The notes under the pieces are model-generated. The model had not been told where the DNA came from. It worked only from the letters and a program-made list of their open reading frames with translations, and ran no database searches. 64,000 bases of DNA from Brachyspira pilosicoli P43/6/78 (GTDB taxonomy: Bacteria; Spirochaetota; Brachyspiria; Brachyspirales; Brachyspiraceae), in contig NC_019908.1 of NCBI RefSeq assembly GCF_000325665.1, forward strand, positions 1,612,001-1,676,000, written 5' to 3'. The first letter of the stretch is position 1; every line of letters begins with the position of its first letter. Below, piece by piece: positions 1 through 64,000 of the stretch. The position numbers and the translations under genes are program-made.

Positions 1-680
1 AATTTAGGTTTTACTTTTTTAGCTATATCTCTTACTTCATCATAATCTATTTGCATAGTATCTTTTCTAACATTATAATGCTCGAACTTATAAATCTTTC
101 CAGAGAAATTAACATTTTTACCATGAGTTAAATGTCCGCCGGAATCGAGTGATAATCCTAAACAAGTATCGCCTGGTTCTAATATAGCCATATAAACACC
201 CATATTAGCTTGTGAACCAGAATGAGGCTGAACATTTATAAAAGGAGCTTTAAATAATTTTTTTGCTCTTTCTCTTGCTAAGTTCTCAACAACATCAACT
301 TCACTGCATCCGCCATAATATCTTTTAGAAGGATAACCCTCAGCATATTTATTTGTAAATATAGAACCCTGTGCTTCCATAACAGCACGAGAAACTATAT
401 TTTCACTAGCAATAAGTTCAAGTCCGTTTATCTCTCTCTTATACTCATTTTTCATTGCAGCAAATATCTCTCTGTCAGCACTCTTAAGAGGAACTTCTGA
501 TACATAATATTTAGGAAGAGCAGCAACTTTTTTCTCGATTTTTTTCTCAACTTTTTTAGCAGCTTTCTTTACAGCAGAAGAAGCTTTCTTAGCAACAGTT
601 TTTTTCTCTGCAGCTAATTTCTTGACAGTTTTCGATACTTTCTTTAATGAACCTTTAGTATTTTTTTTAGATACAGCCAT
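1..680 (-). CDS. glyA: Serine hydroxymethyltransferase, N-terminal part (runs off the window)
   Basis: PLP enzyme that interconverts serine and glycine and feeds one-carbon units to tetrahydrofolate. I translated the minus strand from the ATG at 680, which has a TGGAGG ribosome site just upstream. From about residue 56 the protein is typical [24 protein letters not shown], then [16 protein letters not shown], then [15 protein letters not shown]. The catalytic lysine region lies beyond the window edge. The first ~55 residues are not part of the normal enzyme: they are rich in Lys, Ala, Ser and Val, have almost no acidic residues, and resemble a histone-H1-like or nucleic-acid-binding tail. The reading frame is open throughout, so the tail is probably translated. 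Enzyme identity is certain; the role of the tail is unknown. Confidence 0.95.
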
Positions 681-897
681 AATACCTCCAATGAAACTTT
701 TATTATTAAAAAACTTTGATAATAAAAAATGATTAAATGATAATTTATATTAATGATATACCAACATCACTTTTTTTTCAATTAAAATGTTCAGTAATTT
801 TAAATTATTTATTTTTCTTTTTATTATTTTTTGCGTTTTATTTATTATAATTTCGATATTAATTATAAATGTATAATTATTGCATATAGAGGGTTTT

Positions 898-1959
898 ATG
901 AAAATAACTTTGGACATGTCTATTTCTAATTTGCTTGATTCTTTCGACAGAGAATTTGGAATTACTTTGGGAATATATAAAGGAGCTAAAAAATCTAATA
1001 ATATAAAATTGTTTGAAATAGCTGACCCTAGAAAAAATCAAAAAGCTTCTATTGTTATAGACAAAGATACTAGCGTAGAAACTTTAGAGGCTATGTTTAG
1101 AGATAAATTTGGTATAAGAGTGCAAGTTAAAGATAGAGATGGAAATACTGTAAGTCAATCAAGTACTTTAGGAGGAATAAGGAAATTATCTAAAGATTAT
1201 ATTGATGAAGATGAAAGACATAAAAAAATATCATTAGTAGATGATGATGATGAAGATGCAAATGAAGAAGATAATAAAGAAACTAAAAAAGAGTTAAATA
1301 AAAATACAAAGAAGAACACTGAAAAGAAAAAAAATAAAACTTATCTTTTAAACTTCCATTCAAATAAAACTAATAAACATATAACTAGTCCTGAAGAAAA
1401 AATAAAAGATATAGATAAATATTATTTAAACTTTCAAAGAACAGAAAGATATAAGGCTATGGTTAATCTTTTATCTTGTATGGAAGAGTCAAAACTATTA
1501 TATCCAGATTCTGAGGATTTAATAAATCATATAAATGATATAAAAATAAAATCTGTTAATATTTCTAATGTAAGCATTAAAAAAAGAAAATTTGCTATAT
1601 TTGTATTGATAATAATAACAGCAATATTTTCTCTCATTAGCATAGGAATATGGGGATTTGATTTCTATAACAAAATAAAAAGAGAGAAGATGATAGAAAG
1701 TATTATAAAAGATATTGATAATTTGCGTCTTCAAAAGGGAACTTTGATGGAAAGTGGAAATATTGCAGAAGCTAGTGCAATAGATGAAAATATTAACTCA
1801 AAATCTGAACAGATAAATATTATAAAAAACAATAAAAAAGTATCTCTTGCTTATTATTCTATATCGCTTGCTGTTTTACTTGCTATAATATTATCAATTT
1901 GTATGGTTAGACTCAATAAATTTGATGTTACATCATCGAGGTTTAGAAAAGATAATTAG
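898..1959 (+). CDS. Two-TM membrane protein with cytoplasmic N-terminal domain, unknown function
   Basis: Not recognised. I place the start at the ATG at 898 (AGAGGG at 888-893) rather than an upstream ATG at 880, giving 353 residues. Visible layout: a soluble alpha/beta-looking domain (about 1-95, containing FRDKFGIRVQVKDRDGN), a low-complexity Asp/Glu then Lys/Asn-rich linker (about 105-150), a helical stretch, a TM helix near 235-255, a Lys/Glu-rich probable coiled coil, and a second TM helix near the C-terminus followed by a short basic tail. The two TM helices bracket the coiled coil, which would therefore be extracytoplasmic if the N-terminus is inside. It is monocistronic and convergent with the next gene across a shared terminator. 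Confidence 0.75.
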   Translation: MKITLDMSISNLLDSFDREFGITLGIYKGAKKSNNIKLFEIADPRKNQKASIVIDKDTSVETLEAMFRDKFGIRVQVKDRDGNTVSQSSTLGGIRKLSKDYIDEDERHKKISLVDDDDEDANEEDNKETKKELNKNTKKNTEKKKNKTYLLNFHSNKTNKHITSPEEKIKDIDKYYLNFQRTERYKAMVNLLSCMEESKLLYPDSEDLINHINDIKIKSVNISNVSIKKRKFAIFVLIIITAIFSLISIGIWGFDFYNKIKREKMIESIIKDIDNLRLQKGTLMESGNIAEASAIDENINSKSEQINIIKNNKKVSLAYYSISLAVLLAIILSICMVRLNKFDVTSSRFRKDN

Positions 1960-1980
1960 TTTTTAATAATATAAAACTAT

Positions 1981-2029
1981 AAAAAAAGTAAGAAGCCTTG
2001 AAAATAATCAAAGCCTCTTACTTTTTTAA
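1981..2029. terminator. Bidirectional Rho-independent terminator
   Basis: Near-perfect inverted repeat, AAAAAAGTAAGAAGCC pairing with GCCTCTTACTTTTTT, between two convergent genes; the A/T tails give a T-run in either direction. Confidence 0.85.
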
Positions 2030-2038
2030 ATATCTTAA

Positions 2039-2680
2039 TTAGAATCTTATACCAACTTGTCCGCCTACATCTAATCCGCCAAAAGTAACTTGAGGATTAA
2101 CAGTCTTTGTTTTCATTGTAGGGAAGTCATAGGATACATAAACACCCAAAGTAAAGTTATATAAAAGAAGAAAATCTAAACTTGCTTTAATATATGGTAT
2201 GCATAAATTATCATATTGTTCTTGTAATTGTTTTAAAGTGTATGTATGACTTTGCTCTCCGCCGCTATTTTCTTTTGAATAACTAGCTCCGCCAAGAGGG
2301 AATTTTACACCAGCACCAACACCTATAGACATAAATAATACATCTATTTTTGGCATTAAACCTATACTTAAACTGTCAAAACTTAAATACTCAGTATTTA
2401 TATCAGACTTATAAGCAAAAACATCTCTCTGATAACCTAAGTCTAATGAGAAACCTAAAGAAAGTATAGCTAAATCAAAATAATAATTAGGTCTTAAATA
2501 AACTCCGCCCTCAAAACCAGCATTTGGCTTAAGAGTTTCACTTTTCTTACCATCTTCAAAGAAATATCCAATACCAGCACCAAGAGGTACAGTAATATCA
2601 ACGCCAGCACCGCTTTTAGCCATAAGTGTTGTACTTATAGTCATGATAAATAATGTAATCATTAATATAATTTTTTTCAT
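2039..2680 (-). CDS. Small outer-membrane beta-barrel protein
   Basis: 213 residues with a Sec signal peptide (Lys-Lys, hydrophobic core, likely cleavage after TTLMA). The mature part has alternating hydrophobic/polar strands, many Gly and aromatic residues, and ends in Phe (QVGIRF), a typical outer-membrane assembly signal. Ribosome site GGAG precedes the ATG. A paralog with the same plan (GVYLRPNYYFD-like and GVGAGVKFPLGG-like segments) is encoded at 9070-9768. Function could be a structural surface protein or small porin; the sequence does not say which. Confidence 0.8.
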   Translation of the reverse strand: MKKIILMITLFIMTISTTLMAKSGAGVDITVPLGAGIGYFFEDGKKSETLKPNAGFEGGVYLRPNYYFDLAILSLGFSLDLGYQRDVFAYKSDINTEYLSFDSLSIGLMPKIDVLFMSIGVGAGVKFPLGGASYSKENSGGEQSHTYTLKQLQEQYDNLCIPYIKASLDFLLLYNFTLGVYVSYDFPTMKTKTVNPQVTFGGLDVGGQVGIRF

Positions 2681-2808
2681 TTTTTAATTCTCCATAATTA
2701 AATAATTAAAATCATATGTAACTACAAATTGTATATAAAATAATTAAAAAGTCAATTATTAATGATATTATATTTACATAGTTTGATATAAATATTTTAA
2801 TATAAAAT

Positions 2809-2842
2809 TTAAAGCCCCATCATAATAATGACAGGGCTTTTT
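2809..2842 (-). terminator. Terminator of the 2-oxoacid oxidoreductase operon
   Basis: Stem AAAGCCCTGTCAT / ATGATGGGGCTTT (minus strand) followed by an A/T-rich tail, located 34 bases after the stop of the last operon gene. Confidence 0.8.
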
Positions 2843-2875
2843 AAATAATTAAAATAATAAATTAAAATATTTTAT

Positions 2876-3430
2876 TTAAGAAACTAAATTTTTAACTGCA
2901 TCTCTTCCAGCATTCAAAGCCTTTTCATTTCCAGGTAAAAACTCTTTTTTTCTCTCTCCAAATACCTTTAAGAAAGCCTGTTGAATGCTGTCAAAAGAAA
3001 CAATATTTTGAAGCGTAAGTAAAGCACCAAGCATAACCATATTAGCAGCCTTAGGGTTACCAATATCGCCTGCTATTTTGTTAGCCTCAACATAAGCGAC
3101 ACGAATATCATTTCTTGAAGCTTTTTTTTCTATTAAAGAAGAATTTATAAGAAGCACACCATTAGGAAGAACATCTTTTTCAAATTTAGTTAATGAAGGA
3201 AGGTTCATTATAACAGCAGCAGTAGCATCATGCGAAACAATAGGAGAACCAACTAGTTCATCGCTCACAACCACAGAACAGTTAGCAGTACCTCCACGCA
3301 TCTCAGGTCCATAAGAAGGACACCAAGTAACATGCTTATTTTCTATCATTCCAGCATAAGCAATCATCTGCCCCATAGACATAACACCCTGTCCGCCAAA
3401 ACCAGCAAAAATTAATCTTTCTGTACTCAT
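2876..3430 (-). CDS. 2-oxoacid:ferredoxin oxidoreductase, gamma subunit
   Basis: 184 residues. Begins with the family-typical IFAGFGGQGVMSMGQ and contains the conserved TWCPSYGPEMRGGTANCSV block. The gamma subunit binds the CoA-ester side of the oxidative decarboxylation of a 2-oxoacid to acyl-CoA with reduced ferredoxin. Last gene of a four-gene operon, 13 bases after the beta subunit. The sequence of the complex resembles the VOR/KGOR type (branched-chain 2-oxoacid or 2-oxoglutarate); the exact substrate cannot be read from sequence. Confidence 0.93.
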   Translation of the reverse strand: MSTERLIFAGFGGQGVMSMGQMIAYAGMIENKHVTWCPSYGPEMRGGTANCSVVVSDELVGSPIVSHDATAAVIMNLPSLTKFEKDVLPNGVLLINSSLIEKKASRNDIRVAYVEANKIAGDIGNPKAANMVMLGALLTLQNIVSFDSIQQAFLKVFGERKKEFLPGNEKALNAGRDAVKNLVS

Positions 3431-3443
3431 ATTTCCTCCTTAA

Positions 3444-4178
3444 TTAACCGTCGTTCCTGAAATTGCCAAGCGGATAATGAGGAATTAAATATTCTCTTAT
3501 CCATTTATGCGATTCAGTTGGAGATATACCCCAGTTAGTAGTACAGCTTGTAAGCATTTCTACTATAGAGAAACCCTTTCCAGCAATCTGGTTTTCAAAA
3601 GCTTTTTTTGTAGCCATTTTAGCCTTTCTAATATTTGCAGGAGTATCCAAAGCAACCCTCTCAACAAAAGTAGCCCCTTCAATAGTAGCAAGCATTTCGC
3701 AAACTCTTATAGGTTTACCAGCTCTGTGGAAATCTCTTCCAGCCTGAGTAGTAGTAGTCTTTTGACCTTCAAGAGTTGTAGGAGCCATCTGTCCTCCGGT
3801 CATACCATAAATAGCATTGTTTAAGAAAATAACAGTAATATTTTCACCGCGTGCTGCAGCATGCACTATCTCAGCAGTACCAATAGCAGCTAAATCTCCA
3901 TCACCTTGAAGCGTAAACACCACGCTGTCAGGAATAGCTCTCTTTACTCCAGTAGCAACTGCAGGAGCCCTACCATGTGCCGCCTGCTGCATATCGCAAG
4001 AAAAATATTTATAAGCAAGTACAGAACAGCCTACAGAAGCTATACCTACTGACCTATCTAATACACCCAGCTCTTCTAAACATTCAGCAATTATTCTTTG
4101 TGATACACCATGCATACAACCAGGGCAATAATGTGTCCTACTGTCAGTAAGCCCCTTAGATTTTTCAAATACTATCAT
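3444..4178 (-). CDS. 2-oxoacid:ferredoxin oxidoreductase, beta (TPP-binding) subunit
   Basis: 244 residues. The N-terminal YCPGCMHG and the thiamine-diphosphate/Mg motif GDGDLAAIGTAEIVHAA followed by LNNAIYGMTGGQMAPTT identify the TPP-binding subunit. It overlaps the alpha gene by four bases (ATGA at 4175-4178), so the two are translationally coupled, and an AGGAGG ribosome site lies inside the end of alpha. Works with alpha, gamma and the ferredoxin subunit in anaerobic energy metabolism, passing electrons to ferredoxin. Confidence 0.95.
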   Translation of the reverse strand: MIVFEKSKGLTDSRTHYCPGCMHGVSQRIIAECLEELGVLDRSVGIASVGCSVLAYKYFSCDMQQAAHGRAPAVATGVKRAIPDSVVFTLQGDGDLAAIGTAEIVHAAARGENITVIFLNNAIYGMTGGQMAPTTLEGQKTTTTQAGRDFHRAGKPIRVCEMLATIEGATFVERVALDTPANIRKAKMATKKAFENQIAGKGFSIVEMLTSCTTNWGISPTESHKWIREYLIPHYPLGNFRNDG

Positions 4179-5230
4179 AAAATACCTCCTGCAAACTCTC
4201 TAACATGCTCTATTATCTCATAAGCTGCAGGAACTAATCCGCCAGCTTTACCAAAAAACTTAACAGGCACCCTGCATTCAATAGCAAGCTTAATATCATC
4301 AATCATCTGCCCCATACTCATCTCTATAGAAATATACATTTTACAATTAGGATTATTAAATGCTTTTACAGGGAAAGGCCATAAAGTTTGCGGACGAATC
4401 ATACCTACCTTTTTGCCCTCAGCTCTAAATGTATCAACAACTCCCCTTACAACCCTAGACATAGTGCCGTAAGAAACAAGTATAATATCAGCATCATCTG
4501 TTTTATAATTTTCAGCTCTTGCCTCTTTCTCTTTTATTTCATTATATTTCTCTTGAAGATGTATATTGTGTTCATAAAGCAGTTCAGGCTCTAAATAAAG
4601 TGAATTAACAATATTTTTCTCTCTTTTGCCTCTATGACCGCAAGCAGCCCAAGTTTTCTCTTTTAATTCATATTTGGGTTTATATATAATTTCTACAGGC
4701 TCCATCATCTGACCAATAAAACCATCAGCAGCTACATAAACAGGTGTTCTATAATGGTCAGCAATGTCAAAAGCTTCCATTATCATGTCTGCAGCTTCTT
4801 GTAGATTTGCAGGTGCTAAAACAGGACAATTATAATCTCCGTCTCCGCCTCCTCTAGTCATCATATTATAATCACTCTGAGCAGGCTGTATGCTTCCAAG
4901 TCCAGGACCACCACGCATAACATTAAGTATAACAGCAGGAATCTCAGCACCAGCTAAATATGATATACCCTCTTGTTTTAATGCAACACCAGGTGATGAT
5001 GATGATGTCATAGCACGAACTCCAGCTCCGCCTGCACCATAAACCATATTAATAGCAGCTACCTCACTTTCTGCCTGTACAAACTTTCCTCCAGATTCAT
5101 ACATAGCCTTAGACATAAACTCTGGTATCTCATTTTGAGGTGTAATAGGATATCCAAAAAAACATTTGCATCCAGCAGCAATAGCCGCAGTAGCCATAGC
5201 CTCATTACCTTTCATCAAACTTCTAGCCAT
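4175..5230 (-). CDS. vorB: 2-oxoacid:ferredoxin oxidoreductase, alpha subunit (VorB-like)
   Basis: 351 residues, normal for the family. N-terminal pyrimidine-binding domain with CKCFFGYPITPQNEIPEFM and the conserved SSSSPGVALKQEGISYLAGAE-type block near residues 75-95; a C-terminal transketolase-C-like domain follows (ILVSYGTMSRVVRGV). Best match by memory is the subunit annotated VorB of 3-methyl-2-oxobutanoate or related dehydrogenases. The start overlaps the stop of the ferredoxin gene by one base (TAATG at 5228-5232), the sign of a tightly coupled operon. Confidence 0.92.
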   Translation of the reverse strand: MARSLMKGNEAMATAAIAAGCKCFFGYPITPQNEIPEFMSKAMYESGGKFVQAESEVAAINMVYGAGGAGVRAMTSSSSPGVALKQEGISYLAGAEIPAVILNVMRGGPGLGSIQPAQSDYNMMTRGGGDGDYNCPVLAPANLQEAADMIMEAFDIADHYRTPVYVAADGFIGQMMEPVEIIYKPKYELKEKTWAACGHRGKREKNIVNSLYLEPELLYEHNIHLQEKYNEIKEKEARAENYKTDDADIILVSYGTMSRVVRGVVDTFRAEGKKVGMIRPQTLWPFPVKAFNNPNCKMYISIEMSMGQMIDDIKLAIECRVPVKFFGKAGGLVPAAYEIIEHVREFAGGIL

Positions 5231-5466
5231 TATTTACCCTCCTTCTTCTCATCAAGTCTCTCTACTTTTATACATATATCTGGGCACATCATGGCACAGT
5301 TAGCACAGCCTATACATTTCTCCATGTCTGTAACCGCTGCAGGATAATACCCCCAAGAATTCATATTTTCCTTATCTAAATACAATATCTTGGTAGGACA
5401 TACAGATACACAATTAGAACAACCCTTACATTGTTCACTATCAATAATAACACGACCTTTAGCCAT
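5230..5466 (-). CDS. 2-oxoacid:ferredoxin oxidoreductase, delta subunit (2[4Fe-4S] ferredoxin-like)
   Basis: 78 residues, first gene of the operon. Two complete cluster motifs: CKGCSNCVSVCP near the start and CIGCANCAMMCP near residue 50, each C-x2-C-x2-C-x3-C-P. It carries electrons from the TPP/Fe-S core to free ferredoxin. A TGGAGGTAA ribosome site precedes the ATG. The upstream 190 bases (5467-5657) are AT-rich; I see no clear operator. Confidence 0.93.
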   Translation of the reverse strand: MAKGRVIIDSEQCKGCSNCVSVCPTKILYLDKENMNSWGYYPAAVTDMEKCIGCANCAMMCPDICIKVERLDEKKEGK

Positions 5467-5657
5467 ATTACCTCCATTTATTTTTTAATAAAATTTATAA
5501 TAATTACATATATTCTTAACAAAAATTTATTTACCTATAATTAGTATATTAAAAAAATAATGTTTGTCAAAATATTGTATATTATTTTAAATTATTAATA
5601 AAAATTTATGAATGATAATATATAACTATTATTTATAGTAATAAATGTCTAATTCGT

Positions 5658-7405
5658 TTAATCTATTAAAGAATTGAAGTATTTACTCCCTCTAAATATA
5701 TCTTCTGATACTATCCTTTGAGCATGGTCATACTTATATGATAAACTTTCTCTGTCAACTTCTATACGTCTTATATTACCATAACTATTAGTGTAAAAAC
5801 TATTATAAAATCTTATAACATTATCAGTATTTTCTTTATATAGAAGCTCTATCAAACTATTTGTATAATCAAGCTTAGTATTAGCTGCTATAAACATAGG
5901 TATATTCTCTGGAGGAAAACCATCTTCTAGTTTATAAGCACCATCTTTACCATTCCATATAAGAAGAGGATTTACAGTATATGAACTTAAAAAAGATAAT
6001 TTTATGCTTTCATCTATAGAAGAGTTGTATATAATATTTTTTAAATAAGGATATAAATGGTCATGTTTAAATATGATTATAGCATCTGGATATTTCTCTA
6101 ATATAATATCTCTAGTTTCTATTATATCAATAGCAGTCATTGCTGAGTTTTCAAGAGTCTCTACCAAAACAGCTCTATTTTTTTTATCTATCTTTCTCAT
6201 AAATCTTTGATTGTTCGAAACAAAATTTAAATCATTCTTTATATGAGTATTAGCATGACCTAAAAATGTAAATCCTGTAACAAAAACACCATCATCTGAA
6301 ATATTGTCTTTAATATAGTTTTTTATATTTGTAATTCCTAAACTAAATACTGTTTTTTCAACTCCAATATCAGGAAACAATTTATCTAAATAATAAGTAA
6401 CTCCAGATTCTTCCAAAGCTATAACATTATATCCTTTATCTCTAAATAAAAATGGAAGAGTTTTAGTGATGATAGTAGAATCAGGCTTTTTTGGAAATAT
6501 TGGCGAGCTAGCAGTTAATCCAGATAGCCTTGCAAACAAACTACCGTTTCCATCATTAGGTCCAACTTTAGATGAAGCTTTAGCCCACTTTCTATACTCC
6601 TCTGGAAAAGGGTCTTTATCAAACAAACTTGCAAAATGACTGTAATCATAAAAAGATTCTAAATATATTAAAAATACGCTTCTATTTGTAACCGTATTAT
6701 CACTATATGGCATTATGAGTTTTGATACATCTATATCTCTTTGACTTAATAAATTAATTGCATTTTTTACATCATTAAGATTGCATTCTATATTATTGTA
6801 TTTTTTATCAAAAGATATTCTATGGCTTATTGTGTTTATTATACCCTTGCTGTTTGCTATATCAAAATAATTTGCATAAATTGAATTAATCTTTACAGGT
6901 CTAAAAAATGATAAATATGTTGTTAATATCACAATCACTATTAAAGAAATAGATTTTACTCTTTTTATCTTATACATCTTATATAATCTATATACAAAAT
7001 ATAAAGCAAAAGCTATAAGCAGAGAAAAATAAAGTACAGTAGCAGCTATAGTTATAATTTGTAAATATAAAGGCACAACCTCTATTAATGATGGATATAA
7101 ATCAGGCATATCTGTAAAAAATAAAGGTTTTGTAACTACAGAGATACCCAGAGGCTCTATACTAAAAAAAGAAAATATAGCAACAATTACAAAAGAATAT
7201 GATATTATAAGTCTTTTTTTGTTGGTATATAATCACATATATTATAAGCTATTACAGAAAACCAATAAATATATATTATATCAATTAGATGAAACTCAAA
7301 GCTCCCTAAAGACATAAATGGAAATAAAAAATCTATTAATAAAAAATACAATATTAATATTATAAAAAAAGAAATAAAATAAAAATTATTTTTCATATGT
7401 ACCAA
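5658..7405 (-). pseudogene. LTA-synthase/sulfatase-family membrane protein, split by a one-base frameshift
   Basis: Two overlapping frames make one protein. The upstream frame (7405-7205) encodes two TM helices and stops at YIPTKKDL. The downstream frame is open from before 7205 and continues KRLIISYSFVIVAIFS..., giving three more TM helices and then an alkaline-phosphatase-superfamily domain. Adding one A to the run of seven at 7214-7220 joins them into 582 residues with five N-terminal TM helices, exactly the LtaS/OpgB plan. Domain motifs: RSVFLIYLESFYDY (metal-binding Glu), FLGHANTH, and KHDHLYPYL (Asp-His pair). The stretch that normally holds the nucleophilic Thr reads NDGNGSLFARLSGL, with no obvious Thr. 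It could transfer phosphoglycerol- or phosphoethanolamine-like groups, but substrate is unknown. The break may be a sequencing error, decay or phase variation. Confidence 0.75.
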
Positions 7406-7488
7406 ACACTATTATCTAAACACTATTATATAAAATTTATATTTTGAGAATTATATAATTAAAATATTTTTTATTCAATACGTATAAA

Positions 7489-8247
7489 TCAATTATGAAA
7501 TATTTTGCTTAAAAACTCTTTAATTCTTTCATTATTTTGATTATTAAAGAAGTTTTCAGAATTATCCATAGCAATGATTTTGCCTTTGTCCATAAACGCT
7601 ATATTTGTAGAAAGCTCTCTTACAAAGCTAATCTCGTGGCTTACTATAATCATAGTCATCTTTTCTTCGGCAAGCCCTTTAAGTACAGTAAGAACCTCAC
7701 CTATAAGTTCAGGGTCCAAAGCAGAAGTAGGCTCATCGCATAATAAAACCTCAGGCTTCATTGCTAAAGCTCTAGCTATGGCAACACGCTGTTTTTGTCC
7801 GCCTGAAAGTTCACTAGGGTAGCTGTCTCTTTTATCTTTAAGACCAACCATATCGAGTAATTTTAATCCCTCTTCTATTGCTTCATCTTTGTTTTGCTTC
7901 TTTACAATAATTGGTGCTTCTATGATATTTTCTAAAGCTGTTTTGTGGTGAAATAAATTAAAGTGCTGAAATATCATTCCTATCTTTTCTTTTCTCTTTA
8001 CAAAATCTTCTTTAGATATAGCAAGATTATTTGAAAATAAAGGTTCATTGTCTATATAAACCTCTCCAGAATCAGGCTTGTCTATTTGTATAATATTTCT
8101 AAGAAGCGAACTCTTGCCTGCACCAGATGGTCCTATAATAGAAACTATATCTCCTTTATGTACTGTAAAACTTACACCATTAACTGCAGCAGAGTCTTTA
8201 TATTTCTTTTTTAAATCAACAACTTTTAAATTAGCTTCTAATGACAT
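7489..8247 (-). CDS. Polar amino-acid ABC transporter ATP-binding protein (GlnQ/HisP type)
   Basis: 252 residues from the ATG at 8247 (GGAGAAG ribosome site). Walker [11 protein letters not shown]-loop FQHFNLF, ABC signature [16 protein letters not shown], Walker [15 protein letters not shown] and H-loop IIVSHE are all intact, and the order and spacing fit the GlnQ/HisP/ArtP family. The start overlaps the end of the permease gene by 17 bases, so they are co-translated. A longer reading with ten extra N-terminal residues is possible but has no ribosome site. No solute-binding protein is encoded next to it. Confidence 0.93.
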
Positions 8248-8881
8248 ACTTCTTCTCCAAATTTCTAAAAAGAACAACTATAACAAATGTAAATAATAAA
8301 TATATTATTCCTGCTATTACGAAAGGTATAAGCTTAAAATCTCTAGTTAAAACCTGTCTTGCATAAAGCATTAAATCGCCTATTCCAAGAACTATTACTA
8401 ATGATGTGTCTTTTATTAAGTTAATAGCTTCATTTGAAAGAGGAGGCAATACTTTTCTTATAGCCTGCGGAAGTATTATTCTAGTCATTATTTGTCTGTA
8501 ATTCAAATTAAGTACATAAGCTGCCTCATACTGACCTTTATCTATACTCTCTATACCTGCTCTAAATATCTCCATAAGATAAGCTGCATAATTAAGAACA
8601 AAAGTAATAGCTGCAGAAGTAAATGCCGGGAAAGCTATTTTATTATTGGTAATAAGAGGAATACCATAATAGAAAAATATTAATTGAAGTATTAAAGGAG
8701 TACCTCTAAAAAGCCAAGCGTAAATGTCAAAAATATATCTAACAAATTTTGGAGCACTGAATTGTAATGCTGCAAAAATGATAGATAATGGCATAGAAAA
8801 TATTGCCGTAACTAAATAAAGGCTTATTGTAACATATGTGCCTTTCAATAAATAAATTGTTGTAGATATTATGTATTCCAT
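8231..8881 (-). CDS. Polar amino-acid ABC transporter permease (HisM/GlnP type)
   Basis: I choose the ATG at 8881 ([20 protein letters not shown]), which matches the usual start of this family; the frame is open to 8926 with another ATG but no better ribosome site. About 216 residues with 4-5 TM helices and the conserved cytoplasmic loop that docks the ATPase ([20 protein letters not shown]...[16 protein letters not shown]). It should form a homodimeric channel with the following ATPase for uptake of an amino acid or related solute. Confidence 0.88.
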
Positions 8882-9015
8882 ATAATAAAACTTTATAATA
8901 AAAATATTTATAGTATTACTATTCATAATAGTATAATATTATTCATAAAAATATCAATACATTTATTAAAATACTATTAATAAAAATGTTACTTTTTTTA
9001 TAAAAAATTCAATAT

Positions 9016-9047
9016 TAAAAAAACGGGAGTATAAAAATATACCCCCA
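9016..9047 (-). terminator. Rho-independent terminator after the beta-barrel gene
   Basis: On the minus strand GGGGGTATA-TTTTT-TATACTCCCG followed by a run of seven T, about 20 bases after the stop of the gene ending at 9070. Confidence 0.85.
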
Positions 9048-9069
9048 TTTATAAAAATTAACAATAGTT

Positions 9070-9768
9070 TTATATATTATACTCTATTACTTCTCTTTTC
9101 TTTGTTCCGCCAAAATTAAATATATCTAAATGTATTCCAAATTGAACTCCAACATCAACAGAGCCTAATTTACCAGGATATTTATAACCAACACCCAAAC
9201 CTTGTAGACCATCTTTCATTTGTAAATAAGGTATATCAAAATTAACATATAATGATAAGCTAATAAATATTATATTAATACCTGTATACAATCTTATATA
9301 AGGTATAAAAACATTATTATATCTGCTTGCAAAAGCTCCGCCGCTTAATGCCATTTTATTATTTCCTTCTATATATTTTCCTAAAAATGGAAATTTTACT
9401 CCTCCGCCAACGCCTAATTGAAATAATAAAGGTCTCCACTCTAAATTAAGCCCTGTCATAACAGTATCAAATTCATGAGTAACATCAGTAGAACTTGCAA
9501 ACTTAAAAGTATCTCTATACCAACCAACATCTACACCTAATGATACAGTATGAGTTCCATCTCCTATATTAAAATTAACTCTAGGGTTGAATATTACTCC
9601 AACTTCAAAAGCAGATTTTGGACTAAAAAAGGAAGTAGCTTCTGCATTATCTGAATAAAAACTAGGAAGACTTCCTCCAAGCGGTATATACATACCTATC
9701 CCCAATGAATGCGAGTAGACTAATGACGATGAAATAAGCATTAATCCTAAAACTATAATTTTTTTCAT
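9070..9768 (-). CDS. Small outer-membrane beta-barrel protein, paralog of 2039-2680
   Basis: 232 residues. Signal peptide with cleavage likely after LVYS; AGGAGAT ribosome site. Mature part is rich in short beta-strand-like segments (GVIFNPRVNFNIG, GVGGGVKFPFLG, YVNFDIPYLQM, GSVDVGVQFGIHLDIF) that line up in order with those of the first paralog. Unlike that protein it does not end in Phe: about 13 extra residues (GGTKKREVIEYNI) follow the last strand. Likely a surface barrel of unknown function. Confidence 0.8.
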   Translation of the reverse strand: MKKIIVLGLMLISSSLVYSHSLGIGMYIPLGGSLPSFYSDNAEATSFFSPKSAFEVGVIFNPRVNFNIGDGTHTVSLGVDVGWYRDTFKFASSTDVTHEFDTVMTGLNLEWRPLLFQLGVGGGVKFPFLGKYIEGNNKMALSGGAFASRYNNVFIPYIRLYTGINIIFISLSLYVNFDIPYLQMKDGLQGLGVGYKYPGKLGSVDVGVQFGIHLDIFNFGGTKKREVIEYNI

Positions 9769-9883
9769 TTTTAATCTCCTGTTTAATAAAATATATTATT
9801 AAATACATTATTCTTTATAGAATATATTAATTTTATTTAAAAAATCAATATGAAAAGAAATTTTACAATACTTATTATAGTAA

Positions 9884-9921
9884 TAAAAAAAGGCTCACTA
9901 TTATAATAATAGCAAGCCTTA
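9884..9921 (-). terminator. Rho-independent terminator after the DUF2723 gene
   Basis: Minus strand AAGGCTTGCTATTAT / ATAATAGTGAGCCTT hairpin followed by a T-run, 21 bases after the stop at 9942. Confidence 0.88.
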
Positions 9922-9941
9922 ATAATTATTATACTTTTTTA

Positions 9942-12900
9942 TTATTGATTAGGAGCCCCAACAGTACCTAAATACTGCATTATCTGTACCCTTCTGCTTT
10001 CAACATCTTTATCCAAATTAGCTATCACCTGATTATCCTTAGCAAGAGGAGACATTCTCACCTTAAAATCATTATAAACATTAAGTGCCTCAACAATCAT
10101 ATTCTGCTCTATATATATATGACCTATAGCATACAAAGCAAAAGCACCGTCTTGAGTTAAATCATTTGTATATTTTGAGTATATATTTATAGCCTCATTA
10201 TATCTCTTTTGATTAAGATAAATGCTAGCCAAATCAAAATCTACACCCCTTCTATCATCTCTAGTAATATTAGGAAGATTCAAAGTATCATTTAATATAT
10301 TAATACCAGTATTAACATCACCAATATTAGCATAAAGTATAGCAAGCTCTTTATTAACATTTATCAATTGAGTATTATTAACAGCTCTCTTTTTAGCTTC
10401 AGTTTTAGCCCAAATAGTTTCATCTAAATCCTGTCTGTTTTGATAAATATAATTAGCATAAGCAGTATAACTATCAAAAGTGTTTTCAGCTATAGCCTGC
10501 TGTTTTAGAGCATCTGCCTGCTGTCTTGTAGTTCTAAGCTGTAAATCTAATCTATTATTAAACTGCATTATCTGCTGATAAGTAGTGTTTTGTGCCCTTG
10601 CAGCATCTCCCATATCTTTACCTCTATGGAAAGTTTTCTCTGCTCTTGCCATTACATCTTTAGCTTTATTTAAATATTCAGCCTCTTTCTCATAAGGAGT
10701 ATTTTTAGAACGAGCTAAATATTCATAAGAAGCAGCCAAATTGAAATAAGCAGGATAAATAAGCTTTTCAAGTTTTATAAGCTCTTCATACATCACTGTA
10801 GCTCTCTCATAATCCTCATCTAATATAGCCTGATTACCTATAGCAAAGTAAACATTAGACATATCAAAGCCTATAGTAAGCATTCTTTCTTCTTCTTCTC
10901 TTTTAAGCTTTTTATACTCTTCTATTTTTGCATTAGCCTCTTCTCTTGTAATGCCGTTTTTAGCAATGTCTCCATTACCCATAAAACCAAGCAATTTTTG
11001 ATATGTTTTTATTCTTCTGTTATACATATCTATTTTAGCAAGTGAATAAGAACTTACAAAAATCTCTCTAGTTAAAAAGTCATAATGAGAAATCTCTTCA
11101 GCAGTTCCTTTCATAGTGTAGCTATTCCAATAATCTTCTTCTGTTTTTAACTCTGGGAAAGGAAGTTCATACATTTTTACGAAAGTTATCTCTTCATTGC
11201 CATTATAGTTATTTTTTCTCTCTACCGATATTAAACCTTCATCAAGCAAAGCATTCAAATCTGAAGCAACTTTTTCATTCTCATAATTTCTTTTCAAATG
11301 CTCTCTTGCTATTGCTTTATAATCATTAACAGTAAGCACCTTGAAGAACTCTAACTCATCAACTAAAGCATATTTTATAGGCTGAACTTTAAATACAAGT
11401 CCGTAAGCTTTAAAGTAATAATCTCCAAGCCTTTCAAGACCATCTCTTCTCCAAGCCATATAATAAGGTCTGCCGCTGTCTATAAAATCTTTGTCCACAG
11501 CATCGCTTATGCTTCCAAGCCATCTGCCGTCTGTTTTCATAAGGTTACCATATATTCTCTCAAATACATTACCCTTCTGGTCATATATTTTTAAATCCGG
11601 TCTTCTTCTTTCAACCATAGTATAGTAAACAAGACCGAATACTTGGTTATCTCCTCCCTCTGTTGCAAATATTGCATTGTCTGGAAGAGAGTTCATCATA
11701 TTATATGAATAGTCGTGGTTACTAAAATCTTTAGAGTTATTGTTACGGCTAAAGTTCATTACAAATATAGGAACCATTATTGCAAATATTGCTATAAGTG
11801 ATATTGCATGATAAGGCTTTAATTTTGTATCTGTAGTCTCTTCAGAAGGTTTTTTTAATACATTTTTTATATTAGTATTAAAATATTCCATATACCATTG
11901 TATACCAAATCCAACTATTACAATCATATATAAAGTAGCAGGCAAGAAGAATACTTCAACAAATGATAAAGTTCTTACACTTGGAGGAGGATTAGTATAT
12001 GCCATTAAAGATACACCAAAACTTAATAGTCCAAATACTGAAAATATTCCTATAAACTTATTTTTCTTAAATATCTGAAATAATCCAGGTATTAAGAATA
12101 ATAATCCTAAAACAGTTAATTGAGTTTTAAATATATTAATTAAAGCAGATACTTGTTCTGGGTGAAGTATGAAAGCTGCTGCAATATCGTTACCAGAAGC
12201 ACCATATTGTTTTCTGTGTATCATACTAAATAAATAGCTTAAATTCTCCCAACCAGATGGCTCATTTAGCTGTCCCCAGTTTAGAGGAGGTAAAGCCCTT
12301 GCTCTTATAGGCATGTAGGCATATATCATAACGCCAACAGCAAGCATTAAAAGCATTTTATAATAAGAAAATGATATTCCAGTGATAAAATCATTATCAT
12401 TATTAAACTTATCTATCTTACACAAGAAATATCTATAAACCAACACCCAAACTACAACTAAAAATAAAGGCCAAAATACTAAGAACATTCCTTTATAAAG
12501 AGTTGGGTAGAAAGGAGCTTTTAAGTTTTGTATCATATCTGGTCTTAAATAAGAACCATTAGCAAGTGCTGTAAATATGTCGCTTAAAATGTTCATATCT
12601 GTGAAAGGCTTAAAGAGTATAGAGAATATAGAATCATTGGAAGCTACACCAGGAGGGAAATATAAATAAGCCTCATAATTCATAATAAATCTATAGTATC
12701 CAAATCCACCTATAAAGAGCAACACTAAAAATACAAATATAGATATAAAAGGAGTTTCAATGTTTTCTATATATCTGTCTTTATGAACCAAGAATAATAC
12801 AATAGCTATAAACAAAAGAGGAGCAAAAGCAAAAGGCAAAGTAACGTGGTGATTAGCAAGTGCTACCCCATAAAGAAAACCGAAAGCCATTAAATATTTA

Positions 12901-13679
12901 TTTCCATAGTAAGGAACATCATCATCAGCATGCTGCCAAACTGCTTCAAACCAATAAACAAGTATTAAAAGCATAGAAGCTATTTGAAGAATGTTTAAGC
13001 TGTAAACTTCAGCCATAGTAGCTTGTGCCCACATATTGTCAGATATAGCAAAAGCAACACTTGCAAGTAATGCTGGTATATGTACTACAGGAGAAAAACC
13101 TCTCTCAATTCTGTTTTGTCCTAATACTTTAACCATGATAAGATAGAAGAAAATCATAGCAATAGCACCGCATGTGCCGGAAAATAGGTTTGTTCTCCAA
13201 GCGATGTTTCCAAATGGTATATAAGTAAATAGTTTAGACATTAAAGTATAAAAAGGATATCCCGGAGCATGCCCTACCCCTAAGAAGTAAGCTGCTGTTG
13301 TAAGCTCTCCATTATCTCCTGCAGAAAGTGAAGGAGTTAATGTAAACAAATAAAGCAAAAATGTAAACAAAAATGCTACACTAGAAAATATTATATCTAT
13401 CTTTGAAAGGTGATAGGGTTTTATTTCGTACTTTTTAAATATTGGTTCGCTGTTAGAAGACTTTGAGAATAATTTAGAAAGTATGTTTTCGCTTTTTTCT
13501 TTATTAGCTTTTTCTTTCTTATTATTCTTTGCATTATTTTTTTGAGCATTTTGCAGATTATTAATATATTCTTCTATTAACTCTCTGTCTTTTTCTAGTT
13601 TTTTTGTAAGCTCATCAATGCTTTTATTTTTGTAATTAGCTTTAATATACTCTTTTTCAAGATGCGAAAGTTTAGCCAT
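9942..13679 (-). CDS. Giant DUF2723 (TMEM260-like) polytopic membrane protein with C-terminal TPRs
   Basis: 1245 residues. N-terminal ~95 residues are soluble, Lys/Asn-rich, and start with a helix-turn-helix-like segment (KEYIKANYKNKSIDEL). Then the DUF2723 signature SAGDNGELTTAAYFLGVGHA and PGYPFYTL on the first loop, with about a dozen TM helices to roughly residue 620. A long extracytoplasmic region follows, and the last ~350 residues are TPR-like helical repeats (for example ALYAIGHIYIEQNMIVEALNVY). DUF2723 proteins have the GT-C glycosyltransferase fold, and the vertebrate relative TMEM260 is a protein O-mannosyltransferase, so transfer of a lipid-linked sugar to an exported protein or glycan is plausible. 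Ribosome site AGAGGAAA. No glycan genes are adjacent. Confidence 0.85.
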   Translation of the reverse strand: MAKLSHLEKEYIKANYKNKSIDELTKKLEKDRELIEEYINNLQNAQKNNAKNNKKEKANKEKSENILSKLFSKSSNSEPIFKKYEIKPYHLSKIDIIFSSVAFLFTFLLYLFTLTPSLSAGDNGELTTAAYFLGVGHAPGYPFYTLMSKLFTYIPFGNIAWRTNLFSGTCGAIAMIFFYLIMVKVLGQNRIERGFSPVVHIPALLASVAFAISDNMWAQATMAEVYSLNILQIASMLLILVYWFEAVWQHADDDVPYYGNKYLMAFGFLYGVALANHHVTLPFAFAPLLFIAIVLFLVHKDRYIENIETPFISIFVFLVLLFIGGFGYYRFIMNYEAYLYFPPGVASNDSIFSILFKPFTDMNILSDIFTALANGSYLRPDMIQNLKAPFYPTLYKGMFLVFWPLFLVVVWVLVYRYFLCKIDKFNNDNDFITGISFSYYKMLLMLAVGVMIYAYMPIRARALPPLNWGQLNEPSGWENLSYLFSMIHRKQYGASGNDIAAAFILHPEQVSALINIFKTQLTVLGLLFLIPGLFQIFKKNKFIGIFSVFGLLSFGVSLMAYTNPPPSVRTLSFVEVFFLPATLYMIVIVGFGIQWYMEYFNTNIKNVLKKPSEETTDTKLKPYHAISLIAIFAIMVPIFVMNFSRNNNSKDFSNHDYSYNMMNSLPDNAIFATEGGDNQVFGLVYYTMVERRRPDLKIYDQKGNVFERIYGNLMKTDGRWLGSISDAVDKDFIDSGRPYYMAWRRDGLERLGDYYFKAYGLVFKVQPIKYALVDELEFFKVLTVNDYKAIAREHLKRNYENEKVASDLNALLDEGLISVERKNNYNGNEEITFVKMYELPFPELKTEEDYWNSYTMKGTAEEISHYDFLTREIFVSSYSLAKIDMYNRRIKTYQKLLGFMGNGDIAKNGITREEANAKIEEYKKLKREEEERMLTIGFDMSNVYFAIGNQAILDEDYERATVMYEELIKLEKLIYPAYFNLAASYEYLARSKNTPYEKEAEYLNKAKDVMARAEKTFHRGKDMGDAARAQNTTYQQIMQFNNRLDLQLRTTRQQADALKQQAIAENTFDSYTAYANYIYQNRQDLDETIWAKTEAKKRAVNNTQLINVNKELAILYANIGDVNTGINILNDTLNLPNITRDDRRGVDFDLASIYLNQKRYNEAINIYSKYTNDLTQDGAFALYAIGHIYIEQNMIVEALNVYNDFKVRMSPLAKDNQVIANLDKDVESRRVQIMQYLGTVGAPNQ

Positions 13680-13759
13680 TGAATTATTTCCTCTTATCTA
13701 ATTTTAAATAGTTTCAGATATATTTTATTTTGGATTATATGCGGCAATAAATTTTTTTT

Positions 13760-13800
13760 GTACTTTTTCCAGCCGCAAAAAGTACCAAAAAGTGCAAATA
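13760..13800. repeat. Interspersed repeat A (solo copy)
   Basis: Copy of the A unit, core ccagccgcaaaaagtaccaa then aaagtgcaaata. It lies in the 279-base gap between divergent genes; the rest of the gap is featureless AT-rich DNA. Confidence 0.8.
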
Positions 13801-13958
13801 GTTGTTAAATTTTAAATACTCAAATATTACAACTATAATCAGTTATTATATAATAAAATCGCTTATTATTCAATAATGTAAAACTTATTTTATATTGAAA
13901 TAAAACATCTTTTAAATTATAGTAAAATGATATTTAGCAGTTATATTCAGGAAATAAA

Positions 13959-14540
13959 ATGAACTTCTTAAAAACAAATAGATTAACTATTATATTAATA
14001 TTTATTATAATTTCTTACATATTTTATAATGACTTTATAGATAATAATAATAATAATAATAATAATACAATTAACAATATTTACAACGCAAACTATATAG
14101 TAACTGATAATGATATTATTTTAGAAAATACTTATGATTTTAATAGTAGTATAGAAATTAAAGAAATTCGCCGCAACTACCTTAGATGGAGAGATAGAGA
14201 GCATCCTAACGTAGATTTTGAAGAGGATTCAAAAGATTTATATGTGAGATTAATAATAATATTTATGATAGGGGCTGCCATACTAGGTGTTTTGATAGAG
14301 ATATTATTTTTTAAAAAAGACTCTTATAAATACTATATTATTGTACTTGCAATAATTCTTGTAATAAGCTCGGTTATTATTTATAAAATACATAAAAACT
14401 TGGCTATTTTTAATATTGCCGGAAGTATAGATAGCATACTAGAATTATTAGCATTCTTTTTCGGCGGTGTAATATCTTTTATAGTATTGCTTATTAGTAA
14501 ACACCTTAGGGATAAAGATAATAAAAAAAATAATGAATAA
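13959..14540 (+). CDS. Small membrane protein with poly-Asn tract, unknown function
   Basis: 193 residues, not recognised. One TM helix at the N-terminus, a short Asn-rich extracytoplasmic segment encoded by an AAT triplet array, a charged loop containing EIRRNYLRWRDRE, then three TM helices and a charged tail. AGGAAAT precedes the ATG. The RRxY(L/I)R motif recurs in the 85-residue protein encoded at 15234-15491, so the two may be related. It opens a group of five or six small multi-TM proteins of no known family, all the others being on the opposite strand. Confidence 0.65.
   Translation: MNFLKTNRLTIILIFIIISYIFYNDFIDNNNNNNNNTINNIYNANYIVTDNDIILENTYDFNSSIEIKEIRRNYLRWRDREHPNVDFEEDSKDLYVRLIIIFMIGAAILGVLIEILFFKKDSYKYYIIVLAIILVISSVIIYKIHKNLAIFNIAGSIDSILELLAFFFGGVISFIVLLISKHLRDKDNKKNNE
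14041..14067 (+). repeat. AAT/ATA triplet microsatellite inside a coding region
   Basis: Nine perfect ATA/AAT triplets encoding consecutive Asn. Length changes by slippage would keep the reading frame and alter only the Asn tract. Confidence 0.9.
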
Positions 14541-14597
14541 TTATAAAAATTTAATTCTTGTACAACTAATGTATAATAATATTTGTTTTTCTTATAT

Positions 14598-15206
14598 TCA
14601 TTTTCTAATTTTTTTAAAAACATAACCAGCTATAATTATTAATAAAATTAAAATTAATCCTATAATTAAAGCATCTTTTAATGTAATATCTCCAAATAAA
14701 ACCATAGTAAAAATATTTGAAGGTCCTAAAATAGTTTCAATAATATCTTTTTGAATTGATAAAGTTGATTTCAAATTATTAGTATAATTATTTGTTTTAT
14801 TACTTATAAAGGCATCATTTATGATTGGCGGAGCATTAAAAAACGCTGCATATAAAAGCATAAGAAAAAATACAAAAGCAACAAGCAATGTCTTTTTTAT
14901 GTTATCTTCATTTAAATTAAATAATGCCGTTATAATACCAATGGCTATAAATATATATTCATAAGTATTTTCAATATTTTTTATTATAAAAAATCCTGAT
15001 ACTCCAAAAAAGACTATTATTAATATTATAGCTATTGCCAAACCTATTACACTATCACCATCTACTACTGTTTCACCAATTCCTTTAATTAAAAGCAATA
15101 TTAAAAATACTATTATAAAAGAGCATAAAAATAATGCTGCCATTCTAAATAAATCATTTTCTGGTATATTGATTTTATATATTAAATTAAAAATAATATC
15201 TTTCAT
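14598..15206 (-). CDS. Multi-TM membrane protein, unknown function
   Basis: 202 residues with about five hydrophobic helices (near 18-40, 50-75, 78-100, 105-125 and 172-195) and a hydrophilic Asn/Thr-rich loop around residues 130-160 that is probably extracytoplasmic. Short basic C-terminus (FKKIRK). No family recognised. GGAG lies about 14 bases upstream, a little far, so the exact start is not certain. Same strand as, and 27 bases downstream of, the 85-residue gene, so probably one transcript. Confidence 0.65.
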   Translation of the reverse strand: MKDIIFNLIYKINIPENDLFRMAALFLCSFIIVFLILLLIKGIGETVVDGDSVIGLAIAIILIIVFFGVSGFFIIKNIENTYEYIFIAIGIITALFNLNEDNIKKTLLVAFVFFLMLLYAAFFNAPPIINDAFISNKTNNYTNNLKSTLSIQKDIIETILGPSNIFTMVLFGDITLKDALIIGLILILLIIIAGYVFKKIRK

Positions 15207-15233
15207 AAATATTTATATATCTCCATAATAATT

Positions 15234-15491
15234 TTATACGTCTATCCATGCAAATCTTATGTAACGACGGCGATAAGTTATAAAATCTCTTATTAAATTA
15301 AGTAAATCATGTTTTTTAGAATATTTATACATTGTTTCTGATTTATTATTTACTACATCATACTTATTTAATATATCAGGAACATTCATAATAAACAATA
15401 TCATTCCCATAGTTAATACAATAACAAATAAAATAGCAATAATACCTCTTACATCAATTTTTTCTTCTTTATCTTTTTTTCTTTTTCTCAT
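15234..15491 (-). CDS. Single-TM small protein, unknown function
   Basis: 85 residues: a highly basic N-terminus (RKRKKDKEEK), one TM helix (IIAILFVIVLTMGMILFIM) and a C-terminal basic segment (YRRRYIRFAWIDV). The last part resembles the loop that precedes the TM region of the 13959-14540 protein, so this may be a shortened relative lacking the following TM helices. Ribosome site AAAGGAT. Lies between two other small membrane-protein genes on the same strand. Confidence 0.55.
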   Translation of the reverse strand: MRKRKKDKEEKIDVRGIIAILFVIVLTMGMILFIMNVPDILNKYDVVNNKSETMYKYSKKHDLLNLIRDFITYRRRYIRFAWIDV

Positions 15492-15523
15492 AGCTATTTT
15501 ATCCTTTTTTACTCTATATATAT

Positions 15524-16057
15524 TTATGAATATTTTTCTAAGAAAGTATCTAGTATTTTTCTAAAAATTATTGCACTAAATGCTAAATATTCTATTTTAC
15601 TTTTAGCATTAATAACACATAAAACTGTTATAGTAATAACATTTGCAAATAAAAAAAGTATGAATAGAAAACCTTTTTTATCCTCTTTCATTGTTCTGTA
15701 GAATTTCTTAATTTCATTCTTTGTATTTGGTATAATACCTGTAAATATAGCCAATATAGCATATAGCAAAGAAACTCTCATAAATATAGTATTAAAAAAA
15801 GCTTTTGCCGTATAATATCTTATAAAGAAACTATTTTTTATATATGTTGTAAAGTTCACTTTCTTTTTTTCTTTTGATATATTTTTTAAATAAGTTCTTT
15901 CTAAATCATTTTTTATATTTATTTCTACTTCTTTTGCAAATCCTATATTTGTATCTCTGTAAGAAAATAATATTATAAGAGCAGGAGGTATTATAATAGG
16001 TGAAAACAAAAATATTGCAAAAATTATTATAGATTTTGCAGATTCTTTTTTACTCAT
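15524..16057 (-). CDS. Membrane protein of the locally duplicated EYLAFS family (member 1, most divergent)
   Basis: 177 residues, about four TM helices. The plan matches the two neighbours at 16625-17194 and 17395-17970: basic N-terminus, a TM helix with an IIPPALI-type Pro motif, a charged loop, two central TM helices, and a final helix preceded by KSKIEYLAFSAIIF (NREYLAFSGVIF in the neighbours). The upstream ~110 bases are also shared with the other two units. Function unknown. It may act at the membrane as a small toxin-, immunity- or signalling-type protein, but nothing in the sequence shows which. Confidence 0.65.
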   Translation of the reverse strand: MSKKESAKSIIIFAIFLFSPIIIPPALIILFSYRDTNIGFAKEVEINIKNDLERTYLKNISKEKKKVNFTTYIKNSFFIRYYTAKAFFNTIFMRVSLLYAILAIFTGIIPNTKNEIKKFYRTMKEDKKGFLFILFLFANVITITVLCVINAKSKIEYLAFSAIIFRKILDTFLEKYS

Positions 16058-16180
16058 TTTTAAGCCTTTATAGATATTATGATTAGAAAATATAAAGACA
16101 ATACTTTTTTATTTATGAATATATAAATATTTATATTAGTATAATTTTACTTTTCCATAATCCTCGTCATTATATTATTA

Positions 16181-16294
16181 TATATACCTTTTTTGTCAAT
16201 ACGGTATATATGTTTATTGAATTAGATATATTGTATAAATTTGACTTAGTTTATTGTAAGCCTAAAATAAAACTATTAAACCAAAAATTGAAGT
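16181..16294. repeat. Intergenic part of the tandemly duplicated unit, copy 1
   Basis: Upstream region shared with 17221-17352 and partly 18001-18066; common segments are tatatgtttattgaatt, gtttattgtaagc and taaaataaaactattaaacc. Shows that the duplication covered promoter DNA as well as the gene. Confidence 0.8.
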
Positions 16295-16410
16295 AAATAT
16301 AAAAATGCAATATAATAATTTGATATATATAATTATTAAAATAAAAAAAATTAAGTATATACCTAAACAACTATATTTTGTCAAAAATAATTTTTTTAAA
16401 TTTTAACTAT

Positions 16411-16588
16411 CTGCAGGGCTTTGCCCCGCACCCCACTTCTTTTGGTGCCCCAAAGAAGCAAAAGGGCTATATTTTAGCTTAAATTAATAGTTTATATTAC
16501 ATGCAAAACAATTTTAGTATGATTTAGTACTAATTTTATATCTTGCACTTTTTGCAACTTTTTGCGGCGGGAAAAAGTTGATAAAAAA
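16411..16588 (-). repeat. Composite repeat A-B (reverse orientation)
   Basis: B unit at 16411-16475 (gcagggctttgccccgcacc ... cacttcttttggtgccccaa), an AT-rich spacer, then A unit at 16546-16588 (tttgcaactttttgcggcgg, gaaaaagttg). The complete composite also occurs at 30328-30510 and, modified, at 41588-41760. It fills most of the 567-base gap between genes; the remainder is the duplicated upstream region and plain AT-rich DNA. Confidence 0.85.
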
Positions 16589-16624
16589 TAGATGAAATTA
16601 AAATTTTTTAGAATACTAATAAAT

Positions 16625-17194
16625 TTATGATATTTTCCTAATGATAATACAGGCTATAAAACCGAAAATCACTCCGCTGAAAGCTAAATATTCTCTATTA
16701 CTTTCCATATATATTACTATTGCTATTAAAACGAATGCTATTAATACCAGAGTAATAAACACTACTAATATTGTTGTTATAGTCTCTCTAATATCTTCTT
16801 TTAGTTTTATCTCTTCATGATAATATTTTTGGGCTATAATTGCGGTAGCTGCAAGCGATAATACATAAGTCAGTATATATACAATTAATACTCTCACACC
16901 AACAATATTCAAATCCACTTTTGAGCTGCTATATTTAGATGATAAAGTTCCTTTTAATAATATTGTTATTATTTCTTGAAGTACTTCTTCTTTTTCAAAA
17001 TTTGATGCATTAGTTTGTTTATTATCTATTATTTCTTTATCATTATATATTATTTCTTTTTTTTCTTTTATATTTTTATCAGCCTTAGCAAAAAATGATA
17101 TTGCAGTAGGAGGTATAGTACAAGATAAGAAGATATATATTATTAAAGCTATTACATTAACTTTGCTGTCATTTTTTTTATTTTTAATTTTCAT
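16625..17194 (-). CDS. Membrane protein of the duplicated EYLAFS family (member 2)
   Basis: 189 residues, very close to the next gene over its whole length, with most differences conservative. Basic N-terminus (KIKNKKNDSK), first TM with SCTIPPTAISFFA, a charged loop (KEKKEIIYNDKEIIDNKQTN), two central TM helices and a final TM segment beginning NREYLAFSGVIFGF. No database family comes to mind. Because the two copies differ mainly in hydrophobic substitutions and not by stops, both appear to be under selection. Confidence 0.75.
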   Translation of the reverse strand: MKIKNKKNDSKVNVIALIIYIFLSCTIPPTAISFFAKADKNIKEKKEIIYNDKEIIDNKQTNASNFEKEEVLQEIITILLKGTLSSKYSSSKVDLNIVGVRVLIVYILTYVLSLAATAIIAQKYYHEEIKLKEDIRETITTILVVFITLVLIAFVLIAIVIYMESNREYLAFSGVIFGFIACIIIRKIS

Positions 17195-17220
17195 TTAACT
17201 ACTCTTTAATTAAAATTATT

Positions 17221-17352
17221 TTTTAGCATATATAGTTTTTCAATTTTAATGTATATAGTTTTTTTGTAAATACAGTATAGATGTTTATTGAATTATAAAT
17301 TGATTTAGTTTATTGTAAGCGTAAAATAAAACTATTAAACCAAAAATTGATA
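17221..17352. repeat. Intergenic part of the tandemly duplicated unit, copy 2
   Basis: Same upstream segment as 16181-16294, here placed before the 16625-17194 gene: catatatagtttttcaattt, atgtttattgaatt, gtttattgtaagcg, aaactattaaacc. Confidence 0.8.
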
Positions 17353-17394
17353 AACTTAAAAAATTAAGTATATATTTTTAGAATACTAATAAAT

Positions 17395-17970
17395 TTATGT
17401 TATTTTCCTAATGATAATACAGGCTATAAAACCAAAAATCACTCCGCTGAAAGCTAAATATTCTCTATTACTTTTCATATATATTACTGCTACTATTAAA
17501 ATGAATGCAATTAATGCCAGAGTAATCAACTCTACTAATATTATTCCTATAGTCTCTCTAATATCTTCTTCTATTTTTATCTCTTCATGATAATATTTTT
17601 GGGCTATAATTGCGGTAATTGCAAGCGATAATATATAAGTCAGTCCATATACAATTAATACTCTTATACCAAGAATTCTAAAATCCACTTTTGAGCTGCT
17701 ATATTTAGATGATGAACTTCCTTTTAATAATAATGTTATTATTTTTTGAAGCATTTCTTCTTTGTCAAAATTTGCTGCATTAGTTTGTTTATTATCTATT
17801 ATTTCTTTATCATTATATATTATTTCTTTTTTTTCTTTTATATTTTTATCAGCCATAGCAAAAAATGATATTGCAGTAGACGGTATAATTAAAGATAAGA
17901 AGAGATATATTATTAAACCTATTATATTGATATTGTCTTTGCTATCATTTTTTTTCTTTTTAATTTTCAT
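17395..17970 (-). CDS. Membrane protein of the duplicated EYLAFS family (member 3)
   Basis: 191 residues, near-duplicate of the 16625-17194 product. Same four-TM plan and identical loop KEKKEIIYNDKEIIDNKQTN; the C-terminal helix NREYLAFSGVIFGF and the basic tail are conserved. Its downstream flank (aatactaataaatttatg...) also matches that of member 2, so the duplicated unit runs from beyond the stop codon through the gene into the promoter. Function unknown. Confidence 0.75.
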   Translation of the reverse strand: MKIKKKKNDSKDNINIIGLIIYLFLSLIIPSTAISFFAMADKNIKEKKEIIYNDKEIIDNKQTNAANFDKEEMLQKIITLLLKGSSSSKYSSSKVDFRILGIRVLIVYGLTYILSLAITAIIAQKYYHEEIKIEEDIRETIGIILVELITLALIAFILIVAVIYMKSNREYLAFSGVIFGFIACIIIRKIT

Positions 17971-18000
17971 TTAACTACTCTTTAATTAAAATTATTTTAT

Positions 18001-18066
18001 CATATATAGTTTTCAATTCTAATATATAGGCACTTTTTGTCAATGTAAATATATGTTTATAGAATT
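18001..18066. repeat. Intergenic part of the tandemly duplicated unit, copy 3 (partial)
   Basis: catatatagttttcaattct, then ttttgtcaatgt and atatgtttatagaattc, aligning with copies 1 and 2 but cut off where repeat C1 begins at 18071. The remaining ~200 bases to the next gene show only AT-rich DNA. Confidence 0.7.
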
Positions 18067-18070
18067 CTTA

Positions 18071-18152
18071 ACGCACGGTGAATGACTCTATATATATAAT
18101 CAAAATAATATTTATAATTAGTTCTTTTTTATAATTTAGTTTAACGTGCGCC
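18071..18152. repeat. MITE-like repeat C, copy 1 (82 bp)
   Basis: Ends acGCACGgtg and aaCGTGCgcc are inverted; interior is AT-rich. Same length and ends as copies at 19382, 46115 and 49461. Upstream neighbour of the oxidoreductase gene. Confidence 0.75.
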
Positions 18153-18360
18153 AGTATAAATTTTGATAAAAAAATCATGTAGTACTTTAAAAAACTCTAA
18201 AATATATTTATTTTGTGAACTACAATATATGTTTTATATGTATTATTATACACACAAATATTATTGTTACCACATTAGTAACAATAAATTCTTTAAATTT
18301 TATATTGATTTATATAGCATATAAATTTATTTTTATAAAAAACAAAAAAGGAGATATTAT

Positions 18361-19362
18361 ATGAAAGCTATTCAAATTAAAAAATATTCAAAAGATATAA
18401 ATATAGAAGTTTCAAATATTCCAATTCCTAATATTTCTGATAATGAAATATTAATTAAAGTAAAAGCTGCTGCAGTAAATCCTCTTGAAATATTAACATT
18501 AACAGGTTCTGTAAGACTTATACATGATTATAAAATGCCATTAACATTAGGCAATGAATGTTCTGGAACAGTTGAAAATATAGGCAAGAATGTAACCGAT
18601 TTCAAAATTAGAGATAAAGTTTACACTCGTCTTCCTATATCCAAAATAGGAGCTTTTGCTGAGTATGTTGCAGTAGATAGTAAATTCGTATCAGTTATGC
18701 CTAAAGATTATGATTTTATTACATCAGCAGCAATACCCCTTACAGCTCTCACAGCCTATCAAGCATTTACTGAAGAATTGGAAGCTAAACAAGGAGAAAC
18801 TGTTTTAATAACAGGAGGCTCTGGAAGTTTTGGAGAACTTGCTGTTCCAATTGCAAAATATTTGGGGTTAAATGTTATAGTTTCTGGTAATGAAAGATTA
18901 AAAGAACATTTTATTGATTTAGGAACAGATAAATATATTAGTTATAATAAAGAAAATTACTCTGAATTAGTTTCAAATGTTGATTATGTAATAGATACGC
19001 TTGGAGCAAATGAATTTGACAAAGAATTATCTGTATTAAAAAAAGGCGGACGACTTTTAAGTTTGAGAACTAGCCCAAATAAAAAGTTTGCTGAAGACAA
19101 TAATTTTCCTTTTATCAAAAAATTATTATTTTCTCTTGCTGGTTCTAAATATGATAAAAAAGCAATGAAAGATGAAAAAGAATATCGTTTTATGTTTGTA
19201 CGTGCTGACGGAGAACAGCTTCGTAAAATTACAAAAATTGTAGAAGATAAAAATATAAAGCCTAAAATATTTTCTACTATATTCAATATGGATAATGCAT
19301 CAGATGCTTTGAAATGTGTTTTACAAAAACATACAGATGGAAAAATAATAATATCTATGTAA
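18361..19362 (+). CDS. Zinc-free MDR-family NAD(P)H:quinone-type oxidoreductase
   Basis: 333 residues. GroES-like N-terminal domain with the family pattern VKAAAVNPLEILTLTG and LGNECSGTVENIGKNV, followed by a Rossmann domain with the nucleotide-binding loop VLITGGSGSFGELAVPIAK (about 150-170). It lacks the Cys ligands of zinc alcohol dehydrogenases, so it belongs with quinone oxidoreductases/enoyl reductases. The substrate cannot be predicted. Strong ribosome site AAAGGAGAT. The gene stands alone and is bracketed by repeat C copies at 18071 and 19382, 1.3 kb apart, which is unusual (see findings). Confidence 0.9.
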   Translation: MKAIQIKKYSKDINIEVSNIPIPNISDNEILIKVKAAAVNPLEILTLTGSVRLIHDYKMPLTLGNECSGTVENIGKNVTDFKIRDKVYTRLPISKIGAFAEYVAVDSKFVSVMPKDYDFITSAAIPLTALTAYQAFTEELEAKQGETVLITGGSGSFGELAVPIAKYLGLNVIVSGNERLKEHFIDLGTDKYISYNKENYSELVSNVDYVIDTLGANEFDKELSVLKKGGRLLSLRTSPNKKFAEDNNFPFIKKLLFSLAGSKYDKKAMKDEKEYRFMFVRADGEQLRKITKIVEDKNIKPKIFSTIFNMDNASDALKCVLQKHTDGKIIISM

Positions 19363-19381
19363 TTAGCTTTATATTACTTTT

Positions 19382-19464
19382 ACGCACGGTGTGTAGACAC
19401 TTACACATAATTGAAGTTATAATTTATAAATAAACAAATATTCATAATTCAACTATCCGTGCGA
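19382..19464. repeat. MITE-like repeat C, copy 2 (83 bp)
   Basis: acgcacggtg at the left, atCCGTGCGa at the right, AT-rich interior. Followed 27 bases later by repeat D (19492), the same arrangement as at 49461-49661. Confidence 0.85.
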
Positions 19465-19491
19465 TGAATATATTTTTAAATTTAAATAAAT

Positions 19492-19585
19492 TTAGGGTGG
19501 GTATTAAAATAACAGTATAAAATTAGTAAGAAAAATAATATAAAAACAACTTATAAAAGCAAAAAAACTAGAGGGTGGGCAGATG
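19492..19585. repeat. Repeat D, copy 1 (forward)
   Basis: Starts tagggtgggtatt and ends agagggtgggcagatg about 75 bases later: two directly repeated GGGTGGG motifs separated by AT-rich DNA. With C copy 2 it forms a ~200-base composite matching 49461-49661. Confidence 0.7.
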
Positions 19586-19607
19586 TAATTTAAAATCTTT
19601 TTTACAT

Positions 19608-19699
19608 ACCCCGCCCTTTATTTTTTATAATTTATCTTGTAATTTACATTTTATTTAAACTTTCTATTTAATTAAAAATTATAGCTCCCGCCCAAGCTT
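19608..19699. repeat. Repeat D, copy 2 (reverse)
   Basis: accccgcccttta ... ctcccgcccaagctt; the reverse complement aligns with the copy at 49571-49661 (cttgggcggg ... aaagggcgggg). Sits at the 3' end of the DUF4234 gene and may act in its termination. Confidence 0.75.
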
Positions 19700-19702
19700 T
19701 AA

Positions 19703-20068
19703 TTAAGAATTAATTTTATCATAAATAATATTAAGCTTAGACTGCAATGTAACAACAGAATATATATATCCAAAAGGAATGAAAAAAAACAATACCAAAA
19801 CAAAAGCATTCTCTCCATAACTATCAATATCAGCTTTTTTATACATATCATTAAAAACAATATTTCCATATTTATAAAACCAATATATGTCAAATAATCC
19901 GCAAGTTATTATTGATAATATGCAAGCTAATGTTGGAGAGATGTATTCATTTTCCATATAGCTATTAATATCTTTTGTTGTAACAGTAATCCAATAAATC
20001 ACATATACCCTGCATGTAATTAATGATAATAAAGCAACATTTAATAATGATTTCTTTTCTATTTTCAT
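19703..20068 (-). CDS. DUF4234 family membrane protein
   Basis: 121 residues. Two copies of the family pattern, LLSLITCRVYVIYWI and LSIITCGLFDIYWFYKYG, each a TM helix followed by an aromatic YW segment, and a third TM helix near 90-105. DUF4234 proteins are small integral membrane proteins of unknown function. A longer relative is encoded at 50797-51375. The 3' end abuts repeat D. Confidence 0.8.
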   Translation of the reverse strand: MKIEKKSLLNVALLSLITCRVYVIYWITVTTKDINSYMENEYISPTLACILSIITCGLFDIYWFYKYGNIVFNDMYKKADIDSYGENAFVLVLFFFIPFGYIYSVVTLQSKLNIIYDKINS

Positions 20069-20153
20069 AAATATCTCTAAAATATTTTTTTTGTTTTAAG
20101 TTTAAATAAAAAAGCATATAAGTCAACAATTAATTTTATATTAATTTTTATAC

Positions 20154-20190
20154 TTGTACTTTTTGCTGCGGGAAAAATTGAATAAAATAA
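20154..20190. repeat. Degenerate repeat A (reverse)
   Basis: gtactttttgctgcgggaaa then aattgaataaaa, a worn copy of the A unit just upstream of the DUF5682 gene, where an AAA+ gene of the same system would often be found. Confidence 0.65.
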
Positions 20191-20249
20191 TAAACTTAAG
20201 AACTATATACTGCAATAATCAATTTTGTGCTTGCAATGTTTAATATATA

Positions 20250-22588
20250 TTGTATCATCATAAAAAAATATTGTATTATAATAATGTCAAAAAAAATAAC
20301 TTAGAAAAACAACAACTACTATTACCTATAAGGCATCATTCTCCAGCTTGCTCATATCATTTAAAAAAAGTAATAAATAGTTTTAACCCAGATTGTATAT
20401 TAATAGAAGGACCAATAGACTCTAACAACTTAATGGAGTTTATGACAGACGAAGAAACCAAAGCACCATTTTGTATATATTCCAGCTATGATAGTGATAT
20501 TAAATATAGAAGCTACTATCCATTTTTAGATTATTCTCCAGAGTTTGTAGCAATAAAAGAAGCATCAAAAAGAAATATCAACTGCGAGTTTATAGATATG
20601 CCTTTTGCTTCTATGATAGAAAATACAGATGATGAATATCAAAAAATAAGTTCCGTATACGATAAAGATGATTTAAAATTTGATATAAATGATTACACAA
20701 AAAACTTACACAAAAATCAGGATTAAGAACATTTCAAGAGCTTTGGGAAAGAGAGTTCGAAATAAACGGTATAGTAAAAACCCCAGAAGATTTTTTTAAA
20801 AGCGTATATACATTAGGCTATTATATGCGTTTAATAGAACAAGAAGATACAGAAACAAGAAACAGAGAATATTTTATGGCTAGTAATATAAAAAAAGCCA
20901 TAAAAAAATATGATAGAATTTTAGTTATTATAGGAAGCTTTCATATGGAAGGCATAATAGCTAAATTAAAAGAAAATATTAATATAGAAGAAAAGCTAAA
21001 AAAATACAATAAAAAAAATGCAAACAGCTATTTAATACCGTATTCATTTGAAGATGCAGACAGAAGAAACGGCTATCAGTCTGGTATAGAGTTTCCTGCA
21101 TTCTATAATTTTGTTTATAATAAATTAGAAGAAAATAATTTAAATAGTTATTTAGACACTATTATGTATTTTATAATAAAAGCTTCAAATGTGGATTTTA
21201 ATAACAATAATTCAAGCATATCAGATTGTATAAACGCCTACTACATGGCAGTTAATCTTTCAAAACTAAGAGGCAAAAGCACAGCAGGAGTTTATGAGCT
21301 TATAGATTCATTAAAAACTTCATTTATAAAAGGAGATATTAATTTAGAAAATAAATCAAATATAGATTTTATTATTAAATTATTATCTGGTATAAAAAAT
21401 GGAAAAGTATCATCAAAAAGTTCAGTGCCTCCTGTAATAATTGACTTTAGAAATTTATGTAAAAAGTTCAAAATTAAATTAGACAACAGCAGCGAAGTAG
21501 AAACTATACTTGATATTGTTAAAGATGACACACATTTTCAAAAGAGCAGATTCTTTCATAAAATAAGATTTTTAGATATTGATTTTTGTAAGCTAATAAA
21601 AGGTCCGGATTATATTAATAGGATTAATAAAAACTTAGCAAGAGAGATTTGGAAATATAAATATAAAACAAATTCAGAATCTTTGTTAATAGATAAATCA
21701 GTTTATGGAGTAACTATAGATGAAGTTTGTATTAATATAATAAAAGAAAAATTAGATAGTAATATAAACTCAAGCGAGATTTCAAAATTAATAATAGAAA
21801 CTAATATGATGGGAATAGAAGGTTTTTTAGTAAACAACTATTCAAAAATAGAAGATGTTATTTTAAAAGACAGTAATTTTATAAGTTTATGCGAATGTTT
21901 ATATAATTTATATTATTTATTAAATATAGTTGAATATAACACCATGATAAAAAAAGAATCTTTTGCTAATGACTTAATAAAAAAACTTTTAAACACAACA
22001 TTTATTTGTGCCATAAACAATATGGATTATGTAAAAGATTTAGAAGAAGAGGAAGCTATTAAATATTCAAAGCATATAAAAAACATTTACACTAACATAT
22101 TAAATGATGCTGATTTAATAGAAGCTTTCACTATAAAAATAAACTCTATATTGTCAAACACATTTGGAAGCTCACATATATATGCAGTTTGTTTGGCAAT
22201 AAAATATAAATTAAAAGGAATGACAACAGAAGAGTTTTCTAACATTATATGCAATTTTTTAGAATCATCTGATGCTAATACTATAAGTTATTTTTTGTCT
22301 GGAATATTTATTATATCAAGAGATATTTTATTTATTAATGATGATATAATAAAGAAAATAGACACTATTGTAGAAAAGCAAGATGAAGAGAGTTTTTTAA
22401 GTATACTACCCAATTTAAGATATGCCTTTACAAATCTCTCACCAGATGAAATAGACAGGCTTTCTTTATTTTTATCAAAGCTGCATAATAAAAGTAAAGC
22501 AGAAGAAATAAATAAAGAGTTTGAAGCAGATATATTATTAGACCAAAAGATATTTGAGAAGATGAGAGAATATGAGATATTTAATTAA
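20250..22588 (+). pseudogene. DUF5682 family protein (MoxR/VWA-system component), frameshifted
   Basis: Two frames join into one 779-residue protein. The first (from 20250) carries the family signature PIRHHSPACSYHLKK and CILIEGP and stops at 20726. The second is open well before its first ATG at 20825 and continues LTQKSGLRTFQELWEREFE... with the later motif RNREYFMASNIKKAI and VIIGSFHMEGI. One extra A in the six-A run at 20699-20704 restores the frame (DYTKKLTQKSGLRTF). The only starts are TTG codons (20250 or 20271) without a ribosome site; a stop lies just upstream, so the proper start may be lost. DUF5682 proteins are usually encoded with a MoxR-type AAA+ ATPase, a SWIM zinc-finger protein and a VWA protein. 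Here the VWA partner is at 32608-33759 and no AAA+ partner is in the window. Confidence 0.85.
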
Positions 22589-22640
22589 GAAAATTAATTA
22601 TTTGTAGTTAAAAATTATATTTTATAAATTTAAAATATTG

Positions 22641-22912
22641 CATGGCTTTGCCCCCTGCGAAGCGTGCCCGTAGGGTAGCACCCCACTTCTTTTACCGACG
22701 CTCTGCGTGCCTGCGGCAAGGTACCTTTCGGTATTGGTATAAAAGAACCTTATATCCTACGGATACGCTTCGCGAAGAACTGCATTTTTATTATAAATTT
22801 TATAATTTAATTGTACATTAAAAGCCACTCCCCCGCACGACTAAGAAGTTATAATTAAAGCATAGCATTACCGTGCGGCAAGGTGGTACAGCTCGTACGT
22901 GGGAAAAAGAAC
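22641..22912. repeat. Long composite repeat, left inverted copy
   Basis: Contains B-like DNA, two inserted M modules (22655-22678 and 22749-22779), element C3 and the end of an A unit. Outside the M insertions it is a near-identical reverse complement of 33848-34075; in the ~150-base stretch from the tgcattttta segment to the gggaaaaag end I count three differences. It occupies most of the 352-base gap between the DUF5682 gene and clpX. Confidence 0.88.
22833..22878. repeat. Short repeat C, copy 3 (46 bp), nested
   Basis: ccgcacga ... accgtgcgg ends around a 30-base AT-rich centre; a shorter form of repeat C inside the long composite repeat. Its reverse complement is at 33885-33930. Confidence 0.7.
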
Positions 22913-22940
22913 AATAAAAAATTACAAAACTTAAAAATTT

Positions 22941-24149
22941 TCAGTGTATATTTAGTTTCTCTTCAACGTATTCTTTTTTTATCTTGATAGACTTTTTATC
23001 AGAAGGCAAATCATACATTGAATCAAGCATTACCTTTTCAAATAAAGCTCTCAAACCTCTTGCTCCTGTATGCTCTTCCATTGCCTTTTTTACTATCACT
23101 TTTAAAGCCTCATCATCAAAACTTAAATCAACATTATCATACTCAAATAATTTTTTATATTGTTTAATGAGTGAGTTTTTAGGCTCTTTTAATATTCTAA
23201 TCAAATCCTCTTCTTTAAGCTCTTGTAAAGTGGCAACAACAGGAAGCCTTCCTATAAGCTCTGGTATAAGACCGAATTTTACTAAGTCTTCAGTTGCAAT
23301 ATGCTTCATTATCTCATCATATTCCAAGTTTTCCATAGAATTAACTTCAGCAGCAAAACCAAGACCTTTTTTTGAAGTACGCTCCGCAATAGACTTTTCT
23401 ATATCTATAAAAGCCCCACCACATATAAAAAGTATATTAGAAGTATTTATATCTATGTTATTTTGATGAGGGTGCTTTCTTCCACCATAAGGAGGCACGC
23501 TAGATATTGTTCCTTCTATTATCTTTAATAAAGCCTGCTGAACACCTTCTCCAGAAACATCTCTTGTAATAGAACGAGATTCACTCTTGCGTGATATTTT
23601 GTCTATTTCATCAATATATATTATTCCTTTTTCTGCTAACTTCACATCTCCGTCAGCATTTTGTATAAGGCGAAGAAGTATATTCTCAACATCATCACCC
23701 ACATACCCAGCCTCTGTAACAGTAGTAGCATCGGCAATAGCAAAAGGCACATTCAAAGCCTTAGCTAAAGTGCGAGCAAGTAAAGTTTTTCCGCTTCCTG
23801 TAGGTCCTATTAAAAGTACATTAGACTTCTCTATTTCAACATCATTATTAGTATTATCTTGCATTATTCTCTTATAATGATTATACACAGCAACTGATAA
23901 TATCTTTTTAGCATAATCCTGCCCTATCACATATTGGTCAAGTAATGCTTTAATCTCTTTTGGAGGAAGTATTTTTATATCATATTTTTTATTATTAGGT
24001 TTTATACTATTATGAGCATTGAAATAATCATTTGCTATAGCAGAACAATCAGAGCATAAATACCCCTCATTTCCTTCTATATATCTGCTAAGTTCTTTTA
24101 ATTCTCTTCCGCATAAAGCACATGCTTCTTTATTATTTTTTTTAGACAT
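22941..24149 (-). CDS. clpX: ATP-dependent Clp protease ATP-binding subunit ClpX
   Basis: 402 residues. N-terminal zinc-binding domain with Cys10, Cys13, Cys32 and Cys35; AAA+ module with Walker [14 protein letters not shown], Walker [12 protein letters not shown], sensor region [12 protein letters not shown] and the C-terminal HTGARGLRA. It unfolds tagged substrates and feeds them to ClpP. The ClpP-docking loop reads GLGF where most ClpX have IGF, a conservative change. clpP and tig are not adjacent, unlike in many bacteria; the gene stands alone beside the long inverted repeat, consistent with a rearranged neighbourhood. Confidence 0.98.
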
Positions 24150-24292
24150 ATACGTTCCATTCTTATGTTATATATATTTTTTAATTAAGTTAATACATTC
24201 TATACTAAAATAAAAGTATTTCAATAGAAATTATAAATATTATAATATGAAATTACGAATATAATATTATTAAAATTTATTTTTTTTATTAA

Positions 24293-24321
24293 TTTACATT
24301 TATAATAAATTTTGATATAAT
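24293..24321 (+). promoter_or_regulatory. Sigma-70-type promoter for the outer-membrane protein gene
   Basis: TTTACA at 24293-24298, 17-base spacer, TATAAT at 24316-24321, 49 bases before the ATG at 24371. Confidence 0.6.
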
Positions 24322-24370
24322 GAAAATGAAATTTTAATATTTATACAACAAAATTAGTTAGGAAAGATAA

Positions 24371-25942
24371 ATGAATAATGCAAAAATATTTATAATTTTC
24401 ATAATTGTATTTTCTTTTTCAAATCTGTTCTCTCAAAATCTATACACAACTAAAGACATAATATTTAATCTAGACAACTCAGCAGTAAAAAGATCAACAG
24501 CTTCTCAAATGTCTTCATATTCAGATAAGTTAATGGCAAAGGATATATTTGATTTAGACAGAACATTATTTTCAGGAATGTATGCACCTAGTTTTAAAAA
24601 CGGTATGCAAAATGCAGCACAATTATACTTTGGAATACCAATAAAAGATAATGAAATGTATTTTGGTATTGGAGGAGCTTTCTCTATAGACTCTCAAAGC
24701 ATGAACTATAATAGGGAATATATACCTGTAATAAATAGAGTAATACTTGGAGAAGAAAAAAACTTAGATACTTCTTTTGCTATTAGACCAGTATTTAAAA
24801 TTAATGATATGATATCTATACATTACTTATTAGCAAAATCCGGAGGATATTATTTTAATCAAGGATATACTTATTATCATCAAACTAATGTAAACAATTA
24901 TGCTAATCTTACAAATAATATTACAAACTCTCAATGGTATAATGAAATAGCTGTTGCAATTAATTTTGATAATGATATGAGATTAAATTTACCAATAGCA
25001 GTAGCAGTAAATAACTATTCACAAAGATATACAACAAACAATAGCACTAAAGATACATTAAGCCATCAATATATAAACACCGCAACAAATTCTTTTGATA
25101 CTTCTGTGAGATTATTATTTTATCCAGAGTTTATGATGCCTTTAGTAGCAGGACCTTTACAAAAACTAACTTTCAATTTAGGATTGGAGTTTGACCTTTA
25201 CAAAGATAATCAAAATAGATTTATTTTAAACTCAACTAATATATCACCAAATGAAATAGATAAAGTAATAAATGGAAGCTTAGCTAAAAGCAATCAAACT
25301 TATAATCTTAATATGAGTTTTGATATTAGTGTTGCTCCTACTTTAGAATGGAATATTATAGACAGAGTAATAAAATTAACAACAGAGCCTAGATTAGGTT
25401 TAAGACTAGATATAACTAATTTAGGTACAACTTATGTAATGTCTAATACTTATAATGATGTTAATAATACAATAGATGAAGGTAATTTAATAGCAACAGG
25501 CGATATACTTCATAATGCAATAAGTATTATTCCATATTTAGAAATACCAGTTGGTACTACAATAAAACCTTTAGAATGGTTTGAAATTAGAGCTGGAATA
25601 AAATATGGAATAGATATGAATATATATTCTTTATACAGAGAAACAGCCCAAAAAGAAGTAATAAAAACACTTGAAACAGATTTTGTATCAAAATTAGGAA
25701 TGTATGCTGGTCTTGGTTTTTCTTGGAAAGACAGACTATTCCTTGATTTATTTTTAGATTTAGCTGTAACAAGTAAACAAGAATCTATATGGGTTAATGG
25801 TGTAGGACTTCAATTATCTTATGCATTTACTAAATTTGACTATTTACAAAAAGAAGAACCTCCTATATATTCTTATACAAATGGCGACACAAATAATGAT
25901 ATTGACTTAAACAACAATAATATTACAAATGACATATTATAG
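24371..25942 (+). CDS. Exported outer-membrane beta-barrel-like protein
   Basis: 523 residues, unrecognised family. Signal peptide (hydrophobic IFIIFIIVFSFSNLFS, cleavage near FSQ). The rest is rich in amphipathic strands with alternating aromatic residues (YFGIGGAFSID, LTFNLGLEFDLY, FEIRAGIKYGIDM, MYAGLGFSWKDRLFLDLFLD, GLQLSYAFTKFDYL), typical of a large outer-membrane barrel. The C-terminal ~30 residues after the last strand are Asn/Asp-rich and disordered. AGGAAAG ribosome site. The next gene begins only 8 bases later, so the two are probably co-transcribed. Confidence 0.75.
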   Translation: MNNAKIFIIFIIVFSFSNLFSQNLYTTKDIIFNLDNSAVKRSTASQMSSYSDKLMAKDIFDLDRTLFSGMYAPSFKNGMQNAAQLYFGIPIKDNEMYFGIGGAFSIDSQSMNYNREYIPVINRVILGEEKNLDTSFAIRPVFKINDMISIHYLLAKSGGYYFNQGYTYYHQTNVNNYANLTNNITNSQWYNEIAVAINFDNDMRLNLPIAVAVNNYSQRYTTNNSTKDTLSHQYINTATNSFDTSVRLLFYPEFMMPLVAGPLQKLTFNLGLEFDLYKDNQNRFILNSTNISPNEIDKVINGSLAKSNQTYNLNMSFDISVAPTLEWNIIDRVIKLTTEPRLGLRLDITNLGTTYVMSNTYNDVNNTIDEGNLIATGDILHNAISIIPYLEIPVGTTIKPLEWFEIRAGIKYGIDMNIYSLYRETAQKEVIKTLETDFVSKLGMYAGLGFSWKDRLFLDLFLDLAVTSKQESIWVNGVGLQLSYAFTKFDYLQKEEPPIYSYTNGDTNNDIDLNNNNITNDIL

Positions 25943-25950
25943 GAGAATTA

Positions 25951-27508
25951 ATGAAATATACAGTTAGCTTAACCGGTGCTACAGGAAATATGGGGCTTGA
26001 AACATTAAGACAATTAATGGAGATAGAAGATATTGAACTTGTAAAGGTACTTGTAAGAAAAGAAAGCAAAAAAGCAGGCGAAAAATTTAAAAAAGAGTAT
26101 GGTAAAAGAGTAGAAATAGTTACAGGCTATTTATATGATAAAGAAGACTGCAAAAACTTAATAAAAGACAGCCATTATGTGCTTAATCTTGCCGCAGTTA
26201 TTCCGCCAAATTCTGATAAATACCCAAAACTAGCACATTTAACTAACTTTGTAGGAGTTAAAAACATTGTTGATATATTAGAAGAAATGCCTAAAGACAA
26301 ACGTCCTAAACTTGTTCATATATCAACAGTTGCTCTTTATGGAAACAGAAACGAAAAACACCCTTGGGGAAGAGTTGGAGACCCATTACTTATAAGTCCT
26401 TATGATGCTTATTCTTTCTCTAAACTAAAAGGTGAAAGATATGTTCTTGATTCATCATTAGAAAACAGAGCTATAATAAGACAAACTGCAATGCTTCATA
26501 ACAGAATGCTTACTGACAATATGAGCGATGGATTAATGTTTCATACTTGTTATAATGCACCGCTTGAATGGGCTACTGCAAGAGACAGCGGACTTTTAAT
26601 GAAAAGAATTGTTGAAGAAGATATAAAAGGCAATTTAGATGACTATTTTTGGAAAGGCTGTTTCAATTTGGGAAGCAAGGCAGAAAACAGACTTATTGGT
26701 TATGATACATTTAATGACGGATTTAAACTTATTGGAGGCTCTACAAAAAAATACATGAAGCCTAATTGGAATGCTACAAGAAATTTCCATGGTCTTTGGT
26801 ATTATGACGGATACAAATTAGAAAGAATTATTCTCATATCAAAAAGAGTCTGTTACTGATTATTGGAATGAAATAGGTCGTACTCATTGGTATTATGCAT
26901 TTGGTAAAATAGTACCGCCTTCTTTAATATCATTTTTTGCCATACAGAGACTTTTGCCTCACCCTAATTCACCAACATATTGGCGTAAAAATAATGAAGA
27001 CGGAAAAATAATTGCTTATTTTGGAAGTTTAGAAAACTTTGATAATTTACCTAAAAAATGGGAAGATTTTAATTTGCTTTTTGAAAATAAAGACTCTGAA
27101 GGAAATTACATAGATTATAGGGCTTTACTTGATATAAAAAACGCTAAGCTTCTTAGTCATGGTTATGATGAAACTAAAAAAGATAGTGAAATAGATTTGG
27201 AAGACCTTAAAAAAGCAGCAGAGTTTAGAGGCGGTAAACTTTTAAGCACTAGCATGACTAAAGGTGATTTATATACAAAATTAAAATGGTCTTGTGCTGA
27301 AGGTCATGAATTTGAAGCTTCTCCATTTACTGTTATAAAAGCAGGACATTGGTGCGAAGAATGTATGCCAGATTACACTTGGAACTTTGATATACTAGCT
27401 AAGAAAAATCCTTACTTCGCTCAAGTATGGTATGACTCACATGATGAAAATGAAAATATGATTTATTACTTTGATGAGAACTTTAAAGCTCATTACAAAA
27501 AAGTTTAA
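25951..27508 (+). pseudogene. NAD-dependent epimerase/dehydratase with C-terminal Cys-containing domain, frameshifted
   Basis: The first frame (25951-26859) is a short-chain-dehydrogenase-type Rossmann domain: LTGATGNMGLETLRQL at the start, HISTVALYG, and the catalytic YDAYSFSKLKGE (Tyr-x3-Lys). It ends abnormally at KLERIILISKRVCY. Reading one base out from about 26823 gives LEELFSYQKESVTDYWNEIG and continues without a stop to 27508. Removing one A from the GAAAGA at 26821-26826 therefore yields a 518-residue protein. The C-terminal part has CAEGHEFEASPF and WCEECMPDYTW, a probable zinc ribbon. Substrate unknown. Ribosome site AGGAGAA overlaps the preceding stop. The same caution about sequencing error applies. 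Confidence 0.75.
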
Positions 27509-28098
27509 TATAAATTATATATATAGTTGGTATACATATACATATCATTAGAGTTTTCTATTATTACAAATTCAACTCTTCTATTTTGTTCAGGTGTACC
27601 ATAGTCTATTAAATTTTGAAGCCCTATTGCTTTTAGTTTATTATCATTATCTGTTAATAAATCTCCTACAGCTAATGAACGTAAATATGATAAATCAACT
27701 TCATTATTTCTATCATATAAATATAATATATTATTTGTAGTACTTAAATTGTATACAGTATTCTTATTCATATATCTAACTTCACTAGAATCAATATGAC
27801 CTTCTATATATATATTAAGAATATTTGTAGATTTTAATACTAAAGATAGATAATCCAAAGTTTCTGCATATTTATTTGTATTTACAACACTGCTATTAGA
27901 ATCAAATAATATAGGGTCTTTCAATATTAAGAGTTTTCCTCTTTTAGTATTTTGAACATAATAAACACTATTAGTATTAGTTGTTATTTCGTTGGTAATA
28001 TTTTCTTTATTATTTACTTCATTAGAATCTTTTGATATAATAACGGCACTTTGGCAGCCTATAAAAAATAACAAAAACAATAATATAAAAATTCTCAT
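27505..28098 (-). CDS. OmpA-family lipoprotein
   Basis: 197 residues. Lipoprotein signal peptide with lipobox FFIGC (Cys15). After an Asn/Thr-rich linker comes an OmpA_C-like peptidoglycan-binding domain: PILFDSNSSVV, then YIEGHIDSSEVRY, LSYLRSLAVGDLL and the diagnostic EQNRRVEFVI. It probably anchors the outer membrane to peptidoglycan. The gene converges on and overlaps the epimerase gene by four bases (27505-27508), leaving no room for a terminator between them. Confidence 0.85.
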   Translation of the reverse strand: MRIFILLFLLFFIGCQSAVIISKDSNEVNNKENITNEITTNTNSVYYVQNTKRGKLLILKDPILFDSNSSVVNTNKYAETLDYLSLVLKSTNILNIYIEGHIDSSEVRYMNKNTVYNLSTTNNILYLYDRNNEVDLSYLRSLAVGDLLTDNDNKLKAIGLQNLIDYGTPEQNRRVEFVIIENSNDMYMYTNYIYNLY

Positions 28099-28301
28099 TA
28101 TACAATTAATTTTATCTACTTATTATTATTTAAATTTTATTATATTATCGGATAATTATTTATAAACTCTAATATTCATATTATTTTTTCTAAAATTACA
28201 TATTACATTTTAAGCATGCAATTTGAATATTTTTATTTAATATATTTTGTTTTATTTACGATATTAAAACATATACATATCAAATTAGTAAAGTATTATT
28301 T

Positions 28302-29324
28302 ATGAATGAAAACATTTTAGTCATAGAACATAGAGCAGAACTATTAGAAAAAATAGTTGATATATTAAAAGAAAGACATTATAACCCAATATCAACAAAA
28401 TCACGTTCTCAAGCTATTAATATATCTAATGAAACATCTATTGACTTAATAATTATTGATGCAGATATAGGCGATTCTCAAGGGCTTCAGCTTTTGGACA
28501 CTTTTAAAAATCAAGAAAATACTAAAGGAATACCTGTAATATTATTAAGTACGCCATATAAAAAAATAGAGTTTATAGAAGAGGCTATATCATTAGACAT
28601 TGACGGGCTTGTATTTACTCCTTTTGATGAAATGGAGTTTATAGTTAATGTTCATAATGCCATGAAGCAAAAGAAAATGTATATAGAACATCAAAAAACT
28701 CTAAAACAAATTGATTATTTGCAAAATGCTCTAAATAATATGACTGAAACTTCAAATAAAAATTATCAGTCTTATAAAGATTCGCAAAAGAAATATGAAG
28801 AGATATTAAATATTGATTTGGAAACAGGTTTTTATAATAAAAAAGAGTTTTTAATTCAATTTAAAAGATTATTAGCAGAAACAGTAAGACATGAGGAAAC
28901 TATTATATTAGCTTCTTTTTCAATAGACGGTATAGATGATATTATAGAAGAATTTGGAATAATGGCTGGAGAAGAAATAATATTACAATTTTCTAAAGTA
29001 TTAACTAATGCCGCAAGAGAAGAAGATATTATCACTAGATATGATACTAATTTATTTATGGTGGCATTCAAGAGAATGGATATAAGACTCTATGAAGATA
29101 AAATAGAACAAATAAAAGAATTAGTTAATAAAAATGAAATAATGTATAATGAAATAGTTATAAAATATACTGTATCTGCTGGAATAGCATATACTGCATA
29201 CAAGGCTAACTATCATTTTGATAATCTTGACAAAGAAATTGCCCCTTCACTTCTTGCTTTACACAATGCTAAAAGAAGAGGCTTTGCTAAAGTGTATATT
29301 CACCCTACTGTTATTAGAAGATAA
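28302..29324 (+). CDS. Response-regulator/GGDEF-like protein with degenerate active sites
   Basis: 340 residues: receiver domain (1-120, ILVIEHR start, probable phospho-acceptor Asp53 in IIIDADIGD), a coiled-coil linker (about 125-170), and a GGDEF-fold domain (about 175-335, starting NIDLETGFYNKKEFLIQ). The signature that should read R-x-GGDEF reads RYDTNLFMVAF, so diguanylate cyclase activity is unlikely. The acidic pair of the receiver is also altered (EH in place of DD). It may be a non-catalytic receptor for c-di-GMP or a protein-interaction module. It is 30 bases upstream of tsaC, probably the same transcript. Confidence 0.85.
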   Translation: MNENILVIEHRAELLEKIVDILKERHYNPISTKSRSQAINISNETSIDLIIIDADIGDSQGLQLLDTFKNQENTKGIPVILLSTPYKKIEFIEEAISLDIDGLVFTPFDEMEFIVNVHNAMKQKKMYIEHQKTLKQIDYLQNALNNMTETSNKNYQSYKDSQKKYEEILNIDLETGFYNKKEFLIQFKRLLAETVRHEETIILASFSIDGIDDIIEEFGIMAGEEIILQFSKVLTNAAREEDIITRYDTNLFMVAFKRMDIRLYEDKIEQIKELVNKNEIMYNEIVIKYTVSAGIAYTAYKANYHFDNLDKEIAPSLLALHNAKRRGFAKVYIHPTVIRR

Positions 29325-29354
29325 TTTAAAAAAATAAATTATGAGGATAGTTAT

Positions 29355-29945
29355 ATGGTAATTGAGCTTGATAAAAATAATTCTGATAGTATAGAATATG
29401 CTGTAGAAGAGGTTGCTAAAGTTATAAATAATGGAGGGGTTGTAATATCTCCAACTGATACTGTTTATGGAATGTTGGCTGATGCTTTTAATGTTGATGC
29501 TATTAATAGAATATATTCAATAAAAGAGAGAGAAAGAGAAAAACCGCTTCTTATACTCTTAAAAGATTCTAAGTTTATTAATATATTATGCGAAGGAAAT
29601 ATTCCTGATATAGTAAAAGCAAAAATACCAGGCGAACTTACTTTTATCATGCCTCTAAAAGAAATTATAAAAAAAGATTTTCTATATCTTAAAAATACAG
29701 TTGCTCTTAGAATACCTAAAGATGATTATATGGAAAAACTATTAAAATTAACTCCTCCGCTAGTTGCTCCTTCTGCTAATCCTACAGGTTATGGAGTAAT
29801 ATATGACGGAAATAAACTAGTAGAGCTATATAAAGACAAAGTTGATCTTATTGTTAATTGCGGCACTATTGAAAAAAAATTACCTTCTACCTTATATGAT
29901 TGTATTAATAATAAAGTGCTTCGTCAGGGAAGTGTTTATCTATAG
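29355..29945 (+). CDS. tsaC: Threonylcarbamoyl-AMP synthase (Sua5/YciO/YrdC family)
   Basis: 196 residues. Makes threonylcarbamoyl-AMP from threonine, bicarbonate and ATP, the first step of t6A37 modification of ANN-decoding tRNAs. Visible motifs: VISPTDTVYGML, the KxRxxxxPL loop (IKEREREKPLLIL), GELTFIMPL, VALRIPKDD and LVAPSANPTGYG. The short form without the Sua5 C-terminal domain. Ribosome site GAGGAT. Confidence 0.93.
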   Translation: MVIELDKNNSDSIEYAVEEVAKVINNGGVVISPTDTVYGMLADAFNVDAINRIYSIKEREREKPLLILLKDSKFINILCEGNIPDIVKAKIPGELTFIMPLKEIIKKDFLYLKNTVALRIPKDDYMEKLLKLTPPLVAPSANPTGYGVIYDGNKLVELYKDKVDLIVNCGTIEKKLPSTLYDCINNKVLRQGSVYL

Positions 29946-30065
29946 TTTTAAAATACTTTATACTTGTTTCAAAAGTACTTGAGAAAATTAGTTGAAAAAA
30001 ATAAAAATAATTTTACTTACAAAACAATATTTTACATGTTGTATCATTAATTATTTTAGTATATA

Positions 30066-30250
30066 AAAATGCAGTTCTTCGCGAAGCGTATCCGAAGGAT
30101 ATGAGGTTCTTTTATACCAATACCATACCTAAAGGGTACTCCTTTCAGTCGCAGGCACTTCCTTCGGTCGTCCGGAAGGACTCCCCCTTTGGTCGTAAAA
30201 GAACTGGGGTCGTGTACCCTAAGGGCACGCTTCGCAGGGGGCAAAGCCAC
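30066..30250. repeat. Repeat B with several nested palindromic modules
   Basis: Flanks read aaaaatgcagttc at the left and gggggcaaagcc at the right, the ends of a B unit. Between them are an M module at 30078-30106 (ttcgcgaagcgtatccgaag), another at 30211-30237 (accctaagggcacgcttcgc), and additional short palindromes such as tccttcggtcgtccggaagg. Long open frames crossing this DNA on both strands are repeat artefacts, not genes. Together with the A-B copy at 30328-30510 it fills the 790-base gap between tsaC and rseP; the rest is AT-rich. Confidence 0.85.
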
Positions 30251-30327
30251 CACAAAATAATAAAAATAAAAAAAGCTAAAAATTTTCAATATATTCTGAA
30301 ATAACTACATTTTGTTATATGATTTTT

Positions 30328-30510
30328 TTATTCAACTTTTTCCAGCCGCAAAAAGTTGCAAAAAGTGCAAGTGTTTTAACTTTGTATATTTGGAATATGT
30401 ATTAAATATAACGTAATACCTAAATCTGAGCTAAAAAATGTAGCCTTTTTGCTTCTTTGTGGCAACAAAAGAAGTGGGGGTGTGGGGGCTAGTCCCCACA
30501 AATAATTAAA
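30328..30510 (+). repeat. Composite repeat A-B (forward)
   Basis: A unit 30328-30370 (ttcaactttttccagccgca, aaaagttgcaaaaagtgcaa), ~65 bases of AT-rich spacer, B unit 30436-30505 (tagcctttttgcttctttg ... caaaagaagtgggggtgtgg). Reverse-complement match to 16411-16588. Confidence 0.88.
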
Positions 30511-30735
30511 ATAAAAACAAAATAAATATTTATTAATTTAGTTTTGAAACAAGTCTATTAATTTATATAAAAAATAAATTTACATAATTCCTATTGAAAT
30601 ATATTAAAAATAATATATCATTTTTCAAATTTAAAAAATATTAAAACATTAGTATTGAAATATTTTATTGTGTATTATATACTTATTAGTAATAATTCTT
30701 AATAAATATAGTATTTAATATAAGGAGGCTAAAAA

Positions 30736-32112
30736 TTGAGTTGGATAGGTGCTATTATATTATTAAGTGTACTTGTATTTGTCCATGAAATGGGGCATTT
30801 ACTTGCTGGTTTGGCTGTAGGCATAAAGGCTGAAGCTTTTTCAATAGGATTCGGACCTATAATATTTAGAAAAACTATAAAAGGAATAGATTTTAGATTC
30901 TCTATCATACCATTTGGAGGATACTGTAAGTTTAAGGGAGAGATGTCAGAAGACGGAAAAGTGGAAGATGATGATTTTATAAGCATGTCGCCTTTAAAAA
31001 GAATCATAGTATATTTTGCAGGACCATTTTTTAATTATTTATTTGCTTTTTTGCTTCTTGTTATATTAGTATCAATACCTTCTACAGTGGATTTATATTC
31101 ACCAACTATAAGCGTATTTAAAGATGCTAGATATATGCATGCCAAATCTGGAAGCACATTAGCTTATGAATATGGCATGAAAAGCGGAGACACTATTACT
31201 GCTGTAAATGGAACTAAAGTTAATTATGATAATGATGTATTAAAACTTATAAATGAAGAAGCAGTACAAAAAAATGCAGACAACATCAAATTCACATTAA
31301 ACAGAAAATCTGCAGAAAGCGGAAATATAGAAAAAGTAAATGTATCTATACCTTCTGTAGAAATATTAAAAGCATTAAGCGGTGAGAGAGCATTAGGCTT
31401 TTATTTCGGCGGTGATTTAATTATAAAAAATGTAGTTAAAGGTTCTGCTGCTGAGGAAGCTGGTCTTCAAAATGGAGATAAGATATTAGCTGTAAACAAT
31501 ATAAATGCTGATAATATAGCAGATTTCAGACCTCTTATAATGGATAATGCTTTAAATAAAATTACAATCACTGTTTTAAGAGACGGCAAAGAGATAACAA
31601 GAGAAGCTATACCAAGACCTGTAGAATCAAAAAACGGTACTTATGGAAGCTTAGGCATAGAGTTTATGAGCACACCTATAAAGGTTGAAAAAATAGAGGG
31701 TACACCTTTTCCAAAATCTATACCAGAGGCTTTTAAAGAGACTGGTAAATATATTGTTTCTTATGTAAATGGATTAAAACTTTTATTTACAGGAAAGCTA
31801 TCAGTAAGAGAAAATTTGGGAGGACCTGTAAGAATAATACAGCTTTCTTCTCAGGTAATATCTGTTAGTGTTGACAGAATTAGAACTATATTGTCTTTTA
31901 CTGCTACTATAAGTTTAATATTATTTTTAATGAATCTTTTGCCTCTTCCTGTTGTAGACGGAGGTATGATAGTATTTTCTTTTATAGAGCTTGTAATGAG
32001 AAGACCAATCAATAGAAGCGTACTTACAAAAATACAAGCTTTTGGTGCAGCATTTTTAATAACGCTTGCTATATTTATAACAATAAACGACATCACTCAA
32101 ATATTTAAATAA
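30736..32112 (+). CDS. rseP: RIP metalloprotease RseP (site-2 protease)
   Basis: 458 residues. Starts with TTG at 30736, chosen because AAGGAGG lies 7 bases upstream and MSWIGAIILLSVLVFVHEMGH is the correct N-terminus. Zinc site His17-Glu18-x2-His21 in the first TM helix; second conserved block FNYLFAFLLLV; two periplasmic PDZ domains (about 125-200 and 210-290); C-terminal TM segment with NLLPLPVVDGG supplying the third ligand region. It cuts transmembrane anti-sigma factors and signal peptides. The usual neighbours (dxr, cdsA, uppS) are absent. Confidence 0.95.
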   Translation: MSWIGAIILLSVLVFVHEMGHLLAGLAVGIKAEAFSIGFGPIIFRKTIKGIDFRFSIIPFGGYCKFKGEMSEDGKVEDDDFISMSPLKRIIVYFAGPFFNYLFAFLLLVILVSIPSTVDLYSPTISVFKDARYMHAKSGSTLAYEYGMKSGDTITAVNGTKVNYDNDVLKLINEEAVQKNADNIKFTLNRKSAESGNIEKVNVSIPSVEILKALSGERALGFYFGGDLIIKNVVKGSAAEEAGLQNGDKILAVNNINADNIADFRPLIMDNALNKITITVLRDGKEITREAIPRPVESKNGTYGSLGIEFMSTPIKVEKIEGTPFPKSIPEAFKETGKYIVSYVNGLKLLFTGKLSVRENLGGPVRIIQLSSQVISVSVDRIRTILSFTATISLILFLMNLLPLPVVDGGMIVFSFIELVMRRPINRSVLTKIQAFGAAFLITLAIFITINDITQIFK

Positions 32113-32137
32113 ATGAAGGTTTAAAATAAAAAATAGA

Positions 32138-32173
32138 TAAAAGAGAGTCTATATTTAATAGATTCTCTTTTTT
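32138..32173 (+). terminator. Rho-independent terminator after rseP
   Basis: AAAGAGAGTCTA-TATTTAA-TAGATTCTCTTTTTT hairpin with T-run, 26 bases after the stop; the A-rich left arm could also serve the convergent VOC gene. Confidence 0.85.
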
Positions 32174-32201
32174 ATTTATAAGATTATTTATAAGATTAAT
32201 T

Positions 32202-32588
32202 TTAAACTGTTATCTCTACTCTATTATTTTCTATATCAAGTATAACACTCTCATAATAGCCGTCGCCTGTTACTCTAGGATATGATAATATTTTAATACC
32301 GTCTTTTTCAAACAAATTAGTTAAGCTATCAACTCTCTCCTTGCTTCCAACCGATATAGCAATATGAGCAAATCCATAATATTCTTTATTTTTATCCAAA
32401 TCATTAATATCATTTCTTTTCATAATCTCTAATCTAGAGCTATTATCTTCAAACTCAAGAAAATAAGATTCAAAACATTTTTTTGTATTAACATATTTAT
32501 CGCCGCATTTGCAATTAAAATATTTTATGTAAAACTCTTTCATCTTTTCAATATCTTTAGTCCAAATAGCAATATGAGATATTTTCAT
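32202..32588 (-). CDS. VOC (glyoxalase/bleomycin-resistance) superfamily protein
   Basis: 128 residues, one VOC domain made of two beta-alpha-beta-beta-beta modules. Metal-site positions are recognisable: His5 in KISHIAIWTKDIEKMKEFY, Glu in SRLEIMK, His in GFAHIAISVGS and Glu in NRVEITV. The spacing matches small lactoylglutathione-lyase-like enzymes, but the substrate is not predictable. Ribosome site AAGGAGC. It lies 19 bases downstream of the VWA gene on the same strand. Confidence 0.88.
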   Translation of the reverse strand: MKISHIAIWTKDIEKMKEFYIKYFNCKCGDKYVNTKKCFESYFLEFEDNSSRLEIMKRNDINDLDKNKEYYGFAHIAISVGSKERVDSLTNLFEKDGIKILSYPRVTGDGYYESVILDIENNRVEITV

Positions 32589-32607
32589 TTTATGCTCCTT
32601 AAATTAA

Positions 32608-33759
32608 TTATGATATAACATCATTTACATACTGAGCTAATTTATTTGGTGTTATGGCAGCTACTTTAGCACCAAGTTTAGAGAGTTTTTGAGCAGCATT
32701 TTTATCATACGATTCATTACATTCATAATCTAGTGCCGTTAATATAAAAATCTTACTCCTTGCCTCAATAATGCCCTTTACACTATTATGCATACATTTA
32801 TAATCATTGCTGTCTTCCAAATCGCTTATAAGCAAATATATAGTCTTATCTGGAATAGTTGTAATTTTTTTAGCATATTCCAAAGCATTAACAATATCAG
32901 TTCCGCCTCCTAATTGAACCTTTAAAAGAGTATCCACCGGGTCTTTAACATAATCAGTAAGATCAACTATTGAAGTGTCAAATATAATAAGCTTCACAGA
33001 TAAATAAGGCAAATTAGCAAATATTGACGCCATTATAGAAGAATATATAACGCTATCAAGCATAGATCCGCTTTCATCTACAAGTATTATAATATGCCAA
33101 GGATTGTAGTTTTTTATATTGTTATTAAAATAAAGTTTATCTACAAATATTGTGTTATCTTGAATATTATAGTTTTTTAAATTATGTCTGATTGTTTTTT
33201 TTACATCAAGATTTTTAAACATTTTTTTTTGCATTGTATAAGAATGAGGAAGCTTCTTACCATAAAAAACTTTTTTAATATCTTGTTCCATTTTTCTTTT
33301 TAGTTTTTCTACAATATCTCTTACTATTCCATATGCAAGTTTTTTTACATTAGAATCCATCATATCTCTGAATGTTAGAATATTTTTAAGAAGTTCCATA
33401 TTAGGCTCCATTTCCTTTAAAATATTCTCATCTGTAATCATCTCAGTTAGATTATATTTATTTAGCGCATGAGTCTGCATAATCTGAACTGTTTCTTTTG
33501 GAAAGAGTTTTCTTATCTTAGAAACCCATATCGGCACAGTTAAATTGCTTTTATTTTTACCGCCCTTTGTTGTTGTACTATTATCATCATTATAATAACC
33601 ATCTTCTTGTGAATATTCTCTGTCATACAAAAAATTTAGAGTTTCATTAAGTTCAGATAATCCATTTTGCAATTCAATATTATTATCTGCGAAATCTCCG
33701 AGTATAAGACGCCATCTATTTAGAGTGTTATTTTCGTTATTATTATCTAATTTTATCAT
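32608..33759 (-). CDS. VWA-domain protein of the MoxR-DUF5682-VWA system
   Basis: 383 residues. N-terminal helical region with LNRWRLILGDFADN and VPIWVSKIRKLFPKETV, then IVRDIVEKLKRKM and KKTIRHNLKNY, hallmarks of the VWA component that accompanies DUF5682 and MoxR-type ATPases. C-terminal von Willebrand A domain with the MIDAS residues DESGS in HIIILVDESGSMLDS, GGGTD in KVQLGGGTDIVNAL, and the later SDLEDS. Such proteins act with AAA+ ATPases in complex assembly; the target is unknown. The natural partner gene DUF5682 (20250-22588) is 10 kb away in opposite orientation, and this gene starts 90 bases from the right inverted repeat. See findings. Confidence 0.9.
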   Translation of the reverse strand: MIKLDNNNENNTLNRWRLILGDFADNNIELQNGLSELNETLNFLYDREYSQEDGYYNDDNSTTTKGGKNKSNLTVPIWVSKIRKLFPKETVQIMQTHALNKYNLTEMITDENILKEMEPNMELLKNILTFRDMMDSNVKKLAYGIVRDIVEKLKRKMEQDIKKVFYGKKLPHSYTMQKKMFKNLDVKKTIRHNLKNYNIQDNTIFVDKLYFNNNIKNYNPWHIIILVDESGSMLDSVIYSSIMASIFANLPYLSVKLIIFDTSIVDLTDYVKDPVDTLLKVQLGGGTDIVNALEYAKKITTIPDKTIYLLISDLEDSNDYKCMHNSVKGIIEARSKIFILTALDYECNESYDKNAAQKLSKLGAKVAAITPNKLAQYVNDVIS

Positions 33760-33847
33760 ATTTATTTTTTATATTGATATTATTTTATATAATACTAAAA
33801 ATTACTGAGTTTGTCAATTTTTATGAATATATTATAGTTTTTGTTTT

Positions 33848-34075
33848 ATTCAACTTTTTCCCGCGTACGAGCTGTACCACCTTGCCGCACGGTAATGTTA
33901 TGCTTTAATTATAACTTCTTAGTCGTGCGGGGGAGTGCCTTTTAATGTACAATTAAATTATAAAATTTATAATAAAAATGCAGTTCTTTTATACCAATAC
34001 CGAGTAGGTACCTTGCCGCAGGCACGCAGAGCGTCGGCAAAAGAAGTGGGGGTGCGGGGGCTAGTCCCCTCAAAT
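33848..34075. repeat. Long composite repeat, right inverted copy
   Basis: A-unit start (attcaactttttcccgcg), C4 element, B-like end (aagaagtgggggtgcggggg). Inverse of 22641-22912 without the two M insertions. With 34136-34226 it fills the 616-base gap before the M15 peptidase gene; I see nothing else there except AT-rich DNA. Confidence 0.88.
33885..33930. repeat. Short repeat C, copy 4 (46 bp), nested
   Basis: ccgcacggtaatgttatgct ... tagtcgtgcgg; reverse complement of C3 with one difference. Confidence 0.7.
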
Positions 34076-34135
34076 AAAAAACTAAAAAAATATCTTTTAT
34101 AAAATTAAAAGTTTTCAATATATATAATAAGTTTT

Positions 34136-34226
34136 TTATTCAACTTTTTTATTGTTCTTTTTCCCGCCTTAGCTGGACTTCGTCAAAGTTTTCACCCTTC
34201 GGGTACGCTTCGCGAAAGTGCAAATA
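34136..34226. repeat. Repeat A interrupted by inserted modules, including M
   Basis: attcaactttttt and gttctttttcccgcc at the left, aaagtgcaaata at the right. The middle holds ttagctggacttcgtcaaag and an M module at 34191-34216 (cacccttcgggtacgcttcg). The uninterrupted A unit is about 45 bases. Confidence 0.8.
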
Positions 34227-34375
34227 CTAAAGCTTTATACTTTCATTATATCTATTAGCAAACAATAGTCATTACAAATAATAAAAAAACTAATTTTTTA
34301 TAAATTTGAGAATATTTAGTTTTTATAAAAATACAATAAAGATAATTTAAGAAATATACTTTTTAATGCTATTAA

Positions 34376-35470
34376 TTAATATAAACCGTATTCTTTTATG
34401 AGTCTGTAAAGCTCTTCTTCATCTTCTTTTATTCTGTTGTATATTATAAGTTCTGGTCTATACTCGAAATGCACAGTGTCATAGTTATGCCATTTACCGC
34501 CCCAAATAAATCCGTACTTCTCAAAAATTTTTATAACCTCTTTAGGCGGATTCCATCTATCATTAAAAGGAACAGCATACCACTCTTTATTGTTTACCCT
34601 AGTCCAAGCCCAGTATATTTGCTTGCCGTTACTTCTCTTAGGAAGAGTATCAACAGCAACTCCATAACTATGATAGCTTCTGCTTGCACTTTTTGATATT
34701 ATTTTCCATACATATCCGCTAACTGTTTTTAATGATGCTAAATAATTTTTTACTTGAACATTAGTTTGAGCCATAGATTTAACTTCTACACTCGCATTGG
34801 AAAGAGGCTCTACTATATAATCATGTATGCTAGTTCTATATCCTAATATGCTTACAGTTTTTATATGCCTCATCATAGTCTTAGGCGAAGAACCATCATA
34901 AAGTGTATTTAAAAATGTATTATTAATAATTTTTTTGTTATTAATTCTTCTTTTATAATATTCTTGAAGCTCTAGAGTTCTTTCAGGTGTGGCCTTTTGT
35001 ATAACAGGAAGACCATTAACAGGATATGAATAAAAACCAAAACTTATATAATTATCAGCATTAGATATATCTTCATCTGTTAAAAGCTTGCCGTCAGCCC
35101 AGTTAAACCAAATATCATCTAAATAAAATCCTATCTCACCATTTCTTATTATAGGCTTTGATATTCTATTAGAATAAGCTAAATGCAAAGACAAAATCTC
35201 TAATACTCCGTCTTTCATGCTTACACTGTTAATAAGTCTCTTTTTCTCTTCTGCTCTTTGTTTTTCCATTGAGAAGCTTTCCATATTTGCAGAGATATTA
35301 GTTGTATAATTAAAATATACTCCTACAATAGAAGCAACAGAAAGCACCATTATAATAATAACAGCAAATAATATAGAAATATGTTTAGTAATTTTTTTAA
35401 TAAGAAAAGTAAGTAAGATTAATAGAAAAAGAATAGCTACTATAATTAAAAGATATTCAAAACCTGCCAT
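34376..35470 (-). CDS. Membrane-anchored M15-family (VanY-like) metallopeptidase
   Basis: 364 residues. Two N-terminal TM helices (about 5-25 and 31-53), a periplasmic stalk with a charged helix, and a C-terminal D-Ala-D-Ala carboxypeptidase/endolysin-type domain. Zinc ligands are visible: His and Asp in SRSYHSYGVAVDTL and the second His in WGGKWHNYDTVHFEYRP, with the usual WGG-W block. Likely trims peptidoglycan stem peptides in the periplasm. No clear ribosome site. It follows a tRNA-Val gene on the same strand. Confidence 0.88.
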   Translation of the reverse strand: MAGFEYLLIIVAILFLLILLTFLIKKITKHISILFAVIIIMVLSVASIVGVYFNYTTNISANMESFSMEKQRAEEKKRLINSVSMKDGVLEILSLHLAYSNRISKPIIRNGEIGFYLDDIWFNWADGKLLTDEDISNADNYISFGFYSYPVNGLPVIQKATPERTLELQEYYKRRINNKKIINNTFLNTLYDGSSPKTMMRHIKTVSILGYRTSIHDYIVEPLSNASVEVKSMAQTNVQVKNYLASLKTVSGYVWKIISKSASRSYHSYGVAVDTLPKRSNGKQIYWAWTRVNNKEWYAVPFNDRWNPPKEVIKIFEKYGFIWGGKWHNYDTVHFEYRPELIIYNRIKEDEEELYRLIKEYGLY

Positions 35471-35504
35471 ATACTAAAAAATAATTTAAACATTTAGAAG
35501 ACTT

Positions 35505-35577
35505 TGGGCGATGACGGGTTCGAACCGCCGACCTAGTGCTTGTAAGGCACCCGCTCTCCCAGCTGAGCTAATCGCCC
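35505..35577 (-). tRNA. tRNA-Val (anticodon UAC)
   Basis: Minus strand folds as a full cloverleaf: acceptor GGGCGAT/ATCGCCC, D arm GCTC-AGCTGGGA-GAGC, anticodon arm GGTGC-CTTACAA-GCACT (anticodon TAC at loop positions 34-36), T arm with GTTCGAAC. The discriminator base is A. The 3' CCA is not encoded (AAGT follows), so it must be added after transcription. The two wobble pairs (G27-U43, G50-U64) are acceptable. Confidence 0.96.
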
Positions 35578-35706
35578 TCATGTTTTAAGACTTAAATATA
35601 TTAGCATATACCTTAAAAAAAGTCAAGCGTATATTAAATCTTTTTAACACAAAAACAAAGCCTAACTTATAAACTTAAAAAATTATGATTCATTCTCGGA
35701 AATAAT

Positions 35707-36264
35707 CTATAATTCTTTAGCTTTTTTAAGCATATCAATATACGCTCTTGTTTCTATATCTTTTTCGTCTATGCCTATTTCTTTTAATATCGCTTTTAAC
35801 TGACAAACCTGATTTTCTACACTCTCTTCACTATTTAAAAACTCTATCTCTACAAAATCACCTAAACCTTTTATTTTCGATACTTCCACTAAAGAGTTTT
35901 TATATGTAAAAGCATAACCTTTCTTCTCTTTTCTCACATACTCTCTGTAGCCTTGAAGAGATGATAAAAAATTAATTATAAATCTAGCGTTTTTCTTACT
36001 TACTTTTAATTCTATCTCATCATTAACTTCTACGCCGTCTATTAATTTTCTGTCTTTAGAGCAAAATGTATAGCCTCCATGTTCTACCCTAAGCCTAATG
36101 CAGTTTTTTAATTTTATATCATCATTTAAAATATCATCTTTTTTAGCATAATATATATCTTTTTTAAAATACTTCTTTTTAAATCTTGCATTCTTATAAA
36201 GAAAACTTAAAGTATTTTCAAAATCTCTAATATATGCTTTTATTTCTATTTCATTATTAACCAT
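35707..36264 (-). CDS. CYTH-domain protein (triphosphate tunnel metalloenzyme / CyaB-like)
   Basis: 185 residues from the ATG at 36264, chosen because it places the diagnostic NEIEIKAYI (ExExK) at the N-terminus; the frame is open to 36300. Other tunnel residues: NCIRLRVEH, CSKDRKLIDG, NDEIELKVSK, GYAFTYKNSLVEVSKI and GLGDFVEIEFL. The family includes class IV adenylate cyclases and tri(poly)phosphatases acting on thiamine triphosphate or polyphosphate; which activity applies cannot be told. Confidence 0.85.
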   Translation of the reverse strand: MVNNEIEIKAYIRDFENTLSFLYKNARFKKKYFKKDIYYAKKDDILNDDIKLKNCIRLRVEHGGYTFCSKDRKLIDGVEVNDEIELKVSKKNARFIINFLSSLQGYREYVRKEKKGYAFTYKNSLVEVSKIKGLGDFVEIEFLNSEESVENQVCQLKAILKEIGIDEKDIETRAYIDMLKKAKEL

Positions 36265-36324
36265 AACTATTATTATATTTAATATATAATAAATTGTCAA
36301 AAAATAATTAATAATAATATTTAT

Positions 36325-37488
36325 TTATAGCCCCAATGTATTTTTAATTAAAAAAGCAACAGTTATTCCCAAATAGTTACCGCAAACACCTCCCATAATT
36401 CCCATTATAATTGCAATAGACATCAAAGATTTCCACTTTGCTCCTCCAGCAACTAAAGCAGAAGTAGGTCCGTCCCAAACAGCAGCAACTGTAGCTAATA
36501 AAACATATTGATATTTTATCTTTAATATCCTTGAAACAACCCATTGAAAAATCATAGAAAATATTATAATTAAAGCACAGAATATTGTTATATAAAATGT
36601 TGAACTTAAAAAACCTTTTAAATTAATTGTAAGACCCAACACTGTCAAAAAAAGAAGTGAAAAGAAAAGACCTAAATCATTATTGCCTCTAAGCTTTCTT
36701 ATAAAAGGAAATCTTGATAATATTAAAGAAACTGTACTTATTAAAATTAATCTAGCAGAACCTTTAACACTATCAGGAAAATATTGACTTACAAAAGTTG
36801 AAGCAGCAACTATTATCATTGCTATTGCTATTAATGAAGAAATCTCTTTAATGCTCCATTCTTTGCTTCCTAAAAACTCCCCCTGTCCATCATCTTTTGC
36901 AAGTTCTTCTTCTGTAAAAGAATAAGGCCAAATTTTATTAAACTGTTTTGATGCTTTTAATATAGGAGGAAGAGACATATAAAAAATAACAGCAGGTGTA
37001 CCAACCACATAATCAGCAGCATTTGCAGCAGCTATTGCTTCTCTGCTGGTTCCTAATGCAGTAGCTATAGCAGTTAAATTTGGGCTTCCTCCTGTATAGC
37101 TTCCTACAAACATTCCAGCAACTTTCCAACCATCTTCTATTTCTTTTGCAAATATTAATCCAAAAAGAAAAGCCAAAAAAGAAACACTAAGAACAGAAAC
37201 AAGCATAGCCACAAAAGGCTCTCTTGATAATTTTAGTAAAGCCTTAATATCAACCCCCATAAGTATTATAGAAATTGATAAAGGCACACAATATGTAAAA
37301 AATACTCCATATACATTATGATCAACAGGAGTTAAGCCTACATTCGTACAAAATATACCCAATAATATAACGCTTAAAGCAGGACCTAAAATCCTACCTA
37401 ATTTTATTTGCTGCCCTAATAATGCAAGCGATGTTATTAAAAAGATAATAGCTAAAATACTAGCATCACTTTGAAAAAATGAACTCAT
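36325..37488 (-). CDS. DUF819 family membrane transporter
   Basis: 387 residues with about ten TM helices. Conserved segments of the family: LGQQIKLGRILGPALSVILL, the GSYTGGSPNLTAIATAL block and AANAADYVVGTPAVIFYM, repeated in second-half form VWDGPTSALVAGGAKWKSLM. The internal duplication and the discontinuous helices resemble sodium-coupled symporters. Substrate unknown. AAGAGG ribosome site. Confidence 0.88.
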   Translation of the reverse strand: MSSFFQSDASILAIIFLITSLALLGQQIKLGRILGPALSVILLGIFCTNVGLTPVDHNVYGVFFTYCVPLSISIILMGVDIKALLKLSREPFVAMLVSVLSVSFLAFLFGLIFAKEIEDGWKVAGMFVGSYTGGSPNLTAIATALGTSREAIAAANAADYVVGTPAVIFYMSLPPILKASKQFNKIWPYSFTEEELAKDDGQGEFLGSKEWSIKEISSLIAIAMIIVAASTFVSQYFPDSVKGSARLILISTVSLILSRFPFIRKLRGNNDLGLFFSLLFLTVLGLTINLKGFLSSTFYITIFCALIIIFSMIFQWVVSRILKIKYQYVLLATVAAVWDGPTSALVAGGAKWKSLMSIAIIMGIMGGVCGNYLGITVAFLIKNTLGL

Positions 37489-37703
37489 AAAAACCTCTTA
37501 TATTTTTTTATTTTTACACAATATTAATAATATAGGATATTTTTATATTAATTTCAAATTTACGCTAATTAATATACTATTTTTTATTTATAAACAAATA
37601 ATATATAACAATATTAGCTAATTTTTATATTAGATTTGCTATATTGAGCATATATACACACTATAATATATATTATAATATAAAATTAACTCGTATTTAA
37701 CAA

Positions 37704-37732
37704 TTGATTTTTATACTTATATATAATATAAT
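37704..37732 (+). promoter_or_regulatory. Sigma-70-type promoter upstream of aspS
   Basis: TTGATT at 37704-37709, 17-base spacer, perfect TATAAT at 37727-37732, 69 bases before the ATG. The rest of the 313-base gap (37489-37801) is AT-rich without other structure that I can see. Confidence 0.65.
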
Positions 37733-37801
37733 AATTGTATTTATTAGAATTAAAATAACTATATTTTATAGTCAAGTAAATAATTTTAAAGAGGAATTAA
37801 T

Positions 37802-39565
37802 ATGCGTTTTAAAAGTGCCTATAATGGAATTTTAACAAAAAATGATATTGGTAAAGAAGTTAAATTAGCTGGTTGGGTCTTAAGAAGAAGAGACCATGGC
37901 GGAGTAATATTTGTAGATTTAAGAGATAGAACAGGTTTTGTACAAATAGTATTCAATCCTGAGATAAGCAAAGAAGCACATAATAACGCTCAAGATTTAA
38001 GAAGCGAATATGTTATAAGTGTTGAAGGTAAAGTAAGAGCAAGAAGCGAAGAGATGATTAACCCTAAAATTCCTACTGGTGAAATAGAAGTTATGGTTGA
38101 AAAAATGGAGCTTCTTAATACTTCTGAAACTCCTCCTTTCTTACTTGAAGATGATATTGATACTGGTGAAGATATAAGATTAAAATACAGATATTTAGAC
38201 TTAAGAAGAACTAAAGTATTCAACAACCTATATAAAAGATTTGAAATTACTAATGCTTTTAGAAAACATTTAGCTGACAATGGTTTTATAGATGTTGAAA
38301 CTCCTATATTAAACAAAAGTACTCCTGAAGGTGCTAGAGACTTCCTTGTTCCTTCAAGATTAAATGCTGGAGATTTTTACGCATTGCCTCAGTCTCCTCA
38401 AATATTCAAGCAAATACTTATGATTGGCGGTTTTGAGAGATATTATCAAGTTGCTAAATGTTTCCGTGATGAGGACTTGAGAGCTGACAGACAGCCTGAG
38501 TTTACTCAAGTTGATATTGAAACTTCTTTCCTTAATACTGATGAGTTTTTATCTATTATGGAGAAAGTTGTTTCTAATATAGTTAAAGATGTTTATAATA
38601 TAGATTTAAAAACTCCATTCCCTAGATTAAATTATTATGATGCTATGGAAATGTATGGAAGCGATAAGCCTGATACTAGATTTGAATTAAAACTTATTAA
38701 TGTTGAAGAGGCTGTTAGAGGCTGTGATTTTGCAGTATTCAAAAATGCATTAGATAACAAATTTATAATAAGATGTTTGAATGCTAAAGGCGGAGTTGAT
38801 AAATTAAGCAGAAAAGATATTGATGACTTTACTAAATATGTTGGTATATTTGGTGCTAAAGGTCTTGCTTGGATGAGAGTTACTGAAAACGGACTTGAAT
38901 CTAACATTGTTAAATTCTTCTCTGAGGAAAATCAAAAGAAAATATTAGAAGTTACAAAAGCAGAGAAAGGCGATTTACTATTCTTTGTTGCTGATACACC
39001 AAAAGTTACATTTGATGCTTTAGGTAATTTAAGATTAAGAGTTGCTGAGAAGTTAAATTTAATAGATAAAAACAAATTAAACTTCTTGTGGGTAGTAGAG
39101 TTTCCATTATTTGAATATGACCACAAAGAAAAGAGAATATCAGCTACTCACCACCCATTTACTGCTCCTGTACCTGAAGACGTTGCTATACTTGAAAGCG
39201 AGCCTCTAAAAGTAAGAAGTGATACTTATGACTTAGTATTAAACGGTAACGAAATAGGCGGAGGCGGTCAGCGTATATATGACAGCAAAGTACAAGCTAC
39301 TATATTCAAACTTTTAGGCATAGATGAAGAGAAAGCTAAAATAAGATTTGGTTTCTTACTTGATGCTTTAAAATATGGTGCTCCTCCTATGTGCGGTATG
39401 GCTTTTGGTATAGACAGAGTTATAATGTTATTACAAAAACAAGACAGCATAAGAGAAGTTATAGCATTCCCTAAAACTCAGAAGGGACAATGTTTGATGA
39501 GCAGCTGTCCTTCTACTGTTGATGCCGACCAATTAGAAGAGCTTCATTTGAGTATAGAAGAATAA
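37802..39565 (+). CDS. aspS: Aspartyl-tRNA synthetase
   Basis: 587 residues, the normal bacterial length. N-terminal OB-fold anticodon-binding domain (KLAGWVLRRRDHGGVIFVDL), class II catalytic core with motif 1 around NAFRKHLADNGFIDVETPIL, motif 2 FRDEDLRADRQPEFTQVDIE, the GAD insertion domain in the middle, and motif 3 GMAFGIDRVIMLL. Charges tRNA-Asp with aspartate. AGAGGA ribosome site; a terminator follows. Whether it is discriminating or also charges tRNA-Asn is not settled here. Confidence 0.98.
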   Translation: MRFKSAYNGILTKNDIGKEVKLAGWVLRRRDHGGVIFVDLRDRTGFVQIVFNPEISKEAHNNAQDLRSEYVISVEGKVRARSEEMINPKIPTGEIEVMVEKMELLNTSETPPFLLEDDIDTGEDIRLKYRYLDLRRTKVFNNLYKRFEITNAFRKHLADNGFIDVETPILNKSTPEGARDFLVPSRLNAGDFYALPQSPQIFKQILMIGGFERYYQVAKCFRDEDLRADRQPEFTQVDIETSFLNTDEFLSIMEKVVSNIVKDVYNIDLKTPFPRLNYYDAMEMYGSDKPDTRFELKLINVEEAVRGCDFAVFKNALDNKFIIRCLNAKGGVDKLSRKDIDDFTKYVGIFGAKGLAWMRVTENGLESNIVKFFSEENQKKILEVTKAEKGDLLFFVADTPKVTFDALGNLRLRVAEKLNLIDKNKLNFLWVVEFPLFEYDHKEKRISATHHPFTAPVPEDVAILESEPLKVRSDTYDLVLNGNEIGGGGQRIYDSKVQATIFKLLGIDEEKAKIRFGFLLDALKYGAPPMCGMAFGIDRVIMLLQKQDSIREVIAFPKTQKGQCLMSSCPSTVDADQLEELHLSIEE

Positions 39566-39593
39566 AAGAAAATTAATAAATACATAAATTAAT

Positions 39594-39631
39594 TAAAAGC
39601 CTCTTAAAGTTATAAGGGGCTTTTATTTTTT
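39594..39631 (+). terminator. Rho-independent terminator after aspS
   Basis: AAAAGCCTCTTA-AAGT-TATAAGGGGCTTTT hairpin followed by ATTTTTTT. Confidence 0.85.
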
Positions 39632-39761
39632 TAAAATTTTTAATTCTCAAAACACACGATAAGTAAAAAATATTGCATATATATAACCCAAAAACTATTT
39701 ATATATTGTTTAATAATTTTCATAATACTGTATAATATAGCAAATAGCTTGAGGATTATTT

Positions 39762-41549
39762 ATGGATAACAATACAAACAACAACAATACAAACAACAAC
39801 AATACAAACAACAACACAAATGATAAACCTAACAACCCTAAAAATAATAGCAAATATAAAAATAACACTTGCATAATGATTGCATTATTTTTGCTCGCTT
39901 TTGGGGCATTTGCATTGATATATTCTTCACATACTAAAAAAATAGAAAGCAGATTTGATAAAGCATTAGAAAATTACTCTCTAAATATCCAAACTATAAT
40001 AAGCAATACAACCATAGATAAAACTGTTATAACTAATGAATCAGAAAATAGCATTACAATAAACAACGAATTTATAATTAATGATGAAATAGCAAATAGT
40101 TTCAAATCAACATTTGATATAAACACAAGAATGCTAGAATCCTCAATGGCAGAGATAATGAAAAACTCAAATGATTTATTAAGTTTCTGGTTTGCATTTT
40201 TGTCTGTAATAATGATAGTATTTACATTTTCTAGTATATTTATCAATAATAATATCTTATCTGAAAGTAAGGAAAATTTGGAATATATAGAAATCTTAAA
40301 AAAAGATATTGAAAACTACAAAGATAAAATACAACATTATGAACTTGATACTAAAAATTTACATTTAAAAATTGATACAGAAACACAAAGAAAAATATTT
40401 GAATTAGAAACAAGTTCAAATAAATTTTTGAAAGAAATAAATGAAAAAAATAGTGAAGCTTTAAATTCAATAGATAAATTAAAAATAGAATTTAATAACT
40501 CTATTAATTCAATTCAAGAAAAATCAAATCAAATGATATTAGATATAAAAAAACAAGCACAAACAGAAAGCAAACAATTAATAGAATCAATAAAAGATAA
40601 AGCAGAAGAAGAAACTAAAAAATTAATAGAAGAAAATAATAGAAATATAGAGATATCAAATTTATTTAATTTAGCTTATCAATCTGATAATAATAAGGAC
40701 TATAATTCATCTATAAATTATTATAACAAAATTATAGAAATGACAGATGAATTATTAAAAGGATATGATGAAAACTCTGAAGAATATTATCAATATAAAA
40801 ATTATTGTTTTATTGCTTATTATAATAGAGGTAACGCTAAATCAGATTTAGATTATAACGAGGAAGCTATTAAAGATTATGATAAAGCTATAGAATTAAA
40901 TCCAAATAGTTCAGAAACTTATAATAATAGAGGTAATGCTAAATCATATTTAGGACTATATAAAGAAGCTATTAAAGATTTTGATAAAGCTATAGAATTA
41001 AATCCTAATAATTCAGAAGCTTATAATAATAGAGGTAATATTAAATCATATTTAGAATTATATGAAGAAGCTATTAAAGATTATAATAAAGCTATAGAAT
41101 TAAATCCTAATAATTCAGAAGCTTATAATAATATAGGCACAGCTAAGTCAAACTTAGGTTATAATGAAGAAGCTATTAAAATTTATGATAAAGTTATAGA
41201 ATTAAATCCTAATTATTCAAATGCTTATAATAATAGAGGTGTTTCAAAACATAAACTAGAAAAATATAAAGAAGCTATTAAAGATTATGATAAAGCTATA
41301 GAATTAAATCCTAGTAATTCAGATGCTTATTTTAATATGGTATTACCAAAACAATTATTAGCAAATACAACAGAAGATGAAAAAGAAAAAAATAAATTAA
41401 TAGAAGAAGCTTATAATGATTTCATCAATGGTTATAATTTAGCTGATGATAAATTAAAAGATAAGTATAAACAAAAAGCTATAAATTTTGCTAAACAAGG
41501 TTATAATGTTATGATAAAAATATGCGATGAAATGTGTTGGGAATACTAA
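39762..41549 (+). CDS. Membrane-anchored coiled-coil TPR protein with Asn/Thr repeat N-terminus
   Basis: 595 residues. N-terminal 30 residues are an Asn/Thr simple-sequence tract encoded by a tandem AACAATACAAAC-type DNA repeat. TM helix at about 37-55, an extracytoplasmic loop, a second TM helix near 135-160, a long cytoplasmic coiled coil (about 165-300), then five or six tetratricopeptide repeats with near-identical 34-residue units (EAIKDYDKAIELNP, AYNNRGNAKS). TPRs bind partner proteins; the role is unknown. TATAAT at 39731-39736 is a probable -10 box and GAGGA the ribosome site. Confidence 0.8.
   Translation: MDNNTNNNNTNNNNTNNNTNDKPNNPKNNSKYKNNTCIMIALFLLAFGAFALIYSSHTKKIESRFDKALENYSLNIQTIISNTTIDKTVITNESENSITINNEFIINDEIANSFKSTFDINTRMLESSMAEIMKNSNDLLSFWFAFLSVIMIVFTFSSIFINNNILSESKENLEYIEILKKDIENYKDKIQHYELDTKNLHLKIDTETQRKIFELETSSNKFLKEINEKNSEALNSIDKLKIEFNNSINSIQEKSNQMILDIKKQAQTESKQLIESIKDKAEEETKKLIEENNRNIEISNLFNLAYQSDNNKDYNSSINYYNKIIEMTDELLKGYDENSEEYYQYKNYCFIAYYNRGNAKSDLDYNEEAIKDYDKAIELNPNSSETYNNRGNAKSYLGLYKEAIKDFDKAIELNPNNSEAYNNRGNIKSYLELYEEAIKDYNKAIELNPNNSEAYNNIGTAKSNLGYNEEAIKIYDKVIELNPNYSNAYNNRGVSKHKLEKYKEAIKDYDKAIELNPSNSDAYFNMVLPKQLLANTTEDEKEKNKLIEEAYNDFINGYNLADDKLKDKYKQKAINFAKQGYNVMIKICDEMCWEY
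40817..41340 (+). repeat. Tandem 102-base coding repeats (TPR units)
   Basis: About five direct repeats of 102 bases with high DNA identity, for example gctatagaattaaatcctaa recurring once per unit. Recombination between units could change the TPR number without a frameshift. Confidence 0.9.
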
Positions 41550-41587
41550 TTTTACTAAAACTATTACAACTATATTTTTTATGTAAG

Positions 41588-41760
41588 TTTTTTTATTCAA
41601 CTTTTTCCCGCCGCAAAAAGTTGCAAAAAGTGCAAATATTTTTACTTATATGCTTAAAAACATATAAATAATATAATACCTAAATTCTATCTAAAACCAT
41701 AGCCTTTTTGGTTCTTTGACGAAGTCCGCAGAGCGTAAGGCAGGAAAAAGAACAATAAAA
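41588..41760 (+). repeat. Composite repeat A-B, B half altered
   Basis: A unit 41588-41640 (attcaactttttcccgccgc, aaaaagttgcaaaaagtgca). The B position begins tagcctttttggttctttg but then carries acgaagtccgcagagcgtaa and ends ggaaaaagaacaataaaa. Occupies half of the 357-base gap before the symporter gene; the promoter described next is in the remainder. Confidence 0.82.
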
Positions 41761-41801
41761 AATCATCAATAAAATCTATTCAAAACTCATATAAAAACTT
41801 T

Positions 41802-41830
41802 TTGACAAAATCATAAAAATAATATATATT
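41802..41830 (+). promoter_or_regulatory. Strong sigma-70-type promoter for the AGCS symporter
   Basis: Perfect TTGACA at 41802-41807, 17-base spacer, TATATT at 41825-41830, 76 bases before the start codon. Confidence 0.75.
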
Positions 41831-41906
41831 TTTAACAATTCTATTATTAGTAATGAATAATTGCTTACAAAATCTAATATTTTCAATTTTTTAAGAGGTT
41901 ATGCAT

Positions 41907-43316
41907 ATGAATATTATTAATTCTATTATAACAAACACAAATAATGTTATGTATGGATATTTACTTTTGGCCGTATTTTTTGTGGTGGCTGTATTTTTTA
42001 CTATTAGACTAAAAGGAATACAAATTTCTCACTCTATACATGCACTAAAACTTCTATTCTCAAAGCATGAAAAAGGAGACGGAGTTTCAGGGTTTGTAAG
42101 CTTTTGTATAAGTACTGCTTCAAGAGTAGGTACTGGAAACATTACTGGTGTTATGGGTGCTGTTTCTGCGGGAGGACCTGGGGCATTATTTTGGATGTGG
42201 ATTATGGCTCTTTTAGGCGGAAGTTTAGCTTTTTCTGAAAGTACACTCGCACAATTATATAAAGAAAAAGATTCTATGGGTAAGTTTATAGGAGGAGCTT
42301 CTTTCTATATAAAAAGTAAATTAAAAAAACCTGTACTTGCAATGCTATTTGCTTTATGTATGATATTTACTTATACTACTTTTAATGGAGTTCAGGCAAA
42401 TACTATATCAAATGCATTATCAAAATATAATGTATCTGTAATAATTACTGCTGTTATTTTAACAATACTCACAGCATTAATATTATTCAGCAAAAAGAGA
42501 GATACTATAACACATGCATGCGTATTTATAGTGCCTGTTATGGCAATACCTTATATATTAATGGGGCTTTTTATATTCTTCACTAATTTACCTTCAGTGC
42601 CTTCAGTTTTTCAAAATATATTTATACAAGCATTTAAACCTAGTGCAATTTTTGGAGGTGCTATAGGTATTACAATTTCAAACGGATTAAAAAGAGGATT
42701 ATTCTCAAATGAGGCTGGTATGGGAGGAGCTCCGCATGCTGCTGCTGCTGCTCATACTTCTCACCCTTGTAAACAGGGACTTATACAAATGTTCTCTGTA
42801 TTTACAGATACTTTATTAATATGTTCTATTTCTGGTTTTATACTTTTATTATCTCCTGAAGCTATGAAAGAAGTAAAAAACATAGAAGGTATTAATTTAT
42901 TTCAATATGCTATGGAATCACATTTAGGAAGTTTTGGTTCTATATTTATTACTGTATGTATATTGTTCTTCTCATATAGCTCTATACTTGGTAATTTCTT
43001 CTATATAAAAACAGGTGCTGCTGCTGTAAAAGATAATTTTGCATCATATATAATAGTAGGACTTATGACTATAGTAATGGTATTTGCTGGTTCATTGGCA
43101 GAGTTCAAAACTATTTGGGGAGCAGGTGATATGTTTATGGGATTTATGGCTTTATTAAACATTATAGTAATGGTAATACTTAATAAACCAGTATACTTAC
43201 TTACAAAACATTATGTATCACAATTAAAAGAACATAAAGAACCTAAATTCAATAAAAACTCTATTGCAGATTTATCAAATGATGATGCTATTAGTCAGTG
43301 GAATGTAAATGAATAA
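41907..43316 (+). CDS. Sodium:alanine/glycine symporter (AGCS family)
   Basis: 469 residues from the ATG at 41907, which is 8 bases from AAGAGG; an in-frame ATG at 41901 is too close to it. About ten TM helices. Family signatures: VGTGNITGVMGAVSAGGPGA, FSESTLAQLYKE, FIGGASFYI, SNGLKRGLFSNEAGMGGAPH and the following AAAAAHTSHPCKQGLIQM. Imports alanine or glycine with Na+. The gene stands alone and is convergent with the tape-measure-like gene. Confidence 0.95.
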   Translation: MNIINSIITNTNNVMYGYLLLAVFFVVAVFFTIRLKGIQISHSIHALKLLFSKHEKGDGVSGFVSFCISTASRVGTGNITGVMGAVSAGGPGALFWMWIMALLGGSLAFSESTLAQLYKEKDSMGKFIGGASFYIKSKLKKPVLAMLFALCMIFTYTTFNGVQANTISNALSKYNVSVIITAVILTILTALILFSKKRDTITHACVFIVPVMAIPYILMGLFIFFTNLPSVPSVFQNIFIQAFKPSAIFGGAIGITISNGLKRGLFSNEAGMGGAPHAAAAAHTSHPCKQGLIQMFSVFTDTLLICSISGFILLLSPEAMKEVKNIEGINLFQYAMESHLGSFGSIFITVCILFFSYSSILGNFFYIKTGAAAVKDNFASYIIVGLMTIVMVFAGSLAEFKTIWGAGDMFMGFMALLNIIVMVILNKPVYLLTKHYVSQLKEHKEPKFNKNSIADLSNDDAISQWNVNE

Positions 43317-43351
43317 TTATATTTTTGGTAATTAAATTTTGTAATAATTTA

Positions 43352-43390
43352 TGTAAGATAAGAGGTATAATTTTTATCACTTATCTTACA
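43352..43390. terminator. Inverted repeat between convergent genes
   Basis: Perfect 11-base arms TGTAAGATAAG / CTTATCTTACA with a 17-base loop. The right arm overlaps the last codons of the minus-strand gene. No strong T-run, so terminator function is only probable. Confidence 0.5.
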
Positions 43391-44490
43391 TACATTTGTG
43401 AGTTTCTATATTTATAATCATTCATATACTTATAAACTTCTTCTTCTGTTAATACTTGAGAAACATTAAAAATAACATTTTCTATATACATAGAATCTCT
43501 TGAATTATAATTGTCATTTAACTGTGCATTACTTTGAACTGTAATTTTACCAGCATTATTTCTAACAAGTTCAGCCCCCATCTCTCCAACTATAGCATAT
43601 CCTCCGTCTGGAATGGTGTAGCCTGTAGTACCAAATGCAAATTTTGGAGGAGTTGGAGGATTAGATTTTACACTATCTAGGGCATTTGTAGAAGATACTA
43701 TACCAGAAGCAGCAGAAATAGCAGAAGCAACAGTTGTAGCAGACACAGCCAACCCAGCAGCAAAGCCAACTAATCCGCCTTCAGCAAAAGAAGTAGCTAC
43801 ACCTAATGCAGACTTTGCTATTGCAAGCGAAGGTATTAATACAGCATCAGCAATAGCTTTACTTTTTTCCATCTCCGCCAATTTTACTTCATTTTCCCAT
43901 TTGGCATAATCTTTTTTATACTCTGCTTCTGCTAGGTTTCTTTCTAATAATTCTTTTTGTTCATTTTTTTCTTTTTCTAATAATAATAATTTATTTTCTT
44001 CTTCTTTCTTTTTTGCTATCTCCTCTTTTTTTATTCTTATAGCCTCAGCACTCATCAAATCATCATTTTCTATAGTAAGTTCTAATTCTTCATCTAAGCG
44101 AGCTAAAAAATTATTGTAATACTCATCTTCTTTTTCTTTATTGCTTTCTCTAAGCTCATTTTGATAATTATTAAACTCTTCAAGCTTTTGTTTAGCCTCA
44201 TTTATAGCATTATCATAAATACTCAAGTCATAATCAAAAAACGAAAAGAAACTTGATGATATACTGCTATACAAAGTTGATGTGCTAGACAATATACTAT
44301 TAATATCAGAAGAGAAACTTTTTATATCTATTTTGTTTATACTATCTTTAATTAAGCTAATGGAATCAGCAGCAACATTAGAGCTTTCTTTTAATTCAAC
44401 ACCAATAGCATTATTAATACTGCCTATATAAGCTTGAGTTTTAATAAGCTCTTCATTCATTTCTTTTATATAGTTTAAATTATTATCCAT
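43381..44490 (-). CDS. Phage tail tape-measure-like protein, short (prophage remnant)
   Basis: 369 residues. N-terminal helical region, a strongly charged coiled coil (about 90-220, Lys/Glu-rich), an Ala/Gly/Ser-rich hydrophobic stretch (GFAAGLAVSATTVASAISAA) and the C-terminal motif FAFGTTGYTIPDGGYAIVGE followed by MGAELVRNNAGKI, which is typical of the end of tail tape-measure proteins. Full tape-measure proteins are usually two or more times longer, so this is probably a shortened remnant, although AGGAGC and an ATG suit a proper start. Its neighbours are terminase genes; portal, capsid and tail genes are missing. Confidence 0.65.
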   Translation of the reverse strand: MDNNLNYIKEMNEELIKTQAYIGSINNAIGVELKESSNVAADSISLIKDSINKIDIKSFSSDINSILSSTSTLYSSISSSFFSFFDYDLSIYDNAINEAKQKLEEFNNYQNELRESNKEKEDEYYNNFLARLDEELELTIENDDLMSAEAIRIKKEEIAKKKEEENKLLLLEKEKNEQKELLERNLAEAEYKKDYAKWENEVKLAEMEKSKAIADAVLIPSLAIAKSALGVATSFAEGGLVGFAAGLAVSATTVASAISAASGIVSSTNALDSVKSNPPTPPKFAFGTTGYTIPDGGYAIVGEMGAELVRNNAGKITVQSNAQLNDNYNSRDSMYIENVIFNVSQVLTEEEVYKYMNDYKYRNSQMYVR

Positions 44491-44539
44491 ATATGCTCCT
44501 TTTTATATACTGAAATTTATTAAGTTTGTTAATTTTATG

Positions 44540-44688
44540 TTGTTCTTTTTCCCGCCGCAAAAAGAACCAAAAAGTGCAAATATTTTAACTTTATATGTAG
44601 GAGATATTTGTTAATATAAAACAATACTTATATTTTTATTAAAAATCAATTATTTCTAGAAGCGTATACGAAGTATATAGCTTCTTTA
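44540..44688. repeat. Repeat A plus isolated M-type module
   Basis: A unit 44540-44581 (ttctttttcccgccgcaaaa, agaaccaaaaagtgcaaat) and at 44657-44688 an M-type palindrome (agaagcgtatacgaagtata, tagcttctt). They fill the gap where most prophage genes appear to be deleted. Confidence 0.75.
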
Positions 44689-44709
44689 TAAATTGATTTA
44701 TAGTGAAAA

Positions 44710-46072
44710 TTAATTCCCAAAAATAAAATCCATAAAACTATTATCTTCTTCAATTTTTTCATCATCTTCTGCATCTTCCATTCCAAAGCTTATTAAACTT
44801 GATAAAGCATCTGGAAAATCCAAATAACTAAAAACATCTCCTTTAATATTGTTTACAGAATCATCAAAATTAAGTAATTGACGAAGAGCTATATATCCGC
44901 GTCCATTATTTGTTTGAAGCCATTTATCTGTATCAGAGCCTTCAGGTACTTCCTGCCAGCCAATAGGAAAATATACTCTCTCATATATAACATAACTTGC
45001 ATTTACTATTCTCTCTATTTTATTTTTATGAACAAAAAACGGCGTTACTTCAAAATGTTTCTCAAGTCTTTTTACTAATTCCTTTTGAGCAAAATTACTT
45101 TCGCATAATATTTTTTTCTACGTTTCTGCTTACTAAAAAATTTGTGATGCTTTCATCTGTTGTTGTGTTTGAATCATTACGCATAAGTCCGCTGTCTATC
45201 AAATAAATATTATTATCTATTTGTGTGTAGACTATAACAGAAGTAAAACAATTATACTCTCCAAATGCGGGGTCAACTATTGCTTTATGCTCATTAGAAT
45301 ATATTTTATCTTTTTCTTTATTTTCATCATAGAACTTTAATTTTGAATACAAAAAAACTTTTCCATGTTTACTTTTAATTTTTCCAAGCCATATATGTTC
45401 ATACATCTTTGGCATAAGTTTTAATGTGGATAATCTTGATTTATTTAATATGTCGCTAAAATAATAATTGCCGTCATAGTTAATAAAAGTAATTAATATA
45501 TTAGCATCTTCATATTCTTTATAATAATACTCTTTGTTTGTTTTATCTCTATAAACCTTATTATCTAAATTAAATTGACTTACAACCCTATAAATAAAAT
45601 CAGTTTCAAAGCGAGGATTAAATGCAAGCCATATTTCACTTTTATCAGCCCTTATTGAAGGCTCTAATATTTCGTAACTTCTTTGTGTGAGAGTTTGAGC
45701 TTCTTCTATAAAACATATTCTTACATTGTAAATAGATTTAATTTCCTCTATAGAACATTCTCTAATACCTAAAAATATAAACTTAGAGTTTGTAATTTTG
45801 TTTATTATCTCATTTCTTTTTACTACAAAAAACTCATTTAAATTAAGTTCTTTTATAATGCTTATAAGAAGAGGATAAGTGGAATAAGAAATAGATTTTT
45901 GAATCTCTCTCGCACATAATATTACTCCATTAATTTCAAAACTTTTAGCTATTAAGATTCTTGCAATAGATTCACTTTTTCCGCCTCCTCGTCCGCCGAA
46001 TGCTATTTTTAATCGTTTTTCAGTGTTAATCCATTTTTCAAAAGGTTTTAAAATGTTTATATTAATATTCAT
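44710..46072 (-). pseudogene. Phage terminase large subunit, frameshifted near the nuclease domain
   Basis: Start at the ATG at 46072 (MNININILKPFEKWINT); a longer 5' frame runs into repeat C5 and is not credible. ATPase domain: Walker A FGGRGGGKSESIARIL, Walker B ICFIEEAQTL, and AFNPRFETDFIY. The nuclease domain begins AIVDPAFGEYNCFTSVIVY. The frame stops at 45095 after NVEKNIMRK. Reading the other frame past the seven-A run (45111-45117) continues KILCESNFAQKELVKRLEKH and WLQTNNGRGYIALRQLL to a stop at 44710, giving 453 residues once one A is removed. It packages phage DNA in intact phages; here it is almost certainly a relic. Confidence 0.82.
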
Positions 46073-46114
46073 AAATTTCTCAAAGGTGTAAAAATTATAA
46101 GTAATCTTATCCGC

Positions 46115-46196
46115 ACGCACGGTGTGAATATAAAAAATATAAAAACAGTTATTAATCAAAATTATTTTTATTTATAGAGTATACTTACCGTGCGTT
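46115..46196. repeat. MITE-like repeat C, copy 5 (82 bp)
   Basis: acgcacggtgtgaatat ... cttaccgtgcgtt; ends inverted, AT-rich interior. Located between the two terminase genes, just upstream of the large-subunit start. Confidence 0.85.
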
Positions 46197-46282
46197 AATA
46201 AATGATTATTTTTGAAATATTAAAAAATAAATTTTATTTCGTATATTTTAAAACATATGTTATTTATCAGAATAGTTTTTTA

Positions 46283-46754
46283 TTAATTATCAAACCCTAC
46301 TCTTATATTGATTTTATTATTATTTTCTTTTTCTTCTATCTTTTTTCTTATATATTCTAGCCTTTTATCATTACGCTTTTTTAGTAACTCAAAAAATACT
46401 ATCATTGCTCTTTCACTTGGAGGATTATATTTATATACTATTTTTTTTGTTTTAGACTCATTTCCGTCTTTATCTATTTTTCTTTCTTTTATAATATCTT
46501 TACTATAATAGCCTAATGACTTTTTTATTAATGCATTTTCTATTTTTGTTTTTGCATCTAAAAAATATTCGTCTTTTGCTTTCCTAATTTTTCTTACTAG
46601 AGTTTTTTTATTTTTTTTACTAGATTTATTAATATAGCTTTTTAATTTTATCATAGCTTATATTTAATTCTTTAGATACTTCTTCGATTGTTGGGTTAGT
46701 TTTTTTATAAAATTATATATTTCATTTTCTTATTTTTTTGCTGTATTTATTCAT
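46283..46754 (-). pseudogene. Phage terminase small-subunit-like gene, multiply frameshifted
   Basis: A clean 123-residue frame ends at 46283 (ENALIKKSLGYYSKDIIKER, NPPSERAMIVFFELLKKR). Upstream, other frames give MNKYSKKIRNEIYNF and NPTIEEVSKELNISYDK, the helix-turn-helix expected at the N-terminus of a small terminase. A 156-residue protein results only if three single-base changes in A-runs (near 46725-46728, 46701-46706 and 46639-46643) are allowed. Gene order before the large subunit supports the call. Likely decayed prophage DNA, though poor base calling is not excluded. Confidence 0.6.
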
Positions 46755-46818
46755 AATAATCCATTTTTTAATATATAATATAAGTATTAAATATAAGTAA
46801 TTATAATAAAAAATTCAT

Positions 46819-46847
46819 TTGAAAAAGTGCTTTATTTTTGTTATATT
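46819..46847 (+). promoter_or_regulatory. Sigma-70-type promoter for the first lipoprotein gene
   Basis: TTGAAA at 46819-46824, 17-base spacer, TATATT at 46842-46847, 28 bases before the ATG. Confidence 0.6.
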
Positions 46848-46875
46848 TAATAAAAGTAAAAAAGGAGAGTAAAAT

Positions 46876-47634
46876 ATGAGTAAAAGAGTTTTAAGGTTGG
46901 TTAGTATATTGTTTTTGAGCAGTATTCTTGTTTTAAGCTGCAGCAATGCAAATAAAACAGGAAGCGGTGATAATAATAGCGGAAATGGTGGCAGCGGTAC
47001 AGGCGGCGATGGCGGCACAACTCCAACTCCTGAAGGTATAGCAAAATATGCAGGCACTTGGACAGCTAAATTTAATGCCACTGCTAGTTATAAAGTTATT
47101 ATAGGTACTGATGGAAAAGTAACTATAGATGATGGCTCACTCACTACAAAAGAAGCCACAGATATAACAGAAAATGGGAATACATATACTATGAGCGTAC
47201 AACATATTGTAGGAGGAGAACATTCAACAGTAACTATTATATTTACGGATGAAAAGTCAGGTACTATAAATGATACTTATGATTTTTATGGAAATGGAGT
47301 TATAAAAAAACAAAATGGCGGAAACAAAGGTTTATGGTATTATGAAGGTACATGGATACTTACTCCTAATCAACAACCAGCTCAAGCTGCTCAAAATCCA
47401 AATATTATTATAGGAAATGATGGTTCTGTCACTTTTGATAAATACATTAGTACAAATGTAACAAATAAAGGAAACGAAATATATGAAGTAAAATTTGTAG
47501 ATGAAGACCCTAATGCTGGAATATCATCAACATTAATATTAACTTTAAAATTTAACAATGATGATAATACTGGTTCTTATGAAGCAAAATTAGATGATAT
47601 TATAAGTTCTGGTACATTGACAAAACAAAAATAA
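46876..47634 (+). CDS. Lipoprotein of the CSN-KTG family, two-domain member
   Basis: 252 residues. Lipoprotein signal peptide ending ILVLSCSN (lipid-modified Cys near residue 21), then a Gly/Ser/Asn-rich linker and two similar ~100-residue beta-rich domains, each opening with an (A/E)GTW motif (KYAGTWTAKF and YYEGTWILTP) and closing with the pattern SGTI/SGTLTKQK. The fold looks like a small beta-sandwich or lipocalin-like domain, but I do not recognise a named family. AAAGGAG ribosome site. One-domain paralogs follow at 47720 and 54460. Confidence 0.8.
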   Translation: MSKRVLRLVSILFLSSILVLSCSNANKTGSGDNNSGNGGSGTGGDGGTTPTPEGIAKYAGTWTAKFNATASYKVIIGTDGKVTIDDGSLTTKEATDITENGNTYTMSVQHIVGGEHSTVTIIFTDEKSGTINDTYDFYGNGVIKKQNGGNKGLWYYEGTWILTPNQQPAQAAQNPNIIIGNDGSVTFDKYISTNVTNKGNEIYEVKFVDEDPNAGISSTLILTLKFNNDDNTGSYEAKLDDIISSGTLTKQK

Positions 47635-47656
47635 TAAATATACAATTAAAAAAATA

Positions 47657-47692
47657 TAAAAGGCTTTAAACATTAAGTTTGAAGCCTTTAAT
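47657..47692 (+). terminator. Rho-independent terminator
   Basis: AAAGGCTTTAAAC-ATTAA-GTTTGAAGCCTTT hairpin, 25 bases after the stop of the first lipoprotein gene. Confidence 0.85.
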
Positions 47693-47719
47693 TATAAAAT
47701 AAAAAGGATAATATACTTT

Positions 47720-48110
47720 ATGAATAAAAAATTATTAAGTTTAATTTCGGTTTTATTTTTTAGTGAGTGTTTTAGCTGTAAGCTGCAGCAACAAAGATAA
47801 AACAGGAAGCGACTCTAGCACTAGCAAAGGTTTAGCTAATTATGCAGGAACTTGGATTTTGAAAGAAACAACTACAGGTAGTGGCGGCGGAACTATGGTA
47901 ATAGCTGAAGATGGCTCAGTAAATCTTAAAGAATTAAATCTCAATAGTACTGATGTTACAGATAGAGGAAATGAAACTTATAGTATAGTATTTACAAATA
48001 CAGATGGTACAGTAACATTGACATTAAAATTTACTAGTGATACTACCGGTTCTTATGATGCCCCAGAACCTGACGGAACACCTCATAGTGGTACATTGAC
48101 AAAACAATAA
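47720..48110 (+). pseudogene. Lipoprotein of the CSN-KTG family, one domain, frameshifted in the signal peptide
   Basis: The natural start is the ATG at 47720 (AAGGA upstream; MNKKLLSLISVLF), but this frame reaches a stop after the six-T run at 47756-47761. The lipoprotein frame, LVSVLAVSCSNKDKTG, is one base off and begins in the same run. Removing one T yields a 129-residue lipoprotein: signal peptide, Cys near 21, one NYAGTWILKE domain, end GTLTKQ. The alternative GTG start at 47763 would remove most of the signal peptide. This is either a sequencing error, a real mutation, or an on/off slippage switch of a surface lipoprotein. Confidence 0.78.
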
Positions 48111-48127
48111 TAATAATTACAAAATAT

Positions 48128-48163
48128 AAAAGGCTTTAAACTTATAGTTCAAAGCCTTTTTAT
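48128..48163 (+). terminator. Rho-independent terminator
   Basis: AAAGGCTTTAAACT-TATAGTTCAAAGCCTTTTT hairpin with T-run; almost a copy of the terminator at 47657, so the terminator was duplicated with the gene. Confidence 0.85.
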
Positions 48164-48255
48164 ATAATCTAAACCCCATACACTGCTATTTTAGTTTTTA
48201 ATCAATATTAGTTATTATTCACAGCAATATATAAACTTTAAATATATTTTATAAA

Positions 48256-49353
48256 TTATTTCTTTGCCAAACTTCTTTTTGTAATTAAATCAACTATATC
48301 TGTATTTCCGTTTTCCATAGCATACATTAAAGCATTTTTTGACAAATTATCTACTATGCTCAAATCTGCATTACCGTCAAGTAAATATTGAACTGAATCA
48401 TAATCGCCATTCTCGGCAGCAAACATCAAAGCAGTCTTTCCATCATTATCTTTAATATTAACATCAGCATTAGCGTTAATTAATGATAAAACAATATCCT
48501 TCTTGCCTGATATACTAGCCCATATTAAAGCAGTTCTTCCATCTGCCATTCTATAATTAATATTAGCCTTACCTATTAAAAGTGATGACACTATATCATT
48601 CAATCCCAATGATGAAGCTAAAGCAAGTGTTGTAATATTTCCATAATATCCATAACTAGATACTACATTAGCATCAGCATTTCTCTCAAGGAGCATTTTA
48701 GCTACTTCTCCATTACCCTTAGCTATAGCATAAAATAAAGCATTAGCTCCAACATTATTAACTTTATTTATATCGCTTCCATTGTCAAGCAACAATTTCA
48801 CTATATCATCATGATTATTATAAGCAGCAACCATAAGAGGAGTCATATTATAATTGGCATCATCAGGATTAACATAAAGTCCAGACATATTAACATCAGC
48901 ACCGGCATTAATAATCATTTCTGTTATAGTATAATACCCCTTACCAGCTGCTTGAAGTAAAGCTGTAGTACCGTTATTAATTTTTATATTAGGATTAGCA
49001 TTTTTAGCAAGCAAATAAGAAGCTATATCAACATATCCGTTTTCTGCCGCATAAGTTAAAGCAGTCTTTCCATGTATACAGCTAGCATTAACATCTATTT
49101 TTTGAGATAATAGCAAAACAACTATATCTTTATAACCTCTAAAAGTAGCTGTTATTAAAGCATTATGTCCCTGCATATCTCCAAAATCTATATAACTTGA
49201 AATAGAACCAGCAGAAATTAATCTTTTTATTCCATTAATATTACCTGTATTAGCATAATCTAATAATTGGTCTAATTTTCCAGTATTAGTATTTTGAGAA
49301 AATAGAAAAGATATATTAAAAATAAGTATAAAAATCAAACTAAGATAACGCAT
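48256..49353 (-). CDS. Secreted ankyrin-repeat protein
   Basis: 365 residues. Signal peptide (LSLIFILIFNISFLFS, cleavage near SQN), then about ten ankyrin repeats of ~33 residues with the usual G-x-TALxxAAxxGHxxIVxxLLxxGAD pattern, for example GKTALTYAAENGYVDIASYL and GKTALMFAAENGDYDSVQYL. The final repeat region ends NTDIVDLITKRSLAKK. Exported ankyrin proteins bind other proteins in the periplasm or at the surface; the partner is unknown. TGAGGAAT ribosome site. Confidence 0.92.
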   Translation of the reverse strand: MRYLSLIFILIFNISFLFSQNTNTGKLDQLLDYANTGNINGIKRLISAGSISSYIDFGDMQGHNALITATFRGYKDIVVLLLSQKIDVNASCIHGKTALTYAAENGYVDIASYLLAKNANPNIKINNGTTALLQAAGKGYYTITEMIINAGADVNMSGLYVNPDDANYNMTPLMVAAYNNHDDIVKLLLDNGSDINKVNNVGANALFYAIAKGNGEVAKMLLERNADANVVSSYGYYGNITTLALASSLGLNDIVSSLLIGKANINYRMADGRTALIWASISGKKDIVLSLINANADVNIKDNDGKTALMFAAENGDYDSVQYLLDGNADLSIVDNLSKNALMYAMENGNTDIVDLITKRSLAKK

Positions 49354-49460
49354 AATAAATATTCCTCAAATATAGTTTTAGCCTTATTACAAATTCGGAA
49401 TTCGTATATATAATATTGAATGCTTGATACAAAAAACTTGATTAAACTTATAATTTATTC

Positions 49461-49543
49461 ACCGCACGGTAAGCAGGTTATTAGTTATAACATAAATGCA
49501 ATTATTAGATGTTATATATTTTTTAATTTTATTCTGCGTGCGG
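49461..49543. repeat. MITE-like repeat C, copy 6 (83 bp)
   Basis: accgcacggtaagcagg ... ttctgcgtgcggg. Followed 27 bases later by repeat D; same composite arrangement as 19382-19585. Confidence 0.85.
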
Positions 49544-49570
49544 GAAGTAAGATTAAAAAAGTTAAAGCGA

Positions 49571-49661
49571 ACTTGGGCGGGCGTTAACATTTCTTATTAA
49601 ACAACAAAAAATATAAGACTAAAAAGTTCAAACAAAATCATAAAATCTAAAGGGCGGGGAG
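49571..49661. repeat. Repeat D, copy 3
   Basis: acttgggcgggcgttaac ... aaagggcggggagtgag with AT-rich interior. Together with C6 it accounts for half of the 412-base gap upstream of the HARE-HTH gene; the remainder shows no other structure. Confidence 0.8.
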
Positions 49662-49765
49662 TGAGAAAAAATTTTTAAATATATTTAATGTCTAAATTGT
49701 ACAAAATTTTATAGAGTTTTTACAAAAATAGTGTATTATTAGTATATAAGTTTTAGGAGTTAGCT

Positions 49766-50725
49766 ATGACATATTATGATGCAGCAAAAAAAGTTTTAGA
49801 GCAAAGCGATGTTCCTATGAAAGTTGATGAAATATGGGAGAAGGCTTGCGAACTAGGTTATGATAAAATTATAGCTGAAACATTAAACGGTAAAATGAGT
49901 AAAACTCCTATTGCAAGTTTAGGAGCAAAAATATATACAGATATAAAATTTAATCCAGATACTACAATCTTTACTAAAGTTGGTAAAGGTAAATTTTTAT
50001 TAAAAAGCAAAATAAATAGCTCTAATCAAAATTTAATAAATGAAATTAATGATTTAAGCGAAGAAGAAGATACAGAAGAAAGTTCAGAAAATACAATTAC
50101 AAATAAAAAAATATTAGAAGAAGATTTGCATATACCTCTCACAAAATATTTGTACTCAATGAAAATATATTCTAAAACTATAAATGCCAATGCTACAGAT
50201 ATTAACTTAAAAGGAAAAATGAAATGGGGCACTCCAGATATTGTATCTGTTACTTTTAAAGATTATATTAATAAATCAGTTTTAGAATTATTTAATCATA
50301 TAAACCTGCCAACTACAGAAATTTACGCTTATGAATTAAAATTAAAACTCACACTTGGAACTTTAACTGAATATTATTTTCAAGCATTATCAAATTCAGG
50401 CTGGGCTAATGAAGCTTGGCTTGTTGCTATGGAAATAGATGAAAATAACTATGATGAATTAATGGAAGAAATAAAAAGATTAAATCAGTCTTTTGGTGTA
50501 GGTATAATAAAATTAAATTATTATAATCCTGAAGATTCAGAAATATTATTTTCAGCTAAAAAAAGAAATAATTTAGATATAGACACTATGCATAAGCTTT
50601 GCTATAACAGACAGTTTCAAGATTTTATTAATGATGTTAATGAAATATTGGAAGCTAAAGATAAATCAAAAAATCATATAATATCAAGTTTGATAAATAG
50701 TAAAAGATTTAATAACCCTAATTGA
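49766..50725 (+). CDS. HARE-HTH domain fused to PD-(D/E)XK-like nuclease domain (COG2958-like)
   Basis: 319 residues. N-terminal HARE-HTH winged-helix domain (1-75): MTYYDAAKKVLEQSDVPMKV, then ASLGAKIYTDIKFNPD and FTKVGKGKFLL. Acidic linker (about 85-115). C-terminal domain starts EEDLHIPLTKYLY and holds a nuclease-type pair: TPDIVSV (catalytic Asp) and about 35 residues later IYAYELKLKL (Glu-x-Lys), followed by YYFQALSNSGWANEAWLVA, a conserved block of this family. HARE-HTH domains are linked to restriction and modified-DNA recognition. No methyltransferase is adjacent, so it may be a stand-alone defence or DNA-repair nuclease. AGGAG ribosome site. Activity is an inference. Confidence 0.78.
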   Translation: MTYYDAAKKVLEQSDVPMKVDEIWEKACELGYDKIIAETLNGKMSKTPIASLGAKIYTDIKFNPDTTIFTKVGKGKFLLKSKINSSNQNLINEINDLSEEEDTEESSENTITNKKILEEDLHIPLTKYLYSMKIYSKTINANATDINLKGKMKWGTPDIVSVTFKDYINKSVLELFNHINLPTTEIYAYELKLKLTLGTLTEYYFQALSNSGWANEAWLVAMEIDENNYDELMEEIKRLNQSFGVGIIKLNYYNPEDSEILFSAKKRNNLDIDTMHKLCYNRQFQDFINDVNEILEAKDKSKNHIISSLINSKRFNNPN

Positions 50726-50796
50726 AGATTTTATAATTTATAATTTTTCATATAACTATTTTTATAAATAATATTTTATTATATCTTGAATACGAA

Positions 50797-51375
50797 TTAG
50801 TTTTTATTATTATAAAATTCTTTTAGTTTTATCCATATAGAGTTTAATTTCTTTTGCATAATAATATCAGGAATAAGCAGCATAGCAGTAATTACTAGAA
50901 CAATAGCAATAACTGCTAATATAGTACCAGCAAATACTAATAATACTTCAGGAGCATGGGAAATAGATTCAATTAAAGTGTAATTATTATAAGCTCCTCC
51001 GTAAAGTACCGACATACCGCTTACAAATACTCCCATAACAAAAGCAAGTATTAATCCACCTATAATTGGCATACCCACAAATAATACAATAATAAATGAA
51101 ACCATAATTATTTGAGTAACATTATTTTTATCTTTTTCATCAATTTTTAAAGCTATTTCTTTATAAATAATATTTCCGTATTTATTATACCAATATATGC
51201 TATAGATATTGCATGTTAAAATACTAAGTAGAAGTTCTAATTCAGGAGATATGTCTTTTCTACTAGTAAATTTTTTAACTTCTAAGCTAACATTGTAAAT
51301 CCAATAGTAATGATATATACCGCAAGTAATAAAGTTTAAAAGAAACATTATAGGAATAGACCTTATAATATTCAT
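50797..51375 (-). CDS. DUF4234 family membrane protein, long form
   Basis: 192 residues, four to five TM helices. Two DUF4234 patterns in the N-terminal half (LLNFITCGIYHYYWIYN and LSILTCNIYSIYWYNKYG), matching the 121-residue protein at 19703-20068, followed by two extra hydrophobic helices (about 92-120 and 145-172) and a basic tail. Function unknown. It begins 28 bases after the SH3-type gene on the same strand, so probably one transcript. Confidence 0.78.
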   Translation of the reverse strand: MNIIRSIPIMFLLNFITCGIYHYYWIYNVSLEVKKFTSRKDISPELELLLSILTCNIYSIYWYNKYGNIIYKEIALKIDEKDKNNVTQIIMVSFIIVLFVGMPIIGGLILAFVMGVFVSGMSVLYGGAYNNYTLIESISHAPEVLLVFAGTILAVIAIVLVITAMLLIPDIIMQKKLNSIWIKLKEFYNNKN

Positions 51376-51403
51376 ATTGTTATCCTATTATTGTTATGCT
51401 CTT

Positions 51404-52273
51404 TTAATAGCCTCCATTTTCAAGTTTTATCTGCGAACCATGCACAAAGCCATGAATTGCATCTTTTCCGTCTTCAGCCTCTGGAGGAAGATAAAATACT
51501 TCAAGCCACTTTGTTTCGATATCTTGATAATTCTCATAATCAATACCTTCTCCATTGATAGATAATAAAACTCCCCCATTATAAATCATATCTCTTTTCA
51601 AAATCTTTCCTATTATTTTTCCATTTGCTTTATCTCTTATATTCACATAATTGTCTTGAGAATTATATTGAAGTTCGTTGTAATGAACATCTCCTGAATT
51701 ATAATTATTTTTACTAAAATACTCTGTTTCTACATCACCTAAAGCCTTAAAACCTACAATATCACCGTAAGCCTCTCTAGATGCTTCACCTTCTCCATAA
51801 AAACGATAATTTCTAATTGTAACTTCAGCTCTTACAGCAGCAGCACCTAAAAATCTTTTATTCAAAGGTTCTGGTAATTTTACTTCAATATTTTTTAATA
51901 AAACACCGAATTCCAATCTGTCAAATTTAACGCCGCTAAAATCCCAAGAATCACCATATTTAGAAGCCCCTTGATTTTTCAAATTCATTTCAAATGAAGC
52001 ATATAAAAAAGGAAGATCTACATTATTATCAGGATAAAATCTTAAAGCAGTATAATTATTTCCCATATCATAATTATCAGATCTTTCAAGAACTCCTGTT
52101 AATGTAATCTCTCCATCAAAATAAACCATACCATAACTTTCTACATTATAGGCTTTAAGTGTATTTTTTGTCACTTTACCATTATCACTTAAAAGTTCAG
52201 AAAAATACGCTTCACTAGGTGGAAATGCCCATAAAAAATTAATGCTTAAAAGAAATAAAATAATTTTTTTCAT
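51404..52273 (-). CDS. Exported protein with C-terminal SH3-like domain
   Basis: 289 residues. Signal peptide (ILFLLSINFLWA, cleavage before FPPSE). Middle region is beta-rich and unrecognised. The last ~90 residues look like a bacterial SH3 domain: NYVNIRDKANGKIIGKIL, then ETKWLEVFYLPPE and IHGFVHGSQI. Bacterial SH3 domains bind peptidoglycan or proteins, so a periplasmic or surface role is likely. Ribosome site TAGGAG. Confidence 0.75.
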   Translation of the reverse strand: MKKIILFLLSINFLWAFPPSEAYFSELLSDNGKVTKNTLKAYNVESYGMVYFDGEITLTGVLERSDNYDMGNNYTALRFYPDNNVDLPFLYASFEMNLKNQGASKYGDSWDFSGVKFDRLEFGVLLKNIEVKLPEPLNKRFLGAAAVRAEVTIRNYRFYGEGEASREAYGDIVGFKALGDVETEYFSKNNYNSGDVHYNELQYNSQDNYVNIRDKANGKIIGKILKRDMIYNGGVLLSINGEGIDYENYQDIETKWLEVFYLPPEAEDGKDAIHGFVHGSQIKLENGGY

Positions 52274-52456
52274 TGTAATAACTCCTATTATTGCTATGCC
52301 ACCCGTAATGGTGTATTACCTACATTTTTTTATTATATATAAAAAACTTATTTGTTACTACATTCATAAGTTTTTTATTAATTCTATGTAGTTTTAATTT
52401 TTTATTATCATTATATATAAATTAAAACATAAATATTACAATTTATAAAACATTCA

Positions 52457-53485
52457 CTATTTTACTATTTTATAACCGTACTCCTTTGCCATATCATTAG
52501 CTGTTTTTCCTTTTTTATTTTTTATATTAACATCAGGATTTAATTTTAATATCTCATTTATAAGAGGTTCATTGCGAAGTTCTATAGCATACATTAATAA
52601 AGTATTTCCCTTATTATCCTGAGCATTAATATCGGCACCATTAGATACTAATAACTTTATAAGTCTAATAGCCCTATCTGTCTCTTCCATTTTCTTCTGA
52701 TTCATATAATCTTTTATATAGTCTGTTTTAGCATGATCTCCAAACATATCTTCCGTCATTGCCTTAACATTCTCTAAAACACCAAAAGATGATATTGTAT
52801 GAAATAAAGCTGTTTTTCCTTCATTATCTTTTATATTAATATCTGCATTTTCTGATAAACATATATCTATTATTTGTACTTTATCAGTTTGAACAGCAAA
52901 CATCAATGTAGTAACACCTTCATTATCTTGAGCATTAATATCAGCACCTTTTTCAAGTAAAAACTTTACATGTTCTTGATTTTCATAAGCTAAAGAATGC
53001 TGTATTAAAGGAGTTCTTCCAGATTTATTTTTTTTATTTATATCTGCACCATGTTGAAGGAAATAATTAACGGTTTCCTTTTTTCTAGTAAAAAAGAAAA
53101 CATTAGAACCATAATTATCTGACACATTAAAATCAGGATTATATTTTTCAAATAGTTTTAAGATTTCAAGTTCATCTAAAACAGCAGCCCAGAAAAATGC
53201 ATTTCTTCCCTTATTATCTTTTATTTTAATAACATCTGCATTATGCTCTAATAAAATTTTAACAACCTCTATTTCTCCTTCTGTTACAGCATTCATTAAA
53301 GGAGTAAATCCGTCTTCTTCATCTTGAACATTAATATTAACTTTATCAATTAATTCTTCAATTACATACATTTGACCATAACGGCATGCATGAAGAAAAT
53401 TTCTTTCATCTTGAGTTATACCATAAGAATCATTGACCATTAAAACTACTCCAACAATAATTAACACAATATATTTTTTTAGCAT
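52457..53485 (-). CDS. Secreted ankyrin-repeat protein
   Basis: 342 residues from the ATG at 53485 (AGGAA upstream), which gives the signal peptide LKKYIVLIIVGVVLMVNDSYG; the frame is open further upstream. Eight or nine ankyrin repeats follow, for example GFTPLMNAVTEGEIEVVKIL, GRTPLIQHSLAYENQEHVKF and GVTTLMFAVQTDKVQIIDIC, with one longer insertion (about 235-270) that interrupts the array. Ends KGKTANDMAKEYGYKIVK. Periplasmic or surface protein-binding role likely; partners unknown. The TRKKET segment also occurs near the end of the next ankyrin protein, suggesting shared ancestry. Confidence 0.9.
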   Translation of the reverse strand: MLKKYIVLIIVGVVLMVNDSYGITQDERNFLHACRYGQMYVIEELIDKVNINVQDEEDGFTPLMNAVTEGEIEVVKILLEHNADVIKIKDNKGRNAFFWAAVLDELEILKLFEKYNPDFNVSDNYGSNVFFFTRKKETVNYFLQHGADINKKNKSGRTPLIQHSLAYENQEHVKFLLEKGADINAQDNEGVTTLMFAVQTDKVQIIDICLSENADINIKDNEGKTALFHTISSFGVLENVKAMTEDMFGDHAKTDYIKDYMNQKKMEETDRAIRLIKLLVSNGADINAQDNKGNTLLMYAIELRNEPLINEILKLNPDVNIKNKKGKTANDMAKEYGYKIVK

Positions 53486-53666
53486 TTTAGTTCCTATTAT
53501 TACTAATAAAAATTGTTCGCTAATCAAACTCTATCAAATAAATTTGCTAGAGGCTCACAATTTTTATAAATTATATTTTATTATTACTATATATGAAATG
53601 ATATACTTTTATATCATTGCTATTCCGCAAGTAATAGTGCCTTGCAAAACGTTAAGCGACAATATA

Positions 53667-53690
53667 AGCCAGCAACTAAAGTTACTGGCT
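53667..53690. other. Hairpin between ankyrin genes
   Basis: agccagcaac-taaa-gttactggct, a stem with one mismatch 25 bases after the 53715 gene's stop. No T-run follows on the minus strand, so it may be an attenuator or mRNA-stabilising structure instead of a terminator. Confidence 0.45.
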
Positions 53691-53714
53691 GCTATGACTA
53701 ACTTTTTATTATTC

Positions 53715-54284
53715 TTATCTTGTTGCACCAAGCTCTATTAATTTTTCTTTAGCCTCTTTTTTACGAGATAAAAGCAGAGCAGTTACTCCTAAATCATCCA
53801 TGTGATTTACATCAAGACCTAAATCTTTTACTAAATATTCAAATACATCTATATTACGAAAATCCGCTGCTATAATAATTCCATTAGCATTATTGCCAGT
53901 TCTTGAATTAACTAAATTAGGATCATGTTCAACTAACATCTGTATAATTTCAACATCACCTGCACCGCAAGCCCAAAGAAAAGCATTTCTCTCTCTACCA
54001 TCATAAATAGAAGGATCAGCACCATTATCAAGCAAATATCTTATCATATCTTTATTTTTATTAAGTACAGCTAATATGATAGGAGTTTCTTTATTAATCT
54101 CATAAGATCTATCTAATATAGAAACCTCATCCTTTATGGTTATTCCAGTATTAATATTTTCTTTGTTTATTAATTTTTTGAGACCTTCTAAATCATTATT
54201 TAGTATAGCATCTAATATATTATTATTATTTGAACAAGATATAGTAAAGATACCCAATAAAAATGATAGAATTAGTTTTTTCAT
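53715..54284 (-). CDS. Ankyrin-repeat lipoprotein, short
   Basis: 189 residues. Lipoprotein signal peptide with lipobox FTISC (Cys17), an Asn run, then about five ankyrin repeats (ETPIILAVLNKNKDMIRYLL, RNAFLWACGAGDVEIIQMLV). It stops after LLLSRKKEAKEKLIELGATR, at the point where the larger paralog 52457-53485 continues with more repeats, so it is a shortened member. GGAGGTA ribosome site. Probably anchored in a membrane facing the periplasm. Confidence 0.85.
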   Translation of the reverse strand: MKKLILSFLLGIFTISCSNNNNILDAILNNDLEGLKKLINKENINTGITIKDEVSILDRSYEINKETPIILAVLNKNKDMIRYLLDNGADPSIYDGRERNAFLWACGAGDVEIIQMLVEHDPNLVNSRTGNNANGIIIAADFRNIDVFEYLVKDLGLDVNHMDDLGVTALLLSRKKEAKEKLIELGATR

Positions 54285-54459
54285 TATATACCTCCATTGT
54301 TGTTTATATTCTCATTACTAATTTTGAAAGTATAAATAATTAAAATACAAAAGTCAATGTACATATATGAGGTATAATTCTTTATTGTTATCTATAATAA
54401 ATTTACTTCATTATATTATTATGGTTATATTTTTTATAAAATTTAAAAAGGAAGTGTTT

Positions 54460-54882
54460 ATGAAGAAAAAATTAATATCTATACTATTTTTAACTGCTAT
54501 TTTATTTGTAAGCTGCAGCAATGAAAATAAAACTGGACCATCATCAAATAATAATAATGATTTAAAATATTCAGGCAGTTGGACTTTCACTAATACACCT
54601 AATTATAAAGGAGGAGTTTTAACAATTAATAAAGATGGCTCTTGTATAATAAACAATAAAAAAGCAGAATCTTTTACAAAAAACTCAGAAAACAACTATG
54701 TAATTGTATTTAAAGAAAATTTAGTTCAAGACTATGTTACTGCTGTAATAACTTTAACTTTAGATATAACTTTTGATACAGAAAATTCAGGAACAGTTAA
54801 AATAAATGAGAAAGCTGTTTCAGAAGATGGAACAGAACTTCACAATGCTGATGTTAATGAAATTATAACAAAAAATATTTAA
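54460..54882 (+). CDS. Lipoprotein of the CSN-KTG family, one domain
   Basis: 140 residues from the ATG at 54460 (AAAAAGGAAG ribosome site); an upstream open stretch to 54367 is not needed. Signal peptide with lipobox ILFVSCSN, then KTGPSSNNNN and one domain opening YSGSWTFTNT, the same plan as the lipoproteins at 46876 and 47720. Unlike the 47720 copy its frame is intact. Function unknown. Confidence 0.8.
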   Translation: MKKKLISILFLTAILFVSCSNENKTGPSSNNNNDLKYSGSWTFTNTPNYKGGVLTINKDGSCIINNKKAESFTKNSENNYVIVFKENLVQDYVTAVITLTLDITFDTENSGTVKINEKAVSEDGTELHNADVNEIITKNI

Positions 54883-54900
54883 ATAAATTTGTATTATATA

Positions 54901-54933
54901 AAAAGTCTGATTTTTTAATCAGGCTTTTTTTAT
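54901..54933 (+). terminator. Rho-independent terminator
   Basis: AAAAGTCTGATT-TTTT-AATCAGGCTTTTTTT hairpin and T-run, 18 bases after the lipoprotein stop. Confidence 0.85.
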
Positions 54934-55000
54934 ATAAAATATTATATAGTTAAAAAATAAATGTATTATTAATATATATTTGATATAAAACTAAAATCTT

Positions 55001-55033
55001 TTAACTTTTTATTACGAGAAAAAGTTGAATAAA
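55001..55033. repeat. Degenerate repeat A
   Basis: aactttttattacgagaaaa then agttgaataaa; only the outer arms of an A unit remain. Confidence 0.5.
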
Positions 55034-55147
55034 CTATCAAATATATTTTCAATATAAAATATAATTATCAAAAATCTATTTAACACTTGAATTCATTTAC
55101 TTATATGCTATAGTTTTGCAATAAATATATAATTAATAGGAAATGAT

Positions 55148-57313
55148 TTGAATAATAAAAACAAAAAAATAGAACTGCTCGCACCTGTTGGCGATGAAAG
55201 GGGGTTAAAGGCTGCTGTTAATGCGGGGGCTGATGCTGTATATTTCGGTACTAAAAGTTTTAATGCGAGAGTTGGTGCGGCTGAAAACTTCGATGAAAAG
55301 ACACTTGAAGAAAATATAAAGTTTGCAAAATTAAGAAATGTGAATGTTTATATTACAGTTAATACTTTAGTTTATAATGATGAAATTGATAAAGTACTTC
55401 CATTAATAAAAACTGTTTCTGATTTAGGAGCCGATGCTATTATAGTTCAAGACTTAGGTATTATTGATATTGTTAGAAATAATTTAAATATTGCCATGCA
55501 TGCAAGCACGCAGATGTCTTGTAATAATTTAGATAGTGTAAAACTTCTTAAAAGCATTGGTATTGACAGAGTTGTTCTAGCACGTGAAATGAGTTTAGAG
55601 AATATAAAATATATTAGAGATAACACAGACATAGAACTTGAAACTTTTGTGCATGGAGCTTTATGCGTAAGTTTTTCTGGTCAATGTGCTTATTCTTATT
55701 TGCATGGAGGAAGGAGCGCAAACAGAGGTGCATGTGCACAGCCTTGCAGAATGGAATATACTGGAGGAAAAACTGATTATCCTCTAAGCACTAAAGATTT
55801 AATGACTATTGATATAATTCCAAACTTACTTGAAAGCGGAATAACTTCTTTTAAAATAGAAGGACGTGCTAAAAGAAGTGAATATGTTGCAGTTACTACT
55901 TCGATATATAGACATGCCATCGATTTGGCTTTAGAAAATAAAGATATACCTATCCAGAAATATAGAGAAAGTTTGATGAAGATTTTTAATAGAGGCGGAT
56001 TTTCTCAAGGGTATTATTATAATTCAAAAGATATTTTTGAAAATTATAAGCCTAGTCATGACGGTGAATATATAGGAGAAGTTGTAGCATACAAAAAAAA
56101 TAAAATACATATAAAAGCAGAAAAAGAATTAAATGTTTATGATGGGCTTTCATTTGGAGATAGCGGACAGGTAGGAATGCAGATTTCTGATTTATATAAA
56201 GATAATATTAGAGTAAAAAGAGCTAAAGGAAATTTAAGTTTTTCGGCTGTTATAAAAAATGTAAATGTAGGTGATGAAGTTTATAGAACTACTGATAAAT
56301 TACAAATGGACGAAGCAGAGAAAATAATTGAAAGTGATAATTTTAAGCATTTGCTTGATTTAAATTGTATTATTGGATTTAATGACATTGATGATAATAA
56401 AAAAATAAAATTAGTAGTTCATAGCAAATATGATAAGAGACTAAATAATATAGAATATATTAGCGATTATACACTTCAAGAAGCTAAAACTAAAGCAACA
56501 ATTAAAGAAGATATTTTTAATTCTCTTTCAAAAACAGGAGGAACAGTATTTGAATTTGAAAATATTAATATAGAAGAAAAATTCAAAAATCCTTTTATAC
56601 CTGTTAAAATTTTAAATGAAGCTAGAAGATGCATAATTGAAAAATTAGAAAATGTTTTAATGCAGTCAAAAAAAATTGATTATAATAAAGATTTTGAAAA
56701 AAATATTAATTATCCAAACACAAATATAAAAGTTTTAATTGCTAACAGTGAAGAGAAAATTAATTTATATTCTGATATTCATTATGACAAAAAAATATTA
56801 TTTCCAAATGTTTATGATGAAAATATAATTAAGCTTTTTGAAAATAAAAAAATAGACGGAATAATTCTTCCTCATGTAACATTCGATAAAGACATTGAAG
56901 TGATAAAAAGCATAGTAGAAAAAACAAATAATATGATAGTAATATGCAATAACTTAGGTCATATTGAAGCATTAAAAGAAAAAGCTATATTATGGGCTGG
57001 CATTGGGCTTAATGCAATTAATAACTATACTGTAGACTTTTTATATAAATTAGGAGTTGATGTTGTTATATCAGCTATTGAAGCTGGTAAAAATTTAAAA
57101 CACACATTATCAATAAAAGAAGGTTTGATTCCTGCTATGAACTTTGCCTTCTGTCCAAAGAGTATGTCTGTAGGATGTTCTAAATGCAAAGAAGAAGATA
57201 TTATTGACCACAAAGGAAATATTGTAATATTTGATTGTGTGAAAATATATAACAAAACAAGCTTTATTTTAGAGAATATAAAAAATAAAACAGGCGAGAT
57301 TTATATAAAATAA
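55148..57313 (+). CDS. Peptidase U32 family protein with DUF3656-like region
   Basis: 721 residues starting at TTG 55148 (AGGAAA 7 bases upstream; no suitable ATG). N-terminal U32 barrel: IELLAPVGDERGLKAAVNAG and ADAVYFGTKSFNAR, then the Cys-rich signature VSFSGQCAYSYLHGGRSANR and GACAQPCRMEY, which suggests an Fe-S site. The middle holds the DUF3656 collagenase-associated segment and the C-terminus another U32-like half with CSKCKEED. Relatives such as RlhA and UbiU/V are now linked to RNA or quinone hydroxylation, so proteolysis is doubtful; closest function is probably rRNA or tRNA hydroxylation. Confidence 0.9.
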   Translation: MNNKNKKIELLAPVGDERGLKAAVNAGADAVYFGTKSFNARVGAAENFDEKTLEENIKFAKLRNVNVYITVNTLVYNDEIDKVLPLIKTVSDLGADAIIVQDLGIIDIVRNNLNIAMHASTQMSCNNLDSVKLLKSIGIDRVVLAREMSLENIKYIRDNTDIELETFVHGALCVSFSGQCAYSYLHGGRSANRGACAQPCRMEYTGGKTDYPLSTKDLMTIDIIPNLLESGITSFKIEGRAKRSEYVAVTTSIYRHAIDLALENKDIPIQKYRESLMKIFNRGGFSQGYYYNSKDIFENYKPSHDGEYIGEVVAYKKNKIHIKAEKELNVYDGLSFGDSGQVGMQISDLYKDNIRVKRAKGNLSFSAVIKNVNVGDEVYRTTDKLQMDEAEKIIESDNFKHLLDLNCIIGFNDIDDNKKIKLVVHSKYDKRLNNIEYISDYTLQEAKTKATIKEDIFNSLSKTGGTVFEFENINIEEKFKNPFIPVKILNEARRCIIEKLENVLMQSKKIDYNKDFEKNINYPNTNIKVLIANSEEKINLYSDIHYDKKILFPNVYDENIIKLFENKKIDGIILPHVTFDKDIEVIKSIVEKTNNMIVICNNLGHIEALKEKAILWAGIGLNAINNYTVDFLYKLGVDVVISAIEAGKNLKHTLSIKEGLIPAMNFAFCPKSMSVGCSKCKEEDIIDHKGNIVIFDCVKIYNKTSFILENIKNKTGEIYIK

Positions 57314-57314
57314 T

Positions 57315-57350
57315 AAGAGGCTAAATATTATTTGATATCTAGCCCCTTAA
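57315..57350. terminator. Bidirectional terminator between convergent genes
   Basis: AAGAGGCTAAATA ... TATCTAGCCCCTT hairpin between the U32 and PTS genes. Confidence 0.75.
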
Positions 57351-57364
57351 TAGTAAATATATAT

Positions 57365-58705
57365 TTATTGGTTTGCTGTACTCTCTTCTTTTTCTAATTC
57401 TTTTAAATACATATTAAGGAAAGGTTTGTATATAAAATAATCTAAAACAATTAATCCTATTACTAGTAAAGGAGCTATAAAATTCAAATTAGTAGAGATA
57501 AATGAACCCAATATAGAAGGAGTAGTCCAAGGAACCAATGCTACAACTTTACCTATTATATTAAACTTCATAAATAAATAAGTTACAGTAGCATTAAATA
57601 TAGGAGTAAAAATAAAAGGTATAATAAATATAGGGTTCATTACTATAGGAGCACCAAACATTATAGGCTCATTAATATTAAAGAAACCAGGTACTATAGA
57701 AAGCTTACCAATATATTTCATATGAGCATTTTTAGTCATAATCATAGCAATACATAAACCTAAAGTAGCTCCAGAACCGCCAAGATATACAAAACAATTC
57801 ATAAACTCACCAGATAAAACTTTTGGTATCTGTTCACCAGCAGCAAGAGCAGCCTGATTAAGAGCTAAATTTGTAAGAGTAATAGGCTGCAACACAGCAT
57901 TAACAACATTAGCACCATGTATACCGCAGAACCACAATATATGTATCAATAACAATATGATGATTATAGATACTAAACCATCAGACATATTTAATAATGG
58001 CTGTAAAATCTTCATAATCAAATCTGGCACCATAATCTTCATACCATTTTGTATAAGCATATTTACAGTTTGGAACAAGAAAGAAATTACAGCTACAGGA
58101 ACTAATATCTCGAAAGATTTGGATATAGCAGGAGGCACTGATTCAGGAAGTTTAATCATGATTTTTTTTGCTGCTAAAAATCTAGAAATTTCTACAGATA
58201 CCAATGCTGCAATAATAGCCACAAAAAGCCCCTTAGCATCTAAATATCTTGCATCCAATACACCAACATTAACATTTTCTGCTACATGCAATAACTCAGC
58301 AGCAGTTCCTACTACAGTTACAGCCAAAGACTTTGCAGATAATAATAGAAAAGCATACATAGATAATAAACCATTTGTAATTTGGTCTTGACCATAATAT
58401 CCAGCTAAAGAATATCCAATACCAAAAGAAACAAACAATGACATTATCCCCATACTAACATTAAATATTTGTATATAATTTCCTGATACTGCTTGTACAA
58501 AATTTTCATAAGGAGGGAAATACATAAAATTAGTTTTATCACTCAAAGGTAAATTAAATAATAATAATACAAAAGAGCCTATAATAATGAATGGTGTTGC
58601 AAATACAAAACCATCTTTAATAGCATTCAAATATCGGTTCATAGCAATTTTTGACATTATTGGAAGAAATTTGCTTTCCATAAAAGCATTGAATTTTTCT
58701 TTCAT
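57365..58705 (-). CDS. PTS EIIC component, cellobiose/lactose family (CelB-like)
   Basis: 446 residues from the ATG at 58705 (AAGGAGAT upstream); an in-frame ATG at 58732 has no ribosome site. About ten TM helices. Family features: N-terminal AIKDGFVFATPFIIIGSFVL, HILWFCGIHGANVVNAVL, FVYLGGSGATLGL, and the substrate motif FNINEPIMFGAPIVMNP. Forms the sugar channel that phosphorylates a beta-glucoside or chitobiose-type disaccharide during uptake. EIIA and EIIB are not adjacent and must come from elsewhere. Divergent from the 6-phospho-beta-glucosidase gene, its probable downstream enzyme. Confidence 0.92.
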   Translation of the reverse strand: MKEKFNAFMESKFLPIMSKIAMNRYLNAIKDGFVFATPFIIIGSFVLLLFNLPLSDKTNFMYFPPYENFVQAVSGNYIQIFNVSMGIMSLFVSFGIGYSLAGYYGQDQITNGLLSMYAFLLLSAKSLAVTVVGTAAELLHVAENVNVGVLDARYLDAKGLFVAIIAALVSVEISRFLAAKKIMIKLPESVPPAISKSFEILVPVAVISFLFQTVNMLIQNGMKIMVPDLIMKILQPLLNMSDGLVSIIIILLLIHILWFCGIHGANVVNAVLQPITLTNLALNQAALAAGEQIPKVLSGEFMNCFVYLGGSGATLGLCIAMIMTKNAHMKYIGKLSIVPGFFNINEPIMFGAPIVMNPIFIIPFIFTPIFNATVTYLFMKFNIIGKVVALVPWTTPSILGSFISTNLNFIAPLLVIGLIVLDYFIYKPFLNMYLKELEKEESTANQ

Positions 58706-58784
58706 TGTTATCTCCTTAAATTTTCTTTTCATTTCTTTATAGTATAATTATCAAATTTTATAAATTCAATTAAAGTTATATTAA

Positions 58785-60305
<1,521 letters not shown>

Positions 60306-60329
60306 TAGAGGTATTTTTTATTTTATTGT

Positions 60330-60367
60330 AGAGGCTTTTAGTGTTTTTCCCACTAAAAGCCTTTATT
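60330..60367. terminator. Bidirectional terminator
   Basis: Near-perfect AGGCTTTTAGTG-TTTTTCC-CACTAAAAGCCT hairpin between the convergent glucosidase and symporter genes. Confidence 0.88.
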
Positions 60368-60405
60368 TTATTTAACAATTTATTTGAACAAACTTTAATA
60401 AATAT

Positions 60406-61698
60406 TTAATCTTGCCACTTACTCATATCCATCTGTTTAGTAATTTTAGCAACCACTGCAGTACCGCATAAATCACCAGATATATTAAGAGCAGTTCTTC
60501 CCATATCAAGTATAGCATCTATTCCAAGTATCATACCATAAGCAGCAGCAACATTTACATTAGAGTTAATATCAAGACCAATAGAATTAAGCACCATAAG
60601 AAGCATAATAGAACCAGCACCTGGAACTCCAGCAGTACCAACAGCAGCAAGTACAGATACTATTACAACAGTCAATTGAGCATTAAAATCTAATGGATTG
60701 CCAGTAGCATTTGATATAAATATAGCACATATACCTAAATATATAGCAGTACCATTCATATTAATTGTAGCACCCAAAGGCAAAGTAAAACTATAAATAC
60801 CTTGATTAATACCCATCTTCTCATCAGCAGCTTTCATAGATATAGGTAATGTACCGCCTGAAGAACGTGTAACAAATGCAGTAAATAATGGCTCAAAAAT
60901 TTTTACTAAAAATTTTCTAGGATTAATTCCAAATATAATATTTATTATGCTGTAAACAATTACAAGCTGAATAGCAAAAGCAATATATATTGTATATGTA
61001 ACTTTTAATAATGATTTAAAAGACTCAGGACCATTTTTTGCAAATACTGTAAATATTAAAGCAAATACACCTATAGGAGCATAAAACATTATCCAGCCAA
61101 CTATTCTTATTATAATATGAGTACAGCCGTCAAAAAACTTATAAACTATCTCTGCAGTATCTTTTGTCTTTTCATTATCCCTGCAAAATGCCAAAGATAT
61201 GCCAAAAAATATAGAGAAAAATATTGTAGGAAGAACATCTCCATCGCCTTTAGCAAAAGATGAAAAAGGGTTTGTTGGTATTGTTGAAAGAAGCGTGTCT
61301 ATAAAATTAGGCTTTACAAACTCTTTTGTAGTAGCCATAGCCATATTCAAATCCAAATCCAAACCTGGTTTTATTAAATTACCTACAGCAAGACCAAAAA
61401 CAGAAGATATTACAGAAGTTATCATATAAAAAAGAAGTATGATAATACCTACTATACCAAGATGCTTTGGAGATATGCTTGAAACCCCGCTTATTAAAGT
61501 AAAAATAATTACAGGCATTACTATCATCTTTAATAGCCTTATAAAAATATTACCTATTGGGTCTGATATTGAAATCAAATTTTTTAATGTTTCAGCGGAT
61601 GCATATGCCGAAGCTAGCATTCCAAGTACAGCACCAATTATCAAGCTAATTAGTATTACAATAAGCAATTTGCTTTTTAAATCTTTTACTATAGACAT
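60406..61698 (-). CDS. Dicarboxylate/amino acid:cation symporter (DAACS family)
   Basis: 430 residues, eight TM helices and two re-entrant hairpins. Signatures: N-terminal KLLIVILISLIIGAVLG, FIRLLKMIVMPVIIFTLISG, the hairpin 1 TRSSGGTLPISMKAADEKMG, the sodium-site NMNGTAIY, and hairpin 2 AAVGTAGVPGAGSIMLLMVL. Relatives take up glutamate, aspartate, C4-dicarboxylates, serine or threonine; substrate not predictable. AAGGAT ribosome site. Confidence 0.93.
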   Translation of the reverse strand: MSIVKDLKSKLLIVILISLIIGAVLGMLASAYASAETLKNLISISDPIGNIFIRLLKMIVMPVIIFTLISGVSSISPKHLGIVGIIILLFYMITSVISSVFGLAVGNLIKPGLDLDLNMAMATTKEFVKPNFIDTLLSTIPTNPFSSFAKGDGDVLPTIFFSIFFGISLAFCRDNEKTKDTAEIVYKFFDGCTHIIIRIVGWIMFYAPIGVFALIFTVFAKNGPESFKSLLKVTYTIYIAFAIQLVIVYSIINIIFGINPRKFLVKIFEPLFTAFVTRSSGGTLPISMKAADEKMGINQGIYSFTLPLGATINMNGTAIYLGICAIFISNATGNPLDFNAQLTVVIVSVLAAVGTAGVPGAGSIMLLMVLNSIGLDINSNVNVAAAYGMILGIDAILDMGRTALNISGDLCGTAVVAKITKQMDMSKWQD

Positions 61699-61811
61699 AG
61701 TTATAATCCTTAAAATAGTTTATAAAGATATATTATGTAATAATGCATAATAAAATCAAGATTAACAATAATTTTAAAAGAAAATTATTTATTTAAATTA
61801 TTATAACTATT

Positions 61812-62282
61812 TTATTTTTCTATTTCTCTGATTAGATTAACCATTTCAATAGCACCCATAGCAGAATCAAAACCTTTGTTTCCTGCTTTAGTACCAGCTC
61901 TTTCAATAGCCTGCTCAATGTTTTCAGTAGTAAGTACCCCAAACATTACAGGTATATCAGAATTAAGCGAAACATTAGCAATGCCCTTAGATACTTCAGC
62001 ACAAACATAATCATAATGAGTAGTAGAACCTCTTATAACAGCACCCAAACATATAACAGCATCATATTTTTTTGATTTAGCCATTTTAGAAGCTATTAGA
62101 GGTATCTCAAAAGCACCAGGCACCCAAGCTACAGTAATATCATCGTCTTTAATATCATGACGAGATAAAGCGTCCAAAGCACCGCCCAAAAGTTTAGAAA
62201 CAATAAATTCATTGAATCTAGCACATACTATACCAATTTTAATTTTTTTCTCGCTAACGAGTTTTCCTTCAAAAGTTTTCAT
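61812..62282 (-). CDS. ribH: 6,7-dimethyl-8-ribityllumazine synthase
   Basis: 156 residues. Condenses the ribBA product 3,4-dihydroxy-2-butanone-4-phosphate with the ribitylamino-pyrimidine in riboflavin synthesis; the protein forms an icosahedral or pentameric shell. Motifs: [71 protein letters not shown]. Located 268 bases downstream of ribBA on the same strand, with an A repeat inserted in the gap. ribD and ribE are not in the window. Confidence 0.97.
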
Positions 62283-62310
62283 AATTGTATTAATTCCTTA
62301 ATTGTATTTT

Positions 62311-62369
62311 TTTTCAACTTTTTCCCGCATTCACTCTGTGGGTTTCACCAAAAGTTGCAAAAAGTGCAT
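62311..62369. repeat. Repeat A with an internal insertion
   Basis: ttcaactttttcccgc, then an inserted attcactctgtgggtttcac, then caaaagttgcaaaaagtgca. Lies between ribBA and ribH. Confidence 0.78.
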
Positions 62370-62550
62370 ATTAAAAATTATAAGATATAATTATTCTCAT
62401 AATCTTTATCTCGTTTCATAAACCTCCTAATAATTAATAAACCTCCTGAAATTGTTAATTATTACATATATAAAAAAACAACTACACCAACAACTTTTAT
62501 CTATATGTTAAATTATATTTTAGTAATATAATTCAAACAGCTTTTTTATA

Positions 62551-63751
62551 TTAATCTAAAATATGTCCCATACGCTCCTTTTTTGTTTGCAAATAAAATA
62601 AATCATACTCTGTTGCTTCTATCTGTATAGGTATTCTCTCTTCTATTTCAAGTCCGTAATTTTCTAAATGTTTTATTTTCTCTGGGTTATTAGTCATTAT
62701 CCTTACACTCTTAATGCCTAATTTTTTTTAGCATCTGATAAGCCTCATAATATTCACGCATATCATCTCTAAAACCTAAAGCTCTATTAGCATCAACTGT
62801 ATCTAGCCCTTTATCTTGAAGCTCATAAGCTTTTAGTTTGTTAACAAGTCCTATTCCTCTGCCCTCTTGACGCATATAAACCATTATGCCTCTGCCCTCT
62901 TCAGCAATAGCACGCATAGCATAATTATACTGCTCTCCGCAATCGCATCTTCTAGAGCCTAATGCATCGCCTGTCAAACATTCTGAATGCACCCTGCATA
63001 AAACATCTTCACCGTCGCTAATATCTCCCATAGTAAGTACAACATGATGCTGTTTTGTTATTTTATTTACGAATGTTAATATTTCAAACTCGCCGTATTT
63101 TGTAGGCATTTTAGCCTTAGCATAAAGCTCCATCAAATCTTCATTTTTCTTTCTATAGTCTATTAAAGCAGATACTGTTATCATTTTGAGATTATGCTTT
63201 TTAGAGAATTCAATTAAATCATTTTTTCTCATCATATCGCCGTCATCTTTCATAATCTCGCAGCATAAACCGCATTCTTTAAGTCCTGCAAGTCTCATCA
63301 AATCAACAGTAGCCTCAGTGTGCCCCATTCTCACCAACACTCCGCCTTCTTTTGCAAGTAATGGAAACATATGACCAGGACGTCTGAAATCTTCTGGTTT
63401 AGAATTCTCATCAATAACTTTTAAAGCAGTGATAGACCTTTCAACTGCAGATATTCCTGTAGTAGTATCAACATGGTCAATAGATACTGTAAAAGCTGTT
63501 TCATGATTATCAGTATTTTTTGTAACCATTTGATTTAAGTTTAACTTGTTTGTAATCTCTTTGCTCATAGGCATACATATTAAGCCCTTAGCATAAGTAG
63601 CCATAAAGTTAATATTTTCTGTAGTAGCAAACTCTGCCGCACAGATTAAATCTCCTTCGTTTTCTCTATCTTCATCATCAGAAACAATTATAATCTTACC
63701 GTTTCTTAAATCTTCTAAAGCCTCATCAATAGTGCTGTAAATATTTTCCAT
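62551..63751 (-). pseudogene. ribBA: Bifunctional RibBA (DHBP synthase / GTP cyclohydrolase II), frameshifted near the 3' end
   Basis: RibB domain (1-200): [18 protein letters not shown] and [18 protein letters not shown]. RibA domain: [20 protein letters not shown] (zinc Cys) and [20 protein letters not shown]. The frame reads into a stop after MLKKIRH at 62711. Removing one A from the run of eight (62722-62729) continues [20 protein letters not shown] ... YLQTKKERMGHILD to a stop at 62551, giving 399 residues, the normal RibBA length. Since riboflavin synthesis is needed, a base-calling error in the homopolymer is the simplest explanation; a true truncation would remove part of the GTP-binding region. 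AAGGAGAG ribosome site. Confidence 0.9.
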
Positions 63752-63807
63752 TTTAAACTCTCCTTTTTATTTTTTATAATATAGTAAAAATTTTTAATTT
63801 TAATATT

Positions 63808-63873
63808 TGCAGGGCTTTGCCCCGCACCCCAGTTCTTTTATTGGTATAAAAGAACCAAAAGAACTGCATTTTT
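63808..63873. repeat. Repeat B (solo copy)
   Basis: gcagggctttgccccgcacc, cagttcttttattggtataa, aagaactgcattttt. It lacks the M module found at the same position in 22749-22779. The remaining sequence to the window end is AT-rich with no gene visible. Confidence 0.8.
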
Positions 63874-64000
63874 AAGATAACCTTATCGTATTCTATATTT
63901 AACACATATTATATACATACAAACTACTATAATTATGTTTTTTGTAAAATGTAAATATTTCCGTATAAATCTCAAAAAACAATATTTTAAAACCCATTCT

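Follow-up and report, generated by a model that had tools for sequence, protein, structure and literature searches.

The window, a 64,000-nucleotide stretch of the 2,555,556-base genome of Brachyspira pilosicoli P43/6/78, encodes a 319-residue protein that homology places in the known HrgA family, with an architecture that is already known. Its gene occupies a chromosomal slot in which, judging from alignments across the genus, hrgA and an unrelated gene for a GmrSD-type (type IV-like) enzyme have been swapped repeatedly, and cleanly at the start codon, behind a fixed promoter. The best explanation, and on balance a probable one, is that the product is an HrgA-family endonuclease that is stand-alone, type IV-like, and swapped in and out of this fixed-promoter slot. 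The N-terminal HARE-HTH winged helix would bind DNA and probably sense base modification, and the PD-(D/E)XK domain would cut the strands, with E118, D158, E190, K192, and Q206 arranged around a divalent metal. The window HrgA may work alone, restricting phage and other incoming DNA in a modification-dependent way, and hrgA would be one of several interchangeable Brachyspira defense genes served by one promoter and ribosome-binding site.

Architecture and predicted fold of the HrgA-like protein

The open reading frame singled out in an earlier sequence-only reading was recovered at exactly the same coordinates (Table 1), and the HARE-HTH N terminus proposed for it scores 50.1 bits against a Pfam cut-off of 25.9. 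The predicted model of this domain contains wing strands at residues 69-72 and 76-79 in addition to helices; a match to TIGR04567, the RNA polymerase delta domain, fell below the cut-off. For the C-terminal half, no family model was found in Pfam, NCBIfam, PADLOC, or PHROG, and PADLOC 2.0.0, which holds no HrgA model, gave zero matches for the window protein or five relatives. Purifying selection acts on hrgA: across the 12 Brachyspira copies compared, pairwise dN/dS has a median of 0.17, with values of 0.14 in the catalytic part and 0.39 in the linker.

Table 1. Coordinates of hrgA and associated features in the window
Feature	Position	Strand	Remarks
hrgA-like gene	49766..50725	+	319 aa, from ATG to TGA; intact, with relatives of full length in Brachyspira
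HARE-HTH winged-helix domain, residues 1-80	49766..50005	+	Pfam PF05066, E 3.8e-13; predicted model
Variable acidic linker, residues 83-114	50012..50107	+	pLDDT <50 at 98-113; dN/dS 0.39
HrgA C-terminal domain with predicted PD-(D/E)XK core	50108..50722	+	Conservation, domain model, fold neighbors, HrgA homology
Codon E118	50117-50119	+	
Codon D158	50237-50239	+	
Codon E190	50333-50335	+	
Codon K192	50339-50341	+	
Codon Q206	50381-50383	+	
Upstream element with ribosome-binding site	49693..49765	+	Common to GmrSD genes in the same slot in other genomes
Degenerate dispersed intergenic repeat	49360..49690	.	Partial matches (66-88% identity) at 24 other places in the genome
Accessory block: DUF4234 protein, 289-aa protein, ankyrin protein	50797..53527	-	
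Peptidase U32 gene (named by eye)	about 55148..57313 (G000:C1:1667142-1669307)	+	Anchors the exchange region in Brachyspira

The motifs TPDIVSV (residues 156-162), YELK (189-192), and QALSNSGWANE (206-216), from which a nuclease had first been suspected, are all present, and their key residues are invariant or nearly so: D158, E190, K192, Q206, S209, N210, S211, and W213 are identical in all 68 aligned proteins, P157 is kept in 67, and E118, N-terminal to the motifs, in 66. AlphaFold2 models of the full protein (28-member alignment; pLDDT, 84.7) and of the catalytic domain alone (42-member alignment; pLDDT, 90.2; pTM, 0.87) predict a core running in the order helix 118-131, strands 134-138, 159-164, and 184-195, helix 197-209, and strand 216-224. 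In the model, D158 just precedes the second strand, E190-x-K192 lies in the third, and Q206 lies in the next helix. An alpha-beta-beta-beta-alpha-beta arrangement with an aspartate before strand 2 and (D/E)xK in strand 3 is the canonical PD-(D/E)XK core. Conservation and the two models thus uphold the earlier assignment of a PD-(D/E)XK-like domain, for which structure prediction had been proposed as the check, and on these predictions a nuclease core in the C-terminal domain is very likely.

Fold searches were less specific. Foldseek matches in the PDB were weak, with a best E value of 2.6e-3 for the full-length model and 0.078 for the isolated domain; the nearest folds were MmcB-like 3dnx, Cap4, SgrAI, PspGI, NucS-type 2vld, BsoBI, NucC, and MspJI. 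Restriction and defense nucleases with the PD-(D/E)XK fold made up much of the top of the list, and unrelated folds, e.g., APOBEC, scored similarly. Modeling the catalytic domain in isolation raised model confidence without improving the PDB E values. Matches in a viral structure library reached E values of 2e-6 to 1e-4, the best named ones being MmcB-like (2e-5 and 1e-4), and a PDB sequence search was uninformative, also when run with a profile of 14 members. Because the PDB fold matches are weak, the PD-(D/E)XK assignment rests on topology and motif.

The HrgA family and its distribution

Proteins of the HrgA type share approximately 27 to 35% identity with the C-terminal domain of the window protein over 34 to 61% of the protein (E values of 5e-16 to 4e-4). 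tblastn matches to proteins named HrgA were found in Helicobacter (8e-15), Vibrio (5e-12), and Proteus (9e-7), and annotated HrgA proteins of Helicobacter, Vibrio, Proteus, Shewanella, and Alteromonas align to residues ~115 to 304. The possibility of a new kind of protein was rejected, since the C-terminal half is homologous to these annotated proteins. According to PMC4615327 and PMC6563999, HrgA was described in literature of 2002 to 2003, and these two and PMC4687069 report that hrgA of Helicobacter pylori replaces the restriction gene hpyIIIR and that the Campylobacter jejuni homologue is cj1602. The gene still serves as a typing or risk marker, and the literature searched yielded no mechanism and no biochemical or phage data for HrgA.

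Full-length relatives of the window protein occur in Leptospira and Persicobacter, where they are annotated merely as HTH domain-containing, and 33 of 296 sampled genomes of the spirochaete phylum have a match. In addition, tblastn found matches in 25 plasmid records, and 62 copies were detected in viral contigs by a profile scan, which alone succeeded there: neither tblastn against phage records nor scanning viral contigs with a single sequence gave a homologue. The HARE-HTH domain was undetectable in the HrgA proteins of Helicobacter, Vibrio, and Proteus that were scanned. Some HrgA catalytic domains instead carry longer N-terminal parts of other kinds (L035 4287-5594; L047 5497-6684), which suggests exchange of sensing domains. 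One spirochaete genome outside Brachyspira (G043; loci L119 and L120) has an intact hrgA and a second, broken copy, a further case of decay.

The Brachyspira locus and its occupants

Intact hrgA is present in 13 of 26 Brachyspira genomes, among which G003 has a divergent relative with 40% identity; the gene is broken in G010 and reduced to 3' remnants in G002 and G009. Many intact copies sit between genes recognized by eye as thymidine kinase and peptidase U32. An unrelated locus for the window copy, whose thymidine kinase gene is ~122 kb away, was considered and rejected, as hrgA is followed 4.4 kb downstream by the U32 gene. In the U32 tree the nearest relative of the window genome is G012, whose hrgA locus matches a contig named B. 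pilosicoli T010. Neither the HrgA family name nor the role of the U32 gene as a marker of a region of defense gene exchange had featured in the sequence-only reading.

Where hrgA is absent from this region, a GmrSD gene may be found (G006, where it is split, and G009, G013, G014, G015, and G016), as may AbiL genes (G018) or a type IIG enzyme (G001). The GmrSD product contains GmrSD_N and GmrSD_C domains (Pfam) and has no profile match in common with the hrgA product. AbiL genes are also neighbors of hrgA in G010 and G012, and of GmrSD in G015. In the U32 region, the AbiLi/AbiLii genes (AAA ATPase plus DUF3226 TOPRIM) are intact in part of the genomes but look broken or truncated elsewhere (L107 12588-14170, L110, L131, and L132 8005-9471). 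No methyltransferase was seen beside 12 intact Brachyspira hrgA copies, a judgment made partly by eye.

The surroundings of the window copy agree with the accessory neighborhood that had been described for it, with ankyrin and lipoprotein-like genes on the flanks of hrgA. The trio of DUF4234, 289-aa, and ankyrin proteins adjoins hrgA or a GmrSD gene in G008, G010, and G015; this block, represented by loci L107, L132, and L196, has the opposite orientation in the window. The repeat noticed just upstream is confirmed as a degenerate, dispersed, intergenic element within the 406 bp 5' of the gene, with degenerate copies elsewhere in the genome. A candidate for the prophage debris nearby is a terminase-large-subunit-like ORF at 45095-46159 (recognized by eye rather than by profile) that, together with a small ORF upstream of it, spans 45095-46654, about 3 to 4 kb from hrgA.

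Exchange of hrgA and GmrSD at the start codon

Most Brachyspira genomes contain a single strong match to an element of ~65 bp that ends in a ribosome-binding site and is followed, in every case examined, by hrgA, GmrSD-a, or GmrSD-b. It is 90 to 94% identical before hrgA in G012 and before GmrSD in G011, G013, and G016. In pairwise alignments, flank identity runs to within ~6 nt of the ATG and then gives way to unrelated genes. Identity between G010 (hrgA) and G015 (GmrSD) is 92% upstream and 95% downstream; further exchange pairs are G004 and G007 (hrgA) versus G014 (GmrSD-a) and G004 versus G006 (GmrSD-b), and G020 (hrgA) versus G002 (GmrSD-a) records exchange at another place.

Four chromosomal contexts are each polymorphic for the two genes. 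On the thymidine kinase side (context 1), hrgA is found in G004, G005, G007, G021, G022, G023, and G025 and GmrSD in G006, G009, G014, G017, and G024. Context 2, with a radical-SAM-like gene on the other side, contains the broken hrgA of G010 and GmrSD in G008 and G015. The context of the window type (context 3) has hrgA in the window genome (G000) and G012 and GmrSD in G011, G013, and G016, and context 4 has hrgA in G020 and GmrSD in G002. Remnants of the hrgA 3' end behind GmrSD, comprising the last 169 codons in G009, 68 codons in G002, and ~20 nt in both G014 and G015 (the short ones being weaker evidence than the long ones), indicate that GmrSD replaced hrgA in these genomes. The GmrSD ORF of G015 (L132 2531-4906; 791 aa) exceeds its relatives in length by ~100 codons and continues into the hrgA remnant. 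In G004, G007, G021, G022, and G025, the hrgA stop codon is followed directly by the last 29 to 34 codons of AbiLii, so that hrgA seems to have taken the place of an AbiL pair there.

The two genes are nearly exclusive: 12 genomes have intact hrgA only, 12 have GmrSD only, G013 has both (in different places), and G010, with its broken hrgA, has neither (Fisher P = 3.3e-5 for 26 genomes, with kinship ignored). This count scores as GmrSD the partial gene of G024 and the genes of G018 and G001, which sit away from the U32 region, the G001 copy being broken. Mapped onto a tree of the U32 gene from 18 genomes, the hrgA/GmrSD label changes at least three times and most simply five times, although U32 is an imperfect species marker because it adjoins the slot in many of these genomes. 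Exchange with GmrSD behind one promoter is, as far as alignments reveal it, a new observation here; outside the original HrgA and HARE-HTH papers, neither this promoter-anchored exchange nor the nuclease assignment of the HrgA domain was found in the literature searched.

Lacking its methyltransferase, a type II nuclease would be lethal to the host, unlike a GmrSD-like enzyme. Interchangeability with GmrSD and the lack of an adjoining methyltransferase therefore suggest a stand-alone, modification-dependent enzyme as the best explanation, and a protein acting alone could come and go with no need of a partner methyltransferase. HARE-HTH domains have been proposed (PMC11037411, PMC10853773) to read modified, probably cytosine-modified, DNA, and we infer that the window HrgA most likely restricts modified DNA. 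The absence of a cognate methyltransferase that characterizes type IV enzymes fits the spirochaete and Persicobacter copies (judged partly by eye) but fails for gammaproteobacterial copies inside type I operons. A methyltransferase neighbor is also missing in Acinetobacter (PMC6563999), so that an adjoining methyltransferase is not a general feature of HrgA. A broader proposal, held tentatively, is that HrgA constitutes an unrecognized family of one-gene, type IV-like nucleases and that the Brachyspira promoter slot swaps the nonhomologous hrgA, two GmrSD classes, and, in some genomes, AbiL precisely at the start codon, leaving 3' remnants.

Defense context and alternative functions

Neighbors across bacteria and within Brachyspira favor the defense role initially suggested for the gene, and outside the genus they also bear on its main rival. 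HrgA may be an accessory subunit of restriction-modification (R-M) systems, above all type I, e.g., a nuclease finishing DNA stalled or cut by HsdR, with the Brachyspira copy partnering R-M enzymes encoded elsewhere. On plasmids of Proteus and Vibrio the genes run hsdM-hsdS-hrgA-hsdR, placing hrgA between hsdS and hsdR, and in Vibrio alginolyticus and Shewanella it lies beside or near hsdR. Among 50 neighboring proteins from viral contigs, mostly of at least 200 aa, were 6 HsdR, 4 Eco57I, and 3 N6-methylase domains (which may overlap), 3 Methylase_S, 2 GmrSD, 1 McrBC, 1 SMODS nucleotidyltransferase, and 1 patatin, type I R and S genes being the commonest defense neighbors. For the Helicobacter, Vibrio, and Proteus proteins, which have no detectable HARE-HTH and some of which are encoded inside type I operons, an accessory role fits equally well. 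Nevertheless, no R-M genes adjoin hrgA in spirochaetes or in Persicobacter, and the one-for-one replacement of hrgA by GmrSD, a stand-alone type of enzyme, argues against a subunit, which makes this role rather unlikely. HARE-HTH/REase fusions have also been linked to Dnd and BREX loci (PMC10853773, PMC12839542).

A DNA repair or recombination nuclease of the MmcB kind, for which defense would not be primary, is suggested by the best structural neighbors, which include MmcB-like proteins annotated as DNA repair. This role is improbable, as the patchy distribution, pseudogenes, relics, exchange with GmrSD, carriage by plasmids and prophages, and defense neighbors are unlike those of a housekeeping repair gene. 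Slightly less probable again is cargo of mobile elements that, by the same mechanism as in the best explanation, would defend its element from rival elements instead of protecting the host from phages; the viral-contig and plasmid copies and the terminase-like remnant 3.6 kb from hrgA in the window would fit, but the Brachyspira copies occupy fixed chromosomal slots beside core genes. The least probable of the four is a catalytically silent DNA-binding regulator that retains the nuclease fold: HARE-HTH and the RNA polymerase delta domain are related (the TIGR04567 match below cut-off), yet the expected catalytic residues are all kept in the 68 sequences, and a pure scaffold would need none.

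Comparison with known systems

For the HrgA family, the analysis adds a predicted nuclease core with named residues, a defense context that spans phyla, and a second instance of replacement, in which the partner is a stand-alone restriction enzyme. The Brachyspira slot provides a natural record of defense gene exchange behind a single promoter, and as one small gene is involved, HrgA function is directly testable.

HrgA of H. pylori and Cj1602 of C. jejuni resemble the Brachyspira protein in their homologous C-terminal domain and in the replacement of a restriction gene, but a clear HARE-HTH N terminus distinguishes the Brachyspira protein from the annotated HrgA proteins tested. Unlike the H. 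pylori locus, the Brachyspira slot has no methyltransferase (hpyIIIM), and the exchange partner is GmrSD rather than HpyIIIR. The HARE-HTH-REase fusions (PMC10853773, PMC12839542) share the same domain pairing, with a proposed reading of modified DNA and a PD-(D/E)XK nuclease; these papers do not name HrgA, and the Brachyspira gene has no Dnd or BREX neighbors. GmrSD/DUF262-DUF1524 type IV-like enzymes (PADLOC Orf5, HEC-06) occupy the identical promoter slot and are likewise one-gene defense nucleases, although their domains and their nuclease and sensing parts are different. MmcB-like proteins (3dnx and phage MmcB-like proteins) have the nearest predicted fold to the HrgA domain, but they are shorter, are annotated as DNA repair, and showed no significant sequence similarity to it. 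DpnI- and HhiV4I-like type IV enzymes (PMC11037411) also combine a winged helix and a nuclease in one chain; their winged helix reads 6mA, whereas HARE-HTH has an extra helix and has been suggested to read cytosine modification (PMC11037411).
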